The position numbers and the translations under genes were made by a program. Positions 1 through 64,000 of a DNA stretch of 64,000 nt are shown in pieces. Numbering within the stretch: position 1 is the first letter of the stretch; every line of letters starts with the position of its first letter. Origin of the DNA: Lachnospiraceae bacterium (GTDB taxonomy: Bacteria > Bacillota > Clostridia > Lachnospirales > Lachnospiraceae); assembly GCA_017465095.1 (NCBI GenBank), contig JAFTWX010000020.1, forward strand, positions 1-64,000. Reading direction: 5' to 3'. The notes beneath the pieces were generated by a model, which saw only the letters and a list, made by a program, of their open reading frames with translations, had not been told where the DNA came from and did not search any database.

Positions 1-2
1 TA

Positions 3-44
3 TAACAGGCCATGATGATTTTGATATATCATCATGGCCTGTTA
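3..44. repeat. Perfect 17-bp inverted repeat
   Basis: Positions 3-19 and 28-44 are exact reverse complements (arm TAACAGGCCATGATGAT) around an 8-base loop. No T-run follows on either strand, so it is not a standard intrinsic terminator. It could be a repetitive extragenic palindrome. It lies at the left window edge, so any longer context is not visible. Confidence 0.8.
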
Positions 45-137
45 AGGTTTGTCCCTGCTGTTTTGCCTACACGCTGTCGTGGGCATATACACATTCTTTG
101 TTTCGTCATGCCCTGTTCTCATGCGAAAAAAACGGTT

Positions 138-251
138 TTATGTAAACCAAATGGGCATATAGAGATTATGCTCGAATCAGTGCCCCGATTTTTGAAAAAA
201 ACGGGGCACTGGGGGAAACAAATCTCACATATGCCCAATCAGTTTACATAA
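138..251. repeat. Structured dispersed repeat, copy 1
   Basis: The ends are inverted repeats TTATGTAAAC and GTTTACATAA. Inside is a second inverted pair, GGGCATAT with ATATGCCC, and a central hairpin GTGCCCCG/CGGGGCAC with a T-rich/A-rich stem extension. Copy 2 with the same nested order is at 53662-53777. Flanking GGGCAT/ATGCCC pairs at 81-113 and 275-307 extend the symmetry. The whole 1-343 interval holds no convincing gene. It could be a MITE-like element or a structured RNA. Confidence 0.75.
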
Positions 252-343
252 CACACTATTTTAGCACATATCCGGGGCATACAACATTATCCATTCTCTA
301 TATGCCCTTCTATCCCAAAAATCCTTCCGCCATGAAGCAATGA

Positions 344-1159
344 CTACTCTTCCAACTCCTCCAGCATCTGCCGGACCGTCCTGCCAAGCACCGGATGTCT
401 GAAATGCGGTGCAAGCTCGCCCAGCGGTGCAAGAACAAAGCTGCGATTTTGCATGTCCGCATGCGGAATACATAAATCCGGCTCGCTGACAATCGAATCC
501 TCATAAAACAAAATATCAAGATCCAGTGTCCGCGGTCCCCAGTGAATGAGACGCTCACGTCCCGCCAAGGCTTCTATCTCGTGCAGGCGTTCCAAAAGCT
601 GCTGCGGCGAAAGCAATGTCATAAGTTCAATCGCACCGTTCAAAAAATCATCCTGCTCCACACCGCCGTAAGGCTTCGTCACCATCCACCCGGATGTTCT
701 GACCTGCTTCATATCCCGGTCTGCTTTCAGCTGCTCCACTGCCCGGTTTAGATAAGCTTCCTTATCTCCCATGTTAGAACCGACAGACAAGTACACTCTG
801 TTCCATCGTAAGCTGCGGGTAACCGACACATTTTCAAACGGAAGCGGAATCGGCGCTTGCGGTTTACATAACTCCATCTTAATCCCCTGAAGCATCGGAA
901 ATGCAAGAAGCACTTCCCGCATGGTTTCCGCTAACGCACGCTCCAAAAGCTTGTATGTATTTTGCTGTAAAAAATCCGTTATAAACTGACACACCTCGCC
1001 GTAGTGCACCGCGTCGGTCACCTCGTCGGTCTGCGCCGCCTTGTTCATGTCGTAATACAACTTTGCATTCACAAAAAAATCCTGCCCATTTCTGGTTTCT
1101 TCTTCCAGCACTCCGTGATGGGCAAATATTTTCAATCCCGAAATCGTAATATAATCCAT
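344..1159 (-). CDS. folBK: Bifunctional dihydroneopterin aldolase / HPPK
   Basis: This 271-residue protein joins two consecutive steps of folate synthesis. Residues 1 to about 115 are dihydroneopterin aldolase, with the HHGVLEEE segment, Tyr53 in VHYGEV and Lys100 in CKP. Residues from about 120 are 6-hydroxymethyl-dihydropterin pyrophosphokinase, with LSVGSNMGD near 124-132 and the signature WGPRTLDLDIL near 207-217. FolB-FolK fusions are known in Firmicutes. The gene is last in a minus-strand operon after folC, folE, an HD protein and folP, and begins 4 bases after folP. It is expected to be cytosolic. Both domains look complete. Confidence 0.95.
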   Translation of the reverse strand: MDYITISGLKIFAHHGVLEEETRNGQDFFVNAKLYYDMNKAAQTDEVTDAVHYGEVCQFITDFLQQNTYKLLERALAETMREVLLAFPMLQGIKMELCKPQAPIPLPFENVSVTRSLRWNRVYLSVGSNMGDKEAYLNRAVEQLKADRDMKQVRTSGWMVTKPYGGVEQDDFLNGAIELMTLLSPQQLLERLHEIEALAGRERLIHWGPRTLDLDILFYEDSIVSEPDLCIPHADMQNRSFVLAPLGELAPHFRHPVLGRTVRQMLEELEE

Positions 1160-1163
1160 GAAA

Positions 1164-1982
1164 TCACCTCTGTAAATTCATATTTCGTATGGCCAGTGCC
1201 ATTTTTACCGCACGGACATTTTCTTTGACATCATGCACTCTGAAAAAACTGCAACCTTTCATGACACCGATCACCGATGTCGCCAATGTTCCCTCCATGC
1301 GCTCCTCCTTCGGAAGATCCAGTGTCAGCCCGATTACCGATTTACGGGATGTTGCCAGCAAAACCGGAAGCCCGAAACTGTGAAGCATGTCCAAAGATGC
1401 CAGCATCTCCATATTCTGCTCATAGGTCTTGGCAAAACCGATTCCCGGATCAAGCATAACTTTATCTGCCGAAATTCCGGCTCCGCGAGCCAGTTCCACA
1501 GACTGTGCAAGGTCGGAAAGCACATCACCAAAAAAATCATGATACACCGGCTCCGGGCGATTGTGCATCAGGCAACATGCTACCGACGTCTCGGCAATCA
1601 CCTTAGCCATATCCGGATCTTTTTTCAGCCCCCAAATGTCGTTGATCAAATCTGCACCGGCCAAAATTCCGGACCGGGCCACCGACGCCTTGCTCGTATC
1701 CAGTGATATCGGAATGTCAAACTCTCTTTTCACCGCTTCTATCACCGGAACCACGCGCGAGGTCTCTTCCTCCGCCCCAACCGGTGTATAGCCCGGCCTT
1801 GTGGACTCCCCGCCGATATCAATAATATCCGCACCGTCCTTTATCATTTCCTCCACCCGGAAAAGTGCCTTGTCGACACTGTCATACTTTCCGCCGTCAG
1901 AAAAAGAGTCCGGAGTGACATTTAATATACCCATTATATATGCATTATTTGCCGTATCAAATTCTCTGTTTCCTATTTTCAT
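1164..1982 (-). CDS. folP: Dihydropteroate synthase
   Basis: The enzyme condenses hydroxymethyl-dihydropterin pyrophosphate with p-aminobenzoate and is the sulfonamide target. At 272 residues it has the usual length. Signatures in order are GILNVTPDSFSDGG near 18-31, DIGGESTRPG, SLDTSKA, LINDIWG, LDPGIGFAKT and the phosphate-binding LATSRKS. It sits between the HD protein and folBK on the same strand, next to the enzyme that makes its substrate. Confidence 0.96.
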   Translation of the reverse strand: MKIGNREFDTANNAYIMGILNVTPDSFSDGGKYDSVDKALFRVEEMIKDGADIIDIGGESTRPGYTPVGAEEETSRVVPVIEAVKREFDIPISLDTSKASVARSGILAGADLINDIWGLKKDPDMAKVIAETSVACCLMHNRPEPVYHDFFGDVLSDLAQSVELARGAGISADKVMLDPGIGFAKTYEQNMEMLASLDMLHSFGLPVLLATSRKSVIGLTLDLPKEERMEGTLATSVIGVMKGCSFFRVHDVKENVRAVKMALAIRNMNLQR

Positions 1983-2037
1983 AGTTACCCTCTGCTAACT
2001 TTTGTCTGGATATTCGTTTTAAAACCTCTCACCAAAA

Positions 2038-2529
2038 TCAAATCTCCAGTGTCCTATTTTTCTTGTCATTTTTCCAGTTGCAATTTTTCTCCTGCTCGCA
2101 GAAATAGCAGGGACGGCTGAGCTTGTCCGCCCGGTACAAAAGACCGTTTAGGTTCTTTTCATCCTTCACCCGGCTCTCTCTGTGTGTAGAAATCGCAGAA
2201 ACGATCTGCTGACTGTCTGCCTCCGAAAAACCGCAATCCTTTAAAATAGCCGGTGCTAACCTTGCACTGACAAGGGCATGATCTTCTCCCGTCTCATACT
2301 GCTGCCATCTTCCGATGTCATGCAGCATTGCAGCAGCGTAAATCTGTTCCTGCTCCAGCCCATAGTCTTCCTGCAGATTCAGTAGCATGGCAATGCGCGC
2401 CACATTCGTAAAATGCACCGTATCGTGGCGGCAAAATTCTCTTTCCTTTTCCCACTCCGCAATTTGACGGATGTAGTCCTGATATTGCGGATGGGTTATG
2501 ATTTGGTTTAATCTGTTCACTTGTTTCAC
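2038..2529 (-). CDS. HD-domain phosphohydrolase in folate operon
   Basis: The 163-residue protein has a compact HD domain: a first His in the HFTNVARIA region, then the paired metal ligands in AAMLHDIGRW, then a DHALVSARLAP helix. HD proteins are usually metal-dependent phosphohydrolases of nucleotides. The substrate cannot be read from sequence. The C-terminal part is Cys-rich (CYFCEQEKNC). The chosen start is GTG, since no upstream ATG is in frame, and its ribosome site is weak. Its place between folE and folP suggests a role in pterin or nucleotide metabolism, possibly the missing dihydroneopterin triphosphate dephosphorylation. That role is inference only. Confidence 0.8.
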   Translation of the reverse strand: MKQVNRLNQIITHPQYQDYIRQIAEWEKEREFCRHDTVHFTNVARIAMLLNLQEDYGLEQEQIYAAAMLHDIGRWQQYETGEDHALVSARLAPAILKDCGFSEADSQQIVSAISTHRESRVKDEKNLNGLLYRADKLSRPCYFCEQEKNCNWKNDKKNRTLEI

Positions 2530-2624
2530 CCTATCTGTACAGTATTCTGCAAAAAAACTAGCAGATACCTTTCATCTCCATTTATTTTAACAGAGTTGTC
2601 CGATATCTGCTACCATTCATTTCA

Positions 2625-3188
2625 CTACTTACTTCCCCGAAGCATTTCAAAAAACGTATTGCGGAGTGCTTCATCCTCCTCAAATTTGCCGCGCACGGCG
2701 ATGCTGACCGTCGAGCTTCCCGGCTTTTTAATGCCGCGCATGGTCATGCACATGTGTTCCGCCTCCGTCATTACCATGGCACCGGCCACGCCCAGATCCT
2801 CCATCAGCGCATCCGCAATCTGGTCCGTCATCTGCTCCTGCAGCTGCAAGCGCTTGGCAAACACATCCACTGTTCGCGCCAGCTTACTTAATCCCACCAC
2901 TTTTCCGTTCGGGATATAAGCCACATGCGCTTTTCCGTAAAACGGAAGCATATGATGCTCGCACATGGAGTAGAAGGTGATATCCTTCTCCAGCACAATT
3001 CCTGTATTTGAGGATGTAAATGTCTTTTGCAGATGATCTGCTGCATTTTCCTGCATTCCTGCAAAAATCTCTTCGTACATGCGGGCGATTCGCGCCGGTG
3101 TCTCTACAAGTCCCTCTCTTGCCGGGTCCTCACCGATTCCCTCCAGAAGCATCTGCACCGCTGTTTCTATTTTCTTTTTATCTACCAT
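2625..3188 (-). CDS. folE: GTP cyclohydrolase I
   Basis: This is the first committed enzyme of folate synthesis, converting GTP to dihydroneopterin triphosphate. The 187-residue protein carries the zinc site CEHHMLPF (Cys76 and His78/79) and a third ligand Cys147 in EHMCMTMRG. The conserved [11 protein letters not shown] and [12 protein letters not shown] stretches are present. It starts 4 bases after the folC stop, so the two are probably translated from one mRNA. Confidence 0.97.
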
Positions 3189-3192
3189 GTCT

Positions 3193-4488
3193 TTACACTT
3201 TCCTTTGACGTTTTTCCAAAATGTCCATCAGCCTTCCGAGATACGAAAGTGAGCCGAAAGCAACAATCACACTGTCCTTATCTGCAAGCAGATAACTCAT
3301 CTCCACGGCCTCCTCAAGACTTCCCGCCGCTGTTACGCTCCCGTGATGCCTCGAAACCGCCTGTGCCAGTTCATACGCATCCAGCGCCCGCGGATTGTCC
3401 GGGGTCCTCACCGTAATAATCTGCTGTGCGAAAGGAGCTGTCAGGGCAATGATTTTATCATATTCCTTGTCCTTCAACACTCCCATTATATAGATAATCT
3501 TCTTATTTGTAAAATAAAACTGTATGGACTGCGCCAGTTTTCTGGCTCCCGCCTCGTTGTGCGCTCCGTCCGCCACAAAGAAAGGCTTCTCGGAAAGCAC
3601 CTCAAACCGTCCGCTCCATTTTGCCGCCGCAAAGCCTTTCAAGACCGCTTTTTCGGAAATGCGGACACCCTCGCTCCGCAGCACATCGATGACCTTCAGC
3701 GCCAAAAGCGCATTTTCAATCTGATATTTTCCTGCCAGAGAAATCGTTACCTCAAGCTTACCCTGATACACAAACGACTGCTTCTTCAGACCATAGCGGA
3801 TTTTGGTTGCCTCCTCCGTGGAAACCCAAACCGGTCGGATGCTGTGCCCTGCGCAGACACGCTCAATCACCTCCGCAGCTTCCTCCGACTGCTGTGCACT
3901 GACCACCATACATCCCGGCTTAATAATTCCTGCCTTGTTCTCCGCAATCTGCGAAAGTGTACTCCCCAGAAAAGTCATGTGATCCATACTGATCGGCGTC
4001 AAAACCGCTACCTTTGTGTTTTTAATCAAATTAGTTGCATCGAGCTTACCGCCCATACCACATTCCAAAATCACATAGTCACACTGCTTTTGTGCAAAAT
4101 AAAGAAATCCAAGTGCCGTCTCCACCTCGAAAGGTGTCGGATGCGGTTTCCCTTCGCTAACCAATGCATCGCACGCCTCCTTCACCACAGTGAGCAGCTC
4201 GCAAAATGAGTTCTTTGAAATCATCCGTCCCCCGATACAAATCCGCTCTCTGTACTCCCGGATGGTCGGAGAATTATATGACCCGACACGGTAACCGGCC
4301 TCTTTGAGCACCGCCGAAAGATACGCCGACACCGAACCCTTTCCGTTGGTTCCCGCAATATGCAGAAAAGAAAGCTTATCCTGCGGATTTCCGAGCTTCC
4401 CGCACAAATTTATCATATTATCAAGTCCCGGTACACTTCCCAGCACCTGCAAAAACTCGATATACTCCATCGCTTCTTTGTAATTCAT
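3193..4488 (-). CDS. folC: Folylpolyglutamate / dihydrofolate synthase
   Basis: The enzyme attaches glutamate to dihydropteroate or folates using ATP. The P-loop GTNGKGS lies near residues 46-52, followed by Mur-ligase motifs ([16 protein letters not shown]) and [12 protein letters not shown] in the C-terminal domain. I place the start at the ATG at 4488 (431 residues), because GAGGTG lies 5 bases upstream. A GTG 17 codons further out is in frame but has no ribosome site and falls inside a palindromic element. It is the first gene of the folate operon. Confidence 0.95.
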
Positions 4489-4534
4489 CTCACACCTCGC
4501 GCATCTCTTTTGAATCTGCAAAAGATTAGTGCAT

Positions 4535-4658
4535 GTCACAACTATATGTCATCCCGGACCCGTTAAAGACGTCAGTCCTTGGCGAGGCGTCGCCGAGCCT
4601 AGTACTGCTACGTCTTTACCGGAGCGAAAGCGCGTCCGGCGTGAAATATAGTTGTGAC
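4535..4658. repeat. Imperfect palindromic element with 13-bp terminal inverted repeats
   Basis: The ends GTCACAACTATAT (4535-4547) and ATATAGTTGTGAC (4646-4658) are exact reverse complements. Inside, TTAAAGACGT pairs with ACGTCTTTA, and an inner hairpin CTTGGCGA/TCGCCGAG has a GGCG loop. A further arm, CCGGAC with GTCCGG, suggests a branched fold of about 120 nt. It lies in the presumed 5' leader of the folate operon, just before folC. It does not resemble the THF riboswitch consensus I know. A MITE-like dispersed palindrome is the simplest reading. Confidence 0.7.
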
Positions 4659-4685
4659 ACGAACTCAAACTTATTTCAAATTCAA

Positions 4686-4691
4686 ATTATA
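4686..4691 (-). promoter_or_regulatory. Candidate -10 box for the folate operon
   Basis: On the minus strand this reads TATAAT, about 200 bases upstream of the folC start. No good -35 is visible; the nearest at suitable spacing is TTTATT-like. If used, the transcript would include the palindromic element at 4535-4658 as a leader. Confidence 0.35.
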
Positions 4692-4737
4692 CCTATTTTT
4701 TTTGAATAAATAAACCCCTTTCGGGCACACTTCAAAT

Positions 4738-5178
4738 ATGATTAAAAATTTCTTTACCTGCGGTCTTCTCGGTTGGTGCCTCGAGATTCTGTACACGGCC
4801 GCTTGCTCATTGAAAAATCATGACATTCGGTTAAAAGGAAATACTTCCCTGTGGATGTTCCCCATCTACGGTCTGGCAGCTTTTTTAAAGCCGCTGACCG
4901 TGCTTTTAAAAGGAAAGCCCCTCTTTCTTCGGGGAACCGTCTATACCATATGTATTTTCGTTACCGAATTTGTGACAGGCGAGTTTTTGAAAAAGAGACA
5001 CGCCTGCCCCTGGAACTACGAAGATGCTCCCTTAAATATCCACGGCGTAATCCGCCTGGACTATGCCCCATTCTGGTTTGGCACCGGACTCCTATATGAG
5101 TTTTTGCTCAGTCGCAGTTCCAAAAACGCGGCAAAACCGCCGCGATTATCCTCCCCTAACCCCGGCGATGTTTCCTAG
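4738..5178 (+). CDS. CmpB-like (putative type IV ABC transporter) membrane protein
   Basis: The 146-residue protein has about four hydrophobic segments. Its pattern of GLLGWCLEI near the start and WNYEDAPLNIHGVIRLDYAPFW near residues 90-115 matches the ABC_trans_CmpB family (PF06541) as I recall it. The family's function is not established. The protein is short and has a Pro/Ser-rich tail. The gene stands alone on the plus strand, diverging from the folate operon, and ends at a strong bidirectional terminator. Confidence 0.7.
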   Translation: MIKNFFTCGLLGWCLEILYTAACSLKNHDIRLKGNTSLWMFPIYGLAAFLKPLTVLLKGKPLFLRGTVYTICIFVTEFVTGEFLKKRHACPWNYEDAPLNIHGVIRLDYAPFWFGTGLLYEFLLSRSSKNAAKPPRLSSPNPGDVS

Positions 5179-5190
5179 CATCGCCAAAGC

Positions 5191-5232
5191 AAAAAAATTG
5201 CCACGGAGCTAAGCGCCCGTGGCAGTTTTTAT
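5191..5232. terminator. Bidirectional intrinsic terminator
   Basis: The stem TTGCCACGG...CCGTGGCAG has an A-run before it and T5 after it, so it can end transcription from both the plus-strand CmpB-like gene and the minus-strand DUF805 gene. Confidence 0.85.
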
Positions 5233-5252
5233 TTCCTATGTAACCCGAATGA

Positions 5253-5618
5253 TTATTCTGCTGTCGGCTGAGCCAGGAAAACGATCAGAATAATAGATCC
5301 TACACATGGGATAAGGCTAAAGAAGATGTACGGCCAAGACTTGCCGATGTCGTTCAATCTACGAACTGTGATTGCAACACCCGGAACAAGAGTTCCTAAT
5401 GAGTACACCCATGACAGAATACCGGCGATTACGCCGATAACCGGAATCAAAGCTAACACCCCGAAGATACATCCGATCACGAAATTGGTTAAAAATACGG
5501 TCCAGAATGTTTTTCTGTCTGTTGTTCCCTGGAAATCAACGTAGCGGAGTAAAATTTCCTCTCCCCATGGTTTTAAAATGTCAGGTAACTTGTCTACAAA
5601 TGCTTGTAACTTTTCCAT
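5253..5618 (-). CDS. DUF805 family membrane protein
   Basis: The 121-residue protein shows the DUF805 pattern. A short soluble start is followed by YVDFQGTTDRKTFW, then about three hydrophobic helices, then LVPGVAITVRRLNDIGKSWPY. The family (E. coli YhaH/YhaI type) sits in the inner membrane with no known activity. The ATG at 5618 is preferred because GGGAGA precedes it by 6 bases. It is monocistronic, ending at the terminator near 5191-5232. Confidence 0.85.
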   Translation of the reverse strand: MEKLQAFVDKLPDILKPWGEEILLRYVDFQGTTDRKTFWTVFLTNFVIGCIFGVLALIPVIGVIAGILSWVYSLGTLVPGVAITVRRLNDIGKSWPYIFFSLIPCVGSIILIVFLAQPTAE

Positions 5619-5737
5619 CACAAAATCTCCCTTCATAAAATATATGATGTATTATATACACTTACAAATATACCTTTGCAAAGGTACAATTGTCAAGATT
5701 TTAGGGACATATTGTCGAAATATGCCCGTCTGCGGAA

Positions 5738-6115
5738 TTATACTCCGTCCAAATCGACATCTGTCATCTGTCCGCTTCCGATGTCAAGCGTATTTAACGT
5801 TCTGCGCTTGATTCTCGCCTGCTCGGATGCTTCCAAAATGAAATCCTTGATGGCTCTCGCATTTTTTACATGCTCAATCTTCAAAATCGGAGATGTGGTA
5901 TCCCCGGTATGGCAAATCACTGTACCGAGTTTGAAAAGGCGCTCCATCAGGCCGGTCTCCAGCTGCACATCCTGAATTTTGTACATATAACAGTCATCTT
6001 CTACCGTTTTCAGAAGACCTCTCTGAATATTCAATATATCTTCTTTGACTGTGTACACCGTAAATGTCCATGGCAGACCGAAAAATAAGATTCTTTTACG
6101 TTCTCTGAATTCCAT
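5738..6115 (-). CDS. PH-domain (bPH2/DUF304-like) protein
   Basis: The 125-residue protein has the beta-rich pattern of bacterial PH domains: [20 protein letters not shown], then [26 protein letters not shown], then a C-terminal helix ending in [15 protein letters not shown]. Most relatives carry N-terminal membrane helices, which are absent here, so this is a soluble single-domain form. GGGAGG precedes the ATG. It is transcribed away from the nitroreductase. The function is unknown. Confidence 0.7.
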
Positions 6116-6173
6116 GTCGAATCCCTCCCAATATTTTTTTCTTATTATACCTATTTATTGTGCGAAATGCAAT

Positions 6174-6202
6174 TGAAAGACACAATATTTTGTGTTATCA
6201 TT
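6174..6202 (+). promoter_or_regulatory. Sigma-A promoter with palindrome in the spacer
   Basis: TTGAAA (6174-6179) and TATCAT (6197-6202) are separated by 17 bases. The spacer contains ACACAATATTTTGTGT (6181-6196), with ACACAA/TTGTGT half-sites around a TATT centre. That is a plausible repressor operator for the nitroreductase gene. Confidence 0.7.
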
Positions 6203-6238
6203 AGAAAAATGTTTGGTCAAAGCCAAAAGGAGGATTCT

Positions 6239-6778
6239 ATGACAGCGAAAGAATGTATATGGGGCAGAAGAAGCATTCGTAAATTCAAAGCAGATCCGGT
6301 CGATCACGCACTTTTGGAATCTGTTGTTGAGACAGCATCTTATGCGCCGAGCTGGAAACATACCCAGATTGTCCGCTATATTGCAGTGGAAGGCGATTTA
6401 AAAGACAAAATCGGCCGTGAATGTACGACTTCTTTCCCGGGCAACGGCAGAATTATCGAAAATGCACCGCTTCTGATTGCTGTCACCATCATCAAAAACA
6501 GATGCGGTTTTGAACGCGATGGTTCTTATACAACCGACCGCAAAGACACCTGGCAGATGTACGATGCCGGTGTTGCAAGCCAGACCTTCTGTCTCGCTGC
6601 ACACGAAGCCGGTCTCGGCACTGTAATCATGGGTATTTTTGACCGCGCCGAAATCGAGACATTGTTGGAAATTCCCCAGGACCGTGAACTCGTTGCTCTC
6701 ATCCCTGTCGGCTATGCGGATGAGGCTCCTGCAGCACCTCGCAGAAAACCGGTTTCCGATTTATTGACCTATAAATAA
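6239..6778 (+). CDS. Nitroreductase family FMN-dependent oxidoreductase
   Basis: The 179-residue protein starts with ECIWGRRSIRKFKADPV, the FMN phosphate-binding signature of the family. Later come SWKHTQIVRYIAV, the Gly-rich AHEAGLGTVIMGIF and LVALIPVGYADE. Members reduce nitro, quinone or enone substrates with NAD(P)H; the substrate here is not evident. The ATG at 6239 has AAAGGAGG 5 bases upstream. It has its own promoter and terminator, so it is probably monocistronic. Confidence 0.9.
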   Translation: MTAKECIWGRRSIRKFKADPVDHALLESVVETASYAPSWKHTQIVRYIAVEGDLKDKIGRECTTSFPGNGRIIENAPLLIAVTIIKNRCGFERDGSYTTDRKDTWQMYDAGVASQTFCLAAHEAGLGTVIMGIFDRAEIETLLEIPQDRELVALIPVGYADEAPAAPRRKPVSDLLTYK

Positions 6779-6782
6779 TACA

Positions 6783-6815
6783 AAGGAATCGAAGGATTTT
6801 TCTTCGATTCCTTTT
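6783..6815 (+). terminator. Intrinsic terminator after nitroreductase gene
   Basis: The stem AAGGAATCGAAG/CTTCGATTCCTT is followed by a short T-rich run. Confidence 0.85.
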
Positions 6816-6848
6816 CTATGAAATAAAAAACAAAAGGAGAATACCGCT

Positions 6849-7760
6849 ATGAGACATCTTATGAGTCCTATGGACTTTACCACCGAAGAACTGGATGCAC
6901 TCTTTGATCTGGCTGCAGACATTGAGAAACATCCGGACACTTACGCACACAAATGCGACGGCAAAAAACTTGCCACCTGTTTTTATGAACCGAGTACCCG
7001 CACCCGTTTAAGCTTTGAAAGTGCCATGCTCGGTCTCGGAGGAAGCGTGCTTGGATTTTCCGATGCCAATTCTTCCTCTGCCGCAAAAGGAGAAAGCGTA
7101 TCCGACACGATCCGCACCGTCTCCTGCTTCGCAGACATCTGTGCCATGAGACACCCGAAGGAAGGTGCCCCGATGGTTGCTGCCACACATTCCCGCATTC
7201 CTGTAATCAATGCCGGGGACGGCGGACATCAGCATCCGACACAGACATTGACCGACCTTCTGACCATCCGTTCTTTGAAGGGACGTCTTAACAACTTTAC
7301 CATCGGTCTTTGCGGTGACCTGAAATTCGGTCGCACGGTTCACTCCCTCATCGAGGCGTTGAAACGCTATGACAACGTCAAATTTGTATTTATTTCGCCG
7401 GAGGAGCTCCGTGTGCCGGACTACATCACGGAAATGCTCAGCGAACTTGACATTCCGTACGAGGAGCACATCAGTCTTGAAGACACCATCGATCATCTGG
7501 ATCTGCTCTATATGACAAGAGTACAGAGAGAACGTTTCTTCAACGAAGAAGATTACATCCGTTTGAAGGATTTCTACATCCTCGACAAGAAAAAAATGAA
7601 ACTTGCAAAACCGGACATGCTGGTGCTTCATCCGTTGCCGCGTGTCAATGAAATTTCCGTGGAAGTGGATGAAGATCCGAGAGCTGTATATTTCAAGCAG
7701 GTACAATACGGCGTCTACGTGCGTATGGCACTGATTCTTACCCTTCTGGAACTTGTATAA
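6849..7760 (+). CDS. pyrB: Aspartate carbamoyltransferase catalytic chain
   Basis: The enzyme joins carbamoyl phosphate and aspartate in pyrimidine synthesis. Its length is 303 residues. The carbamoyl-phosphate site STRTR is near 49-53, followed by the SSSAAKGES loop, HPTQ near 129-132, and HPLPR in the aspartate domain. It is followed after 29 bases by pyrI, so the holoenzyme is probably the regulated dodecamer type. No PyrR-type leader is visible in the 33-base gap after the upstream terminator. The promoter is not clear. Confidence 0.97.
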
Positions 7761-7789
7761 ATCTGCACCCAATATAAAGGAGAAAATCT

Positions 7790-8239
7790 ATGTTAAATGT
7801 AGGACAAATTGAAGAGGGCTTTGTACTTGACCATATCAAAGCCGGCAAAAGTCTTGCCATCTACCATCTGCTGCAGCTGGACAAGATGGACCACACGGTA
7901 GCGATTATCAAAAATGCCAAAAGTAATAAAATGGGAAAAAAGGATATTTTAAAAGTAGAATGTGACATCACACAGCTGGATTTGGATGTGCTCGCCCTGA
8001 TTGACAAAAACATCACCGTAAACGTGATTAAAGACGGCGAAATCGTGAACAAAAAAGAACTTGTTCTCCCGAAAGAAATCAAAAATATTATCCAGTGCAA
8101 AAATCCTCGTTGCATCACTTCCATCGAGCAGGAGCTTCCGCACATGTTTGTACTCTCCGATGAGAAGAAAGAAATATATCGCTGCAAATATTGCGAAGAA
8201 AAATACAACGAAAGATCACAGGCATTCATGCAATGGTAA
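7790..8239 (+). CDS. pyrI: Aspartate carbamoyltransferase regulatory chain
   Basis: The 149-residue protein has an N-terminal nucleotide-binding domain (GFVLDHIKAGKS) and a C-terminal zinc domain with four ligands, Cys103, Cys108, Cys132 and Cys135. It binds CTP/ATP and tunes PyrB allosterically. It is co-transcribed with pyrB, with AAAGGAG before the ATG. Confidence 0.96.
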   Translation: MLNVGQIEEGFVLDHIKAGKSLAIYHLLQLDKMDHTVAIIKNAKSNKMGKKDILKVECDITQLDLDVLALIDKNITVNVIKDGEIVNKKELVLPKEIKNIIQCKNPRCITSIEQELPHMFVLSDEKKEIYRCKYCEEKYNERSQAFMQW

Positions 8240-8246
8240 AAAAATA

Positions 8247-8284
8247 CACCTCTCCGTTCTCAATACGGGGAGGTGTTTAATTTT
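8247..8284. terminator. Terminator between pyrI and lepB
   Basis: The stem CACCTCTCCG/CGGGGAGGTG is flanked by an A-run on the left and TTTAATTTT on the right, so it can serve both converging genes. It overlaps the last codons of the signal peptidase gene. Confidence 0.8.
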
Positions 8285-8889
8285 GTTATCGATGGGTAAT
8301 AACGGAAAATTGCTTTTCCTAAAATTGCGTCCTCTGAAACAAAACAGTAATTTTGTTCCACGGCCGCTTCCACGTTTGAGACCTGACCGGTCATAACCGC
8401 TTCCGAAGCCCAATATCTTCCGTCCAGGGAATTGTTGCGGTTATCGCCCATAACAAAATAGTACCCCTGCGGAATCTCAAGAGCCAACCCGTCATTTTCT
8501 ATGATCCAGTCCTCTTTCAAATATGTCTCATTAAGCGGTGTCTCGCTCTCATCAATGTACACCTTTGCATCCTTGATTTCAATGGTCTCACCCGGAAGTC
8601 CGATGATGCGCTTGATGTAAATCTCTTCCGGGTTGACCGGATATTCAAAGATAATGATATCCCCGCGCTGTGGCTCACCCACCAAATAGGAAAGCCGGAA
8701 TCCAATCAGGCGGTCGCCCGGAAGTATGGTTGACTCCATGGAACCGGTCGGTACATTGGCGTTTACAATCACAAACTTGTTCAGTACAAGTGCCACCAAA
8801 AACGCAAACACAATAACCCGGATCCAGGAAAAAATCTCTTTGATTACTTCTTTTTTATCTAATTTTTTCTTTTCTGTTGTCTCTTCCAT
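8260..8889 (-). CDS. lepB: Signal peptidase I
   Basis: The 209-residue membrane protease removes Sec/Tat signal peptides. One membrane helix lies near 21-42. The catalytic Ser50 is in PTGSMEST and the Lys93 base is in YIKRIIGLPGE. The later MGDNRNNSLDGRYWG-like box (here YWAS) is also present. The ATG at 8889 is chosen because AAAGGTG lies 6 bases upstream. A GTG three codons earlier overlaps that site. It is a single gene. Confidence 0.95.
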   Translation of the reverse strand: MEETTEKKKLDKKEVIKEIFSWIRVIVFAFLVALVLNKFVIVNANVPTGSMESTILPGDRLIGFRLSYLVGEPQRGDIIIFEYPVNPEEIYIKRIIGLPGETIEIKDAKVYIDESETPLNETYLKEDWIIENDGLALEIPQGYYFVMGDNRNNSLDGRYWASEAVMTGQVSNVEAAVEQNYCFVSEDAILGKAIFRYYPSITKLNTSPY

Positions 8890-8996
8890 TTCATTCACCT
8901 TTCTGTCACTATGCTAAATTATAATTCTTTTGCTCTCTTTTGCCAAGTGTGATATATTTTGAAATAAGAAAAAGAAACGACAAATATGGGGGAAAT

Positions 8997-11693
8997 ATGG
9001 CAACAAAAACAAAACAAACCAATATTTTTGAAAATCATATGAATTTTAAGGGGACGTTCCGGCCTTACCAGCAGCGGGTACTTGACAACAGCCATACCTA
9101 TCTGGCCGACGGAAGGCTGCATATTGTCGCCGCACCGGGTTCTGGTAAAACAACGCTCGGCATTGAGCTGATTACGCGTCTCGGCGCCCCGTGTCTCATC
9201 CTGACACCGAGTATTACCATCCGGGAACAATGGGGCGGACGGATTGCATCTTCTTTTTTAAATGAGGAGGAAGATGCCACGCAGTGGATTTCTTCCACAA
9301 TCAAAGAACCTCTGCCGATTACCACCATCACCTATCAGGCACTCCACAGTGCCTACACCCGTCACCACGGTCCGCTTCCGGCAGATGACGGAGAAATTAC
9401 GGACGATATTGATACTACCGAATCCGAGGACATGGATTATTCCGATTTCGATCTCATAAAAACAATCCGGGATGCCGGTATCCGCACCATTTGTCTGGAC
9501 GAAGCACACCATCTGCGCAGTGAGTGGTGGAAGGTCTTAGAGCAGGTAATCAAGGAGCTTGCAGATGATATCACACTGATCTGTCTCACGGCCACACCGC
9601 CGTATGATTCTACCCCTGCCCAATGGAAACGTTACACAGATTTGTGCGGTCCGATTGACGAGGAAATCTTTACTCCTGAGCTGGTCAAAGCAAAAAACCT
9701 TTGCCCGCACCAGGATTATGTATATTTTAACTACCCGACGGAGGAAGAGCTTGAAACCGTACATAAATTCCGCCAAAACATCAAAGATGTCTTTGCCTTT
9801 TTGCGCAGTGATGCGGAGCTTCTTTCCGTAATCCGCTCACACAAAGGACTTACCGCCGAAAAAGAGTACAGTGAATTTTTCCTGGATCGTCCGGCTTACT
9901 TTTCTTCGATTTTGATTTACTTAAATGCCCACCGGGTTCCGCTTTCCGGATACCTGCGCAGTCTGATCGGAACAAAAGGAAAGCTTCCCGAACTGACACC
10001 GGAATGGATGGAAATTCTTCTGCAGGGCTTTTTGTACGATGACACGGATTCCTACGAAAACAGTGAGGAACTTCGCGAAAAGCTGACGGACTACTTAAAG
10101 CAGCATCGCTGCATTGTCCGCAAAAAAGTTACCCTTGGCGAAGATGATTCCATCCGCAAAATGCTGTTGTCGAGCAAAGGAAAATTAAACAGTATTATAG
10201 AAATCACAAAGGCGGAGGCAGGTGCTCTCGGAAGTTCCCTTCGTGAGCTGATTCTCTGCGACTATATCAAAAAAGAATACATGTCCGCCATCGGCGATCC
10301 GGAGCGCACCATTGAGGACAACGGAGTCCTTCCTATTTTCGAGCGTCTGCGCCGTGAAAACATGGAAAACATCAAGCTGGGCGTGCTGTGCGGATCTGTG
10401 GTGATCATCCCGGATTCTGCCATCGGTGCCCTGGAGTATCTGTTTGTGGAAAACAATACTTCCGGAAAATTCACACCTCTCGGCGATACCGGTTATCAGC
10501 AGGTAACTATTTCCGGAAACAAAAGTCTGGTCGTCAAGCTGATTACCGCCCTTTTCGAGGACGGACAGATGCAGATTATGATCGGTACAAAATCACTCCT
10601 TGGCGAAGGTTGGGACTCTCCGTGTATCAACACACTGATTCTCGCCTCCTTTGTCGGCTCTTTTATGCTCAGCAATCAGATGCGCGGCCGCGCAATCCGT
10701 GTTTCTGCCAAGGACCCGGGTAAAATAAGCAACATCTGGCATCTGGTCTGTGTCGATGACGAGGGCAAATCATCGGATTATGAAACTCTGAAACGCCGTT
10801 TTGAATCGTTCCTCGGTGTCGGTTATGATTCCGACCGGATTGAAAACGGTCTGGACCGGCTTTCCGTGATTAAGGAACCGTTTACGCAGGCTAACATTGC
10901 TGCCATGAACGGCGAAATGCTTGCACTCGCTGCTGATCGCAGCGCCCTGAAGGAAAAATGGGACAAAGCTTTTATGACATCCGGCAAGAGCATGGCCGTC
11001 GAGGAAGTGACGGAACTTACTCCTGCTGCTTCCGCACCGGGATTTGTCCTCGGTTCGGCCGTTGCCAAGCTTGTGATGTACCTTGTCTTTTTGCTTGGAC
11101 TCTTCCTTCTTTGGACAGCCATGAAAAAAGCCGGTCTTTCCTTCCTTGGTTTTATCGCCTTTGCCGCACTCCTGATTGTTCTTTTCAAAACATTCGGCGT
11201 CGGAAACAAGGTGCTTATGCTCTCTTCGCCTCGGCGTCGCATGCAGGCCATCGGAAAGGCACTTTTAAAAACATTAAAACAGACCGGTTACATTACATCT
11301 GCCGACACCCGGGTGGAAACCAAAGTGACACGGAAAGGAAACACAAACACCTGTCTCACCGGCGGAACCGCCCGCGAAAAGTCCGATTTTGCGAAAGCAC
11401 TGGGCGAGCTGTTTGCAGAGATTGACAATCCGCGCTATCTGCTGTTTGCAAAGACGTTAAATCCGCTGTCGGTTTTCTCCTGCATGAGCATACCGGAATG
11501 TCTCGGAACAAAAAAAGAAAATGCCCAAATATTTCATGGGCATCTTCAAAAAGTACTCGGTAAATATGAACTTGTCTACACAAGAACACCGGAAGGCCGT
11601 AAAAAACTGCTCAAAGCACGCACACACTGTCTCACCGGACGTTCCCGCAGCCTGACCACCCGCAAAAAACAGATGCATCAGGATTATAAGTAA
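8997..11693 (+). CDS. SF2 DEAH-type helicase with two predicted membrane segments
   Basis: The 898-residue protein starts at an ATG preceded by GGGGG. The core has FRPYQQRVLD (Q-like motif), Walker A APGSGKTT near 46-53, DEAH near 168-171, the TAT motif near 198-200, and a second RecA domain with LLGEGWDSP and motif VI QMRGRAIR near 561-568. This resembles ResIII/type III restriction-style helicases. Unusually, residues about 688-735 form two strongly hydrophobic stretches (LVMYLVFLLGLFLLW and FLGFIAFAALLIVLF). A basic C-terminal domain of about 160 residues follows, with no motif I recognise. The gene stands alone between lepB and the CobW genes and converges on the latter with an 11-base gap. 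A defence or envelope-linked nucleic-acid role is possible but unproven. Confidence 0.8.
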   Translation: MATKTKQTNIFENHMNFKGTFRPYQQRVLDNSHTYLADGRLHIVAAPGSGKTTLGIELITRLGAPCLILTPSITIREQWGGRIASSFLNEEEDATQWISSTIKEPLPITTITYQALHSAYTRHHGPLPADDGEITDDIDTTESEDMDYSDFDLIKTIRDAGIRTICLDEAHHLRSEWWKVLEQVIKELADDITLICLTATPPYDSTPAQWKRYTDLCGPIDEEIFTPELVKAKNLCPHQDYVYFNYPTEEELETVHKFRQNIKDVFAFLRSDAELLSVIRSHKGLTAEKEYSEFFLDRPAYFSSILIYLNAHRVPLSGYLRSLIGTKGKLPELTPEWMEILLQGFLYDDTDSYENSEELREKLTDYLKQHRCIVRKKVTLGEDDSIRKMLLSSKGKLNSIIEITKAEAGALGSSLRELILCDYIKKEYMSAIGDPERTIEDNGVLPIFERLRRENMENIKLGVLCGSVVIIPDSAIGALEYLFVENNTSGKFTPLGDTGYQQVTISGNKSLVVKLITALFEDGQMQIMIGTKSLLGEGWDSPCINTLILASFVGSFMLSNQMRGRAIRVSAKDPGKISNIWHLVCVDDEGKSSDYETLKRRFESFLGVGYDSDRIENGLDRLSVIKEPFTQANIAAMNGEMLALAADRSALKEKWDKAFMTSGKSMAVEEVTELTPAASAPGFVLGSAVAKLVMYLVFLLGLFLLWTAMKKAGLSFLGFIAFAALLIVLFKTFGVGNKVLMLSSPRRRMQAIGKALLKTLKQTGYITSADTRVETKVTRKGNTNTCLTGGTAREKSDFAKALGELFAEIDNPRYLLFAKTLNPLSVFSCMSIPECLGTKKENAQIFHGHLQKVLGKYELVYTRTPEGRKKLLKARTHCLTGRSRSLTTRKKQMHQDYK

Positions 11694-11704
11694 AAATTTA
11701 CTGA

Positions 11705-12637
11705 TTATACGAAACTGATAACCTCGTCCTTCGGAGCCTTTGTCTTCTCCACGGAGATTGCTTCAAGGACGGGGCCTTCTTTTCCGTAATCCGCAAAATA
11801 TTCGATATTCACTTTTGCCTTTACTTTAATCCATTCTTTTGCCTTCAAATCCGTCGGACCTGCATATTTACATGCATATCCCAAAAACGCCATGTCGTCG
11901 GCACAACATGTCATCGCCATTCTTCCCGGTACAAAGTAACCCTTCGGAAACTTTTCCGGAATCAGAACCATAGCAAGGAATTCCACGGTCTTACCGCGGT
12001 AACGCTCCATATTATCCAGAACATCCAGATACCAAATGCCGTATCCCATATCGTCCAGCGAAATCACGTCTGCATTCACATCGTATGGAAGATCTTCCTC
12101 CAGTGTCGCATTGACCTCTCCGTTTTTGTCCTCGAAGATAATTTCTGCCTTTTGATTAATCGCCTTGATGTTGCGCTTGTAAGACGGAAGATCCGCAAGA
12201 ACATCGTCACAGCGGTTCACAATGATCAGCTCCGACTTGCGCAGCATATCGGCAAGAAGGGACTTCATATTGGTAAAATAGGTGGAGAACGTAGAGCCGT
12301 CCACACAGGTAATCTGCTGTTCAATTTTCCAATGCCACGGAAGCTTCATGCTTTTTGCGCCCCACATACCGTTGTACTCCACAATAATACGGGCCGGACG
12401 GTGTTTTTTCTCAAGCGCAATCAGCTTCTGGGAAGTAAAATCTTCTTCCTCATCCACCACTTCCATGATGGTGTTGCTGTGTTTAAGAATCGAATCATCA
12501 TATTCGATTTCTCCCTCTTCGCAGACAATCAAAAGCGTCTTTGCCTTCGACTGAAAATATGGCTGTGACAGCGTATACTGTATAAACTCGGTCTTCCCGC
12601 TGTCCAGAAAACCATTGATCATATAAACAGGAATCAT
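11705..12637 (-). CDS. CobW-like GTPase fused to DUF1980/YcgQ-like domain
   Basis: The 310-residue protein begins as a COG0523 GTPase, with Walker A GFLDSGKTEF near 9-18 and Walker B-like ARIIVEYNGMWG. It lacks the GCxCC metal motif of that family. The C-terminal third (FLAMVLIPEKFPKGYFVPGRMAMTCC and the following GYACKYAG, split here at the CC) resembles the C-terminal domain of DUF1980/TIGR03943 proteins such as B. subtilis YcgQ, which is linked to zinc limitation. It lies 26 bases after a second COG0523 gene and is probably co-transcribed. A metal-trafficking role is inferred. Confidence 0.7.
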   Translation of the reverse strand: MIPVYMINGFLDSGKTEFIQYTLSQPYFQSKAKTLLIVCEEGEIEYDDSILKHSNTIMEVVDEEEDFTSQKLIALEKKHRPARIIVEYNGMWGAKSMKLPWHWKIEQQITCVDGSTFSTYFTNMKSLLADMLRKSELIIVNRCDDVLADLPSYKRNIKAINQKAEIIFEDKNGEVNATLEEDLPYDVNADVISLDDMGYGIWYLDVLDNMERYRGKTVEFLAMVLIPEKFPKGYFVPGRMAMTCCADDMAFLGYACKYAGPTDLKAKEWIKVKAKVNIEYFADYGKEGPVLEAISVEKTKAPKDEVISFV

Positions 12638-12663
12638 ACCATTACCTCTCCGTTATCCGAAGC

Positions 12664-13758
12664 TTACTTCTGTCCGAACAACTGCTTCAGATTATCTTCC
12701 TTCAGCTCGGAACCGATGACACAGATTTTACCTGTATACTCAGCGCCGCCGCTTCGAACCTCGCTCTCACCCGGCACATAGTCAAAATGAATAAATCCGC
12801 CATTCTGATCTGCCACCATACCTTTGGCGCGAAGTACAAATCCATACATATCCTTATCTTCCAGTTTCCCAAGAACCGTCTCAATCTGTTCCTTCGTATA
12901 TTTGTCCGGTGTCTCCAAGCCCCAGCTTGTGAACACATCATCCGCATGATGGTGTCCGTGGTGGTCATGATCATGGCATCCGCAGTTACAGTGCTCGCCG
13001 TGTTCATGATGATGTTCATGGTGATGCTCATGGTCGTGGTGATGCTCATGATCGTGGTGGCAATGCTCGTGGTCATGATGATGCTCGTGGTCATGGCAAC
13101 CACAGCCACAATGCTCATCGTGCTCTGCCATCACTTCAGCCATCAGTTCTGACTCCAGATCTTTGGCATTTTCCATCGCCTCGAGAATCTTGACACCTTC
13201 CAACTCCTCCCATGGCGTCGTGATAATCGCTGCTTTCTCATTATGCTCACGAATCAGCTCAATACACTGATTGATTTTTTCTTCTTTCATCTCACCGGTA
13301 CGGCTCAAAATGATAGTTCCCGCATGCTCAATCTGATTTGCAAAAAACTCTCCGAAATTCTTCAGATATACTTTACACTTCTTGGCATCCACAACCGCAA
13401 CTGCGCTGCCGAGTTGCACATCCGCACTCTCTGTGGCATCTTCCACCGCCTTCATAACATCGGAAAGTTTTCCGACGCCCGACGGCTCAATCAAAATACG
13501 GTCCGGCGTATATTTGCTCAGCACTTCCTTTAAGGATGTTCCGAAATCGCCCACAAGCGAACAACAGATACATCCGGAATTCATCTCTTTGATTTCAATG
13601 CCGGCTTCTTTCAGAAAACCGCCGTCGATTCCGATCTCACCGAACTCATTTTCAATGAGAACTACCTGCTCATCCGCAATTGCTTCCTTTAACAATTTTT
13701 TAATCAGTGTTGTCTTTCCGGCTCCCAAAAAACCGGATACAATATCAATCTTTGTCAT
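12664..13758 (-). CDS. COG0523 (CobW family) GTPase with His-rich metal-binding loop
   Basis: The 364-residue protein has Walker A GFLGAGKTT at 9-17, the diagnostic GCICC at 62-66, and Walker B ILIEPSG. A long His/Asp/Cys-rich stretch at about 213-275 has more than 25 histidines and two CGCH clusters. A CobW C-terminal domain follows (YGFVLRAKGMV...). Family members are metal chaperones, often for zinc under limitation. The usual NKxD motif appears as LSRTGE. The gene lies between hflX (46 bases upstream) and the CobW-DUF1980 gene on the same strand. No Zur box is evident in the short gap. Confidence 0.9.
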   Translation of the reverse strand: MTKIDIVSGFLGAGKTTLIKKLLKEAIADEQVVLIENEFGEIGIDGGFLKEAGIEIKEMNSGCICCSLVGDFGTSLKEVLSKYTPDRILIEPSGVGKLSDVMKAVEDATESADVQLGSAVAVVDAKKCKVYLKNFGEFFANQIEHAGTIILSRTGEMKEEKINQCIELIREHNEKAAIITTPWEELEGVKILEAMENAKDLESELMAEVMAEHDEHCGCGCHDHEHHHDHEHCHHDHEHHHDHEHHHEHHHEHGEHCNCGCHDHDHHGHHHADDVFTSWGLETPDKYTKEQIETVLGKLEDKDMYGFVLRAKGMVADQNGGFIHFDYVPGESEVRSGGAEYTGKICVIGSELKEDNLKQLFGQK

Positions 13759-13804
13759 TTCTATCGCCTCTTTCTCTATTCTAAAAATAAGTATAACACC
13801 TTTG

Positions 13805-15073
13805 TCAATCCTTCTTCACAAATTGTGCCAGGCGCCCCAAATCCGCCTCTCCGCACTCCGCAGTTACGTGGATACCGTCCGCCTCATAGTTGCTGTCAAT
13901 CACGTTGGCATGCTCCTTCAAATAAGAGAACAAATCGCCTCGCTCATAAGGCAGAAGTAACCTGCACTCTCTGTGTCCGCTGTACACACGTTTTAAAATT
14001 TCATCCACGAGCCCGTCCATTCCGATCCGCTGTTTTGCCGACATGTAAATCGCCTGCTCTGTAATTTTCGGAATTGCAACGGCGTCCTCACCGCTCAGAA
14101 GGTCCGCTTTGTTAAACACGTAAAAAACCGGAACATCCGCTGCGCCGATCTCCTTCAGCGTTTCCTTCGTCACTTCCATCTGCTCCCTGTAATGCGGGTC
14201 CGAAAAGTCCACCACATGGAGAATCAACTGCGCCGACACAGCTTCGGAAAGTGTGGAACGGAACGCCTTGACCAGACCGTGAGGAAGTTTATCAATAAAC
14301 CCTACGGTGTCGGAAAGCAAAATCGTCTTGTTTTCTTTCGGCGTAATACTGCGGACGGATGTATCGAGCGTGGCAAAAAGCATATCCTGCTCCAGCACTT
14401 TCTTCTCCTCATCGCCCACATATTCCTCCACCATGGCGTTCATGATGGTTGATTTTCCCGCATTGGTATAGCCTACAAGCGCCACTCGGGGAATGGCTGA
14501 GCGTTCCCGCTTCTTCTGCTGGGTATCCCGCTCTGTCTCCACCTGTCTTAGTTCCTTGCGAAGCTCTGTCAGACGGTTCTCGATTTTTCGGCGGTCAAGC
14601 TCCAGCTTCTTCTCACCGGCTCCTTTGTTGCTCATGGCTCCGCTTCCGCCGCCCTGTCTGGAAAGCGCTTCATGCAGACCTACCAGTCGCGGCAACATAT
14701 ACTGAAGCCTTGCAACCTCCACCTGCAACATCGCTTCCCTCGATTTGGCCCTGGATGCAAAAATCTCTAAAATAAGCGCCGTGCGGTCCATAACCGCAAT
14801 GCCCGTTTCATCCTTGATATTGCGGATTTGGGAAGGTGTAAGACTGTCATTAAAAAGAAGCATGTCCGCCGAAAGCCACTGCGCCTGCTCCTTAATCTCA
14901 TCTAATTTACCGGTTCCCACGTAGAGAGCTTTGTGAATATACGGCATATTCTGCGTCACACTTCCGACCGGCTTCATTCCGCATGCATCTGCCAATAGCG
15001 CCAGTTCTTCCATGGAATGTTCAAAGTTTCTCTCCTGCCCTGTGTTAACACCGACTAACAAAACCTGATCCAT
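13805..15073 (-). CDS. hflX: Ribosome-associated GTPase HflX
   Basis: The 422-residue GTPase rescues or splits stalled ribosomes. The N-terminal HflX domain runs from the start through ALYVGTGKLDEIK and LLFNDSLTPSQIRN. A coiled linker holds GGSGAMSNKGAGEKKLELDR. The G domain has GYTNAGKST, DTVGFIDKLP and FNKADLL. The ATG at 15073 has GGAG 7 bases upstream. An ATG 24 codons earlier is in frame but lacks a ribosome site. It may be cotranscribed with the CobW genes after it. Confidence 0.93.
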   Translation of the reverse strand: MDQVLLVGVNTGQERNFEHSMEELALLADACGMKPVGSVTQNMPYIHKALYVGTGKLDEIKEQAQWLSADMLLFNDSLTPSQIRNIKDETGIAVMDRTALILEIFASRAKSREAMLQVEVARLQYMLPRLVGLHEALSRQGGGSGAMSNKGAGEKKLELDRRKIENRLTELRKELRQVETERDTQQKKRERSAIPRVALVGYTNAGKSTIMNAMVEEYVGDEEKKVLEQDMLFATLDTSVRSITPKENKTILLSDTVGFIDKLPHGLVKAFRSTLSEAVSAQLILHVVDFSDPHYREQMEVTKETLKEIGAADVPVFYVFNKADLLSGEDAVAIPKITEQAIYMSAKQRIGMDGLVDEILKRVYSGHRECRLLLPYERGDLFSYLKEHANVIDSNYEADGIHVTAECGEADLGRLAQFVKKD

Positions 15074-15146
15074 ACAAATCTCCATTCTTTTATCACTATG
15101 AGTTAGTATAAACAAATTTTTCCTGTGAGACAATAAATTTTCCATA

Positions 15147-15186
15147 AAAAATAGCCGGTCTCTTCGACAATTCTCGAAAAGACCGG
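15147..15186 (-). terminator. Intrinsic terminator after the aldolase gene
   Basis: On the minus strand, CCGGTCT...AGACCGG with an inner TTCGA/TCGAA pairing is followed by CTATTTTTT. It closes the aldolase transcript. Confidence 0.75.
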
Positions 15187-15200
15187 ACCTTTATATCAGT

Positions 15201-16175
15201 TTATGAACGATCTAACAGCTCTGTGTAAAACTCTGTGTAATCGGTTCTGCCTTCCTTCACGCAGTCAATTGCTGCCGAAGGGTGAAGATTTAAACGGCCT
15301 GTCAGGAAGTACGGAATGTCATATCCCCAAACCATACCTTCCGCTTTTAACTTGGTAACCTGATCTTCAATGAATTTCAGCGCCGGGTACATGTTGTATT
15401 TCGGGTTCTTTAAGAATCCGAGCAACAGCTCCATTGCACAGTTTCCGGCACCTCTTCCGAGACAGCTCATCGTCGCATCCAAAAGACTCACGCCTCTCGC
15501 CGCTGCTTCAATCGTATTAGCAAATGCTAACTGCTGGTTGTCATGGGCATGGATACCGACATATTTATCTGCCGACTCTGCAACTGCAACATACTTATCT
15601 GCCAGTGCACGAATCTGCTCCGGATAAAGGGACCCGTAGCTATCCACCAAATAAATACCATCCACCGGGCTCTTTGCAAGCATGTCAAGCGCCATGTCAA
15701 GATCTGACTCCTGGGCGTTGGAAATAGCCATAATATTACATGTTACCTCGTATCCCTTTGCCTTTGCATCCTCAATCATATGGAGCGCCGTCGGCATTGT
15801 ATGAATATATGTCGCCACACGGACCATATCAATCACACTGAGATCTCTGTCCACGATATCTTTTTTGTAATCACAGCGTCCCACGTCCGCCATAACCGCA
15901 ATTTTCAAATCGGAATTATTATCTCCGACAATTCCCCGGATATCCGCCTCGTCACAGAATTTCCACTTGCCGAAGCGTTCAACATCAAACATCTCCTTGG
16001 AAGCTTTATAACCGAATTCCATATAATCAACACCGGATTTCACATTTGCACGATAAAGATCGTTTACAAATTCATCCGAAAAATTAAAGTTGTTTACAAG
16101 TCCTCCGTCACGGATCGTCGCGTCCAAAATCTTAATATCGGAACGGACGGTCATCAAATTACCTTTCTGAGCCAT
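15201..16175 (-). CDS. HMGL-like (DRE-TIM) aldolase family protein
   Basis: The 324-residue protein has the DRE-TIM metallolyase start ILDATIRDGGLVNNFNF, and VGIHAHDNQQLAFAN supplies the second metal-binding region. SCLGRGAGN completes the barrel signature. The closest annotated relatives that I know are 4-hydroxy-2-oxovalerate aldolase-like proteins without the partner dehydrogenase domain. The substrate is unknown. The gene is alone, with its own terminator and an upstream palindrome pair at 16221-16248. Confidence 0.85.
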   Translation of the reverse strand: MAQKGNLMTVRSDIKILDATIRDGGLVNNFNFSDEFVNDLYRANVKSGVDYMEFGYKASKEMFDVERFGKWKFCDEADIRGIVGDNNSDLKIAVMADVGRCDYKKDIVDRDLSVIDMVRVATYIHTMPTALHMIEDAKAKGYEVTCNIMAISNAQESDLDMALDMLAKSPVDGIYLVDSYGSLYPEQIRALADKYVAVAESADKYVGIHAHDNQQLAFANTIEAAARGVSLLDATMSCLGRGAGNCAMELLLGFLKNPKYNMYPALKFIEDQVTKLKAEGMVWGYDIPYFLTGRLNLHPSAAIDCVKEGRTDYTEFYTELLDRS

Positions 16176-16220
16176 GATAATGCTTCCTTTCCTGTCGTAA
16201 ATCTTTTCGTTTTACTTTAT

Positions 16221-16248
16221 CACTTTAAAGTGTAACGCTTTAAAGTGT
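16221..16248. promoter_or_regulatory. Tandem palindromic operator candidate
   Basis: CACTTTAAAGTG (16221-16232) is a perfect 12-bp palindrome. CGCTTTAAAGTG (16237-16248) is a near copy 16 bases downstream. Their position 46-73 bases upstream of the aldolase start fits binding of a dimeric regulator to two adjacent sites. No regulator gene is adjacent. Confidence 0.6.
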
Positions 16249-16303
16249 ATGTGTATCATAGCACATGTCGATACAGAATGCAAGCACTTTTTAGACAATA
16301 CAT

Positions 16304-16723
16304 TTATCTCCCAAAATGAAAGAAATCGGAAATTGTTTCACTGATTTTCTTTAATTTTTCCGAAACATCATTGATGTTTTCCAATGTCTCCTCAAGTTCC
16401 GCCGCATTAATCGTCTCTACAATCTCTCCGATTTTCTTCATATCAACCTCCTGAAAGGAATCATTGATATATGCAAAATCGATTTCATCCACTGTTGTAT
16501 TAAATTTTTCGATGGCGCTGTTCACCTGAACCATATCGATTTCCGCCACCCTATCTGCTACGCTGCGGACCTCTTCGGTAAACGCGTCGACACGTCCGAT
16601 TCCGATAATCAGAACCACAATCATTATGGCAGAAAAAACAGAAGACACAATGCTGAGCAGCCGGTTAATCAAAAGAGACTTTTTCAGTGCCCTTACTTCA
16701 TTTAACAATTCTTCCTGATTCAT
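16304..16723 (-). CDS. Single-pass membrane protein of unknown function
   Basis: The 139-residue protein has a short charged N-terminus, one membrane helix near residues 22-44 (SIVSSVFSAIMIVVLIIGIG), and a long amphipathic helical tail with heptad-like repeats (SAIEKFNTTVDEIDFAYI, ELEETLENINDVSEKLKK). I recognise no family. It lies 12 bases after the SGNH gene and is likely the third gene of the O-acylation operon. Confidence 0.7.
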   Translation of the reverse strand: MNQEELLNEVRALKKSLLINRLLSIVSSVFSAIMIVVLIIGIGRVDAFTEEVRSVADRVAEIDMVQVNSAIEKFNTTVDEIDFAYINDSFQEVDMKKIGEIVETINAAELEETLENINDVSEKLKKISETISDFFHFGR

Positions 16724-16735
16724 GATTTCCTCCTT

Positions 16736-17725
16736 TTACAAATCCCTGTATTTTTCCATCAAAAACGCATCATAGACCTCTACGCCGTGGGCATTCAAAT
16801 GGTCTGCATCGCCGAAGCAATCGTTCGGATAGCAGTAAAAATCCGGGCAAATCAAAATGTCCGGATGCTCTGTTGCAATGCGGAACATATAGCTGCGATA
16901 GCTTGCTTTAAACTCCGGCGTCAATATTCTGTAAGACGTCTCGTTCATCGGCGCCTGCTCCAAAACAACCTTGATTCCCTGCTCCCTGCACAAATCAAAC
17001 ATTTCTTCCAGGTACCATGTAATGATGTCGGAATCCGCAAAATCACTGACTTTTGCCTCACCATTGATATCGCCGGACTGCTCCGCAGTGCCATAGGTAC
17101 TATACCCTTTAAACTCTACCATAGCGTCATACTTTTTGCTCGTCTTTTCATGCCGCATAACAAAAGCCGACTTTTTTAGTGCCGTTGCGTATTTATTCGG
17201 CATGTACAATTTATGCATCCAGTATTCCAGTTCAAAATTTTCAATCCGTATATTCTCTGTATCTTCAAATTCTTCCGCCCGCTTTATCAAATCGTGAAAA
17301 TCGTCTTCCGACAACGTATGAAAATATACACTTCTCGTCCAAAGTGTATCCACATCCATGTAGTGCATCGGCGCATATGCAATCACAACCGCCTCCGGCG
17401 GCTTATGATATTCCAAATATTCTTTTAGGCTGTAATATCCCTCAATCGGAGTCGCTCCGCCCAGGGCGATGTTGTAAGCACCGTCCCACAAAAGATCCGG
17501 CCTAAATCCCGCCTTAGTACGAGAATCCCCAAGGATAAGCACCCGCGCCTGCCTATTATCTATATTCAGTTTACCGGTCACGTAGTCCTTCTGCTGCCGG
17601 TACATCGCATATTCTTCATCCAAATAATACATTGGGAAAAATTTGCAGTACAGCGGTAACAGAACGAAAAACGGAAGCATTAAAGCGATGAGCTTCCACA
17701 CGATCTGCCTAATATCTTTCCACAT
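16736..17725 (-). CDS. SGNH-type protein, partner of MBOAT O-acyltransferase
   Basis: The 329-residue protein has an N-terminal membrane anchor (VWKLIALMLPFFVLLPLYC) and an extracytoplasmic SGNH fold. The nucleophile block is ILGDSRTKAG and the catalytic Asp/His pair is in DADHLNAHG near the C-terminus. Such proteins, like AlgJ/AlgX or DltD, work with an MBOAT membrane enzyme to move acyl groups onto surface polymers. The MBOAT gene ends 47 bases upstream on the same strand. The polymer acylated is unknown. Confidence 0.8.
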   Translation of the reverse strand: MWKDIRQIVWKLIALMLPFFVLLPLYCKFFPMYYLDEEYAMYRQQKDYVTGKLNIDNRQARVLILGDSRTKAGFRPDLLWDGAYNIALGGATPIEGYYSLKEYLEYHKPPEAVVIAYAPMHYMDVDTLWTRSVYFHTLSEDDFHDLIKRAEEFEDTENIRIENFELEYWMHKLYMPNKYATALKKSAFVMRHEKTSKKYDAMVEFKGYSTYGTAEQSGDINGEAKVSDFADSDIITWYLEEMFDLCREQGIKVVLEQAPMNETSYRILTPEFKASYRSYMFRIATEHPDILICPDFYCYPNDCFGDADHLNAHGVEVYDAFLMEKYRDL

Positions 17726-17772
17726 AAACTGCCCTCATCTTTTGTAACAAAACCGCCGCAAAACGTCTGTCT

Positions 17773-19230
17773 TTAAAATTGAAAATATACAAACTCCTGT
17801 GCATTGAACGACGCAAACATCAGCACAAGAAAAATGAATCCGTAGTAAATCACCCAGCGGACCGGCTTTTTCAGCCGGCGGAGTTTCGCAATCGGATCTT
17901 CCCGCAAAGCTATATAATCATAAGCCACCAAAATCAAAAACGGGATTGCAAGCGACAATACATCCGACACACCCATACCAAAATCCGTCAATCCTCTTGT
18001 TACATAGGAAACCGGGCTGCTGATTCCGTCCCACATATGTAAAAGCACATAGCACGCATCCGAAACCGATCCGGCGCGGAAAAATACCCATGCAAGCATT
18101 GCAGTCACAAAGGTCACCATGCGGCAAAACCAAATCAGCGGTCCCCGCAGACTTTCCGGATTCTCCTTCGCCCGGCGGGTGAGTTTTTTCATAAACGGAA
18201 AGCAGTTCTCCAGCACCTGCAAGGCGCCGTGCAGACCGCCCCACACAACAAAATGCCAGGCTGCCCCGTGCCAAAGGCCGCTCACCAAAAATGTAACCAT
18301 CAGATTGAACGCATTGTGCACTTTATTTACACGGTTACCTCCCAGCGGAATGTACACATAATCCCGGAACCAGGTGGACAATGATATATGCCAGCGGCTC
18401 CAGAAGTCCTTGATGGAAATCGCAAAGTAAGGACTGCGGAAATTGGTCATCAGCCGAATATCAAACAGCTTTGCACAGCCGATGGCAATGTCCGAGTATC
18501 CCGAAAAATCACAATAAATCTGAAACGTAAAAAACAACGCCGCCATAAGCATGGAAAATCCGCCGTAATAATGCACATCATCAAATATTTGATCTGCGTA
18601 GATTGCCAGATTGTCTGCTACGACGAGTTTTTTGAAAAATCCCCACGCCATGAGCAGAAGACCGTAAGTCACCTGTTCCTTGTCAAAGCGATGCTCTCCC
18701 TTTATCTGCGGAAAAAGATTCTTCGTTCTCTCAATCGGCCCCGCCACAAGCTGGGGAAAAAACGAGATAAATGCTGCATAGGTAATGAAATTCTTTTCCG
18801 CCTCTACATCACCGCGATACACATCAATCACGTAGCTGAGCGTCTGGAAGGTATAAAAGGAAATGCCGACCGGAAGCATGAGAGAAAGCGTCACCGGATG
18901 AACCTGTATCGCAAAACGGGACAGCACATTTGCCGCGCTGATGCTGAAAAAATTAAAATACTTAAAGAAAAACAATACTCCGAGCGACGCAATCAGCGTT
19001 CCGCACAGGAGAACTGTTTTCTTCTTTTTCCACTTCTGCATTAAAATTGCACAGCCATAAGAAATCACCGTCGTAAACAAAATGAGTACCACATATTTCA
19101 CATTCCAACTCATATAGAAATAATAGCTTGCGATCAAAATCCAGATCGGACGATATTTATTTGGCAATGCCCAGTACAAAAAAAATACGATAGGCAAAAA
19201 AACGGCAAATGCCAATGAATTAAATAACAT
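17773..19230 (-). CDS. MBOAT family membrane O-acyltransferase
   Basis: The 485-residue polytopic protein matches the AlgI/DltB/PatA group. It has the FPQLVAGPIERTKNLFPQ segment, DFSGYSDIAIGCAKLF, the FWSRWHISLSTWFRDYVYIPLG block, and the conserved His in FLVSGLWHGAAWHF. It is first in a three-gene operon with the SGNH protein and a small membrane protein. It probably transfers acyl or acetyl groups across the membrane to an exported polysaccharide. Confidence 0.92.
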   Translation of the reverse strand: MLFNSLAFAVFLPIVFFLYWALPNKYRPIWILIASYYFYMSWNVKYVVLILFTTVISYGCAILMQKWKKKKTVLLCGTLIASLGVLFFFKYFNFFSISAANVLSRFAIQVHPVTLSLMLPVGISFYTFQTLSYVIDVYRGDVEAEKNFITYAAFISFFPQLVAGPIERTKNLFPQIKGEHRFDKEQVTYGLLLMAWGFFKKLVVADNLAIYADQIFDDVHYYGGFSMLMAALFFTFQIYCDFSGYSDIAIGCAKLFDIRLMTNFRSPYFAISIKDFWSRWHISLSTWFRDYVYIPLGGNRVNKVHNAFNLMVTFLVSGLWHGAAWHFVVWGGLHGALQVLENCFPFMKKLTRRAKENPESLRGPLIWFCRMVTFVTAMLAWVFFRAGSVSDACYVLLHMWDGISSPVSYVTRGLTDFGMGVSDVLSLAIPFLILVAYDYIALREDPIAKLRRLKKPVRWVIYYGFIFLVLMFASFNAQEFVYFQF

Positions 19231-19292
19231 GGAGCTTTCCTCCGAAGTAAATTCCCCGCCAATGCGGGCATTATCCCTTGTAATATAAAAAA

Positions 19293-19639
19293 GTAAGCAG
19301 GACGATAAGCCGGGTTATGTCGTTGAATGATCATCTATCTAGGCCTGTCGTTACCGACAGGCTCGAGCGACCCACCTGAAAGCACAGCGGGCAACTGTAT
19401 TGCTTTCTACTCGGTCTTGCTTCGGATGGGGTTTACATGTGCCCCCGCTGTTACCATCGGGGCGGTAGTCTCTTACACTGCCTTTCCACCCTTACCGGCT
19501 GTGCCGGCGGTATATTTCTGTTGCACTGGCCTTGGAGTCACCTCCACCGGACGTTATCCGGCATCCTGCCCTGTGAAGCCCGGACTTTCCTCGTCTGCTG
19601 CCTTTCGGCATTGCAGCCGCGATCATTTGTCCTACTTAC
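19293..19639 (-). ncRNA. rnpB: RNase P RNA
   Basis: The minus strand carries GAGGAAAGTCCGGGCTTC near its 5' end and AACCCGGCTTATCGTCC near its 3' end, the conserved ends of bacterial RNase P RNA. Helix P1 forms between GTAAGTAGGAC (5') and GTCCTGCTTAC (3'). A T-run follows the 3' end. The length is about 347 nt and the layout suggests class A. It processes the 5' ends of pre-tRNAs with RnpA. It starts 26 bases after the nucleoside kinase stop. Confidence 0.93.
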
Positions 19640-19665
19640 TCTCATATTCTTTTATTATTTGTATC

Positions 19666-21321
19666 CTACACCGGGAAACAGCTTCCGCCCACGAATTCTC
19701 TTACAATGGAGTTGTTCGGAAGATGTTCACTGCTGACACCCAGGAAATATTCCAAAAACTTGAGCAGACGTTTTGCTTCATGATACTCCGGATCTTCCGG
19801 CGTAATGCTGAACAGAAGCGGTTCCGCAAACTGTTTGAGAACAGCCAGTTCATAAATCAGTGCACTGTTGAAAAATGCATCTGCTTTTTCCTGGAACGGG
19901 AAGATATTTTCCTCCTCGCCGCGACGTACCGACGGCCACATCTGAATGGTACGCTTTGCGCTGGCGCCTCTTGTACGGGCATCTCTCACCATACGGCGGA
20001 GAAGTCTTCCGTCCGTCGTCGGAATACGATTGTGTTCATCCACATTCAGGCTGGTAAGCGCACTGATATAAATTTTATATTTGCTGCTGTTCGGCAACGA
20101 ATAAGACATCTTGTCATTTAAACCGTGGATTCCTTCCAATACAAGAATGTCATCCGGTCCCAGTTTCTTTTTATTTCCTTTGTATTCACGGTGTCCCGTT
20201 TTAAAATTGAAGGTCGGAAGTTCCACCTCTTCTCCTGCAAGAAGTGCACTCATATCCCGGTTAAAAAGCTCAACATCAATTGCACCGAGACATTCAAAAT
20301 TGTAATCTCCGTTTTCATCAAGCGGCGTATCTTCACGGTTCACAAAATAATCATCCAAAGCAATCGGATGCGGAGTCAGCCCCTGAGCCCGCAGCTGAAT
20401 GGATAATCTGTGCGAGAACGTTGTCTTTCCGCTGGAGGACGGTCCTGCAATCATAACAAATTTCACGCCGCCGCGCTCTGCAATATCGTGCGCGATCTCC
20501 GCGATGCGCTTCTCCTGGAATGCTTCCTGCACCAAAATGAGATCGTTCAGCTTACCGTCACAAATCTGGCTGTTCAAATCGCCCACTGTGTCGATTCCCA
20601 TCTTACTTCCCCACTCGTCCGCCTGGCAGAGCGTGCGGAACAATTTTTCACGCGGTTCAAACGGCGAAAGCACATCCGGTTCTTTTCTTCCCGGAAGATT
20701 GAGAATGAATCCACCCTCATATGCTTCTACTTCAAAATGGGATATGTATCCCGTATTCGGCAGCATATATCCGTAATAATAGTCAAAATAATCATTGATG
20801 TTATACACATTAATCTGTGAACTTCTGCGGAAACGGAACAAATTCACTTTATCGAGCATACCGTGCGCTTCAAAAAGCTTGATTGCCTCTTCTCTCGGCA
20901 TTGCCTGTTTTTCTACCGGAATCGCCGCATCCACAATCTCACGCATACGGTTTTCCACGCGCTTTGCAGTATCCGCAGTTACCGGATGCTCACTAATCAC
21001 GCTGATATAATATCCTTTGCCGATGGCAAACTCTACTTTCACCTTCTCCGGTTTGTCATCTGTCATAACATCTTTTATGGCTTTCATCAAAATCATCGTA
21101 GCTGTACGCACATAGCATTTGTGCCCTGCGCTGTCCTTGTACGTCAAAAAAGTCACTTCCGCCCCATCATCGATGGTTCTTGCAAGCTCACGGAATTTTC
21201 CGTTTACCACCGCAAGCGCAATGCGACTTTCGTACTCCTTCTGTACGTCTGCTGCAACCTGTTCATAGGTCGTTCCCTTTTCATACGTTTTTGTAACACC
21301 GTTTACCCCAATACCGAACAT
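19666..21321 (-). CDS. Nucleoside kinase with ThrRS-like N-terminal domain
   Basis: The 551-residue protein has an N-terminal TGS/ThrRS-editing-like region (residues to about 220) and a C-terminal uridine kinase/phosphoribulokinase P-loop domain with AGPSSSGKTTFSHRL and LEGIHGLND. This architecture is common in Clostridia and is annotated as nucleoside kinase. The true substrate is uncertain. It is the last protein gene of the dgt-dnaG-rpoD-trmK-nif3 run, 11 bases after the nif3-like gene. Confidence 0.88.
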   Translation of the reverse strand: MFGIGVNGVTKTYEKGTTYEQVAADVQKEYESRIALAVVNGKFRELARTIDDGAEVTFLTYKDSAGHKCYVRTATMILMKAIKDVMTDDKPEKVKVEFAIGKGYYISVISEHPVTADTAKRVENRMREIVDAAIPVEKQAMPREEAIKLFEAHGMLDKVNLFRFRRSSQINVYNINDYFDYYYGYMLPNTGYISHFEVEAYEGGFILNLPGRKEPDVLSPFEPREKLFRTLCQADEWGSKMGIDTVGDLNSQICDGKLNDLILVQEAFQEKRIAEIAHDIAERGGVKFVMIAGPSSSGKTTFSHRLSIQLRAQGLTPHPIALDDYFVNREDTPLDENGDYNFECLGAIDVELFNRDMSALLAGEEVELPTFNFKTGHREYKGNKKKLGPDDILVLEGIHGLNDKMSYSLPNSSKYKIYISALTSLNVDEHNRIPTTDGRLLRRMVRDARTRGASAKRTIQMWPSVRRGEEENIFPFQEKADAFFNSALIYELAVLKQFAEPLLFSITPEDPEYHEAKRLLKFLEYFLGVSSEHLPNNSIVREFVGGSCFPV

Positions 21322-21332
21322 ATAAACCCTCC

Positions 21333-22115
21333 TTACATAATACGGAACGGACTTTTCGGTTGCTGTACGCTAACCTCTAAAACGCCCAGTTCACGTTTAA
21401 TATATTCCTCCATATAAGAAACAAAAATCTGCTCCAGTCCATAGTGTCCTGCGTCAATTACTGCCATACCGCGTTCCAGCGCATCGATTCCGTCATGATG
21501 ATCGATATCTCCCGTAATCAGCACATCAGCTCCCTTTGCAATGGCTGCCCCGATCATGGACTTTCCGGACCCCGGCAAAACAGCCGCCGTCTCAATCTCC
21601 GTATCACCATCGCCGAACACTTTTACCCACTCTATACCAAATGCCTTTTTCACATAGGCAGCACACTCATCCAGTGTCATAATCTGCGAAAGCTTTCCGA
21701 TACGTCCGAACCCTTCCTTGGCAATCTCGTCCTCAAACGTAATCTCAAGCACTTCCCGCTTTTTCAAATGCAGAACATCCGCAGCAGCATCTGCCATTCC
21801 CATCACATCGAAATTAGTATGCATGGCATAATAGCAAATATCCTTTTGAATCAATCTGAAAATTCTTCTTCCAACAAAATCATCGGAATTCACCTTTTTG
21901 ATTCCTTTGAAAATCAGCGGGTGATGTGTCAAAAGCATATCCGCCCCCACGCGGATTGCTTCCTCAATCGCCTCGGTTGTCGCATCCAACGCGATATATA
22001 TTTTTTTGATTTCTTTGTCTTTCCGTCCTGCCAGAAGTCCCGGATTATCCCAGCTTTCCGCATAAGATACCGGCGAAAGTTCCTCCAGTTTACGGATTAC
22101 ATCTTCACAACGCAT
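21333..22115 (-). CDS. Nif3-like dinuclear metal-centre protein
   Basis: The 260-residue protein shows the NIF3/YqfO pattern: SWDNPGLLAG near 21-30, the metal ligands LLTHHPLIFKG near 60-70, and late GDIDHHDGIDA and DAGHYGLEQ motifs. It is the short form without the inserted PII-like domain. The conserved position next to trmK and rpoD is typical of Firmicutes. Its biochemical role is unsettled. Confidence 0.92.
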   Translation of the reverse strand: MRCEDVIRKLEELSPVSYAESWDNPGLLAGRKDKEIKKIYIALDATTEAIEEAIRVGADMLLTHHPLIFKGIKKVNSDDFVGRRIFRLIQKDICYYAMHTNFDVMGMADAAADVLHLKKREVLEITFEDEIAKEGFGRIGKLSQIMTLDECAAYVKKAFGIEWVKVFGDGDTEIETAAVLPGSGKSMIGAAIAKGADVLITGDIDHHDGIDALERGMAVIDAGHYGLEQIFVSYMEEYIKRELGVLEVSVQQPKSPFRIM

Positions 22116-22129
22116 ACCCTTCTCCTTCC

Positions 22130-22843
22130 CTAAAAAAGAGCCGCTGCTCTCTCAAGAAATTTACATTTCTCTTCCACCGACGAATCGACGCTGCCTGCAT
22201 CCTTCATCCTCTCCGCAATCTGCTCAAACTTCGCAAGCTCTCTTCGCAAAAAACGGAGCAGTACCGGATTTTTCTCCGCCATCAGAAGCGGTCCGAAGGC
22301 ATCGGCAAATTCACTTTCGTAATCAACTCCCGGTCGGCGTCCGGCCCGATAACAAACTTTCATCATCGGATAGTATTTTCCTTCCTCGAAGATCATTTTT
22401 TCCTCTGTCACAGTATATTCATGTTCCCTTAAAAATCTTCGAAAAGAAGCCTGATCCGACTGCGGCTGCACAATATACTCCGGAATGACCAGCCCTCTTT
22501 CAAGCGCCTCGGAAATGATTTTTTCCATGAGTTTTCCGCCCATTCCGGCAATTACCGCCGTATTTACGTGATCCTGCTCTGTCACAAGCGAAAGTCCGTC
22601 GGACAGTCTCAGTTGTATGTAAGCGTCCAAACCATAAGCATCCACATGCTCTCTCGCCCTCGCAAGAGGTCCCTCGTTGACATCCATCGCAATAACCCGG
22701 TCCGCCTTATGGTTCTGTATCAGATATATGGATACAAAGCCATGATCGCATCCCACATCGGCAACACATCCGCCGGAAGTTACCATGTCTGCCACCGCAG
22801 AGAGCCTTTCGGAAAGCTCTACCTTGTTTCTTAACGCTGTCAT
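22130..22843 (-). CDS. trmK: tRNA (adenine22-N1)-methyltransferase
   Basis: The 237-residue SAM-dependent enzyme methylates A22 in bacterial tRNAs. The SAM-binding VADVGCDHGFVSIYLI lies near 28-43, with VIAMDVNEGPL after it and the VIAGMGGKLMEKII catalytic region. The C-terminal coiled segment is present. Its first base overlaps the last base of the rpoD reading frame, which implies coupled translation. Confidence 0.93.
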   Translation of the reverse strand: MTALRNKVELSERLSAVADMVTSGGCVADVGCDHGFVSIYLIQNHKADRVIAMDVNEGPLARAREHVDAYGLDAYIQLRLSDGLSLVTEQDHVNTAVIAGMGGKLMEKIISEALERGLVIPEYIVQPQSDQASFRRFLREHEYTVTEEKMIFEEGKYYPMMKVCYRAGRRPGVDYESEFADAFGPLLMAEKNPVLLRFLRRELAKFEQIAERMKDAGSVDSSVEEKCKFLERAAALF

Positions 22844-23952
22844 TAGTCCAAATAATCCTTTAACTTGCGGCTTCTGCTCGGATGACGCAGTTTACGGAGT
22901 GCCTTCGCCTCAATCTGACGGATACGCTCACGGGTAACGTTGAACTCACGTCCCACCTCTTCCAGTGTTCTCGCTCTTCCGTCATCCAGTCCGAAACGAA
23001 GCTTCAATACTTTCTGCTCTCTCTCTGTCAATGTATCCAGCACCTCATTGAGCTGCTCGCGAAGCAGTGTAAATGCTGCAGCATCCGCCGGTACCGGAAC
23101 ATTGTCATCCTGGATAAAGTCGCCGAGATGAGAATCTTCTTCCTCACCGATCGGAGTTTCCAAAGATACCGGTTCCTGGGAAATCTTCAAAATTTCACGC
23201 ACTCTGTCCACAGGCATGTTCATCTCCTCTGCAATCTCTTCCGGAAGCGGCTCACGGCCCAGTTCCTGCAGAAGCTGTCTGCTGACACGGATTAATTTAT
23301 TGATAGTCTCCACCATATGCACAGGAATACGGATGGTTCTCGCCTGATCGGCAATAGCTCTCGTAATCGCCTGACGGATCCACCATGTGGCATAAGTTGA
23401 GAATTTGTATCCTTTGCGGTAATCGAATTTTTCTACGGCTTTGATCAGACCCAGGTTACCTTCCTGAATGAGGTCAAGGAATAACATTCCGCGTCCCACA
23501 TATCTTTTGGCAATACTAACTACAAGTCTGAGATTGGCTTCCGCAAGTTTTTTCTTGGCTTCCTCATCTCCGGCTTCCATTTTCTGTGCCAGTTCAATCT
23601 CTTCCTCCGCGCTCAGAAGAGGCACTTTACCGATTTCTTTCAAATACATACGTACCGGGTCTTCAATGCTGACACCGTCCGGAACAGAAAGGTCAATATT
23701 TTCCACATCAACCTCTTCCTCCTCCGCAAGAAGAAGCTCCTCATCCGGTTCTTCGTCCTCAGTGATTTTCAGCACATCAACGCCGCTGTGCTCGAGAAAT
23801 TCCACAACTTTGTCCAGCTGGTCATCCTCCAGCGGAAGGTCATTGAAAAAATCAACCACTTCCTGATATTCCAGTACGTTTTTCTTCTTTTTGGCGAGAG
23901 CAACGATATCTTTCAGCTTCTCGTCAAATTTTACCTGTGTGTTTTCGTCCAT
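22843..23952 (-). CDS. rpoD: Primary sigma factor, sigma-A
   Basis: The 369-residue protein has region 1.1-like acidic N-terminus, region 1.2 ([12 protein letters not shown]), region 2 with the core [21 protein letters not shown] split by [13 protein letters not shown], region 3, and region 4 with [20 protein letters not shown]. The ATG at 23952 is chosen because GGAGG lies 11 bases upstream. An ATG six codons earlier has no site. It is the second gene of the dnaG-rpoD block. Confidence 0.97.
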
Positions 23953-23989
23953 TCTTTTTCTATCCTCCATTTATGTATCTATTTTGTCC

Positions 23990-25789
23990 TTAATCAAGGG
24001 AAATATGCGTTTTTGCAAGCATTTCCAGCTCTTTCTTCGCCTGAATGGCGCGCATTCCGGCCTCTATGTCACTTCCCATTTGCGACAAATTGTAATCGTA
24101 AGAATTTTGTTTCACCTTCATTACAATGTCATGAAAAGCTTTTTCCAGTTCTCCGTGGTTTTGCAGCGAGTCATCTTCCATATCTTTTCCGATGTGGTCA
24201 AGCTTTGTATTAAACAGCCGGGCCACCTCCCGTTGCTGCTGCTCGTCCGTAAACAAACTGATGATGGCCGCCGGATTCAACGTACCGTTTTCCAGCTCAC
24301 GGAACATAATTTCCGCCACCTTGCTGTAAAGCTCCGTAGTAAAATCCTGCGGTGTAATATACTGCTTGATTTGTCCGTAAACATCCGGATAATCGGAAAT
24401 CCATGTGAGCAGAAGGCGTTGCATCTTCTCGCCGTTCTCCTGCGGAGTCACCTTTTTCGGCGCCGTGGATTTCGGACGCACGATACCGCTTCCCATGCCC
24501 TCTCGGGATGCATGGCTGATTACAAGCTTTTTCATACTCTCCGGCGCAATACTGTATTTGCGCGCAATGGCATCCAGATAATTATCTCTCTCCACTTCCT
24601 CGGAAAAATGACAGAGTTTCTTTGCAATCTCATTGTAAAACTTAGTCTTACTCTCCGGATCTCCCAAATCGTAATCCCGTTGCAACATACGGATTTCATA
24701 AAAGAAACTGTTCTCCGCCTGATCCAGACGTTTCTGGAATTCCTCCGGTCCCATATTTTTTATAAATTCATCCGGATCCTTATACGGTTCCAAATTTAAA
24801 ACCTTTCCGGATATTCCGGCTTCCTTCAAAATGCCGATGGCGCGCAGGGCCGCTTTGACACCCGCACCGTCACTGTCGTAGGACAGGATTACATTTTCCG
24901 CATACCGGCGGATCAGATTGGCTTGTCCGCTCGTAAAGGATGTGCCAAGCGATGCGACCGCCTGTGTAAATCCCGCCTGATGCATGGCGATGACATCCAT
25001 ATAACCCTCACAGAGAATCATATTATTTTTGCGCGATGTCCTGGCATAATTCAGTCCGTACAAATTGCGGCTCTTATCAAAAACAGGTGTTTCCGGCGAA
25101 TTCAGATACTTCGGTTCGCCCTCGCCCATCACGCGACCTCCAAAACCGATTACGCGGTGGTTGCTGTCCTGAATCGGAAACATCACGCGGTTCCAGAACT
25201 TATCGCTCATTCCGTACTTTTCATTGAATACCGCCACCCCGGATTCCCGGATCAGCTCATCGGAAAAACCTTTGTGTTTTAAGTAATTGCACAGATCATT
25301 GCTCGTCTTATTGGAGTAACCCAGTGCAAACTTTTTCATGGTCTCTTCCGAAAGCATACGATTTTTAAAATAATCATAGCCTACCCGCCCCTGCGGACTG
25401 CGCAGCTGATAATAAAAATAGTTAGCCGATTCTTTGTTAATTTCCAAAAGCTTCTGTCTGCGGTTTTCTTTCGCCCTGTTTTCCTTGGAATCTTCATACT
25501 CAGGGAGCGTTACGCCCGCCTTGTCCGCCAGCATCTTAATCGCTTCCCCGAAGCTGTAGTTCTCATAATTCATAATGAACGTGAAAACATTTCCTCCTGC
25601 ACCGCAGCCGAAGCAGTAATACATCTGTTTGCCCTGACTAACGGAAAAGGATGCGGATTTTTCATTGTGGAACGGACAAAGTCCGAAATAATTGCCGCCT
25701 TTTTTCTTCAGACTCACATAGCCGGAAATCACATCTACAATATCATTTTTTTGTCTGACTTCTTCTACTATTTCTTCCGGATAATACAT
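23990..25789 (-). CDS. dnaG: DNA primase
   Basis: The 599-residue enzyme makes RNA primers for replication. The CHC2 zinc finger uses Cys38, His41, Cys59 and Cys62. The TOPRIM core has ILCEGYMDVIAMH and SYDSDGAGVKAA. A C-terminal DnaB-interacting domain completes the usual length. It lies between dgt and rpoD, as in the macromolecular-synthesis operon of many Firmicutes. Confidence 0.97.
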   Translation of the reverse strand: MYYPEEIVEEVRQKNDIVDVISGYVSLKKKGGNYFGLCPFHNEKSASFSVSQGKQMYYCFGCGAGGNVFTFIMNYENYSFGEAIKMLADKAGVTLPEYEDSKENRAKENRRQKLLEINKESANYFYYQLRSPQGRVGYDYFKNRMLSEETMKKFALGYSNKTSNDLCNYLKHKGFSDELIRESGVAVFNEKYGMSDKFWNRVMFPIQDSNHRVIGFGGRVMGEGEPKYLNSPETPVFDKSRNLYGLNYARTSRKNNMILCEGYMDVIAMHQAGFTQAVASLGTSFTSGQANLIRRYAENVILSYDSDGAGVKAALRAIGILKEAGISGKVLNLEPYKDPDEFIKNMGPEEFQKRLDQAENSFFYEIRMLQRDYDLGDPESKTKFYNEIAKKLCHFSEEVERDNYLDAIARKYSIAPESMKKLVISHASREGMGSGIVRPKSTAPKKVTPQENGEKMQRLLLTWISDYPDVYGQIKQYITPQDFTTELYSKVAEIMFRELENGTLNPAAIISLFTDEQQQREVARLFNTKLDHIGKDMEDDSLQNHGELEKAFHDIVMKVKQNSYDYNLSQMGSDIEAGMRAIQAKKELEMLAKTHISLD

Positions 25790-25801
25790 GTTCTCTCCAT
25801 C

Positions 25802-26809
25802 TTAACCATGCCATGTCTTCGGTATGTAAATCTCCTCGTACTTGGAGATGGCAAACCGGTCCGTCATGGCTCCTACATAGTCGCAAACAATCTGTTCCTT
25901 CGGCGTACCGTCACGGTCCATCAAATCAAGCATATGCCGAGGAATCAGATCCATATTTTTCAAATAATACTCATATAAGGTAATCATCAGATTTTCCGCC
26001 TTGCTCTCCTCACCCTTGGCAACCGGATTCTGATAAATATTTTCAAACATAAAGGCGCGCAGCTCTTTCATGGCCTGCGCTACCGGCGGAGACATGGAAA
26101 CATCATCCTTTCCCGCACTGTTGGTCACAATATCATGAATAAAATGGTCCAAACGCTCCCCGTGAGTGTAGCCGATCACATCCCCGATACTTTTCGGCAC
26201 ATCCTCATCGGTCAAAAGACCTGCGCGGATTGCATCGTCCATATCGTGATGAATGTAGGCAATCTTATCGGACAGTCGGACAATCTTACCTTCCAGCGTG
26301 GAAGGCTCACTGCTTGTCTGATGATTGCGGATACCGTCACGCACCTCATCGGTCAGGTTGAGTCCGATTCCGTTCTTCTCCAAAACATCCACGGTTCTCA
26401 CACTCTGCTCGCTGTGTACAAATCCATACGGCGAAACCATATTCAGCGCCCTTTCTCCCGCATGCCCGAACGGTGTATGCCCAAGATCATGTCCGAGCGC
26501 AATCGCCTCCACCAAATCCTCATTCAAGCGAAGGGCCTTGGCAATCGTTCTCGCATTCTGGGACACCTCCAGTGTATGGGTAAGTCTCGTACGATAATGA
26601 TCCCCGTCCGGCGTCAGAAACACCTGCGTTTTATCTTTTAACCTGCGGAAACTCTTGCTGTGCAAAATACGGTCACGGTCGCGCTGAAACACCGGCCGGA
26701 TATCACACTGCGGTTCCTCCCGCAGCCTGCCTTTTGAATTTTTGCTAAGACATGCGTACGGGCTTAAATTGGTACATTCCATTTGTTCTAAGTTTTCTCT
26801 GATTGTCAT
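25802..26809 (-). CDS. dgt: dGTPase-like HD triphosphohydrolase
   Basis: The 335-residue protein has the dGTPase pattern: RDRDRILHSKSFRRLKDKTQVF, then RTRLTHTLEVSQNARTIA, then the metal site ALGHDLGHTPFGHAGE. It hydrolyses dNTPs to the nucleoside and triphosphate. The ATG at 26809 has AGGAA 7 bases upstream. The frame stays open for another 69 codons upstream into the tRNA but has no credible start there. It heads the dnaG-rpoD run. Confidence 0.92.
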   Translation of the reverse strand: MTIRENLEQMECTNLSPYACLSKNSKGRLREEPQCDIRPVFQRDRDRILHSKSFRRLKDKTQVFLTPDGDHYRTRLTHTLEVSQNARTIAKALRLNEDLVEAIALGHDLGHTPFGHAGERALNMVSPYGFVHSEQSVRTVDVLEKNGIGLNLTDEVRDGIRNHQTSSEPSTLEGKIVRLSDKIAYIHHDMDDAIRAGLLTDEDVPKSIGDVIGYTHGERLDHFIHDIVTNSAGKDDVSMSPPVAQAMKELRAFMFENIYQNPVAKGEESKAENLMITLYEYYLKNMDLIPRHMLDLMDRDGTPKEQIVCDYVGAMTDRFAISKYEEIYIPKTWHG

Positions 26810-26955
26810 GTGTTTTTCCTTTCTTCCACAGACACAAAGGACAGCTTGCGCCATCCCGTAGACATTCCCTCTGTTATTAATTTTCTGCGTCTTGCGCCGT
26901 TTTCCTTTTTTTATTTTTGAATTTTGCAGCAAAATTGCAGTCACTATTGTTACAC

Positions 26956-26985
26956 AAAAAAGAGCAGACACTGTCTGCTCTTTTT
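26956..26985 (-). terminator. Terminator after tRNA-Leu(CAG)
   Basis: AGAGCAGAC/GTCTGCTCT forms a 9-bp stem with a 3-base loop, followed on the minus strand by a run of T. An opposite-strand T-run also exists. Confidence 0.85.
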
Positions 26986-26991
26986 GTGTTA

Positions 26992-27075
26992 TGCAGGAGA
27001 TGGGACTTGAACCCACACGATATTGCTACCACAGGCACCTGAAGCCTGCGCGTCTGCCAATTCCGCCACTCCTGC
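26992..27075 (-). tRNA. tRNA-Leu, anticodon CAG
   Basis: The minus strand folds as a class II tRNA with acceptor GCAGGAG/CTCCTGC. The anticodon stem is CAGGC/GCCTG with loop TTCAGGT, so the anticodon is CAG and reads CUG. The long variable arm and the GGTTCAAGTCC T-arm are present. CCA is not encoded. Confidence 0.95.
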
Positions 27076-27086
27076 GCGCAAAACAT

Positions 27087-27115
27087 ATTCTATCGTTTTT
27101 TCCTCTTTATGTCAA
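27087..27115 (-). promoter_or_regulatory. Sigma-A promoter for tRNA-Leu(CAG)
   Basis: On the minus strand TTGACA (27110-27115) and TAGAAT (27087-27092) are spaced by 17 bases, about 12 bases before the mature tRNA 5' end. Confidence 0.8.
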
Positions 27116-27132
27116 TGCTATTTTTCATTTTT

Positions 27133-28047
27133 TCACGCACAATTTAATGCAATCAACTTCTCTTTCCACACGTCGATACAAAAAACAATAAATACCGTCA
27201 TGCAAACCCGGACCAGCGCATCCTCCGCCCAGGTAACCGGAATATATGCATACAAATCTGTCCACGGCACGTTAAACTGCATAAACCCCATGACACAAAG
27301 AAACAAAACACTCCGTTCCCCGCACCAAGACAAAAGTGCTTTCGCGCTTTTCCATTGTTTCGGAAGCATTGTTGCATACAATATACAAACACATCCCGCA
27401 CAGCTTGAAACAAAGCAAAATACGTTTCCGCGGTACGCCCGGATTGGCAATTCCATCCATCTTCCGAAATACACAAAAACGGCCCAGACTGCAAAAAGCA
27501 ATAATCCCCATACCACTTTATTCTTCCATACTTTGTCTTCCATTCTCCGCAGCATATCTCCGAAACACACAAAAAGCAAAGCAACAAGCATAATGTCCGC
27601 GCCGAAAGGAAGATAGATTTTTTTGCAGCCCAATAACACCCCTGCCACAGCGAGTGCGCCAACCGGTAAAATCACAAAAAACACAGAAACCCTACGCATA
27701 GTCGCACATATAAGTTCATACACACAAGGCACAACACTCAGCGCAAGCACAATCCACAGCGGTCCGATGTCGCCCAGCATCTCCGCAGGACGAATTTCCC
27801 GTTTGCCGGCAAAACTATATCCAAAAGAACACAGCACCGTTATTCCCCAACCGAAAAGGATGCGCCAAGAATTGTTCTTTACCTCCAAAAGATCCGCGCG
27901 CTCTCCCCGCTCATATCCGCAGGACACAAAAAACAGCGGAATCGAAACCGAATAGATGAAGGCCCGCAGCAAAAGCGGAATTGCCGCTATATTTATAACA
28001 ATCAAAGCCAAAAGAATAAGCCCTTTTGCCTCACCGGTTTTTATCAT
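27133..28047 (-). CDS. Acyltransferase-3-like membrane protein, apparently degenerate
   Basis: The 304-residue protein has about nine hydrophobic helices in the acyltransferase-3 (O-acetyltransferase) pattern, including FIYSVSIPLFFVSCGY, which corresponds to the family's FxFHMPLFFFxSGY. The catalytic His usually found in the first helix (GH) is absent (IVINIAAIP), and the His in the FHMP-type motif is replaced by Ser. It may therefore be inactive or act as a partner. GAGGGG precedes the ATG by 6 bases, and the gene overlaps the end of the acyltransferase upstream by 17 bases. Confidence 0.65.
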   Translation of the reverse strand: MIKTGEAKGLILLALIVINIAAIPLLLRAFIYSVSIPLFFVSCGYERGERADLLEVKNNSWRILFGWGITVLCSFGYSFAGKREIRPAEMLGDIGPLWIVLALSVVPCVYELICATMRRVSVFFVILPVGALAVAGVLLGCKKIYLPFGADIMLVALLFVCFGDMLRRMEDKVWKNKVVWGLLLFAVWAVFVYFGRWMELPIRAYRGNVFCFVSSCAGCVCILYATMLPKQWKSAKALLSWCGERSVLFLCVMGFMQFNVPWTDLYAYIPVTWAEDALVRVCMTVFIVFCIDVWKEKLIALNCA

Positions 28048-29086
28048 TTGTTACCCCTCGCTTCCTATAACCAAACAGTGTCATCACTTGCGGAATCTGC
28101 ATTGCAACACAGCAAAGCGCAAAGATAAAAATCACTTTTCCTGTCACTACAAACGAGACAAACATATCTCCCGAAAGCTTGAACCATTCTTGAAACACGC
28201 CGAAAATCTTCTCCCACGGCAGCAGGTTCAACTCCAATACATGCACGCAAAGAATCAGCAAACTATAACGTCCGACAAAAGCCAGACCATTTGCAACGCA
28301 CGCGCTTTTTTCAGACAGTATTTTTGCAAAAATCAAAACAACGATTGTTCCGCAGACAGCTCCCCACAAATCCAATACCCCATTCGAAAAAATTGCCCTG
28401 GCCAAATAAAACCCTTCGTAGCGTCTCACGGCGCCTATCCAGTTTGCGACAAAGAACAGCCCCAGAACAAAATTCACTTCCGGAGAAACAGCCAAAAGAC
28501 GCGAGATATGCGGTTGTATTTGTCTGCCCAAATGCCCCAGGTAAACAAACAGCAATGCACATCCGCCTGCCTGTACACTAAACGGAAGCCATATATAAGG
28601 TGCGCTCCAAATACTCAGCCCGAAAATCACAAGCACAAGACATATCCTCGTCCCCTTCTTCACCTGCATCAGCAGACGCATCACGATTTCGCCCCAGAAC
28701 AGAGCAAGCAAAAACCATACTGCTCCGATCTGCGGAATAAAAAAAGGTTCCGTGAACGTATTTCCCGCCCCGTAGACAGATGCAAACATCCACTCTCCGA
28801 GCAGTTTCTTCCAGTCATTTCCCTGCAGCATATTGAGCGGAACCGACAATGCGCACACAAGCACGCAGGTAAACAAATAAGGCACCAGCAATGCCCGCAC
28901 TTTTTTCTTTAAAAAATCAGACATATTCAGATTTAAATCCAGAAAGTAGCCGGACACAAAATAAAAAAGCGGCACATGGAATGTAAAAACAATGCTGCAA
29001 ATTCTCGGATTTGCCAGATGCCCTGCTATAATTCCGAGCATCGCAGTCCCCTTCGCCACGTCGATCCACTGAACTCTAGGTTTCAT
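28031..29086 (-). CDS. Acyltransferase-3 family membrane protein
   Basis: The 351-residue protein opens with WIDVAKGTAMLGIIAGH, the family signature with catalytic His, followed by FTFHVPLFYFVSGYFLD. About ten membrane helices follow. Members O-acylate surface glycans or lipids. The ATG at 29086 has GGGAG just upstream. An in-frame ATG 24 codons earlier lacks a site. It overlaps the degenerate homologue downstream, and the two are likely cotranslated. Confidence 0.85.
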   Translation of the reverse strand: MKPRVQWIDVAKGTAMLGIIAGHLANPRICSIVFTFHVPLFYFVSGYFLDLNLNMSDFLKKKVRALLVPYLFTCVLVCALSVPLNMLQGNDWKKLLGEWMFASVYGAGNTFTEPFFIPQIGAVWFLLALFWGEIVMRLLMQVKKGTRICLVLVIFGLSIWSAPYIWLPFSVQAGGCALLFVYLGHLGRQIQPHISRLLAVSPEVNFVLGLFFVANWIGAVRRYEGFYLARAIFSNGVLDLWGAVCGTIVVLIFAKILSEKSACVANGLAFVGRYSLLILCVHVLELNLLPWEKIFGVFQEWFKLSGDMFVSFVVTGKVIFIFALCCVAMQIPQVMTLFGYRKRGVTNDKNR

Positions 29087-29118
29087 AATCTCCCTCTTTA
29101 TCTGCTGTATTTTTTCAA

Positions 29119-29165
29119 CAAAAAAAGCTTTTGCTGCCGGAAAACATCCGACGCGCAAAAGCTTT
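29119..29165 (-). terminator. Terminator after FliD-like gene
   Basis: AAAGCTTTTGC pairs with GCAAAAGCTTT, and on the minus strand a T-run follows. It separates the FliD-like gene from the acyltransferase pair. Confidence 0.75.
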
Positions 29166-29176
29166 CAAATTCTTTA

Positions 29177-29974
29177 CTAGAACATACTGTCAAACATATA
29201 TCCGCTGGACGAATAAGAATTGGTATAAAGTGCATTCTGTGCGTAAAGACCGCTCGTCTTTGTCGCATCCGCCTGGGCATACATATTGATGAAAGAAGCC
29301 TTGGACTGCACATCGTATGCAAAAGATGTAACTCCGTTCATCAGCGTCTTAACGGTTGACATATCGGATTCTTTGAATTTATCCTCATCCACGGAAAGCT
29401 TGTTGTCCTCACCGATGGTAATGCCGACTTTGTTCAGAAGATCCTCATATGTAAGTGTCTGTGTCACCATATTGGCTGCTGTGGAAAGCACCTTGGTATT
29501 ATCAGACTTCTGAGAACTGCTCACTACACTGTTGTAAGCCTTCGCAAACTCTGCAACCTTATCGTAAATCGCATCTTTATCGTATTCCTGTGTGGTCGTC
29601 TCAACTCCGAACTCATCCTTCGTCGTGACATCTTTCTTCTCAAACACAGATTTCTTACCGGTCTCTGTCAATGCCGACGCCGCTTTGCTGAGAGAATCGC
29701 TGCTGCTCTTCAGAGCTGTAATCGTCGAAGCCGAATCTGTCGCACTGCCCGTCGCAAGCTTATTCAGCACCGTATTGTTCTTAGAATCTCCCTGCGCATA
29801 GTAAGCCTTCATCAACTTGCCGTAGCTTCCGCTCTTAATCAATGCATAATCCGATAACGAAAACGATGATGAAGATGCATTGCCGAATATGCTGCTCGTC
29901 ACATTATTGCTGTTTGTCTGCAAGCTTGAGAATAACATCGAATAGTCATTCTTCGCCGAAATATTAATTGCCAT
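29177..29974 (-). CDS. FliD C-terminus-like protein of unknown function
   Basis: The 265-residue protein is rich in Ser, Thr, Asn and Lys, has no signal peptide or membrane helix, and is strongly polar. The block LLNKVGITIGEDNKLSVDEDKFKE near residues 190-215 (shown here in overlapping parts LLNKVGITIGEDNK and KLSVDEDKF) resembles the C-terminal region of flagellar cap protein FliD. The rest does not clearly match. The ATG at 29974 has AAGGAG 8 bases upstream. No flagellar genes are nearby. A secreted filament-like or cap-like protein is possible. Confidence 0.6.
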   Translation of the reverse strand: MAINISAKNDYSMLFSSLQTNSNNVTSSIFGNASSSSFSLSDYALIKSGSYGKLMKAYYAQGDSKNNTVLNKLATGSATDSASTITALKSSSDSLSKAASALTETGKKSVFEKKDVTTKDEFGVETTTQEYDKDAIYDKVAEFAKAYNSVVSSSQKSDNTKVLSTAANMVTQTLTYEDLLNKVGITIGEDNKLSVDEDKFKESDMSTVKTLMNGVTSFAYDVQSKASFINMYAQADATKTSGLYAQNALYTNSYSSSGYMFDSMF

Positions 29975-30115
29975 ATCCATCACTCCTTGATTTGAAAAAG
30001 AAATCCTCCTTGATTTCTGTGCATAGTTAGTCATGTTGTTACAGTAATTATCGCCCATTTTACAGGAATTGGCAAGAGGTTTGCAAATAATTTTCCAAAA
30101 AATATTAATTTCGTG

Positions 30116-30144
30116 TTGACACCTTCGACTTTAAATGATATTAT
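30116..30144 (+). promoter_or_regulatory. Sigma-A promoter for tRNA-Leu(AAG)
   Basis: TTGACA (30116-30121) and TATTAT (30139-30144) are spaced by exactly 17 bases, about 40 bases before the tRNA. Confidence 0.85.
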
Positions 30145-30184
30145 ACATCTTGCGGCGTGGCAAACACGCCTGCACATAAGGAAC

Positions 30185-30269
30185 GCGGAAGTGTCGGAAC
30201 TGGCAGACGAGCAAGACTAAGGATCTTGTGATCAATGCGATCGTGTGGGTTCAAGTCCCATCTTCCGCA
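30185..30269 (+). tRNA. tRNA-Leu, anticodon AAG
   Basis: The acceptor stem is GCGGAAG/CTTCCGC with discriminator A. The anticodon stem CAAGA/TCTTG encloses loop CTAAGGA, giving anticodon AAG for CUU/CUC codons after A34-to-inosine editing. A long variable arm is present. CCA is not encoded. Its 3' end is duplicated at 31339-31358, which marks it as an integration target. Confidence 0.92.
30250..30269 (+). other. Attachment-site repeat, left copy
   Basis: TTCAAGTCCCATCTTCCGCA is the 3' end of tRNA-Leu(AAG). It recurs exactly at 31339-31358 in the same orientation. A tRNA 3' end copied as a direct repeat is the usual footprint of tyrosine-recombinase integration. Confidence 0.8.
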
Positions 30270-30282
30270 CTAACCTTTTAAG

Positions 30283-30312
30283 AAAAAGCCTTGAATTTTC
30301 AAGGCTTTTTTC
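30283..30312 (+). terminator. Terminator after tRNA-Leu(AAG)
   Basis: AAAAAGCCTTGAA pairs with TTCAAGGCTTTTT, with a T-run at the end. Confidence 0.85.
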
Positions 30313-30472
30313 TTTTGTCCTTATGAAATTTTTTGTTACACTTTGTTACACCGCTTTTGAACTGAAAATCATGCATTCGTTCGCCAGACTTACTAAGAAA
30401 AATATAATCTTCATAACTTCGTCCATTGGCTTTGTTTTCATCAAGTGCCATTTTAATATACTTTTTGGCGTC
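30299..30472 (-). pseudogene. Possible remnant of a tyrosine integrase
   Basis: The minus strand encodes a short polar segment with YEDYIFLSKSGERM, reminiscent of the region before the catalytic box in tyrosine recombinases. No catalytic RHRY residues remain and no ribosome site is seen. Its place just inside the attachment repeat fits a decayed integrase, but the match is weak. The stretch 30270-30582 otherwise holds only a terminator and a promoter. Confidence 0.25.
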
Positions 30473-30506
30473 TAGTGTTAAAACCAAGAAGAATGTATAA
30501 AAGGTG

Positions 30507-30535
30507 TTTATACATGTTTGAAACAATGATATAAT
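30507..30535 (+). promoter_or_regulatory. Promoter for the islet genes
   Basis: TTTATA (30507-30512) and TATAAT (30530-30535) are spaced by 17 bases, 48 bases before the start of the 108-residue protein gene. Confidence 0.6.
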
Positions 30536-30582
30536 AAAAAAGAGATTTTTGAATTCGGTGAAAATAATGCGGAGAAGACGTA

Positions 30583-30909
30583 ATGAACGCAATAAACAAA
30601 TGTAAGTATTATGAGTGGGACGAAAGTAACTTTGTTTTACCTGACAAATTTAAGTTAGAAAATAATAGCGATTTAGCCGACGCTCTTAATATCTTTTGGT
30701 CTGTTGGAGGCTTAGATTTCTTTAATGTTGTTGACCCAAGGTATTATGCATCAAATTGGTTAGAATTTGTTGGTGCTCTTTATTGTAAAATTGAGTGTGG
30801 CGAGTTTGTTGTAACTGATAAAGTATACTATGTTCCTATAAATGCTGAACAGAAAAATGAGTTGGCTAGCCGAGGGGTTCCTGCTATATTTATTACAGAT
30901 TTACAGTGA
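30583..30909 (+). CDS. Unknown small protein, possible immunity protein
   Basis: The 108-residue acidic protein (many Asp, Glu, Tyr and Trp residues) is probably cytosolic and has no membrane segment. I do not recognise a family. Its size, charge and neighbour, a barstar-like inhibitor 36 bases downstream, are typical of orphan immunity genes of polymorphic toxins. GGAG precedes the ATG by 8 bases. The AT content is clearly higher than in the flanking core genes. Confidence 0.65.
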   Translation: MNAINKCKYYEWDESNFVLPDKFKLENNSDLADALNIFWSVGGLDFFNVVDPRYYASNWLEFVGALYCKIECGEFVVTDKVYYVPINAEQKNELASRGVPAIFITDLQ

Positions 30910-30945
30910 ACTCAAACAGATAACTCCAATTTGCAGAGGTGAAAA

Positions 30946-31245
30946 ATGAAAGAATTTATTTTAGATGGAAATAATTTTCATGATTTAGAAGGGTTTTATA
31001 CAGAAATAGATAAGTTATTGACTAAAGATTTATCTTGGAAAACGGGACATAATTTGGATGCCTTTAATGATTTACTAAGAGGCGGATTTGGAGTACACGA
31101 GTATGAAGAACCAATTATTATTAAATGGACTAATTATGAGAAAAGCAAGAAGAATTTAGGGAATGAAACAGTTTTAACACTATTGGAAATATTTTTAGAT
31201 TGCGATAATTCAGGACATTCATGCAAATTAGAATTATTTCACTAA
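30946..31245 (+). CDS. Barstar-like ribonuclease inhibitor
   Basis: The 99-residue protein follows the barstar pattern: FILDGNNFHDLEGFYTEIDK, then the helix-loop WKTGHNLDAFNDLLRGGFG, whose NLDA loop corresponds to the RNase-binding face of barstar, then IIIKWTNYEKSKKNLG. Barstars bind and block barnase-type RNases. No barnase gene is present nearby, so this is an orphan inhibitor. It would protect against an incoming or rival toxin. GAGGTG precedes the ATG by 4-5 bases. Confidence 0.85.
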   Translation: MKEFILDGNNFHDLEGFYTEIDKLLTKDLSWKTGHNLDAFNDLLRGGFGVHEYEEPIIIKWTNYEKSKKNLGNETVLTLLEIFLDCDNSGHSCKLELFH

Positions 31246-31338
31246 TTTTTGAATTTGTGGTTTTGCGGAAGTTTGTTACACTTGAAGATGATGTGCTGAA
31301 AAGCCCCTTTCTATCGTGTTTTTTGAGGTACAAATTCA

Positions 31339-31358
31339 TTCAAGTCCCATCTTCCGCA
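31339..31358 (+). other. Attachment-site repeat, right copy
   Basis: This is an exact 20-bp copy of the tRNA-Leu(AAG) 3' end at 30250-30269. With it, it bounds a 1.1 kb islet that holds the unknown protein and the barstar gene. The rest of the tRNA is not duplicated. Confidence 0.8.
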
Positions 31359-31373
31359 GGAAAATTATAAATG

Positions 31374-31413
31374 CGATAAATACTACGAAATGCAGTATTT
31401 ATCGTATTTTTTT
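31374..31413 (+). terminator. Intrinsic terminator right of the islet
   Basis: CGATAAATACT pairs with AGTATTTATCG, followed by a T-rich run. It lies just outside the right attachment repeat and faces the abi gene, which ends at 31443. Confidence 0.8.
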
Positions 31414-31442
31414 GTATTTGGGTGTTTCAAAAAAGGTCTGCA

Positions 31443-32309
31443 TTATTTCTGTTTTAGCATCGCCTTCCAACGATATGGAAAATCTAAATGCTTTAAGGAA
31501 ATATCATTTTTATATTTTTTCACCAATTTAATAAGTGGTTTTAAAAATTCCTCATTCCACTTATCCTTTTCCGGATACATCATTTTTAACATATACAGCT
31601 GCGCAAACAATCTTCTGGTAGGAACATATTTTTCTCCATTCACCATCTTTGGAATCGCAGGAAAAATCCAATAATATATTCTAGAATAGTGGGCACATCT
31701 ATTTCGTAGGTCAGTCAAACAACGCAACCAACTTTCTAGCGTTTGGTAATTTACACCATAGTTTTCTCGCGCAATTATCGTTTTGTCTTTATTTTTCATT
31801 CCTCGATAGAAATATGACAACATTCCAACCGAAAAGAAATCAATGATTGTCCAAATGGGAAAATGCCCATCATAATGTTCGTTGTGATGCTTAACTACTA
31901 GGGTATTTGAATTTTCAGAAATGCATTTTGTAACATGCCTAATATACGCAGAATGATTGTGTTTGCTATTAAACGAAGACGAATTCATGTATCCTTCAGC
32001 TCCATACCTATGCGCATGGTAATAAGCTAACTGCGTTCGAATATGAACTTCTATTTTTTCGATAGCAAAAGAAATCAAATTTCTAAGTTCCACATCAAAC
32101 GCATAAATATTTTGAATACGTTCAAAACTTATAGGGATAAAACATTTTTCTTCATCTTTTTTTACAAACGGAAGATAATATCCGGACAGGCGATAGTAAT
32201 TTGTTCTCGAGAGAAACGATTTACAGTCATCTATATTTGTAATTTCAATCCCCTTATGTTCAAGAAGTTTTATTTGTTCTTCAAATGTTGTAGCTTTCTT
32301 TAATTCCAT
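31443..32309 (-). CDS. Abi_2 family (AbiD/AbiF-like) HEPN protein
   Basis: The 288-residue protein opens with TTFEEQIKLLEHKGI and LSRTNYYRLSGYYLPF, the start of the Abi_2 family (PF07751). It carries the HEPN RNase-type motif RNRCAH (Arg202-x4-His207) near DLRNRCAHYSRIYYW. Such proteins cause abortive phage infection and are thought to cut RNA. The ATG at 32309 has AAGGGGG 6 bases upstream. A strong promoter and a short structured RNA lie just before it. The local base composition is AT-rich, unlike the core. Confidence 0.88.
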   Translation of the reverse strand: MELKKATTFEEQIKLLEHKGIEITNIDDCKSFLSRTNYYRLSGYYLPFVKKDEEKCFIPISFERIQNIYAFDVELRNLISFAIEKIEVHIRTQLAYYHAHRYGAEGYMNSSSFNSKHNHSAYIRHVTKCISENSNTLVVKHHNEHYDGHFPIWTIIDFFSVGMLSYFYRGMKNKDKTIIARENYGVNYQTLESWLRCLTDLRNRCAHYSRIYYWIFPAIPKMVNGEKYVPTRRLFAQLYMLKMMYPEKDKWNEEFLKPLIKLVKKYKNDISLKHLDFPYRWKAMLKQK

Positions 32310-32330
32310 ATTATCCCCCTTTATAAAATA

Positions 32331-32379
32331 AAAAGTGCTCCCATGGGACACATCGTTGAGAGGTGTGGGAGCTTCTGTT
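32331..32379 (-). ncRNA. Short structured RNA ahead of the abi gene
   Basis: From a predicted start near 32379, the minus strand folds into a hairpin GCTCCCA/TGGGAGC (32366-32372 with 32337-32343) with an inner CAC/GTG pairing and a TCCCA bulge, then ends in a T-run. The layout (promoter, about 50-nt hairpin RNA, abi gene) recalls the published abiF RNA motif found next to Abi_2 genes. The match to that consensus is from memory. It could be an antitoxin RNA or an attenuator. Confidence 0.6.
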
Positions 32380-32385
32380 AACTAT

Positions 32386-32413
32386 AGTATATCCAATTCT
32401 ATTTAAATGTCAA
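32386..32413 (-). promoter_or_regulatory. Strong promoter for the abi RNA/gene
   Basis: On the minus strand TTGACA (32408-32413) and TATACT (32386-32391) are spaced by 16 bases. The start point would lie near 32379, just before the hairpin RNA. Confidence 0.75.
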
Positions 32414-32541
32414 TTTGTCCAAATAAAATTTCACAAATTATTCATTTTTACACTTTGTTTACACACCTAAAGTCAACGCTCCGAAAAGGCTCCTCCTATG
32501 CGGAATTCTCCGAGCAAATAGTAAATAAAAGAGGGCAAAGT

Positions 32542-32856
32542 ATGGATTTAATAGAAACTTATCTAAATAATATACAAACAATAAACAGTATGACTTTGGA
32601 CGATTATGATAATAAGGGTAACGTGAAAAAGAATAATAAATTAGCAACTGTTAATCGCCAAGTTGCACATCATATGTTGGAAGTGATGAATTATTCTGAT
32701 GAGTATAGAAAAATGGCATTGGATGAAATCAAAGATGTTATTAATAAAAATATTTGGGTTGAGAGTTTAGGTAACAAAATATTGTTACAACAATGGTATG
32801 AACAGCTCTGCTCCGCAGAAAAAATCACCGACACTTCTAAAATGTTTTTCATTTGA
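32542..32856 (+). CDS. Small hypothetical protein
   Basis: The 104-residue protein is charged and helical (DEYRKMALDEIKDVINKN), with no membrane segment and no family I recognise. The ATG at 32542 has GAGGG 7 bases upstream. It lies in the AT-rich accessory stretch between the abi gene and the next small gene. An association with the Abi module is not supported beyond closeness, since it is on the opposite strand. Confidence 0.6.
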   Translation: MDLIETYLNNIQTINSMTLDDYDNKGNVKKNNKLATVNRQVAHHMLEVMNYSDEYRKMALDEIKDVINKNIWVESLGNKILLQQWYEQLCSAEKITDTSKMFFI

Positions 32857-32876
32857 CAGTTTCTCTTCATGTAAAA

Positions 32877-33041
32877 TCATTTTTTACCGTCTCTTTTCTG
32901 TAACATTTCACTTAATCGTTTTTCGGCATCGACTTTTTCTTCCGGGGAGTATGGCCTAATTTTGGACGCACTTAATGTCTCAATCACAGAAGTTGCAGCT
33001 TTTCCTTTTAATGTAGGTACTACAGCCATAGATACAGCCAT
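32877..33041 (-). CDS. Very small protein of unknown function
   Basis: The 54-residue protein has a hydrophobic start (MAVSMAVVPTLKGKAATSVIE) and a charged helical end (EKVDAEKRLSEMLQKRDGKK). The ATG at 33041 is favoured because a GGGGG tract lies 8 bases upstream. An ATG two codons earlier is too close to it. It may be an antitoxin-like or phage-type peptide, but nothing proves it. Confidence 0.5.
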   Translation of the reverse strand: MAVSMAVVPTLKGKAATSVIETLSASKIRPYSPEEKVDAEKRLSEMLQKRDGKK

Positions 33042-33263
33042 GTTCATTTCCCCCTTTTCCTTTGTTTTATAATAACTACTATTTTTTCTAGTCATATTAT
33101 ATCATCTCCAATTATTGCTTACAACCAAAAAACAAGAAAAAGCACATATAATATAATATGACATTATTATTATTATCATTCATAATATCTATTCTCCACA
33201 CTCCGCCCCTCCTTGTCTTCTCCTACCGGAATATGCTATGGTATTAGAAAGGCGGTGGATAAA

Positions 33264-34034
33264 ATGTATGCAGAATTAAGCAATTTACTGAGTGATAAAA
33301 AAGGAAGCGTAGTGTTTACATGTTTCGGGACATGGCATATATGCTATATCCTTGTTCTGGCGGCGGTTCTTTTCGCCCTGTTTTTCTATTTAAAAAACAA
33401 AAACGAAAGCACAAGGCAAAAAGCAATCCGCTTCTTTATCCATTGTGCTTTCGCTGTATACATCGCTGATTTTTTCCTTATGCCATTTGCCTACGGAAAG
33501 ATGGATGTCGAAAAACTTCCGTTTCACATTTGCACCGCTATGTGCGTCATGTGTTTCCTCAGCAGACATAATTCCTTTTTCGAAAAATTCAGGCTGCAGT
33601 TTGCCGTACTGGGTTTTATTTCCAATCTGGTATATTTCATCTATCCGGCGGGAGTCATGTGGCATCAGATTCATCCCCTGTCTTACCGCGTAATTCAAAC
33701 ACTGCTGTTCCACGGTCTTATGACCGTATACGGACTGCTTGTCCTGATTTACGATGATGTAAAATTCAGTTGGAAACATTGCAGCAAAGATTTTATCATC
33801 CTTGTCCTGATGACCCTGTGGGCACTTCTGGGAAATGCTTTATATACCGGTACCGCACACGGACAAACCTTTTATTTCAACTGGTTTTTCGTATTGCGTG
33901 ATCCGTTTTATATATTCCCGGAGCAACTTGCACGCTTTATTATGCCTCCGCTGAACATTGCACTGTTCTTTGCTGTAGAAATGCTCGTATACAAAATCTT
34001 ACCAATAGGTAAACACGATTCCCGCAAGCGGTGA
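33264..34034 (+). CDS. YwaF/TMEM164-like membrane protein
   Basis: The 256-residue protein has about seven membrane helices. Motifs such as LPFHICTAMCVMCF, LLFHGLMTVYGLLVLI, and the late RDPFYIFPEQLARFIMPP match the TIGR02206/YwaF family as I recall. Its function is unknown. The ATG at 33264 has an AAAGGCGG tract upstream. Its last 36 bases overlap the end of the converging MFS gene. Confidence 0.75.
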   Translation: MYAELSNLLSDKKGSVVFTCFGTWHICYILVLAAVLFALFFYLKNKNESTRQKAIRFFIHCAFAVYIADFFLMPFAYGKMDVEKLPFHICTAMCVMCFLSRHNSFFEKFRLQFAVLGFISNLVYFIYPAGVMWHQIHPLSYRVIQTLLFHGLMTVYGLLVLIYDDVKFSWKHCSKDFIILVLMTLWALLGNALYTGTAHGQTFYFNWFFVLRDPFYIFPEQLARFIMPPLNIALFFAVEMLVYKILPIGKHDSRKR

Positions 34035-35093
34035 CAACACAATCATAATAACAGAAAAGCTAAAGGACTCCACCGACGTGAGCGTTGCGCGCTGCTCTGA
34101 CGGAAACATATCCTGCAACAGAGCGTTTGTTCGCACCTGCAAAGCATCGTCGCCGACTGCTGCGATAAAGCCGCCAAGCACCATTACCCAGCACACCGGT
34201 GAGTGTTCCGCCAAAACTCCTGCCAGCACAAGTAACGTCGATATGGCAAAAATCCATCGGTATCGTATCTTCGGCATTTTTAGTATGAGTCTCGACCCGA
34301 CAATACCGCCCATTTCCATAAACAAAAGTGCTAAGCCGAGCCACCACAGAGGCATTCCTTTTTCCGGAAGTTTTGCCTGCAAAAAGAACAAAAGCAGGAT
34401 ATCCACCGCGCCGACAAAGGAATTACAAAACATCAGCCACAGCGCTTTGCGCACTTCTCTTAAATATAAAAAGCTTTCTTTAAAGCACGTAATCAGCCTT
34501 CTTCCTATTTTGTCTTCTTTCTTTCCCGGATGCTCTCCTGCATATACTTCCCGCAGAGACAAAAGAATCACAATCTGTATTCCGCCCGTAATCAGGCCTG
34601 TTCCATATGCTGCTTTATAACCGATTGTAAGAGCAAACCCGGCACAAAGGGTTGAGATACCGCTGCAAAGACGATAAATCATCAGCTGATTTGACTCATA
34701 CCGCTCAAACCTGTCTTCCATCCGGACAAGCCTCAGCGAATCATAAGCGAGCGCATCCCCTGAGCCGGAAGAAAAATTGTAGCTCAGCGCCCGGAACGCA
34801 ATGGACAGACATACCATAAAAAGATTGGCGGAAAGAATCATGACAACGTCCGAAATCATTCCCATAATCGTACTGACAACGAGCATCTTCTTTCTTCCGA
34901 AAACATCCGCCAGAACACCGGACGGAATTTCGAACATAAGACTGACAATGTGAAATACGGTTTCCGCAATGCCGATTTCCACGAGACTATAACCTCGTGC
35001 GGCCAAAATCGCTACCCATGCACCGGTTAGCGACAGGTTACCAAGTATAGATGATGTATATAATTTTGATAATTGGTTCTTAATTTTAAACAT
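33999..35093 (-). CDS. MFS efflux transporter under leader-peptide control
   Basis: The 364-residue membrane protein has the MFS pattern, with the intracellular-loop motif GVLADVFGRKK near residues 59-69. It is shorter than a full 12-helix MFS (about 400) yet shows both halves. It resembles drug efflux pumps of the Tet/Mef type. The ribosome site AAGGAGA lies in the 3' arm of a terminator hairpin, and a 27-codon leader precedes it, so expression is probably induced by a ribosome-targeting antibiotic. Substrate not determined. Confidence 0.85.
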   Translation of the reverse strand: MFKIKNQLSKLYTSSILGNLSLTGAWVAILAARGYSLVEIGIAETVFHIVSLMFEIPSGVLADVFGRKKMLVVSTIMGMISDVVMILSANLFMVCLSIAFRALSYNFSSGSGDALAYDSLRLVRMEDRFERYESNQLMIYRLCSGISTLCAGFALTIGYKAAYGTGLITGGIQIVILLSLREVYAGEHPGKKEDKIGRRLITCFKESFLYLREVRKALWLMFCNSFVGAVDILLLFFLQAKLPEKGMPLWWLGLALLFMEMGGIVGSRLILKMPKIRYRWIFAISTLLVLAGVLAEHSPVCWVMVLGGFIAAVGDDALQVRTNALLQDMFPSEQRATLTSVESFSFSVIMIVLSPLAGIVFTYW

Positions 35094-35139
35094 AAAAAAA
35101 TCTCCTTAACAAATTTTAATAAATCTTCGTCAAGGAGAT
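35094..35139 (-). terminator. Attenuator hairpin that hides the MFS ribosome site
   Basis: ATCTCCTT (35132-35139 on the minus strand) pairs with AAGGAGAT (35100-35107), followed by T7 directly before the MFS start codon. The 3' arm is the MFS ribosome site, so the hairpin can block both transcription and translation. An alternative pairing GATAGTGCGC (35178-35187) with GCGCATTATC (35137-35146) would break it. Confidence 0.8.
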
Positions 35140-35163
35140 AATGCGCATTTTTTTCATAACAAA

Positions 35164-35247
35164 TCAACGAAAAAAGGGCGCACTATCCCCGTAAAGGGAA
35201 CAAATATAACCTTTTTTCAGTTGGAGATTTAACATTTTCCATGACAT
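35164..35247 (-). CDS. Leader peptide of the MFS pump (27 aa)
   Basis: The minus strand encodes a 27-residue peptide beginning MSWKMLNLQ and ending YGDSAPFFR. GAGGTTGATATT precedes its ATG. The 3' part of the frame overlaps the antiterminator arm at 35178-35187. A stalled ribosome here would let the alternative fold form. Similar peptides with the SLYGDSAPFF ending occur ahead of Clostridial resistance genes, from memory. Confidence 0.75.
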   Translation of the reverse strand: MSWKMLNLQLKKGYICSLYGDSAPFFR

Positions 35248-35280
35248 AATATCAACCTCTGATCTGTTATTTGCTCACTT

Positions 35281-35333
35281 ACTATACCATATTTCTCATA
35301 TATCTTGCAATCCTTTTCCATTTTTTGTATCCT
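35281..35333. promoter_or_regulatory. Divergent promoters sharing one palindromic -35
   Basis: The palindrome TTGCAA (35305-35310) serves both strands. On the plus strand it is 17 bases before TATCCT (35328-35333), ahead of the DMT gene. On the minus strand it is 18 bases before TATAGT (35281-35286), ahead of the MFS leader. Polymerase could probably use only one at a time. Confidence 0.65.
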
Positions 35334-35387
35334 ATTACGTAGGTGTCCGCACCAAAAGAAAAAACAGAAAAATTACAAGGAGTTTTT

Positions 35388-36263
35388 ATGCAAAAATCAA
35401 CCAATGCAAGAATTATGCTGATTGTATCTATGACTATCTTCGGTACCATCGGTCTTTTCGTACGAAATATATCTGTTTCCTCCGGAGAACTGGCGCTCTA
35501 CCGCGCCGTGCTGGCAGCAATTCTTATCGCCGCCTATCTGCTGATAACGGGCCAGAAAATTCCGTTCGGGGATATAAAAAAAGAAATCCCGCTGCTTCTG
35601 CTTTCCGGCATCGCAATGGGATTTAACTGGATTTTATTATTTGAAGCATACAAGCACACGACCGTCTCCGTGGCAACCCTCAGCTACTATTTTGCCCCGG
35701 TCATCGTAACGCTGGCTTGTCCGTTTTTATTCAAAGAAAAAATGGGACCGAAACAGTGGATCTGTTTTGCCATGTCCACCCTCGGAATCATTCTGATTAC
35801 GGGAATCGGCGATCTTTCCACAGGAAGCAACCATTTTATCGGTATCCTGTTCGGACTCGGTGCTGCCTGTCTGTATGCGACCGTTATACTGCTGAACAAA
35901 TTCATCAAAAACGTGGCCGGCATCCACCGGACTTTCCTGCAGTTTCTGGCAGCGATTCTCGTTCTCGTGCCATACGTGGCACTGACCGGCGGAATCACCC
36001 TCTCCGGCTTGTCCAAAACCGGATGGCTCTGCCTGTTAACCGTAGGTATCGTTCACACCGGAATTACCTACTGCTTATATTTTTCTTCCCTGAAAGAACT
36101 TCCGGGACAGAAAGCAGCCATCTTAAGCTACATAGATCCCCTCGTTGCGGTTCTTGTATCCGTGCTGATTCTCGGCGAATCCATGACACTCCTCCAGATT
36201 CTGGGAGGCTCCATGATTCTCGGTTTCACACTCTGGAACGAAATATCACCAAAGCAGTCGTAA
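35388..36263 (+). CDS. EamA/DMT family transporter
   Basis: The 291-residue protein has ten membrane helices arranged as two EamA repeats, with the SVATLSYYFAPVIVTLA and KAAILSYIDPLVAVLVSVL segments typical of each half. It probably exports small metabolites such as amino acids or drugs. AAGGAG precedes the ATG at 35388. Its last 18 bases overlap the end of the converging FliB-like gene. Confidence 0.88.
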   Translation: MQKSTNARIMLIVSMTIFGTIGLFVRNISVSSGELALYRAVLAAILIAAYLLITGQKIPFGDIKKEIPLLLLSGIAMGFNWILLFEAYKHTTVSVATLSYYFAPVIVTLACPFLFKEKMGPKQWICFAMSTLGIILITGIGDLSTGSNHFIGILFGLGAACLYATVILLNKFIKNVAGIHRTFLQFLAAILVLVPYVALTGGITLSGLSKTGWLCLLTVGIVHTGITYCLYFSSLKELPGQKAAILSYIDPLVAVLVSVLILGESMTLLQILGGSMILGFTLWNEISPKQS

Positions 36264-37385
36264 AAAATTGCGAAGACTATATACACTTCTCTGTCTGACA
36301 ATCTCTTCCACCCGGAGGAGATTGTTGTCAGAATGTTCCACTTCCTTGGAATAACGGTAAGCCGCTTCTATGGCCGCAGACTTGCAAAAACCTTCACGGC
36401 TTCTTTCATCTCCCCGGTACAACTGACGAATCATCAAAACGGAAAGCAGTGCAAATTTTACCTTCGCATACGGCTGTTCGTCGTACACAGCTCCGCAGAA
36501 ATACGTATAGATAAAATATACGGCCAGCTGCTCCAGCCAGATCTGTTCCTCCTGTGACAGCTCCTCCGTCACAAAATCGCAGTCTTCGGACGCATCCGTC
36601 GCCTCACAGATATCTTTGATTCTTTCCGACACATACGCCGGAAAATCTGCTTTCAACACCTCCAACTGCGAAAACATATCACTCATCCGGAAGAATAGCT
36701 TTTTCTTTTCCTGACAGGATGTCTTGAAATCTTCCCTTTTCTTTTCAAACCGCTTTACCGCACCTTCCGCGCTGTAACGTTCCAAAAGTCCATCTATATC
36801 AAAAAGTTGCCCATCGCTAACTCTTCGCTGTAAATCATGGCCGAGAGAAAGTACCATCGCCATGCGCAAAAACATATCGTAATCCCGGTTCTGCAAAATG
36901 GAAAACATCACGTCGCGGGCATCGCAGAGCTTGGTAAACAGCATATAATCAAACTCTTCGTATTCTTCCGCAGGTGCATCCTTCTCCACCGTGATAAAGC
37001 CAACTTTTCCCTTCCGCTCCATGAGCATCCGTGCAACCTCCGGACAGGAAAGAGACAAAGATATTTCCCGCAGATCCTCATACTCCTCCACATGGCGGGG
37101 ATATCTGCGACAAGTCTTACAAAACAGCGCCTCTCCGCCCTCCAGATACAAATCACAGAGATTGTCCTCATTGAGAAATGCGCATCTGTTTTCATTTTGT
37201 TTGAAAACGCTCTCCCTCCAGTCAATGGATGTTTTCAACCGTTTCCCGAAATCTCCCGGATATTTTTTATAGGTTTGTTTCGTTTTTTCGTCAATGACAA
37301 TCTGCCATCCGGCGCAACATGTGTCCGGACATTCTCCGGCAATGCAGGCAAATTCTTTGTAGTAATCCGGTATGGTATATAACAT
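36246..37385 (-). CDS. FliB-like flagellin lysine-N-methylase
   Basis: The 379-residue protein has the FliB N-terminal cysteine-rich signature CIAGECPDTCCAGWQI near 13-28, then NRCAFLNEDNLCDLY and FCKTCRRYPR, probably an iron-sulfur or zinc site. FliB methylates flagellin lysines, but many Clostridia carry orphan homologues outside flagellar loci, as here. The assignment by name is good and the function is less sure. It is alone between the DMT gene and the ABC pair. Confidence 0.85.
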   Translation of the reverse strand: MLYTIPDYYKEFACIAGECPDTCCAGWQIVIDEKTKQTYKKYPGDFGKRLKTSIDWRESVFKQNENRCAFLNEDNLCDLYLEGGEALFCKTCRRYPRHVEEYEDLREISLSLSCPEVARMLMERKGKVGFITVEKDAPAEEYEEFDYMLFTKLCDARDVMFSILQNRDYDMFLRMAMVLSLGHDLQRRVSDGQLFDIDGLLERYSAEGAVKRFEKKREDFKTSCQEKKKLFFRMSDMFSQLEVLKADFPAYVSERIKDICEATDASEDCDFVTEELSQEEQIWLEQLAVYFIYTYFCGAVYDEQPYAKVKFALLSVLMIRQLYRGDERSREGFCKSAAIEAAYRYSKEVEHSDNNLLRVEEIVRQRSVYSLRNFLRLLW

Positions 37386-37411
37386 TTTATAACCTCACAA
37401 AAATGTATTTA

Positions 37412-39133
37412 TCAGCTGTTGTAAAGCTGCGCATAGAAACCGCCCGCAGCTAAAAGTTCCTGATGATTTCCCTGTTCAATAATGTTTCCGTCCTTCATGA
37501 CAAGGATAATATCCGCATCACGGATCGTCGATAAGCGGTGGGCAACAATAAAGCTGGTTCTGCCCTGCATCAGTCGCGTGAAGGCGCTCTGAATCTTCAT
37601 CTCCGTTCGGGTATCGATGGACGATGTCGCCTCATCCAGAATGAGCATCGGCGGAAGTGACAGCATAATTCTCGAAATACAAAGAAGCTGTTTCTGTCCC
37701 TGGGAAAGCATTCCTCCGTCCTCCCCGATCACCGTGTCATAACCTTTCGGAAGTCTCTTGATAAAGGAATGGGCATAGGCTGCCTTCGCCGCCTCAATCA
37801 TCTCCTCATCGGTTGCCTGTGGCTTACCCATCTTAATATTGTCGCGGATTGTCCCCGACTTCAGCCAGGTTTCCTGCAGAACCATTCCGTAATTCTGTCT
37901 CAGACTCTTTCTCGTGACATGGCGTATCTCATTGCCGTCCACCTTAATCTCACCGCTTTTGACGTCATAGAAACGCATGAGCAGATTGATTACGGTTGTC
38001 TTTCCGCAACCGGTCGGACCGACGATGGCCACCTTCTGTCCCGGTTTCACCCGGACATTGAAATCCTCAATCAGCTTCTGCTCCGGCGTATAAGAAAAGC
38101 TGACATTCTCGCAGACAATCTCTCCCGACGCATCCGAAAGTTCTGCTGCCGACGCTTCATCCGGAACCTGTGGCTGTTCCTCAATCAGTTCAAAAATACG
38201 TCCTGCACACGCAATGGCATTCTGAAGCTCCGTCACTACACCGGACACCTCATTGAACGGCTTGGTATACTGATTGGCATAATTCAAAAAGCAGGACAAA
38301 ATTCCGACTGTCATATTGCCGGACAGTACCGTAAACGCACCGGTCAATGCCACACAGGCATAGACGATACTGTTGACAAAACGGGTACACGGATTGGTCA
38401 GAGAGGAATAAAAAATTGCCTTGAGGGAACATTTTTGCAAGCGGTCATTGATATCGTCGAACACTTCCATCGACTCATCCTCACGGCCGAACGCCTTCAC
38501 CACCTTGGCATTTCCGATCATTTCCTCCACAAAAGCCGTCTGCTCTCCCCTGGTCTCCGATTGCGTCTTAAACATAGCATACGTGTGTGTGGCAATAAAA
38601 TTAGCTACAAACAACGAAAGCGGCGTAATCACAACAACCACCAGCGTAATCATCGGATTGAGCGTAAGCATAATCACCAGCGTGCCGAGAATGGTTACAA
38701 TACCGGTAAACAGCTGCGTAAATCCCATCAAAAGTCCGTCCGCAAACGTATCCACATCCGTGATAATCCGGCTTACAATCTCTCCGTACGGATGACGGTC
38801 CACGTATTTGAGCGGAAGAATCTGCAACTTATCAAACGCCTCTTTCCGGATATCCCGGACCACGTGATAAGTCACATGATTGTTAATGACATTCATCAGC
38901 CACTGAAGCAGCGCAGTCGCAAGCACGACAGCCACCACACGCTTCAGATAAAACATGACAAGTTCAAAATTCACTGCACCTTCCGCAATCGCATCGATGG
39001 CATCGCCGATCAGAATCGGCACATACAAAGTCAGCGCCACGATCACGGCTGCAAACAGAACGGACAGCAGCATAAGCCAGTTATAGCGTTTCAGATAAGA
39101 AAATACTTTCTTTAATACTTTTCCCTGTTTCAT
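37412..39133 (-). CDS. Heterodimeric ABC exporter, subunit with catalytic site
   Basis: The 573-residue protein joins six membrane helices to an ATPase domain with Walker A GPTGCGKTT, Q-loop, signature LSQGQKQ, Walker B plus catalytic Glu in LILDEATSSID, and H-switch in VAHRLSTIRD. Its start overlaps the stop of the partner by one base (TAATG), giving strict coupling. It pairs with the degenerate subunit upstream, as in TM287/288 or BmrCD. Substrate unknown. Confidence 0.93.
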   Translation of the reverse strand: MKQGKVLKKVFSYLKRYNWLMLLSVLFAAVIVALTLYVPILIGDAIDAIAEGAVNFELVMFYLKRVVAVVLATALLQWLMNVINNHVTYHVVRDIRKEAFDKLQILPLKYVDRHPYGEIVSRIITDVDTFADGLLMGFTQLFTGIVTILGTLVIMLTLNPMITLVVVVITPLSLFVANFIATHTYAMFKTQSETRGEQTAFVEEMIGNAKVVKAFGREDESMEVFDDINDRLQKCSLKAIFYSSLTNPCTRFVNSIVYACVALTGAFTVLSGNMTVGILSCFLNYANQYTKPFNEVSGVVTELQNAIACAGRIFELIEEQPQVPDEASAAELSDASGEIVCENVSFSYTPEQKLIEDFNVRVKPGQKVAIVGPTGCGKTTVINLLMRFYDVKSGEIKVDGNEIRHVTRKSLRQNYGMVLQETWLKSGTIRDNIKMGKPQATDEEMIEAAKAAYAHSFIKRLPKGYDTVIGEDGGMLSQGQKQLLCISRIMLSLPPMLILDEATSSIDTRTEMKIQSAFTRLMQGRTSFIVAHRLSTIRDADIILVMKDGNIIEQGNHQELLAAGGFYAQLYNS

Positions 39134-40860
39134 TATGCTGTCACCTCCTTCTTAAACTGTGATTCGTAAATCTCTTTGTAAACCACACAATTTGAAAGAA
39201 GCTCTTCATGGGTTCCGATTCCCTCAATCTGACCGTCATCCAGCACAATGATCTGATCGGCGTCCATGATTGCATTTGTTCTCTGGGATACAATAAATAC
39301 CGTAGGCTGATAAGAAAGCTCACGGATGGCCTTTCGAAGCTTTGCATCCGTCGCCATATCGAGGGCCGATGCACTGTCATCCAAAATAAGAATCGGAGCC
39401 TGTTTCACAAGGGCGCGGGCGATGGTCAGCCTCTGTCTCTGTCCGCCGGACAGATTTTTGCCGTTCTGTGCCACTTCACCCGAAAGTCCGCCTTTTGCTT
39501 TTACGACATCCGCCACCTGCGCAGCGACAATGGCCTGCTCCATCTCCTCCGGCGTCGCATCCTCTTTTCCCCATTTTAAATTGCTCTCGATAGTTCCCTT
39601 GAAAAGCACAGCTTTCTGCGGAACGACCGCTATTTTCTTCTCCAGTTCTTCCTGCGTATAATCACGGACATTTTTTCCGTCCACGAAAACTCCGCCTTTC
39701 GTCGCATCGTAAAAACGCGGAATCAGATGAATAAGAGAACTTTTTCCGGAACCGGTTCCTCCGATTACGCCGATAGTCTGTCCTCTCTTCACCGTAAAAT
39801 CAATATCCGTAAGTGCTTCCTCCCCGGCTCCGTTGTAGGTCAGCCCCACATGCTCAAAGCGCACGGCAATATCCCCCGGCTCCGAAGACATCGCGGAATC
39901 TTTCCATTCCATGCTCGTCTCAATCTCAAACACATCCGCAATACGGTTCGCGCTGGCCAGCGCCTTGTTCATAGTTATAATCAAATTGGCAAGCTTAATC
40001 AGTTCCACAAGAATCTGTGACATATAGTTGTAAAGTGCAACCACCTCTCCCTGGGTCAAAACACCGTGATGCACCTGAACTGCGCCTGTATGAATCAGCC
40101 AAACAATCGCCAGATTGATGATGATGTACGTAAGAGGATTCATCAGCGCCGAAACACTTCCCGCCTTGTTCTGATGCTGGGTCAGCGACGCATTTTTCTC
40201 CGCAAAACGTTGCACTTCCTCCTCTTCCTTACAAAATGCCCGAAGCACACGGATACCCACAAGATTTTCCCTTGCAACAAGAAGCACCTCATCCAGCCGT
40301 CCCTGCACCTGCTTCATGAGCGGAATGCTGATTTTCGTAATTCCGCCGACCACAATAAGCAAAAGTACAATGGCAGCCACAAAGCTGACCGCAGCTTTCA
40401 CATCAATGGTAAACGCCATAATCATGGCACCGAACACAACGAACGGCGAGCGCAGAAACAGACGGAGCACCATATTGACTCCGGTCTGTGTCTGATTGAC
40501 ATCACTGGTCATTCGCGTAATCATCGTGGACGTTCCGATCCGGTCTATCTCCGAGTAGGAAAGGCTCTGCAAGTGCCCGAAAAGCGCATGACGAAGCTTT
40601 GTCGCATAGCCAACCGCCGCCTTGGCCGAAAAGAACTGGGCCGTCACCGAGCTAATCAATCCGACAAAGGCCAGCGCAAAAAGCACAAGACACGCCTTGA
40701 CGATATATCCCTTTCCTGCCCCTTCTCCGATACCGGTATCGATAATCGCCGCCACTACCAGTGGCACAATCAGTTCAAAGGACGCCTCCAGCATTTTAAA
40801 AAGAGGCGCCAGCACACATTCTTTTTTATAATCCTTTAAATAGATCAGCAAACGTTTCAT
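39133..40860 (-). CDS. Heterodimeric ABC exporter, subunit with degenerate site
   Basis: The 575-residue half-transporter has Walker A GGTGSGKSS and signature LSGGQRQ. The catalytic Glu after Walker B is replaced by Asp (LILDDSASALD) and the H-switch His by Gln (FIVSQRTNAI). This is the hallmark of the non-hydrolysing site in asymmetric exporters. It is the first gene of the pair. No regulator lies beside it. Confidence 0.93.
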   Translation of the reverse strand: MKRLLIYLKDYKKECVLAPLFKMLEASFELIVPLVVAAIIDTGIGEGAGKGYIVKACLVLFALAFVGLISSVTAQFFSAKAAVGYATKLRHALFGHLQSLSYSEIDRIGTSTMITRMTSDVNQTQTGVNMVLRLFLRSPFVVFGAMIMAFTIDVKAAVSFVAAIVLLLIVVGGITKISIPLMKQVQGRLDEVLLVARENLVGIRVLRAFCKEEEEVQRFAEKNASLTQHQNKAGSVSALMNPLTYIIINLAIVWLIHTGAVQVHHGVLTQGEVVALYNYMSQILVELIKLANLIITMNKALASANRIADVFEIETSMEWKDSAMSSEPGDIAVRFEHVGLTYNGAGEEALTDIDFTVKRGQTIGVIGGTGSGKSSLIHLIPRFYDATKGGVFVDGKNVRDYTQEELEKKIAVVPQKAVLFKGTIESNLKWGKEDATPEEMEQAIVAAQVADVVKAKGGLSGEVAQNGKNLSGGQRQRLTIARALVKQAPILILDDSASALDMATDAKLRKAIRELSYQPTVFIVSQRTNAIMDADQIIVLDDGQIEGIGTHEELLSNCVVYKEIYESQFKKEVTA

Positions 40861-40923
40861 ATTTCTGCTTCCCTTCTTTATTATCCGTCGACTATTATCC
40901 GCACATGATTATACCACAGAATA

Positions 40924-40953
40924 TTGACCTTGCACACGGCTTTATTTTATAAT
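40924..40953 (+). promoter_or_regulatory. Promoter for HAD-IIB gene
   Basis: TTGACC (40924-40929) and TATAAT (40948-40953) are spaced by 18 bases, about 40 bases before the start codon. Confidence 0.65.
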
Positions 40954-40991
40954 GGGAGCACCGAAAAAAAAACAATCGAGAGGACAGGACG

Positions 40992-41807
40992 ATGACGAAA
41001 TTATTATTTTGCGATATTGACGGAACACTGGTGCGCCCGGACGAAACAATCTCAGACCGTGTGCGCAGCCTTCTGATGCAAACGGCAGACGCCGGACACG
41101 GATTTATTTTAACTTCCGGCCGCCCGCTTTCCAGTATTTTAAAAGTACGCGACTATATCGACATCGCTTTCCCTCATTCCTATATCATTGCCAACAACGG
41201 AGGACTTATCTACGACTGCAATGCAGGAAAGCCGATTTATGAGGCGACTCTGTCTTTTTCCCTCATCGACCGCCTCCAGGCTATGGCAGAGGAAATGCAG
41301 ATTCACATCCAAACTTACACAAAGGATTCCATCGTCTGTCGCCGTGATACAGAGGAAGTCAGGGCATATGCTTCCCGCATTAAAATGCCGGTGGTACTCT
41401 CAGACTGCCTGTCGGCGCAGCTCACAGACCAGCCTTACAAAATGCTGGCTTTAAGCCTTGACGGCTCCGAGACGCTTATGCCGCTGAAACACCGCATCGA
41501 GCAGGAGCTTGGCGACACGCTTCAGGCTATGTTTTCCCAAAACGGTTATCTGGAAATCCTTCCGAAGGAAGCAAGCAAAGGAAATGCACTCCGCTTTTTA
41601 TGTGAGCATCTGAGCGTTCCGGTTTCCGATTCCTACGCCGCAGGCGACTCCGAAAATGACATCGCCATGCTGGAAGCAGCCGGAAGCAGCTGGGCCATGC
41701 AAAACGGGGATGAAAAAGTAAAATCCAGCGCAGCTTTTATCACTGCACTGGATCATGAACACGATGGAATTGCGGAAGTTTTGGAAAACATCCTCTCTTC
41801 ATCTTAA
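40992..41807 (+). CDS. Cof-type HAD-IIB phosphatase
   Basis: The 271-residue protein has the HAD motif I DIDGTLVRPD at 8-17, motif II TSGRP, a C2B cap, a Lys in EASKGNALRFL and the acidic motif YAAGDSENDIAML. Cof-like enzymes dephosphorylate sugar phosphates or cofactors such as FMN and PLP. Its own promoter is visible. The gene converges on the esterase gene with a 7-base gap. Confidence 0.92.
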   Translation: MTKLLFCDIDGTLVRPDETISDRVRSLLMQTADAGHGFILTSGRPLSSILKVRDYIDIAFPHSYIIANNGGLIYDCNAGKPIYEATLSFSLIDRLQAMAEEMQIHIQTYTKDSIVCRRDTEEVRAYASRIKMPVVLSDCLSAQLTDQPYKMLALSLDGSETLMPLKHRIEQELGDTLQAMFSQNGYLEILPKEASKGNALRFLCEHLSVPVSDSYAAGDSENDIAMLEAAGSSWAMQNGDEKVKSSAAFITALDHEHDGIAEVLENILSSS

Positions 41808-41814
41808 AACTGTA

Positions 41815-42909
41815 TTATTTTAATTTCTTCACATATTTACCGGCGGCTTTTCCGGCTTCGTATCCAACGATATTCAATGCTTTCTGATTGAGATGCACGG
41901 AATCGTAATAATACTTTCCGTAGGATTTCACAAAACTTGAAGCCTTCTTGGACACAAGCACAAAATTCTTATTTTTCGCACACAATTTTTTCTGTGCTTT
42001 CATAATGGTGCTGTTGCGCCCCGGATGTTTCGCATCATGGGCGATACGGATGACAAACACCTTCTCAACACCGGTCTTTTTCATCTTTTTGTAAATCTTT
42101 TTCATCCGGGACATATATGTCGATGCCGAAAGATTTTTCTCCCCGTCGGACTCTCCCTGATACCACACCATGTAAATGTGGCGGATTTTTATATTGTTCT
42201 TCTTCAAATACTTCTTCGCCTTTTTGAGTCGGCTCTGAGTCTCCTTCACCAACCCTCTTTTCAGCCAGGTATTGGTCGAAGATCCGCCCCACGCAGCCGT
42301 CACACCCACAACCGGCGTCTTTGTCTGCTTGTAATAATTGATACAAAAAGCGGAGACAAGCGTTCCCTTCGTGCTGTACTGAAAATTGGTTTCCAGCCCG
42401 TTGTTTCGGTTGGTTCCTTCCCCGAACGGCTCCTTCATCAGGATAAGCTGTTTCGTTTTTGTGGTCGTATCAAATTCATAGGCTGTTCCGTAGTCCGGAC
42501 GCGGTGCCGTCGACGCATTTCCGCCGGAGCCGCACATATTGCTCTGACCGGCAAAAACAATCAAATCCACCTCTCCGTTGACCTTGACGGTGTATACCGT
42601 CTTCTCATTCCTACAGGTCTGTGTCACCGTACAGGTGCCCGGCTTTCCGCCGATCATCTGACCGCTGTTGGACACTGCCACCACATCTCTGTCACTGCTC
42701 TCGTAAGTAGCGTCACCCGGGATGATCGTACTCACCATACGCGTCTCGCCCGGAAGCATCTGTATCGTTTCCTTTACATATGTCGTCGTATAGGTCACAT
42801 CCGTCGGATCGGTCTCTGTTGCCTGCGCCGACACATCAAATGCAGCAGTCGCAGCAAACACTGCACATACAACAAACAACAACTGTATATATTTTCTTAT
42901 TGTTTTCAT
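41815..42909 (-). CDS. Secreted SGNH esterase (SASA-like) with Ig-like domain
   Basis: The 364-residue precursor starts with a Sec signal peptide (KTIRKYIQLLFVVCAVFAA, likely cut after SAQA). A bacterial Ig-like domain (about 50-125) follows, then a sialate O-acetylesterase-like SGNH domain with IVFAGQSNMCG, WGGSS, VWYQGESDG and the Asp/His pair in YYYDSVHLNQKA. It probably removes acyl groups from glycans outside the cell. The ATG at 42909 has AAAGGGG upstream. Confidence 0.85.
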   Translation of the reverse strand: MKTIRKYIQLLFVVCAVFAATAAFDVSAQATETDPTDVTYTTTYVKETIQMLPGETRMVSTIIPGDATYESSDRDVVAVSNSGQMIGGKPGTCTVTQTCRNEKTVYTVKVNGEVDLIVFAGQSNMCGSGGNASTAPRPDYGTAYEFDTTTKTKQLILMKEPFGEGTNRNNGLETNFQYSTKGTLVSAFCINYYKQTKTPVVGVTAAWGGSSTNTWLKRGLVKETQSRLKKAKKYLKKNNIKIRHIYMVWYQGESDGEKNLSASTYMSRMKKIYKKMKKTGVEKVFVIRIAHDAKHPGRNSTIMKAQKKLCAKNKNFVLVSKKASSFVKSYGKYYYDSVHLNQKALNIVGYEAGKAAGKYVKKLK

Positions 42910-42981
42910 AAAAAGCCCCTTTCTGTCATGCTCTCCATTATAATGCATAAAATTAAAAAAGAAAATAAAAAAAGGCAAAAA

Positions 42982-43698
42982 ATGGCATCCTCAGTTAAAA
43001 TAATGATTTCCTCGCTCCCGTCTGTCGCCGGAAACTATGCAAACGCACTGACCGCATCCGGCTTTTCCGTAGCATTTCCCGTAGACAAAGACAGCGGGCA
43101 CTTTCTTCCCCTCCGCGCACTTCCGCAACTATCCTACGATCTTTTGCTCCTTCCTGGCGGCGGAGACATCTCTCCTCTCCTTTACGGCGAAAAAAGCAAA
43201 AAGAGTCATCCGGCGGATTATGTGACAGACCTGATTCAATTTCAGCTTTTACAGCTGTCCGTCATTCGTCGCATACCGGTACTCGGTATTTGCAAGGGCA
43301 TGCAGATGATCAATGTCTTTTTCGGCGGAACCCTTCATCCGCATCTGCCCACCGCAGACCTGCACAGTTACAAACGGGGAGACCGGACACATTCCGTCTC
43401 CTTTGCATCGGAATTTCCCGCAAGGAGCAAACTGTTCCATGACAGCTCCTCCGCTGAAAAGTTGTTTGACATTTTAAAACCCTACACTGAAGTGAACAGC
43501 GCCCACCATCAGGGTGTCCGGCATTTGGGCGACGGACTATGCACCATCCAGCAGAGCGATGATTTTGTACCGGAAACCATTGCACACAGAACTCTTCCCG
43601 TCCTCGGATTACAGTGGCATCCGGAACGCCTTCCCGGCTTTCGTGAAAATTCTTTCCCAAGCCTCGTGGAACTACTTTTGCAATCGGCCTGCGTGTGA
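42982..43698 (+). CDS. Class I glutamine amidotransferase (gamma-Glu-GABA hydrolase type)
   Basis: The 238-residue protein has the oxyanion loop LLPGGGDISP, the nucleophile in LGICKGMQMIN and His/Glu in LQWHPERLP. Stand-alone members include PuuD-type gamma-glutamyl hydrolases. The ATG at 42982 is chosen. Another ATG 13 codons earlier gives a Lys-rich extension and cannot be excluded, since both ribosome sites are weak. It diverges from the esterase gene. Confidence 0.85.
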   Translation: MASSVKIMISSLPSVAGNYANALTASGFSVAFPVDKDSGHFLPLRALPQLSYDLLLLPGGGDISPLLYGEKSKKSHPADYVTDLIQFQLLQLSVIRRIPVLGICKGMQMINVFFGGTLHPHLPTADLHSYKRGDRTHSVSFASEFPARSKLFHDSSSAEKLFDILKPYTEVNSAHHQGVRHLGDGLCTIQQSDDFVPETIAHRTLPVLGLQWHPERLPGFRENSFPSLVELLLQSACV

Positions 43699-43750
43699 TA
43701 AACTGATAACAGAAAGTGCCTGCTTCCTGCAGACACGGAAAGGAGTCGCC

Positions 43751-44965
43751 ATGCCAAAACCGATTGTATTTCATGTAGATGTCAATTCTGCCTTCCTGTC
43801 ATGGGAAGCTTGCCGGCAGCTGAGTGAAAACCCGGATGCTGCGGATATCCGCCTGACTCCTTCCATCATCGGCGGGCGGCGCGAGCTGCGCCACGGCGTA
43901 GTTCTGGCCAAATCCATTCCCGCATCAAAAGCCGGTATAAAAACAGGCGAGCCCATTGTGCACGCCCTGAAAAAATGTCCGAATCTGCAGATTTTCCCGC
44001 CGGACTTCTCCGTCTACCGGGTAAAATCCGACGCCTTGATGGAACTTTTGCGTTCCTATGCTCCGTGCGTGCAACAGCTGAGTATCGACGAAGCATTTTG
44101 TGACATAACCGGCACCGAAAAACTGTACGGAGACCCTGTTTCCTTTGCCTGCAAGCTAAAGCAGGAAATATTCGATACCCTCGGTTTCACCGTCAACATC
44201 GGTATTTCCTCCAATAAGCTTCTCGCAAAAATGGCGTCCGACTTTGAAAAACCGGACAAAGTACATACTCTTTTCCCGGATGAAATTCCCGAAAAAATGT
44301 GGCCGCTCCCGGTATCCGACCTTCTTTATGCCGGACGTTCCTCGGTCCAAAAGCTTCACAATCTGGGAATTTTTACCATCGGTGATTTGGCCGCTGCCGA
44401 CCCGAATGTATTGCAGCAGCATCTGAAATCCCACGGAAAAGAACTCCACAATTATGCCAACGGAATCGACCCTTCGCCGGTAGAATCCGAAACCGATGCC
44501 CCGAAAGGATACAGCAACTCCATCACACTTCCTTTCGACTGCACCGACCGGAGCGATGCCAAAGGCATCATGCTTTCTCTCTGTGAGAACATCGGTGCCC
44601 GCATAAGAAAAGACAACGCCTTTATCAGTGTTGTATCGGTCACAATTGTCGATGCGGATTTCCGCAAAACTTCCCATCAGACAAGCCTGCCCACCGGGAC
44701 CAACATCACCGATGTCATATACGAAAACGCATGTGCCCTCTTTGACAATCTGTGGGATTTAAGTCCGATCCGCCTGATCGGCGTTCATACTTCAAAGGCC
44801 TCCGACCAGTGCTATACGCAATATTCCCTGTTTGACACGGAAAAAAATGAAAAACTGGAAAAACTGGATATGGCTATCGACTCCATACGGCTGAAATACG
44901 GCGACAACGCCATTAAACGGGCGCGTTTTCTCGGAGATGATAAAACGAAACCGACAGAAGACTGA
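43751..44965 (+). CDS. dinB: Y-family DNA polymerase (DinB/UmuC)
   Basis: The 404-residue translesion polymerase has HVDVNSAFLSWEA (first catalytic Asp) and LSIDEAFCDIT (second acidic pair). NIGISSNKLLAKMASDFEKP, a helix-hairpin-helix segment and a little-finger domain follow. The C-terminus has QYSLFDTEKNEK, a plausible beta-clamp-binding QxxLF motif. The ATG at 43751 has AGGAG 5 bases upstream. No LexA box is seen in the 52 bases upstream. Confidence 0.9.
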   Translation: MPKPIVFHVDVNSAFLSWEACRQLSENPDAADIRLTPSIIGGRRELRHGVVLAKSIPASKAGIKTGEPIVHALKKCPNLQIFPPDFSVYRVKSDALMELLRSYAPCVQQLSIDEAFCDITGTEKLYGDPVSFACKLKQEIFDTLGFTVNIGISSNKLLAKMASDFEKPDKVHTLFPDEIPEKMWPLPVSDLLYAGRSSVQKLHNLGIFTIGDLAAADPNVLQQHLKSHGKELHNYANGIDPSPVESETDAPKGYSNSITLPFDCTDRSDAKGIMLSLCENIGARIRKDNAFISVVSVTIVDADFRKTSHQTSLPTGTNITDVIYENACALFDNLWDLSPIRLIGVHTSKASDQCYTQYSLFDTEKNEKLEKLDMAIDSIRLKYGDNAIKRARFLGDDKTKPTED

Positions 44966-44985
44966 TATGTCTCCTGCCGGTTTTT
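44951..44985 (+). terminator. Terminator after dinB
   Basis: CCGACAGAAGAC and GTCTCCTGCCGG form a stem with two mismatches, followed by TTTTTATT. It overlaps the last dinB codons. Confidence 0.55.
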
Positions 44986-44986
44986 A

Positions 44987-46426
44987 TTATTCTGCCAATA
45001 TTTTTAATAAATACTCCCACACTCTCTTTACCGATGAAATGCTGAGTCTTTCCTCCGTTGTATGAATATCATACATCTCCGGACCCATAGACACTGCGTC
45101 CAGATTTTTAATCTTCTCTGCCAACATACCGCATTCCAGTCCCGCATGAATGGAGATCACCTCCGGTTCACGCTGAAAATGCTCCCGGTAGATGCGCACC
45201 ATCTTCTCCCGCAAAGGAGAATCCGCGCGGTAACTCCACCCCGGATACTCTCCGCTCTTTGAGCAGCTTCCCTGACTTTCCTTAATCTGTTTTCTCAATT
45301 TGGATGCAAGTGCATTTTTAGAATTATCCACACTGCTTCGAATCAAAAAGCCGGCCGAAAGTCTGCCTTCCTGCTCCATCGATACCGTACCGAAATTCAG
45401 GGATGTTTCCACAACACCGGAAAGCTCCTTGCTCATTTCCTGCACACCGTTAGGTGCGTCCATAAAAAATGACAGCAAGCGGAAGAAATCTGTTGTCTCA
45501 ACTGTTTTCTCCACGTCATTTCGTTCCATCTTTTCATAGGAAATCGAAAGCCCCGGATCTGTTTCCTGCCATTCTTCTTTCCAAACCTCTTCCACCGTAC
45601 GAAGAGCTCCTTCCACTCTCTCTGCCTCTTTCTTGCAAAGGAACACCGCCTCCGCATGGGAAGGAATCACATTGTCTGCCGATCCTCCCTGTAACGAAAC
45701 AAGACTTATGTCAACCTCTCGTTCCAAAAGATATAACAATTCCATTAAAAGTTTGTTGGCATTGGCACGTCCTTTGTGAATTTCCACACCGGAATGTCCC
45801 CCTGTCATACCAGTTAACATAACTTTGTATTTCTCACCCTCGGATTCCACCCAGTCCACCTGCCACTGTCCGGATATATTGACACCGCCGGCGCAGGCAA
45901 CGGTTAATTCCGTCTCCTTTTCCGAATCAATATTTAAAAGCGTATGCCCTTTCAGGCAGGAAAGGTCAATTGCCGCAGCGCCGTCCATTCCCACTTCTTC
46001 ATCTACCGTGATAACAACCTCCAGACGCGGATGCGGAATATCGTCGCTGTCAAGTATGGCAAGTGCATAAGCTACCGCAATACCGTCATCACCGCCGAGA
46101 CTCGTTCCTTCTGCAGAAATATAGTCTCCCTCCACAACGAGATCCAAACCGTCGGTCAGCATATCTTTGCTGCACCCTTCTTCCTTAACCGCAACCATAT
46201 CCATATGTCCCTGGATAATCACCGGCTCTTTTTCCTCATAGCCCGGTGTCGCTTCTTTTATGATAATGACATTTCCCACTTCATCCTGTTTGTGCCACAA
46301 ATTTCTCTCTGCTGCAAAATCTACCAGATATGCACTGATTTTATCCGTATGATAAGAACCGTGCGGTATTTGACAGATCTCCTCAAAAAACGTAAACACT
46401 TTTGCCGGCTGCAAATTTTCTAACAT
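44987..46426 (-). CDS. pepD: Aminoacyl-histidine dipeptidase (M20 family)
   Basis: The 479-residue metallopeptidase has VIIQGHMDMVAV, SLGGDDGIAVAYALA and TVDEEVGMDGA, the zinc-binding blocks of PepD. A dimerisation domain lies between and HAGLECGMLAEK follows near the end. It cleaves Xaa-His dipeptides such as carnosine. The ATG at 46426 has AAGGAG upstream. The gene is monocistronic. Confidence 0.93.
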   Translation of the reverse strand: MLENLQPAKVFTFFEEICQIPHGSYHTDKISAYLVDFAAERNLWHKQDEVGNVIIIKEATPGYEEKEPVIIQGHMDMVAVKEEGCSKDMLTDGLDLVVEGDYISAEGTSLGGDDGIAVAYALAILDSDDIPHPRLEVVITVDEEVGMDGAAAIDLSCLKGHTLLNIDSEKETELTVACAGGVNISGQWQVDWVESEGEKYKVMLTGMTGGHSGVEIHKGRANANKLLMELLYLLEREVDISLVSLQGGSADNVIPSHAEAVFLCKKEAERVEGALRTVEEVWKEEWQETDPGLSISYEKMERNDVEKTVETTDFFRLLSFFMDAPNGVQEMSKELSGVVETSLNFGTVSMEQEGRLSAGFLIRSSVDNSKNALASKLRKQIKESQGSCSKSGEYPGWSYRADSPLREKMVRIYREHFQREPEVISIHAGLECGMLAEKIKNLDAVSMGPEMYDIHTTEERLSISSVKRVWEYLLKILAE

Positions 46427-46518
46427 AAATAACTTCTCCTTGCATTTTTTCATAGTCTTCCCGTTTTTTGGGGCAGACACTCCGTTTTTTATTATATACT
46501 AAACGGGCGTTTCAAACA

Positions 46519-46556
46519 ATAAAAAAAGCATCGGATAAACGAATTATCCGATGCCT
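46519..46556 (-). terminator. Terminator of the infC operon
   Basis: On the minus strand GCATCGGATAA/TTATCCGATGC forms an 11-bp stem with a 5-base loop followed by T7. Confidence 0.9.
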
Positions 46557-46571
46557 GTACACTTTTGCAGA

Positions 46572-46928
46572 TTAAGCAAGTTTAGATTTTGCAATTTCAG
46601 CTAATGATGTAAATCCTGCTGCATCATTTACTGCCATCTCAGCTAACATCTTTCTGTTGATATCGATTTCAGCTAATTTTAAGCCATACATAAATTTGCT
46701 GTAGCTTAATCCGTTTAATCTTGCAGCTGCATTGATACGTGCAATCCATAACTGTCTCATCTGACGTTTTCTTTCTTTACGTCCCTTGTATGATGAAGCT
46801 AAAGCACGCATAACGGACTGTTTTGCTACTCTATACTGATTGGATCTTGCTCCTCTGTAACCTTTTGCAAGTTTTAATACTCTGTTATGTTTTTTCTTTG
46901 CGTTTAAACCGCCTTTAATTCTAGCCAT
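46572..46928 (-). CDS. rplT: Ribosomal protein bL20
   Basis: This 118-residue protein of the large subunit begins [20 protein letters not shown] with the conserved basic tail, and contains [13 protein letters not shown] and [12 protein letters not shown]. In Firmicutes it also represses its own operon by binding the leader RNA. It is third after infC and rpmI. Confidence 0.98.
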
Positions 46929-46950
46929 TTCTTTACATCCTCCTTACATC

Positions 46951-47148
46951 TTATAAATATGGTGTGATTTTCTTCATATTCTTAACGTTTGATGCGTCTG
47001 TCATTGCAGGTTTTCTAAGATTTCTCTTAGTCTTTGCTGACTTCTTTGTTAAGATATGGCGTTTGTAAGCTTTATTTCTTTTTAATTTACCTGTTCCTGT
47101 TACTTTGAAACGTTTTGCTGCTGATCTGTTTGTTTTAACCTTTGGCAT
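46951..47148 (-). CDS. rpmI: Ribosomal protein bL35
   Basis: This 65-residue basic large-subunit protein begins [20 protein letters not shown] and has [15 protein letters not shown]. It lies between infC and rplT with AGGAGG upstream. Confidence 0.98.
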
Positions 47149-47221
47149 TTTAAATTCCTCCTATCAAGTTGCTCCAAATCTATTTTAACTCAAATTGCAT
47201 CAATTTAAGTCAAAAGCATTG

Positions 47222-47731
47222 TTAGCGTTTTTCCGCTAAAATCATTGTCATACTTCTTCCTTCTACTTTTGCAGGCTTCTCCACAACTGCGATCTCCGCA
47301 AGAGCCTCTGCAAAGTCATCGAGGATATGCTTGCTGGATGCCATGTGCGCCATCTCACGTCCTCTGAAACGAAGTGTGACTTTTACCTTATCACCCTTTG
47401 TAATGAATTTCTTTGCTGCATTCACTTTTGTGTTCAGGTCATTGGTATCGATATTCGGCGAAAGACGGATCTCTTTGATCTCTATCGTCTTCTGTTTCTT
47501 CTTCGCCTCTTTTTCTCTTCTGGCCTGCTCATAACGATATTTTCCGTAATCGACAATTTTGCATACCGGCGGTTTCGCTGTCGGCGCAATCTTTACAAGA
47601 TCAAGTCCTGCCTCATCCGCAAGCTTCTGCGCATCCCTTGAGGACATGATTCCGAGCTGTTCGCCGTCTTCACCGATCACACGTACCTCTTTGTCTCTGA
47701 TTTGTTCGTTAATCATTAAATCGCTGATAAT
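47222..47731 (-). CDS. infC: Translation initiation factor IF-3, probable ATT start
   Basis: The 169-residue factor blocks premature subunit joining. It has MINEQIRDKEVRVI near the start, the linker KKKQKTIEIKEIRLSPNID and C-terminal KGDKVKVTLRFRGREM. GGAGG lies 6 bases before an ATT codon at 47731, while the first in-frame ATG (47716) is 21 bases away. A rare ATT start, as in E. coli infC, fits best and would allow IF-3 to limit its own synthesis. Confidence 0.9.
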   Translation of the reverse strand: MISDLMINEQIRDKEVRVIGEDGEQLGIMSSRDAQKLADEAGLDLVKIAPTAKPPVCKIVDYGKYRYEQARREKEAKKKQKTIEIKEIRLSPNIDTNDLNTKVNAAKKFITKGDKVKVTLRFRGREMAHMASSKHILDDFAEALAEIAVVEKPAKVEGRSMTMILAEKR

Positions 47732-47752
47732 GTAACACCTCCATAAAAATTC

Positions 47753-47907
47753 AAAAAAAAGTGAGTAGTCACAGACTACCCACTTTAAAAATCCAAACAT
47801 GACAAGAAGGGACTTGCCAAATTGTAGATATGAACACCTGCCAGCCCGTTTGCCGCAGGGTGAGAGTGGATACTCTGCTTTGATCTACGCATATGTAACT
47901 CACATGC
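47753..47907 (-). promoter_or_regulatory. L20-type leader with attenuator
   Basis: A leader of about 155 nt ends in the stem AAGTGGGTAGT/ACTACTCACTT followed by T8 (47753-47786), 21 bases before infC. The upstream part holds further pairing segments, such as CCCTGCGG...CGGGC. In B. subtilis, L20 binds this leader to trigger termination. The same logic is inferred here from position and form. Confidence 0.7.
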
Positions 47908-47913
47908 TCAATT

Positions 47914-47942
47914 AGAATAACACTTTGAGCATGTGATGTCAA
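47914..47942 (-). promoter_or_regulatory. Promoter of infC-rpmI-rplT
   Basis: On the minus strand TTGACA (47937-47942) and TATTCT (47914-47919) are spaced by 17 bases. An 11-bp inverted repeat TCACATGCTCA/TGAGCATGTGA brackets the -10 box (47900-47910 and 47926-47936), a possible operator. Confidence 0.8.
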
Positions 47943-47943
47943 G

Positions 47944-48258
47944 CTATTTTTCTTTAAAAGTTTCACAAATTGTTTCTTTGCTGCTTCCTGCGCGGTTTCC
48001 GCTGATTCTTACCGCCTCCGCATAGCATTTATAATTGTTGTTATAAACGCATTTTTCCGCCTCGCAATCAATGCTGATTGTTTTGCTCGGATGCTCCAGG
48101 GCACTGACCATACGGTCCCCTTTCTCCTGACGGAAGGATGCGCAGCATGTGTCTTTTGACTTGTCTGCCTGCTTACCTCCCACAAGAATATCGCCTTTAC
48201 AGCAAAGCTTTTCTTTGTTGTATGTGCATGTTTCCACGCCGCATTGTAAAACTGCCAT
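47944..48258 (-). CDS. Tandem DUF1540 cysteine-rich protein
   Basis: The 104-residue protein has two DUF1540 modules. The first is CGVETCTYNKEKLCCKGDI near 6-24 and the second CEAEKCVYNNNYKCYAEAV near 65-84, each with four Cys that look metal-binding. Function unknown; such proteins are common in spore-forming Firmicutes. GAGGTG precedes the ATG at 48258. It lies between thrS and the infC promoter. Confidence 0.85.
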   Translation of the reverse strand: MAVLQCGVETCTYNKEKLCCKGDILVGGKQADKSKDTCCASFRQEKGDRMVSALEHPSKTISIDCEAEKCVYNNNYKCYAEAVRISGNRAGSSKETICETFKEK

Positions 48259-48330
48259 ATCCGCACCTCCATTTGTTTCATACGTTACATATTTAGTATG
48301 AAACAAACAAAGGGCTCTTATGCACAATTT

Positions 48331-50298
48331 TTATTTTTTCTTTTCGTCTTCCGGAAGCTCTGTGCGGATTTCCTTTGTGCGGATTTCTTTGCAGATTGCA
48401 TCCACAAACTCCTCGATGCTCTTCTGTCCTTCGTTGCCTTCGTAGCGGCTTCTGACAGATACCATTCCCTGTTCTTCCTCCTGCTGTCCCACAACGAGCA
48501 TGTATGGTACTTTGGAAAGTCTTGCATCGCGGATCTTGTATCCGATTTTTTCCGAACGGTTATCTACGGTGACATCCACGTTGTTTTTCGCCAGCTCTTT
48601 GCGGACTTTTTCTGCGTAATCCGCATATTTCTCGGAAATCGGAAGCACACGTACCTGTTCCGGACAGAGCCATGTCGGGAATTTGCCTGCATATTTTTCA
48701 ATGAGCCATGCAAGTGTTCTCTCGTAACATCCGAGGGATGTTCTGTGAATGATATACGGACGCTGTTTTTCACCGTTCTGATCGATATAGTACATATCGA
48801 ATTTCTCGGCAATCGCACAGTCAAGCTGGATAGTAATCATCGTGTCTTCTTTTCCGTAAACATTTTTTGCCTGAATATCGATCTTCGGTCCGTAGAACGC
48901 AGCTTCTCCGTCCGCCTCCGTAAACGGAAGATTCTCTTCCTGAAGAATTTTGCGGAGCGCTCCCTGGGTGCTCTCCCAGTAATTCTCATCGCCGAGATAT
49001 TTTTCTTTATTTTCCGGGTCCCATTTTGAGAGACGATAAGTCACATCGTTCTGAAGACCGAGTGTGTTTAAAATATAAATTGCAAGGTGCAGACAATTCG
49101 CAAGCTCCTCCTCTGCCTGATCCGGGCGGATTACATTATGTCCTTCCGAAATCGTAAACTGACGCACGCGTGTCAGACCGTGCATCTCACCGGACTCCTC
49201 ATTACGGAACAGTGTCGATGTCTCTCCCATACGATATGGTAAATCACGGTAAGATTTCTGCGAATTTTTATATACATAATACTGGAACGGACATGTCATC
49301 GGGCGAAGGGCAAATACCTCTTTATCCACTTCCTCGTCACCGAGTACAAACATTCCGTCTTTGTAGTGATCCCAGTGTCCGGAAATCTTGTACAGGTCGC
49401 TCTTTGCCATGAGCGGTGTCTTTGTGCGGACATAGCCCCACTCTTTATCTTCCAGGTCTTCAATCCATCTCTGCATTTTCATGATCATCTTCACACCCTT
49501 CGGCAGAATGAGCGGAAGTCCCTGTCCAATAACATCCACCGTTGCAAATAATTCCATCTCACGGCCGAGTTTGTTGTGATCGCGCTTTTTGATATCCTCA
49601 AGGTGCTCAAGGTAAGCAGCAAGATCTTCTTTGTTATTAAATGCAGTTCCGTAAATACGCTGAAGCTGCGCTTTGTTGGAATCGCCTCTCCAATATGCCA
49701 TGGAAGAAGAAATCAGCTTGAACGCCTTGATTCCTTTTGTGCGCATCAGATGCGGTCCCGCACAGAGATCCACGAAATCTCCCTGGCTGTAGAAGGAAAT
49801 AATGCTATCCTCCGGAAGATCCTGAATGAGCTCCACTTTGTACGGCTCGCCTTTCTCTTCCATGTATTTGATTGCCTCTTCTCTCGGAAGAGTAAATTTC
49901 TCAAGCTTATTGCCCTCTTTGATAATCTTTTTCATCTCTTTTTCAAGATTATCAAGGTCCTCTCTCGAGAACGGCGCATGCTCAAAATCATAATAATATC
50001 CTTCGTCAATGGAAGGTCCGATGGCAAGCTTTGCATCCGGGAACAATCTCTTTACCGCCTCCGCGAGCACATGGGAACATGTGTGGCGCATGGTGCGCAG
50101 TCCCTGCTCGTCGTTTCCTGTCAAAATGCTGAGTTCACAGTCCTCTTCAAGCACTGTGCGCAGATCTACCACTTCTCCGTTCACTTCACCGGCACAGGCT
50201 GCTCTCGCAAGTCCCTCGCTGATGTCGAGCGCAATATCATACACGCTCATTGCCTGTGCGTATTCTTTTACACTTCCGTCTTTTAATGTAATTTTCAT
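48331..50298 (-). CDS. thrS: Threonyl-tRNA synthetase
   Basis: The 655-residue enzyme has TGS, editing (RHTCSHVLAEAVKRLFPD), class II catalytic (MTCPFQYYVYKNSQKSYRDL, RVRQFTISEGH) and anticodon domains (WLCPEQVRVLPISEKY). It charges tRNA-Thr. A T-box leader with a Thr-type specifier lies upstream at 50655-50886, with a small membrane protein gene in between. Confidence 0.97.
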   Translation of the reverse strand: MKITLKDGSVKEYAQAMSVYDIALDISEGLARAACAGEVNGEVVDLRTVLEEDCELSILTGNDEQGLRTMRHTCSHVLAEAVKRLFPDAKLAIGPSIDEGYYYDFEHAPFSREDLDNLEKEMKKIIKEGNKLEKFTLPREEAIKYMEEKGEPYKVELIQDLPEDSIISFYSQGDFVDLCAGPHLMRTKGIKAFKLISSSMAYWRGDSNKAQLQRIYGTAFNNKEDLAAYLEHLEDIKKRDHNKLGREMELFATVDVIGQGLPLILPKGVKMIMKMQRWIEDLEDKEWGYVRTKTPLMAKSDLYKISGHWDHYKDGMFVLGDEEVDKEVFALRPMTCPFQYYVYKNSQKSYRDLPYRMGETSTLFRNEESGEMHGLTRVRQFTISEGHNVIRPDQAEEELANCLHLAIYILNTLGLQNDVTYRLSKWDPENKEKYLGDENYWESTQGALRKILQEENLPFTEADGEAAFYGPKIDIQAKNVYGKEDTMITIQLDCAIAEKFDMYYIDQNGEKQRPYIIHRTSLGCYERTLAWLIEKYAGKFPTWLCPEQVRVLPISEKYADYAEKVRKELAKNNVDVTVDNRSEKIGYKIRDARLSKVPYMLVVGQQEEEQGMVSVRSRYEGNEGQKSIEEFVDAICKEIRTKEIRTELPEDEKKK

Positions 50299-50331
50299 CT
50301 GTCTACTCCTTCTTTTTGTCTGTTTTTCTTA

Positions 50332-50601
50332 CTACTTAAAAGATATTACGTCTTCGTCCTCTTCTTCCTCGCATTCACAGCATCCGATGCACTCACACTC
50401 ATCCTCTGCGCCTACGTTATTATTGTTTCCGTTGTTGCTTCCGATGGTCATTTTCACTCCGTGGGTCCACGGCGCTTTTACAAGTCCGTACAGCACACCG
50501 ACTGTAAATACAAGCAAAACAATCAACCAAAAATCCAATTTGGTGATGGTCAATTCCCCGTCAAAAAGCTGTTCCTTTTTTTCTTCCAAAAATTCCTTCA
50601 T
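50332..50601 (-). CDS. Small membrane protein with acidic Cys-rich tail
   Basis: The 89-residue protein has one membrane helix near 20-37 (FWLIVLLVFTVGVLYGLV), then a Gly/Asn-rich linker and a tail ECECIGCCECEEEEDED with five Cys and many Glu. The ATG at 50601 has GGAGG 8 bases upstream. It sits between the T-box and thrS (33-base gap), so it is likely induced with thrS under threonine starvation. The tail could bind metal. Family unknown to me. Confidence 0.7.
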   Translation of the reverse strand: MKEFLEEKKEQLFDGELTITKLDFWLIVLLVFTVGVLYGLVKAPWTHGVKMTIGSNNGNNNNVGAEDECECIGCCECEEEEDEDVISFK

Positions 50602-50654
50602 TTCTTTGCCTCCTTCTCCTTTTTTGCATCTGTTGCATGACATTTTATTGCAAT

Positions 50655-50886
50655 AAAAAATCCCATGCACATGTATGTGCATGGGACGTAATCTACGCGG
50701 TTCCACCCTGCTTGCCTGTGCGCTTACAACGACTTACCAGACCACTCATTGATGATAACGGAATCACCGGACCGGATTAGGGCCACTCAGAGTTAGTTTT
50801 CGTCCGTTTCCGTATGAAAGCGCTTTCAGCACAGCCATGGGCCGGCGCTTCTCTCTGGCATATTTTCACGGATTACTCTTCTCTTC
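50655..50886 (-). promoter_or_regulatory. T-box riboswitch (tRNA-Thr sensing)
   Basis: The minus strand contains the T-box sequence AGGGTGGAACCGCG and, downstream, the terminator GTCCCATGCACA/TGTGCATGGGA followed by T6. Stem I opens with GAAGAGAAGAGTA. In the specifier loop between CGGA and ACTC the sequence CGAAAACTA offers ACT (Thr) at 50795-50797. It controls the small membrane gene and thrS by binding uncharged tRNA-Thr. Confidence 0.92.
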
Positions 50887-50917
50887 CACGTGTTAATTTA
50901 TATTATGCCCGGAAAAA

Positions 50918-51421
50918 TTAATTTTTTCCACAACATTTTTTATATTTTTTTCCTGATCCGCATGGACACGGATCGTTTGGATAGATTCTTTCCTCTTTTA
51001 CGATAGTAGTGGATCTCTTCTGCTCTTTGTAAAGCTCTTTGCGCTTTTCTTCATCGAAGATCTTTTCCCACTGCGGAAGACCGTATAACCAATCTGCCTC
51101 AGCAGCAACCATGTTTTTGTAAAGAAGCTCTTTGTCAAATTTTAAAGAAACTTCTGTATCCTCTGTCATCTCTTCAATCGGATTCGGCTCTACAAGCGAA
51201 TCATTGATACCATCCAGGAATCCTGTCATGGTCATAATATCTACATCATATTTTTTTGCAAGATCTCTTACCGGACCTTTTACTTCCTCATCCGGATTTT
51301 CAAGAAGCTTTGCATACATCTCTTTTTCCAGGCGGAAATATTTCTGCCATAACTTCTGAAGATCTCCTTTATTTGCTTTTTCAGAATACGCCATACCGCG
51401 CCATTTTTCTAATAACTGCAT
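50918..51421 (-). CDS. SEC-C motif protein
   Basis: The 167-residue protein is mostly helical and acidic and ends in the zinc-binding SEC-C motif [15 protein letters not shown]. The motif is found at SecA C-termini and in many stand-alone proteins. The N-terminal part ([18 protein letters not shown]) has no family I can name. The ATG at 51421 has AAGGAG upstream. Confidence 0.8.
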
Positions 51422-51516
51422 CTTACAATACTCCTTATTCCTTTGCTCTGCTTTGCAAACTGCAAAACACATCTCTAGACAGTATATACTATTTCTGTCT
51501 ATTTTTCAAAACATTT

Positions 51517-53013
51517 TTATTTTTTTGTATAATTCACATAAATGATTTCTTCTTCCGACTTGCCGTACTTATCTACGGATATGGTTTTGACTTCGTATTT
51601 GCCATCCCGGTTCGGCGTCATTTTCATTGTCGTCTGCACATTTTTCGCATCAGATATATAGTTGACCCACACCTCATCCTGACGATAATCGATTTTCATA
51701 TACTCGTAATAAGTTGTCGTCGTATCAAACTTTTCATTTGTGATATATTTTTCCAACTGGAAGTCATAATATTTGATTTCCATCTGTTCCGAATTCTCTT
51801 CATCGGAAAGTGTCCGGTCCACATCCACATAATTGTTGGTGTACAAATCACGCTCTGTTTTGGACATTCCGGCCACCATAACAAACTGCTTCGCCGTGTC
51901 CGCCTCCGAGAACCTCCGGTAAAAGCTGTTGATTAAGACACCTTTTCCGACCTCTGTCAGCGCCGGTCCCAAAACAAATATTGCTACGACGAGAACAACC
52001 GCAACCGCCATAATATATTTGTTTCTGTTCTTCTTCTGATGCTTATACCACATCGCTTCTTTTGAGAACGTCTTAGCCTCCGATATACTGGAATTGAGCT
52101 GTTCATAATCCACATCGTCCGGGCAGATGGCTTCTTTGAACTGCTGCATAGTCTCATACCGTTCAAAATCATAGACCGATACCGCCTTCATAATGGCCTC
52201 ACTCTGGAATTTCATGACTCTTGTCTGCATCTGAAGCGGATCCTGTGTCTCCTTCTCCTGATTGACTCTGTCATAATAAACCGGAAGTGGTTCTCCCGTT
52301 GCGTAACGGTAAAAAATAGCCGCCACTTCGTATATGTCGGCCGACGGACCTCTTTTTGCCTCCGGAACATACAACTCCACCGGTGAATATGCATCCCGGC
52401 GAATTTTAAGATCACCCAGCTGCGGCGCCGCCACATCCTCCATCGGATTCATAATTCCCACAAGAACAGCTTTCCCGTCACCGGTCAGACGGATGTTGTC
52501 CGGATAGACCGTTCCGTGAAATACTCCGTGACTGTGAAGCCGTATCAATGTTTCCATCACCGGCAAAAGATACTGCAATAAATCTTCCGGCAAAAACTTG
52601 GCACTGTGTCGCTTCCACAATTTCTGCTCCAGTGTCTGACCTTCCACATACTCTTCAATCGTGTACACGGTCTCTCTCTCCTCGAGATACGTCAGCACAT
52701 TGGCTATTCCTTCCACCGGATATAAACCGATCATCTTTTTCGCTCTGCGGACCATATGCTCCTTCATGCTGTGAAACAGTTCTTCATCCGACAGTCTTTT
52801 ACACTCCACCTTGTAATCATGGTCCATGTCTCTGTTCAATATCGACTGCGGGAAAAGTTCCCGGATCACAATCACTTTTTTGCGGAATGTATCATACCCT
52901 TTGTAAGTGACAGTCAAACCATTGTCTCCGAGTACTTCATCTACCCGGTAGCGCCGGTCCGCCAAAGTCATTCCGGCCTGCAAAAGCTGTTTTGGAATGC
53001 TGTTTTTCTTCAT
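51517..53013 (-). CDS. Membrane-bound protein pseudokinase
   Basis: The 498-residue protein has a Ser/Thr-kinase-like domain (about 20-290), then a membrane helix near 332-352 (YIMAVAVVLVVAIFVLGPAL), then an outer domain of about 145 residues with no known motif. Key kinase residues are changed. The VAIK Lys aligns with Arg in VIVIRELFP, HRDxxxxN reads HGTVYPDN, and DFG reads VGI. It is probably non-catalytic and may sense or scaffold. Gene is monocistronic. Confidence 0.8.
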   Translation of the reverse strand: MKKNSIPKQLLQAGMTLADRRYRVDEVLGDNGLTVTYKGYDTFRKKVIVIRELFPQSILNRDMDHDYKVECKRLSDEELFHSMKEHMVRRAKKMIGLYPVEGIANVLTYLEERETVYTIEEYVEGQTLEQKLWKRHSAKFLPEDLLQYLLPVMETLIRLHSHGVFHGTVYPDNIRLTGDGKAVLVGIMNPMEDVAAPQLGDLKIRRDAYSPVELYVPEAKRGPSADIYEVAAIFYRYATGEPLPVYYDRVNQEKETQDPLQMQTRVMKFQSEAIMKAVSVYDFERYETMQQFKEAICPDDVDYEQLNSSISEAKTFSKEAMWYKHQKKNRNKYIMAVAVVLVVAIFVLGPALTEVGKGVLINSFYRRFSEADTAKQFVMVAGMSKTERDLYTNNYVDVDRTLSDEENSEQMEIKYYDFQLEKYITNEKFDTTTTYYEYMKIDYRQDEVWVNYISDAKNVQTTMKMTPNRDGKYEVKTISVDKYGKSEEEIIYVNYTKK

Positions 53014-53230
53014 ATCATTTCTCCGTTTCTATATCATCCATACTGTTATCTGCATTCAAAAATTTTCTTAGCTTTTCTAGTATAGCACCCTCTTACATCA
53101 TTTTCCATAGTAAGTTGCGTCACGTCTGCCGGAAAATTACGTTTGCTACGCCACATTCACCTTGTCAAAACCACGAAAAAATCTTACAATAGAAAAAAAT
53201 TTGCCGCAAAAGGCAGAAAGAAGGCTTCAC

Positions 53231-53506
53231 ATGTACAGTAAAAAACAACGCATCGCCGCCCTGATCGGTATCATCCTTCTGGTGGCGTTATATATCATCA
53301 CTCTCATCAGTGCTCTTTTCAGTTTTCCGGGCAGCCAGAAGCTGTTTTTCATCAGCCTGTTTGCAACCATCGCCGTGCCGATTCTCATCTGGCTTTACGT
53401 ATGGCTCTACGGCAAACTGACCGACAAAAAAACTTTTGCCGATTTCTCCAATCTGAAGGAAGACGAAACTGCCGTTTTTTCGGAAGAGAAACAGGGGAAA
53501 GAATAG
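53231..53506 (+). CDS. Small two-helix membrane protein
   Basis: The 91-residue protein has two membrane segments (AALIGIILLVALYIITLI and LFFISLFATIAVPILIWLYVW) and a short charged tail. I recognise no family beyond common small Firmicute proteins. The ATG at 53231 has AGAAGG 6 bases upstream. The 14-bp repeat array starts 11 bases after its stop. Confidence 0.65.
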   Translation: MYSKKQRIAALIGIILLVALYIITLISALFSFPGSQKLFFISLFATIAVPILIWLYVWLYGKLTDKKTFADFSNLKEDETAVFSEEKQGKE

Positions 53507-53516
53507 ATTTCGGTTT

Positions 53517-53600
53517 GACATTTGTTGCTTGGCATTTGTTGCTTGGCATTTATTGCTTGGCATTTGTTGCTTGGCATTTGTTGCTTGGCATTTGTTGCTT
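53517..53600 (+). repeat. Tandem repeat, six copies of a 14-bp unit
   Basis: The unit GGCATTTGTTGCTT occurs six times in a row. The first begins GACA and the third has A for G at one place; the others are identical. As 14 is not a multiple of 3, the array is unlikely to code. It joins the start of the structured repeat region at 53601. Confidence 0.95.
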
Positions 53601-53661
53601 GGCGGGGCACCACAGCTTGTTATCTTGCTTCCATGCCCCGGTCATATGGACTTTTCTTGCT

Positions 53662-53777
53662 TTATGTAAACCATCAGGGCATAGGAGAAAAAAATTTCTC
53701 TCTATGCCCCGATTTTTTCGCAAAACGGGGTCCCAGGGAAAACTTTTTTTCCTATATGCCCCTTTTGGTTTACATAA
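53662..53777. repeat. Structured dispersed repeat, copy 2
   Basis: The ends TTATGTAAACC and GGTTTACATAA are exact inverted repeats 11 bp long. Inside are a hairpin GGGCATAGGAGAAA/TTTCTCTCTATGCCC and the shared CCCCGATTTTT...AAAACGGGG core. Copy 1 (138-251) has the same nested order and nearly the same length. A further CGGGG/CCCC pair lies outside to 53837. No gene is seen in 53507-53837. Confidence 0.75.
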
Positions 53778-53837
53778 TTTGTTTTTCTTCTTGAAAGCGG
53801 GGTCTCAGACACCTCTGTCTCTCTCCTGTGCCCCACT

Positions 53838-54437
53838 TTATATCCCCATCTGCGCCATCTTCTCAAGCACTTCTTCCCTGGTTGTGAAACGGATTGCCGA
53901 AAAGCCTTCCTGCTCCGCAGCCCGGCAATTGTCCGCCCTGTCATCCAAAAACAGACACTCTTCCGCCTTCAAATCATACATTTCCAAAAGCTTTTGATAA
54001 ATCTCACCGTCCGGCTTTACCATCCCGACCCTGTAGGAAAGAATTCCTCCGTCCATGTGGGTGATGAATTTCATTTGGTCCGCACATTCCCGTTCAATTT
54101 TGGAAGGATAATTGGAAAGATAATATACCCCGTATCCTTTGGCGCGCAATTCTTCAATCCAAGGTATCGTCTCCTCCCTCTCACGGATGATTCCGCTGAA
54201 GTTTTCGTATACTTTGCGGATGTATGGTTCGATTTCCGGATCCTGTGCAACAAACACTTCTAAAAGTTCCTCTTCCGAAACTTTTCCGCCGTCGCCGAGA
54301 TCCCAAACTTTATTTTCTGCCGTAGCTTTACAAATCCGGTCTACGATTTCATCCGAAAAGCCGAAGCCCTCAAAAAATTCTCTGTAACAAAAATCCACAC
54401 ACACATTTCCGATATCAAATACAATATTTTTAATCAT
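53838..54437 (-). CDS. HAD-IA family phosphatase (YihX-like)
   Basis: The 199-residue protein has motif I FDIGNVCVDF near 7-16, motif II YYLSNYPSK and the acidic LFLDDRADNCRAAEQ. A four-helix cap lies between. YihX-type enzymes dephosphorylate alpha-glucose-1-phosphate and related compounds; the substrate here is unknown. It is transcribed toward the repeat copy 2. Confidence 0.9.
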   Translation of the reverse strand: MIKNIVFDIGNVCVDFCYREFFEGFGFSDEIVDRICKATAENKVWDLGDGGKVSEEELLEVFVAQDPEIEPYIRKVYENFSGIIREREETIPWIEELRAKGYGVYYLSNYPSKIERECADQMKFITHMDGGILSYRVGMVKPDGEIYQKLLEMYDLKAEECLFLDDRADNCRAAEQEGFSAIRFTTREEVLEKMAQMGI

Positions 54438-54514
54438 TTTTCTTCTGCCTTTTCTTTTTTTGCTATCCTATCATAACCCTTGTCCGGATGCAACCGAAAT
54501 ACAACTACTTTTTC

Positions 54515-54543
54515 TCGACAAACCACTACAATCATGTTAAAAT
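54515..54543 (+). promoter_or_regulatory. Promoter for DUF5684 gene
   Basis: TCGACA (54515-54520) and TAAAAT (54538-54543) are spaced by 17 bases, 37 bases before the ATG. Confidence 0.7.
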
Positions 54544-54580
54544 ATGTAAGTGTAAAATTCTTATATAGGAGGGAAAACAA

Positions 54581-54973
54581 ATGACAACAGATTACTCAAG
54601 TATGATGGATCCTGCTGCAGCCGGTGCGATGGCCGGTGCAATGATGATTTATTACATCATTCTCCTTGCTGTCAGCATTCTCAGCATCATCGGTATGTGG
54701 AAGATGTTTGCAAAAGCCGGAAAACCGGGTTGGGCAGCTATCGTTCCGTTCTACAACATGTATTGCCTTTTCGAAATCGGATGGGGTAATGGCTGGATGT
54801 TCCTTCTCATGTTTGTACCATGTGTAGGCATTGTATTCCAGATCATCCTTTTCTTCAAGCTTGCATCCGCATTCGGACGCGGCGTTGGATTTGGTTTCGG
54901 ACTTCTGTTCCTGACACCGATTTTCTACATGATTCTCGGTTTTGGTGAAGCAGACTATATCGGACCACAGTAA
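54581..54973 (+). CDS. DUF5684 family small membrane protein
   Basis: The 130-residue protein has about three to four hydrophobic helices and the family blocks MWKMFAKAGKPGWAAIVPFYN (here within 40-60) and FFKLASAFGRGVGFG. It often occurs alone or next to signal peptidases in Firmicutes and Actinobacteria; its role is unknown. AGGAGG lies 8 bases before the ATG. A terminator follows. Confidence 0.8.
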   Translation: MTTDYSSMMDPAAAGAMAGAMMIYYIILLAVSILSIIGMWKMFAKAGKPGWAAIVPFYNMYCLFEIGWGNGWMFLLMFVPCVGIVFQIILFFKLASAFGRGVGFGFGLLFLTPIFYMILGFGEADYIGPQ

Positions 54974-54993
54974 ATATTAACAAGTACATGACG

Positions 54994-55047
54994 AAAAGAG
55001 TCTTTACAAACAGGTGCAACAGCATCTGAAGTAAAGACTCTTTTTTT
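54994..55047 (+). terminator. Terminator after DUF5684 gene
   Basis: AAAAGAGTCTTTAC pairs with GTAAAGACTC and a T7 run follows, with a loop of 23 bases that contains its own short pairing. Confidence 0.85.
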
Positions 55048-55202
55048 CTGCTTAATTTATAATCTTCATAATTATTTTAAAAATAAAACACAATTTCAAC
55101 ACACTTTACAGATATACTGAATTCATCAGAAACGAAGTACCCCCTCAACTTCTTTCTGATACGTGTTTCAACTCTTTATATTTTTTCATGAATCCCTCAT
55201 AA

Positions 55203-55240
55203 GAAAAAAGAAGCGGTTCCCGGAAGGGAACCGTTTCTTT
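55203..55240 (-). terminator. Terminator of amino-acid ABC operon
   Basis: AAACGGTTCCC/GGGAACCGCTT on the minus strand, then a T-rich run. It lies 30 bases after the ATPase gene. The stretch between this and 55047 shows nothing further. Confidence 0.8.
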
Positions 55241-55269
55241 TTGTTATCGTATATCTTCCATTATTGAAT

Positions 55270-56031
55270 TTAATAAACTGCTTCAATCTTTCCGATGAAT
55301 TCACGGATTCTCTCGTTGTCGGAATGGAATACTTCATCCGGCGTTCCCTCCTGAACGACCACACCGTTTTCCATGAAAATAATCCGATCGGACAATTCTC
55401 TTGCAAACTGCATCTCATGGGTTACGATAATCATCGTCATCTTCTGCGCAGCAAGCTCTTTGATAACCTTAAGCACCTCTCCCGTCAATTCCGGATCCAA
55501 TGCACTGGTCGGCTCATCGAAAAACAAAATTTTCGGTTGCAACGCCAGAGCTCTCGCAATGGAAACACGCTGCTGCTGTCCGCCTGAAAGCTGATACGGA
55601 TAAGCTTTTCCTTTTTCCGCAAGACCGAGCTGATCCAAAAGCTTCAATGCCCGTTCCTTTGCCTCTTCCTTCGGAACCTTGCACACCGTCACCGGTGCAT
55701 CCATAATATTTTTCAGTACATTGTAATGCGGAAACAGGTTAAAGTTCTGAAATACAAGTCCGAAATAGCTGCGTATTTTTTTGAGCACATTTTTACTCAT
55801 ATATACGCTCTTTCCGTTGACACTTTTTGCCGCATGCTCTCCCATATAAATCAATTCGCCGTCATCCATCTGCTCCAGCAGCGTGGCGCAACGCAAAATC
55901 GTCGATTTACCGGAACCGGAAGGTCCTATAATGGAAACAACCTCACCTTCCTTCACAGAAAGGGAAAAATCTCTGATAACTTCCAAATCCCCGAAGGATT
56001 TTTTCATATGATTGATTTCAAGTAAATTCAT
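55270..56031 (-). CDS. Polar amino-acid ABC importer, ATPase
   Basis: The 253-residue protein has Walker A GPSGSGKST, Q-loop LVFQNFNLFPHY, signature LSGGQQQRVSIARAL and Walker B ILFFDEPTSALDPE, all canonical for GlnQ/HisP type ATPases. Last of three genes, after the permease by 10 bases. The amino acid carried is not determined. Confidence 0.95.
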   Translation of the reverse strand: MNLLEINHMKKSFGDLEVIRDFSLSVKEGEVVSIIGPSGSGKSTILRCATLLEQMDDGELIYMGEHAAKSVNGKSVYMSKNVLKKIRSYFGLVFQNFNLFPHYNVLKNIMDAPVTVCKVPKEEAKERALKLLDQLGLAEKGKAYPYQLSGGQQQRVSIARALALQPKILFFDEPTSALDPELTGEVLKVIKELAAQKMTMIIVTHEMQFARELSDRIIFMENGVVVQEGTPDEVFHSDNERIREFIGKIEAVY

Positions 56032-56041
56032 GTTCCGCCCC

Positions 56042-56701
56042 CTATCTGTAATATCCCAACTTCTTCTCGATCAGTTCCATAACAAACGCCACAAGAAGAT
56101 TGAATATGTAATAGAACAGACCTGCTACCATCAACGGAATTACCGTCGTCTGCGCAGCAGCAATCTGTTTTGCCAGCGTGAACATCTCCGCCACCGTAAG
56201 AACAAACGCAAGGGATGTGTCTTTTACAAGGGTGATAACCTCATTGGTCACCGGCGGCAAAATACGTTTGATTACCTGCGGAAGTATAATCCGGAAAAAA
56301 GTCTGCGCCTTTGAAAATCCGAGCACCTGCGCTGCCTCATGCTGTCCCACCGGAATCGCCTGGATTCCCGCGCGATAAATCTCAGCAAAATAAGCTGCAT
56401 AATTGAGCACAAATCCCAGAATTACAGCCACCATACGGTAGCCGGCCCCAAACCGTACTCCGAACACATAATACGGCGCAAAGTACACCACGATAAGCTG
56501 CAACATCAGCGGAGTACCTCGCATGATGGATATATATATTTTGGAAATGGTTCTGATCAGTCCGTTTTTGGCCATTCTGCCAAAGGCAATAATCAGTCCC
56601 AGCGGCAATGAAAACAACAGTGTCAGGAAAAAAATCTGTCCTGTCACAATCATTCCTTCTGCCAGCTGTTTCAGCATTGTCATAATATCCATAAAAGACA
56701 C
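56042..56701 (-). CDS. Polar amino-acid ABC importer, permease
   Basis: The 219-residue membrane protein has about five helices and the EAA loop EAAQVLGFSKAQTFFRIILP, as in HisM/GlnP permeases. It follows the binding-protein gene by 12 bases. Confidence 0.94.
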   Translation of the reverse strand: MSFMDIMTMLKQLAEGMIVTGQIFFLTLLFSLPLGLIIAFGRMAKNGLIRTISKIYISIMRGTPLMLQLIVVYFAPYYVFGVRFGAGYRMVAVILGFVLNYAAYFAEIYRAGIQAIPVGQHEAAQVLGFSKAQTFFRIILPQVIKRILPPVTNEVITLVKDTSLAFVLTVAEMFTLAKQIAAAQTTVIPLMVAGLFYYIFNLLVAFVMELIEKKLGYYR

Positions 56702-56713
56702 CTTCCGAGTTAA

Positions 56714-57532
56714 TTATTCTGCATCTGCTGTGAGACAAACTACGTCGCTCAGTCCCCACTCTTCTGCAATTTTGGCAAATGTGCCGTCCTCTACCATTTC
56801 ATATAATGTACTCTGTACCTGATCTCTCAGTGCTTCGTTTCCGAGAAGGAAACCTACACCGTACTGTTCTGTCGATAAGTAATCATCCAAAATAACAAAT
56901 TTTCCTGCTTCTCTGGATTCCATCTGGTAGTTTGCAACACCGATGTCCATTGCAACTGCGTCTACCGCACCTGCCTCAAGGTCCATAAATGCTGTGTTGT
57001 ACTCTGCAAACTGGTTAAGAGCAGCAAAGCTTTCTGTCAGAGCTGTATTCTCTTCGCTGTTTAAAGCTGCAAGCGCAGAAGAATCTGCCTGAACAGCAAC
57101 TGTTTTTCCTGCAAGATCCGCCTGTGATGCGATACCTGCATCTGCTGCCACTACAAATACCTGACTGTTGTCTACATACGGTACAGACCATGTGTAAGCA
57201 TCTTCACGTCCGTTGATTGTAAAACCGTTCCAAATACAGTCAATGGCGCCGGAAGACAATTCCATATCCTTTGTATCCCAGTTGATCGGCTGTTTTACAA
57301 GCTCCCAACCGTTTCTGTTACAAACTTCCTGTGCAAGGGAAAGGTCAAATCCGACATATTCGCCGTTGTCATCCATGTATCCGTACGGCGGGAATTCTGC
57401 GTCAAAACCTACGGTAAATGTTGTTCTTTCGCCGCCTTCGGATGTAGCTGCAGCATCCTCGGAAGCTCCGCATCCTGTCAATGTAAATGCTGCCATAGTT
57501 ACACATAATAATAAAGCCAATAATTTTTTCAT
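56714..57532 (-). CDS. Polar amino-acid ABC importer, binding lipoprotein
   Basis: The 272-residue precursor has a lipobox FTLTGC (Cys21) and a mature SBP_bac_3 fold (TVGFDAEFPPYGYMDDNGEY, VGFDLSLAQEV). It captures an amino acid outside the membrane. It is first in the operon, with its own promoter at 57582-57610 and GAGGAGG before the ATG. Confidence 0.94.
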   Translation of the reverse strand: MKKLLALLLCVTMAAFTLTGCGASEDAAATSEGGERTTFTVGFDAEFPPYGYMDDNGEYVGFDLSLAQEVCNRNGWELVKQPINWDTKDMELSSGAIDCIWNGFTINGREDAYTWSVPYVDNSQVFVVAADAGIASQADLAGKTVAVQADSSALAALNSEENTALTESFAALNQFAEYNTAFMDLEAGAVDAVAMDIGVANYQMESREAGKFVILDDYLSTEQYGVGFLLGNEALRDQVQSTLYEMVEDGTFAKIAEEWGLSDVVCLTADAE

Positions 57533-57581
57533 TATTCTCCTCCTCTTTTCTGCTTTAGCAGACTAAATCAAATACGATGTA

Positions 57582-57610
57582 ATGTTATCATGTCATTGTT
57601 TTTGTGTCAA
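57582..57610 (-). promoter_or_regulatory. Promoter of the amino-acid ABC operon
   Basis: On the minus strand TTGACA (57605-57610) and TAACAT (57582-57587) are spaced by 17 bases. It lies in the short gap after the unknown operon, so the importer is transcribed separately. Confidence 0.8.
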
Positions 57611-57619
57611 TCGGTCTTT

Positions 57620-58822
57620 TCACGAGGTCGGATACTTGTCCTCGTAGTCGGAAACCAGTTTTAATATTTCTTTTGCATACTGCGGATATTCGCCTACCAG
57701 CTCCTTCACCTGCTGCTGGGCATTTTCCGCATTGCCCGTGTTAAACTCCATCTGCTTGCGAAGCTTCTGTCTTCTGGCAATCAGGGCATGGCGTACCTCC
57801 ACCATCTCCTTCGGATCCAGAATCGCCTCCACCTGATGCAGCCAGATCACCGGATCATACAAGTGATATTTTCGCAGAAGCGTAACCAATTGTTCCTGCG
57901 TAAAACTGAGATCCTTGATTGTTTCCTTAATCCGCGCACGCTCCTCCCGCTCCGCAAGATAGCGTTCCCAAATGGATATCAATTCTTTGGCCGATGTGAC
58001 GCCGTATTTCATATAAAGATAATCCACCAGGTTTGTGTTATTGACGTAGCGGATTTTTACTTTATTTTGTAACAAAATCACTTTGTTGAGACTGTGGGAA
58101 GAACGCTTTCTCTCACTCACTGCCTCCACATATTTCATATACATGGCCGTAAGCGCAATCGCAGCCACAGAAGCCGTCAGAAAATAACCGATGGTCGCAT
58201 TCATCTCAAGTACAAACTGCATAAACAGAAGCATTCCCATACAGGCAAACAACGCAACGGTACAGATCAGCGCCATACCACGGAGATTTTCCATGGCTGC
58301 AGCCGCCTCCTGCTTTCGGAACAGGCAGGCCTGCTTCTCATTTTCAAGGCGCATCATATCGCTTCGGATTGCCTGCTGATACTCCTCCGCCTCCGTCAGT
58401 TTCCGAATTCCTTCCTCCGCATTTTCTTCCAATTTTTCCATGCGGATAAAATCTTCGTCTTTCAGACGCTGTTTCTTCTCTTCGTACACATGCTTATCTT
58501 TCTCCAAAAGACTGATTGCCTTGGCATATTCCATGAGACTGTTTCTGTCGTCCCCCTGAATGTATTCCAAATCTTCCATATCTTTCAGATACCGGTTGAC
58601 CGTATTGTACTCTTCCTTGCAGGATTCAATCTGCGCAGACGCATCAGCAATCTGCTCCAGCAGACTGAGCACATAACGCTCTCTGTCCCCTGCGCTCTTC
58701 ATATCGATCTGATCGATGGAAAGTACATAATCCTCTTCCTCCATCCGAAGTTCCTCATCAATCACCTCATCGATATTTCTGTATTTATTTGGTCTCTTAA
58801 ACAGTTTTTTCCAAAAACTCAT
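57620..58822 (-). CDS. Coiled-coil membrane protein of unknown operon
   Basis: The 400-residue protein has a long coiled-coil (about 50-180, Glu/Lys/Arg-rich), two adjacent membrane helices (about 185-240, LICTVALFACMGMLLFMQFV and GYFLTASVAAIALTAMYM), then a second helical region to the end. No family recognised. The ATG at 58822 has GGAG 5 bases upstream. It is the last of four genes transcribed together with the DUF5717 and DUF5716 proteins, and is probably its membrane anchor. Confidence 0.75.
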   Translation of the reverse strand: MSFWKKLFKRPNKYRNIDEVIDEELRMEEEDYVLSIDQIDMKSAGDRERYVLSLLEQIADASAQIESCKEEYNTVNRYLKDMEDLEYIQGDDRNSLMEYAKAISLLEKDKHVYEEKKQRLKDEDFIRMEKLEENAEEGIRKLTEAEEYQQAIRSDMMRLENEKQACLFRKQEAAAAMENLRGMALICTVALFACMGMLLFMQFVLEMNATIGYFLTASVAAIALTAMYMKYVEAVSERKRSSHSLNKVILLQNKVKIRYVNNTNLVDYLYMKYGVTSAKELISIWERYLAEREERARIKETIKDLSFTQEQLVTLLRKYHLYDPVIWLHQVEAILDPKEMVEVRHALIARRQKLRKQMEFNTGNAENAQQQVKELVGEYPQYAKEILKLVSDYEDKYPTS

Positions 58823-58824
58823 AG

Positions 58825-59598
58825 TCACTCCAATACCATGCGGCAGAATTCATTTTTAATCTGCGTAGTATCTGCCGGATTTTTATCCCATTGTTGTTGC
58901 ACTTGTGCTTCCGCTGCTTCAAATGCCTGCTCTGCCTCGACAAACAAATGCCCCATATCTTCCTTCCCGGAAACCCATTCCATATACGCAGCCCGCGGCA
59001 TCGTAAATCGTTTACACAAAATATATCTTTTCCGCACCTGTTCATCCTCCGCAAACCGGCAACTCTTTTCGAAGCAGTAAGCCGCCGTTTCATAGTGGAA
59101 CATCTTGGCCGCCACGCACCCGAGCTTATCGTAAATCCGGGCAATCAAATCCACATCCTGCATAACCTCCTCCAATTGAAGAAGATTCCGATATGCCTTC
59201 TGCGCTTTGTAATACTCCTTTTCCCTATGGTAGGTATCCGCCTGGCGCATCAACCTCTCCACGACAGGAAGCACTTCATTTTCCCGGATTTGTGCCACAA
59301 TCTGATTGCGTATCCCCGCATCCGGATAATCCGCATACGATAGAATCATATCACAAAATTCATGCAAAGGACACCCGTTGTCAAGCATCTGTCTCAGCTT
59401 ATCTGCCAATTCCGGTAGCTCCAGCTCCGACTGCAGGAAATCCGCAATCCCTTCCTCCGGGAACGCATCGTCCAGCAAATCGGTCATATCACAAATACAA
59501 TAACACAGTTCTTCCAATGTATAAACAGATATCCTGCCCGCCAAAATACGATATGGTTTTTTTGCTTTCTTCCCTACACAGGCGTAAAGTCTACTCAT
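58825..59598 (-). CDS. TPR-like helical protein of unknown operon
   Basis: The 257-residue protein starts with LYACVGKKAKKPYRI and is mainly helical. Two or three TPR-like units are visible in 118-210 (ADTYHREKEYYKAQKAYRNL, KMFHYETAAYCFEKSCRFA). No catalytic motif is seen. It overlaps the actin-like gene upstream by 4 bases and ends 2 bases before the coiled-coil gene start, so translation is coupled. Likely a scaffold. Confidence 0.75.
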   Translation of the reverse strand: MSRLYACVGKKAKKPYRILAGRISVYTLEELCYCICDMTDLLDDAFPEEGIADFLQSELELPELADKLRQMLDNGCPLHEFCDMILSYADYPDAGIRNQIVAQIRENEVLPVVERLMRQADTYHREKEYYKAQKAYRNLLQLEEVMQDVDLIARIYDKLGCVAAKMFHYETAAYCFEKSCRFAEDEQVRKRYILCKRFTMPRAAYMEWVSGKEDMGHLFVEAEQAFEAAEAQVQQQWDKNPADTTQIKNEFCRMVLE

Positions 59599-60890
59599 TT
59601 GTTTCCTCCGAGCACTACATCATAAGTCATCCCAAGGGGAATTTTCTCATACAAATCCCCAAAACCTTCATCCGATACACAGACAAACATGCGGTCCTGC
59701 GACTGCATCTGTGCTGTGAGCGTCATGCGGTAACTGCGGAATTTCCGCTCCGGCAAAGGCTCCAGATGCAGTGTTTCCGTGTATGCACCGCCTCCGCTGA
59801 TCGGTGTAATCAAAAGATCTATCTCTTTTGCATCTTCCATTAAAAATGTTATCTCCGCCTTGGCATCGTACCAGTTGGTTCCCGCATCCAAAAGCGGACA
59901 ATATTCTTCCTCTCCCCGGTTGCTCACGGAAATGCCCACGTTGTACCGCAGCATATCCTTTCCGAGAAAAAGAAACTTTTCGGAAACCTCGGACGACCAA
60001 ATCTTTTCCATGGCACTGTAGCAGGCACCTTTTCCGAACAGATTGTTTCCCGCATAAACCTTCCGGTTCCGGCATAAAATCTTCAAACTCTCCTTGTACC
60101 AGTCTCCCTGAAATCCGTCTCCGATCAGATACATACCAGTCACAATTCTGCCTTTTGTGAACTCTTCCACATATGCTTTCAGTCGCAGATCAAGTTCTGC
60201 CAGACATCTGTCATGCTCCATGATTGACGGGTAGTGTTTCTTTTTTACAAGTTCCGACACATATTGCTTGTCCACCGTTGTGACCACCGGTCTTGTCTTA
60301 TGATTCATCTCAACCCGGTAACTGACGAGCGTCTCCCCCGTCAAATCGAGCACACCCGTCTCATATCCGCGCAGACGCTCCGGCTGCTGCACAAGAAATG
60401 CATACAGACTGTCTTCATGTTTCTGAAAAGAAATCCGCTCCTTTGGAACAAGTAGTCCTTCGGTCAGAGCATCCGCCTGCTCCCGCATGGCATCCGCATA
60501 CAATTCCGAAGTGAACATCAGTGCCCGGATATGCACCGGCTCTTCGTATATTTCCTCCAAACGTCCCAACGCCCATGTAAGCGTTCTGCCCAGGAAAAGA
60601 TTGCACAGCTGCGCAACTGCGTACTCCTGCTTCTCAATAGTCACAGTCTCCTTGTCCGCAAAAAGTTTCCACAAGTGCTCAACCAGTGTCCCTTCCCCTG
60701 CGACCCCTTTTTTGACCGCTTCTTTTCCGCAATACCACTGATTAACTCCCCGACGTTTACAGAGTGCCGTCTCGATATTGCCCTCCTCCTTAAACGCAGG
60801 GAACTCCAATGTCTGTGGTTCTTCCCCCGGTCCCGCATAGGAGATTTGCGCATAATATTCATTTATATCATATCCGATTACAACATCCAC
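59595..60890 (-). CDS. DUF5716 actin/Hsp70-like ATPase-fold protein
   Basis: The 431-residue protein begins VVIGYDINEYYAQISYAG, which aligns with the phosphate-1 loop of Hsp70/actin folds. TGVLDLTGETLVSYRV corresponds to phosphate-2, and YLIGDGFQGDWYKESLKIL with a later GKGACYSAM to the adenosine region. The motifs are degenerate, so ATP hydrolysis is uncertain. I associate it with DUF5716, found in Lachnospiraceae next to DUF5717. Second in the visible operon, 3 bases after it. Confidence 0.7.
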   Translation of the reverse strand: MDVVIGYDINEYYAQISYAGPGEEPQTLEFPAFKEEGNIETALCKRRGVNQWYCGKEAVKKGVAGEGTLVEHLWKLFADKETVTIEKQEYAVAQLCNLFLGRTLTWALGRLEEIYEEPVHIRALMFTSELYADAMREQADALTEGLLVPKERISFQKHEDSLYAFLVQQPERLRGYETGVLDLTGETLVSYRVEMNHKTRPVVTTVDKQYVSELVKKKHYPSIMEHDRCLAELDLRLKAYVEEFTKGRIVTGMYLIGDGFQGDWYKESLKILCRNRKVYAGNNLFGKGACYSAMEKIWSSEVSEKFLFLGKDMLRYNVGISVSNRGEEEYCPLLDAGTNWYDAKAEITFLMEDAKEIDLLITPISGGGAYTETLHLEPLPERKFRSYRMTLTAQMQSQDRMFVCVSDEGFGDLYEKIPLGMTYDVVLGGNK

Positions 60891-60893
60891 TTT

Positions 60894-63800
60894 TTATTCT
60901 CCAAACAATAACTCCGCACGAAGAGATTCTTTTTTGTATCTGGTTATAAGCTCCTGTTTTGTTCTGTCATCCCCAAGTGTCTCGCACATGACAATATCAT
61001 TGAGCAGGCCGAACCGGCTCTCACTCTCCTCCCCCGTCATGTCACTTTTTTCCAAAAATCCGCTCTCCGTGAGTTTCCGTTCACGGCCGCTGTTCTCCAT
61101 AAAATAGTACTGCAGACGCTGACCGAAGAACAACACAAAATTGTGACAGAAATAGCCGGCACAAATCTCATCCAGCTTTTGCTGCCGATACTGTTCCCCC
61201 TGTCCCTCCTGCACATAATGCAGTGTTACAACCGTCCCCGGCGCTGTACGGTATTCCAGATAAGACAACTCCGCATACGGTCGCAGCCACGGTATAAACT
61301 CCGTAAAAGGTTTCAGGAACGGTACATACTGTTTTTCGGTCACAAGCTCGTTGACAAGCAAAGTAATCAATTCCTTTTGCCGTTCATCATAACTGTCGGT
61401 TTCGGAAGACATATAGTGCAAATAGGCCACCTTACTTACATCGTCCATCTCGCACCCGCTGCAGAGCAGACCTTCCAGCGCACCGAATATCTCCGGCGAA
61501 GCAGGCTGCTGTTTTACAAAATACCGGTACGTCATGGCATTGATATACCCCTTGACCACACTGTCGCGTTTTCTGTGGGACACATAATAATCAAACACAT
61601 CCTCAATTCCTGCCAGATAGGCGTGCGAAAACAGATATGCCTGCAAAATGCGCTCCGCTATACCGGATGCATCCACATCAAAACTGGCCGCTGCCTTCCA
61701 CACCTCGCGCATCTGCTTCAGCGATCCCTCAAAATACCGACACAAATATACGAGCATATCCTGCGTATACTTGCCGAGGCAGAACGTATAATAAATAATC
61801 GCCATCAATTTCCCGTCAAACAACGGATCATTTTCCATCGTTCTTCCGATTAAGCGCGCAAGCACCTTTGCCGACACATTTTCAAATCCGTAGTTATATA
61901 AAATATCATATGCCTGCTGATCCTGCTCCAAATAAACAAGATAGCGGACCGCTTCCGCCCGCTCGGCAGATGTCGCATGTTCCGGATTGAAATTTTGTAA
62001 AATCGTCTTCATCTCATCGTATTTTTCATGGTCAAAATAAAGACGAAGCAACCGGTTTCCCAGCTCGCTGCGATAAGAATCCTCCATATCCGGATGGGAG
62101 GCCAGTTTCTCATAAAGAGGCCAAAGCGCCGGCGAAACCTGCTCCGGATTTCCTCCGATACTCGCCTGATAAAGTGAGTATCCGATGTCCTCCGAATCAT
62201 GCTCCTCCAGATAAACCGCCGGCCTTTCCGCCGACATCAACTTTATATCCGTCCAATCCGCCTCATCGCTGTAACGGTTTCCCGCTTCATCCTCCAGCAC
62301 CACTATATATTCGGAAGTATAGCAATCCACATATGCCCGGTTTTTCTCCACCGGATATACGTTTTCTTTTTTCATTTTATCCTGCACAACAATGACACTG
62401 ACAATGTCTTCTCTTTGTACTTTAATCAGATGACGGAATGCAATGTTTTGCAGTTTGTCCTTCGGAAGGGCATCCCCCTCCTCGGACAGAAAATAGCGGT
62501 ACAACACCGCCAGATTTTCGCTGACAAGTCCTTTTTCCATCTCTGCCACTGCGAACTGCTTTATATTCTCTCTGTACTGGCGAAACAGCTCCGGTATCTC
62601 TTCTCTGTGGCGGACAAGGAGCGCATACAAATACGCTTTTCTTCTCTCATCCAGGTCGCACTGATACGCAAAATACATGAGCACTGCCCGCGGCGGCAAA
62701 CGATCCTCCCGCGTATCCGCCGACAACATATAATACTCATACAAAGACGTAATCCGCATCTGCTTATGTACGGCAAGCTCATACCAACCGAAGTATTCCC
62801 TGCCGCACATACCGCTTCGCACCATAAGAGTGCAAAATGCCTGAAGAAGGGAATCCTCCGGATATATTCCGTAACTTTCTCCGAGGAAACGATACAGCAT
62901 AGGCGTCATTTCCTTTTTCCGAAGAACCAAATCGGTAACTCGCTCTGCCAGCTGCGGCGTGTAAATACCGTAACGTATTCCGAACCGCAGAACACTGATT
63001 TCAAAAGCATCCAGCTTAGCCAGATAGGCCGGGCTCTGGGCATACACCCGGAACACTTCCAAATATAAAATCGGACTTCTGCTTCCCGCCAGATACTGAT
63101 TTTCATAAAACAGAAGCTGTTTTTCCGGACTTACATTCTGCCGTATCATTTTCATATACAGACAGGCAATAAACACATTCGTTTGGTTAGCATCAAGCAA
63201 CTTTTCCAGTTGTCCCACAACACTGCGTTGAAATTTTTCATCCGTTTCCAGCAAACTGCGCAAATACAAATAGTAGCCGTACTGAGCCGGTTCCATGTCA
63301 CTTTGTTTATGGGTTTTTTCCACATGGGAAAGCACCCATTTCGCCTCGCCGGCTCTTTCCTGTTCCAGCATGACATGCATTTGAAACAGTCTGGCCCACA
63401 GATTCCGACCGTATCCTGCATTGATTTTTTCCAGCGCTTTCTCCGCATCCTTCAGGTGAGAAACCCGTTGCTTCGGCTGCGTCTCGCATGCGATATAGTG
63501 ATGCATCAACTGCACGAACAACATTTTCTCTTCCTGTCGCTGCAGTTGCTTGCGGGAAACTTCCGACGGTCTGTTGATGATGACCGGAACCTCCAGACTT
63601 CCCCCGTCGTAGTCAAAAAAGATACTGCCCGTATTGCATTCTCCGAAAAGCAGATTTTCATTTACATCAAACAGAACTTTGCACTCATTGTGTTCAAAAT
63701 CCTTACGGGTCAACACGGTCTTTTGCGGAATCAAAAACTCCGCTCCCGTCCGGACTTTCACACAGTCGTAGCCCCATCCGCCCCTCACAAGGGTAACCGA

Positions 63801-64000
63801 CTCCTGCTGCATACCGGAGATATCTTTCAGCAAAAGTCCCTCTTCCGCTACGCTGTAAGTATTTTTTTGTTTTTTGTGGATGGCAACAAGGAACTCGTCC
63901 ACATTGTGTTCGTTACCCGCATGCTTTGACAATGCACGGTAAAGGTCATAATACCGGTGATCATGGCCATAAAACAGCAGGCAAAAATATTCCGAATAAA
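60894..64000 (-). CDS. DUF5717 giant helical-repeat protein (cut at window edge)
   Basis: At least 1035 residues are visible and the frame stays open to the right edge, so the N-terminus is missing. A TTG at 63932 is in frame but the coding pattern (YSEYFCLLFYGHDHRYYDLY) clearly continues upstream. An early beta-rich part (about 40-170) is followed by a long series of helical hairpins like TPR/HEAT (for example AEKALEKINAGYGRNLWARLF and later units). No catalytic motif. I associate it with DUF5717. It heads the visible part of the operon. Confidence 0.75.
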   Translation of the reverse strand, partial: YSEYFCLLFYGHDHRYYDLYRALSKHAGNEHNVDEFLVAIHKKQKNTYSVAEEGLLLKDISGMQQESVTLVRGGWGYDCVKVRTGAEFLIPQKTVLTRKDFEHNECKVLFDVNENLLFGECNTGSIFFDYDGGSLEVPVIINRPSEVSRKQLQRQEEKMLFVQLMHHYIACETQPKQRVSHLKDAEKALEKINAGYGRNLWARLFQMHVMLEQERAGEAKWVLSHVEKTHKQSDMEPAQYGYYLYLRSLLETDEKFQRSVVGQLEKLLDANQTNVFIACLYMKMIRQNVSPEKQLLFYENQYLAGSRSPILYLEVFRVYAQSPAYLAKLDAFEISVLRFGIRYGIYTPQLAERVTDLVLRKKEMTPMLYRFLGESYGIYPEDSLLQAFCTLMVRSGMCGREYFGWYELAVHKQMRITSLYEYYMLSADTREDRLPPRAVLMYFAYQCDLDERRKAYLYALLVRHREEIPELFRQYRENIKQFAVAEMEKGLVSENLAVLYRYFLSEEGDALPKDKLQNIAFRHLIKVQREDIVSVIVVQDKMKKENVYPVEKNRAYVDCYTSEYIVVLEDEAGNRYSDEADWTDIKLMSAERPAVYLEEHDSEDIGYSLYQASIGGNPEQVSPALWPLYEKLASHPDMEDSYRSELGNRLLRLYFDHEKYDEMKTILQNFNPEHATSAERAEAVRYLVYLEQDQQAYDILYNYGFENVSAKVLARLIGRTMENDPLFDGKLMAIIYYTFCLGKYTQDMLVYLCRYFEGSLKQMREVWKAAASFDVDASGIAERILQAYLFSHAYLAGIEDVFDYYVSHRKRDSVVKGYINAMTYRYFVKQQPASPEIFGALEGLLCSGCEMDDVSKVAYLHYMSSETDSYDERQKELITLLVNELVTEKQYVPFLKPFTEFIPWLRPYAELSYLEYRTAPGTVVTLHYVQEGQGEQYRQQKLDEICAGYFCHNFVLFFGQRLQYYFMENSGRERKLTESGFLEKSDMTGEESESRFGLLNDIVMCETLGDDRTKQELITRYKKESLRAELLFGE

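Follow-up and report, generated by a model that had tools for sequence, protein, structure and literature searches.

A locus that is present as a single copy in 97% of the sampled genera of the Lachnospiraceae, a very common family of gut bacteria, has no known function. What do its proteins do? The window analysed here, a stretch of 64,000 nucleotides from a Lachnospiraceae bacterium, carries the locus as four minus-strand ORFs, which encode a coiled-coil protein, a TPR protein, a DUF5716 protein and a DUF5717 protein. No description of this gene cluster was found in the literature searched. DUF5717 did not appear there and DUF5716 appeared only in an unrelated context, in line with the original prediction that none of the four has a known function. 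The features are as follows.

60894..64000, minus strand: DUF5717 protein, encoded first in the operon, running past the window edge (Pfam DUF5717_N and DUF5717; contig continuation)
59595..60890, minus strand: DUF5716 pseudo-Hsp70, 431 aa, GTG start (DUF5716_C match, model, Foldseek, hhalign)
59976..60890, minus strand: nucleotide-binding-domain-like part of DUF5716, about aa 1-305, boundary approximate (model secondary structure, alignment, motif table)
59598..59975, minus strand: SBD-beta-like part of DUF5716, about aa 306-431 (model, Foldseek alignments, invariant D407/G409/G411)
58825..59598, minus strand: TPR protein, 257 aa (TPR_12 match; orthologs in other loci)
57620..58828 (GTG start, 402 aa) or 57620..58822 (ATG start, 400 aa), minus strand: coiled-coil membrane protein (ORF; ortholog profile)
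58142..58276, minus strand: predicted TM pair of the coiled-coil protein, aa 185-203 and 211-229 (hydropathy)
57582..57610, minus strand: promoter-like site TTGACA-17-TAACAT, with TG before the second hexamer (motif scan)

The junctions of the operon are 3, -4 and then 2 bases with the ATG start of the coiled-coil gene, or -4 with its GTG start, and the ATG is favoured because the orthologs begin at that point. The four-gene, same-strand arrangement proposed for this region, with gaps of 3, -4 and 2, was recovered, and since the gene order is kept across many genera, it is not due to chance. The family names given originally were confirmed by a Pfam scan of the window proteins (DUF5716_C, 7e-81; DUF5717_N, 6e-180; DUF5717, 2e-78). 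In Pfam, DUF5716_C is PF18980 and DUF5717 is covered by PF18983 and PF18984, which are families without an assigned function. The DUF5717 gene starts with TTG at contig position 64454, about 450 bases past the window edge, and its full-length product has 1186 aa. The nearest same-strand gene upstream, with PG_binding_1 and SpoIID matches, is about 450 bases distant, and therefore the operon begins with DUF5717. On the other side, the promoter-like site lies directly 3' of the coiled-coil gene and ahead of amino-acid ABC transporter genes, and this position suggests that the transporter genes are a separate unit, with the reservation that shuffled sequence gave promoter-like matches at least as often overall. 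A Ser/Thr kinase-like gene at 51517-53013 was considered as an operon partner and rejected, as it had no homolog at the other loci read. The expectation of more members beyond the edge failed in this genome; it held elsewhere in the order, in families whose operon contains four extra genes.

Co-occurrence of the operon genes was borne out when conserved neighbours were listed across genomes. The DUF5717, DUF5716 and TPR genes were clustered in 70 of the 72 Lachnospiraceae loci read, and the coiled-coil gene was present in 37 of the 72 and missing from 35. DUF5717 was found, in one copy, in 97 of the 100 genera sampled, which speaks for a core role. All three genomes without DUF5717 are also without DUF5716, an observation favouring a complex, and contact is hinted at by fusion of the DUF5716 and TPR genes in two genera (L124 and L151; both are draft genomes, and the fusions may be a single event). 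The operon proteins are fast-evolving: in genome pairs whose LeuS proteins are 73% identical, they share 27-30% identity. The leuS gene is a neighbour common to the Lachnospiraceae loci and to those of the larger form described below, and a search for plasmid copies of the locus gave no match. A role in sporulation was rejected, as Spo0A_C was detected in 68 of 100 genomes and DUF5717 was kept in 31 of the 32 genomes without it. A role in motility was also rejected, with flagellin in just 55 of 100 genomes.

The AlphaFold model of DUF5716 (pLDDT 89.3) consisted of an actin-like nucleotide-binding domain (NBD) fold followed by an SBD-beta domain. The top Foldseek matches were DnaK (E 8e-19, full-length structures) and the RAC core of Ssz1 (E 2e-16), and the alignments were long enough to cover both the NBD and the SBD of DnaK; the actin/Hsp70 fold originally proposed was thus upheld. 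The best 50 of 1306 fold matches were all Hsp70-family or Hsp70-containing entries, with no filament-forming actin (MreB, ParM, FtsA) among them. This ranking, with Hsp70s carrying a substrate-binding beta domain first, does not favour the cytoskeletal role that had been suggested. Matches in the viral structure library were to HSP70 homologues of closteroviruses and giant viruses, which is consistent with Hsp70 only. A PDB sequence search with DUF5716 found no relative, and the window protein had no direct Pfam match to PF00012 (Hsp70), its homology being detected through profile comparison with Hsp70-C, a protein of the larger locus. In hhalign, the Lachnospiraceae DUF5716 matched the DUF5716 of other families with E 5e-45 and the ATPase-intact Hsp70-C with E 4.5e-16, and PF00012 itself matched the DUF5716 of L053 at 1e-17. 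The Hsp70 kinship is therefore visible because of the fold comparison and the profile chain through other families. For the collection scan with DUF5716, the broad alignment was too diverse, and a narrower one was used. As judged from sequence and model, DUF5716 is a member of the Hsp70 branch of the actin-like ATPase superfamily.

The catalytic residues were then counted, in DnaK numbering, in 90 aligned DUF5716 proteins, 69 from Lachnospiraceae and 21 from other families. The equivalent of K70 was kept in none of the 90. The catalytic Glu (E171) was gone from all 69 Lachnospiraceae proteins and from 17 of the 21 others, being kept in 4, and the phosphate-2 Thr (T199) was gone from 66 of 69 and from 21 of 21; the window protein is one of the three with Thr at this position. 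The equivalent of T11 was kept in 1 of the 69. No DUF5716 retains three of these four positions, and the same four are invariant in Hsp70-A, Hsp70-C and Hsp70-VWA of the larger locus. The phosphate-1, phosphate-2 and adenosine motifs of Hsp70, together with the Lys70/Glu171/Thr199 set, are not preserved in DUF5716. The SBD-alpha lid is absent, as the 431-aa protein stops at the beta domain. A D-x-G-x-G motif near the C-terminus is conserved, with D407, G409 and G411 invariant. The NBD-like part of the Lachnospiraceae proteins has a region shorter than in those of other families. The ATP site looks destroyed, and the ATPase-fold switch of the original prediction is unlikely to hydrolyse ATP, because none of the proteins keeps the catalytic Lys and very few keep the Glu or the Thr. 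Binding of a nucleotide without its hydrolysis is compatible with the sequence data.

The AlphaFold model of a DUF5717 ortholog from Kineothrix (L167; pLDDT 86, pTM 0.57) contained, in order, an N-terminal Ig-like beta-sandwich, a second beta-sandwich, an alpha-solenoid, a beta insert, an alpha-solenoid, a C-terminal beta domain and C-terminal helices, and this architecture agrees with the large scaffold that had been envisaged. A search with its fold returned unspecific matches to TPR and axonemal proteins at low TM-scores, and therefore no function was drawn from them. The TPR protein of the window matched TPR_12 at 3e-5, under the curated Pfam cut-off; orthologs occur in 70 of 72 Lachnospiraceae loci, and a larger ortholog with strong TPR matches is found in other families. 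Besides the 37 Lachnospiraceae loci, 5 of 21 loci from other families have a coiled-coil ortholog. Hydropathy predicted two TM segments that form a hairpin with a charged helical arm on either side, as expected of a membrane coiled coil, and two segments were predicted in 32 of the 37 orthologs. Most DUF5717, DUF5716 and TPR orthologs have no hydrophobic segment. A trans-envelope machine requires exported or membrane-spanning components, and this part of the prediction fell, since TM segments occur only in the facultative coiled-coil protein, itself missing from 35 of 72 loci.

About ten further families in the order have a larger, colinear locus. It runs DUF5717, Hsp70-A, GrpE fusion, DUF5716, Hsp70-C, Hsp70-VWA, TPR and sometimes the coiled coil, written D-(D)-A-N-DUF5716-C-VWA-TPR-(M), and Pfam recognised its GrpE (E 3e-13) and VWA (E 2e-10) domains. 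Hsp70-A, Hsp70-C and Hsp70-VWA all have intact ATP motifs. The GrpE fusion, a GrpE domain joined to a long N-terminal region, was present in 44 of 45 non-Lachnospiraceae genomes having DUF5716; outside the order, only the GrpE domain was matched, in ORFs of ordinary grpE size, besides one weak partial match. Neither the Hsp70-VWA nor the GrpE-fusion gene was found in 60 Lachnospiraceae, where a single Hsp70-wide query gave matches at 28-43% identity only. Neither the window operon nor the larger cluster contained a J-domain (DnaJ) protein by Pfam. The extra genes that the larger clusters contain included no P-loop gene, and a P-loop motif occurred in at most one ortholog per family. In the DUF5716 tree with Hsp70-C as outgroup, the Lachnospiraceae small form nests inside the larger form, and the operon looks like a reduced descendant of the larger Hsp70 machine.

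We give about an even chance to the reading that these genes specify the non-catalytic heart of a chaperone or assembly complex of the Hsp70 type, reduced from that machine, which persists elsewhere in the order and carries three Hsp70s with intact ATP motifs and the GrpE fusion. DUF5716, with its ATPase site decayed, its lid gone and its substrate-binding-like beta domain kept, would most likely be a static binding platform in the manner of yeast Ssz1. It would contact the TPR protein directly, the Ig-like and alpha-solenoid DUF5717 would be the mount, and at about half of the Lachnospiraceae loci the two-TM coiled coil would anchor the complex on the inner side of the membrane. We infer that the proteins form a physical complex in the cytoplasm and bind clients or partners, and any ATP work may be borrowed from the housekeeping DnaK. 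The product is most likely a cytoplasmic, sometimes membrane-tethered chaperone platform independent of ATP hydrolysis. Against this reading, a J-domain protein is missing although the standard Hsp70 cycle requires one, and the fast evolution also fits a conflict or surface-interaction role. More tentatively, DUF5716 and the giant solenoid could be a dedicated co-chaperone platform that recruits the housekeeping DnaK to a particular client or site, the site being the membrane in half the lineages, having lost its own three ATPases and exchange factor and kept the pseudo-enzyme. Such a loss would offer a natural test of how a pseudo-chaperone acts without ATP, and the decayed Hsp70, with its intact-Hsp70 and GrpE-fusion counterpart elsewhere, gives the locus a testable biochemical identity.

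It is possible, if rather unlikely, that DUF5717, DUF5716 and TPR form a cytoplasmic structural complex at the membrane, a scaffold for the envelope or division in which the Hsp70 fold is an interaction module without chaperone activity. The dead ATPase site, the scaffold-like DUF5717 model, the membrane coiled coil at half the loci and the near-universal presence in Lachnospiraceae regardless of sporulation and motility would all suit such a role. However, no division or envelope gene is consistently linked, and in the larger form the GrpE fusion is still accompanied by three Hsp70s with intact ATPase motifs, so that chaperone work was likely the original task. A biological-conflict (defence) system is improbable: the proteins evolve fast, and comparable Firmicutes neighbourhoods with HSP70, GrpE, a second HSP70 and an FNIII-TPR protein belong to a GTPase-centred theme (PMC7159879), but the cluster has no P-loop (GTPase-like) gene, PADLOC on the window proteins gave only a weak BrxB-like match (E 8e-4) for the TPR protein, and one copy in 97 of 100 genera beside a shared leuS, with zero plasmid copies, is unlike a defence island. 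Least probable is that an ATPase switch, actin-like or Hsp70-like and still active, powers a cytoskeletal or trans-envelope machine. The fold of DUF5716 and the membrane coiled coil would speak for it, but the catalytic and phosphate-binding residues are lost, the other three proteins lack consistent TM segments, and the best folds are Hsp70s with an SBD.

Returning to the non-catalytic chaperone platform, a close known counterpart is Ssz1, an atypical Hsp70 that belongs to the ribosome-associated complex (RAC) of eukaryotes and shows little or no ATP hydrolysis (PMC8476630). Like DUF5716, it has an Hsp70 NBD and an SBD-beta without a lid, and it resides in a stable partner complex, as is proposed for DUF5716. 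However, Ssz1 binds ATP and works with the J-protein Zuo1, whereas the operon has no J-protein, DUF5716 would instead be joined by a TPR protein and a giant solenoid, and the system is bacterial with a separate origin; the absent lid and lost catalytic residues of DUF5716 are read from sequence and model. Like DnaK, both DUF5716 and the larger operon's three Hsp70s have their origin in the Hsp70 family, and a GrpE domain is also present in that operon, but the lid is missing, one member is dead, GrpE is fused, one Hsp70 is a VWA fusion and DnaJ is absent. The operon is also distinct from the housekeeping dnaK/grpE, which Lachnospiraceae have as well. Kaur et al. (2020) described GAP1-N2 GTPase-centric operons of Firmicutes with HSP70, GrpE, an HSP70 without the peptide-binding domain and an FNIII-TPR fusion (PMC7159879). 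The likeness extends to the second, truncated HSP70 and the protein combining beta-sandwich and TPR. In contrast, the Lachnospirales cluster is vertical, single-copy and near-universal, the TRAFAC GTPase has no equivalent among the extra genes of the larger clusters, and the HSP70 and GrpE genes of that theme are missing from the window operon and occur only where other families have the larger cluster. The window proteins fall into the Pfam families DUF5716_C and DUF5717, and the placement of DUF5716 in the Hsp70 branch goes beyond those entries.

The original prediction had placed four same-strand ORFs at 57620-64000 of the window; reading of the ORFs confirmed them at those positions, on the minus strand, and the names DUF5716 and DUF5717 were borne out by Pfam matches to DUF5716_C and DUF5717_N/DUF5717. 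The first two junctions between the ORFs are 3 and -4 bases, and the third is 2 bases with the coiled-coil start at ATG 58822, or -4 with GTG 58828. The DUF5717 protein (1186 aa) starts past the window edge, at C106:64454 on the host contig. Because about 450 non-coding bases separate this start from the next same-strand gene upstream, DUF5717 is the head of the operon. The ABC transporter genes downstream are probably a separate unit. In several further genera (L039 and L042, for instance), a similar transporter set seems to follow the operon.

L002:9908-11170, minus strand: neighbouring gene on the upstream side; carries a PG_binding_1 domain and also gives a SpoIID-like match
57582-57610: promoter-like site ahead of the downstream ABC transporter genes
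55270-57532, minus strand: ATPase, permease and binding protein of an amino-acid ABC transporter, immediately downstream of the operon

The window also carries the following features; in the other loci that were read, the operon has no homolog of the kinase-like gene nearby.

54581-54973, plus strand: small membrane protein, family DUF5684
51517-53013, minus strand: Ser/Thr kinase-like membrane protein with one apparent TM segment (Pkinase 5e-9; NCBIfam Stk1-type PASTA kinase below cut-off)
41815-42978, minus strand: protein of predicted sialate O-acetylesterase type (SASA 9e-20), also with a weak Big_2 Ig-like domain
30185-30270, plus strand: tRNA-Leu, anticodon AAG
26992-27075, minus strand: tRNA-Leu, anticodon CAG
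19290-19638, minus strand: RNase P RNA class A

The operon belongs to the Lachnospiraceae: its nearest named loci come from records of this family, including those of Kineothrix alysoides and Parablautia intestinalis, and only members of this family scored above the cut-off in a phylum-wide sample. DUF5717 was detected in 97 of the 100 Lachnospiraceae genera sampled, and DUF5716 is likewise missing from the three genomes that lack DUF5717. When 72 loci of the family were read as DNA, DUF5717, DUF5716 and the TPR gene adjoined in 70 and the coiled-coil gene was present in 37; in the two exceptions, DUF5716 lies on a separate contig or the TPR gene is undetectable. In L124 and L151, DUF5716 and TPR are fused in a single continuous ORF (709 and 723 aa) without any methionine at the joint. 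Since the two fusion proteins are mutual relatives (29% identity), they may derive from one event.

A sequence search with DUF5716 directly against the PDB gave no match. The Lachnospiraceae DUF5716 profile matched DUF5716 of other families at E 5e-45 and Hsp70-C at E 4.5e-16, and an Hsp70-C member from locus L053 matches PF00012 at 7e-63. The best structural matches of the AlphaFold model (pLDDT 89.3, pTM 0.84) were DnaK structures (E 8e-19), and the Ssz1 RAC core was also matched (E 2e-16). The protein ends after the beta domain and thus has no lid. Catalytic positions (DnaK numbering) were read from an alignment with the genome's own DnaK for 69 Lachnospiraceae and 21 other proteins. Lys70 is kept in none of the 90, Glu171 in 0/69 and 4/21, Thr199 in 3/69 (including the window protein) and 0/21, and the phosphate-1 Thr11 in 1/69 and 4/21, respectively; no protein keeps three of the four together. 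In the adenosine motif, GGS is mostly replaced by G-x-G.

In other families of this order, searching with PF18980 also picked up a second, neighbouring Hsp70-like ORF. At 21 loci the order is fixed: DUF5717 (often split over two ORFs), Hsp70-A, a protein with C-terminal GrpE, DUF5716, Hsp70-C, an Hsp70-VWA fusion, TPR and, at a subset of loci, the coiled coil. ORF calls came from a simple longest-ORF method; at some loci it passed over an Hsp70-C that the PF18980 search reveals. The catalytic positions listed above do not vary in the three further Hsp70s. The mean column identity of these Hsp70s is 75-78%; DUF5716 stands at 42% and the GrpE fusion at 31%. Of the 45 non-Lachnospiraceae genomes that have DUF5716, 44 also carry the fusion, against only two genomes without DUF5716; outside the order, the fusion was not found except for one weak partial match. 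Some larger clusters have several unrelated ORFs inserted between the Hsp70 genes (L048:2973-10265, L049:1204-7733), some being near-repeated copies and some having lipoprotein-like starts.

L053:11870-13804 and similar: long N-terminal region of low conservation, fused to a GrpE domain (alignment A8)
L053:6495-8573 and similar: Hsp70 in which a VWA domain takes the place of the lid; column identity averages 78% across families (alignment A7)

What remains of this order once Hsp70-A, the GrpE fusion, Hsp70-C and Hsp70-VWA are taken out is precisely the order seen in Lachnospiraceae. The Hsp70-VWA query, run against 60 Lachnospiraceae genomes, gave DnaK-like matches only (28-43% identity), with just one weak separate match covering the VWA part. 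The GrpE-fusion profile matched there only by its last ~80 residues, in ORFs with the usual size of grpE that adjoin DnaK matches. In a DUF5716 tree with Hsp70-C as outgroup, the Lachnospiraceae proteins formed a single clade (100/98), adjoining the sequence of L045, from a family with the larger operon, and placed within the larger-operon group; the branches are long, and this nesting is less than certain. The leuS gene adjoins or is near the cluster in both forms, which suggests that the extra genes were lost in place and that the cluster was not transferred.

The model of the Kineothrix DUF5717 ortholog (pLDDT 86, pTM 0.57) consists of Ig-like beta-sandwiches and two alpha-solenoid stretches, and its PDB matches were generic, namely axonemal central-pair proteins and TPR scaffolds including Ski3, Ctr9 and Naa15. 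Two TM segments lie in the middle of the coiled-coil protein. Because hydrophobic segments are absent from most orthologs of DUF5717, DUF5716 and TPR, we infer a cytoplasmic complex, tethered to the membrane in some lineages.

The locus does not track flagellin (present in 55 of 100 genomes), and 31 of the 32 genomes without Spo0A retain it; its presence is independent of both, so it belongs to neither a motility nor a sporulation gene set. It is near-universal but fast-evolving: mean identity is 27-30%, whereas LeuS compared across the same pairs of genomes reaches 73%. The reading with the best support is that of a platform which works independently of ATP hydrolysis and derives from a chaperone machine. 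By analogy with Ssz1 (PMC8476630), this platform might bind clients or DnaK. Unlike the GTPase-centred conflict systems of Firmicutes (PMC7159879), the Lachnospirales cluster has no GTPase-like gene. The Hsp70/GrpE neighbourhoods of those systems, in which a second HSP70 is truncated and beta-sandwich-TPR proteins occur, are its closest published resemblance.
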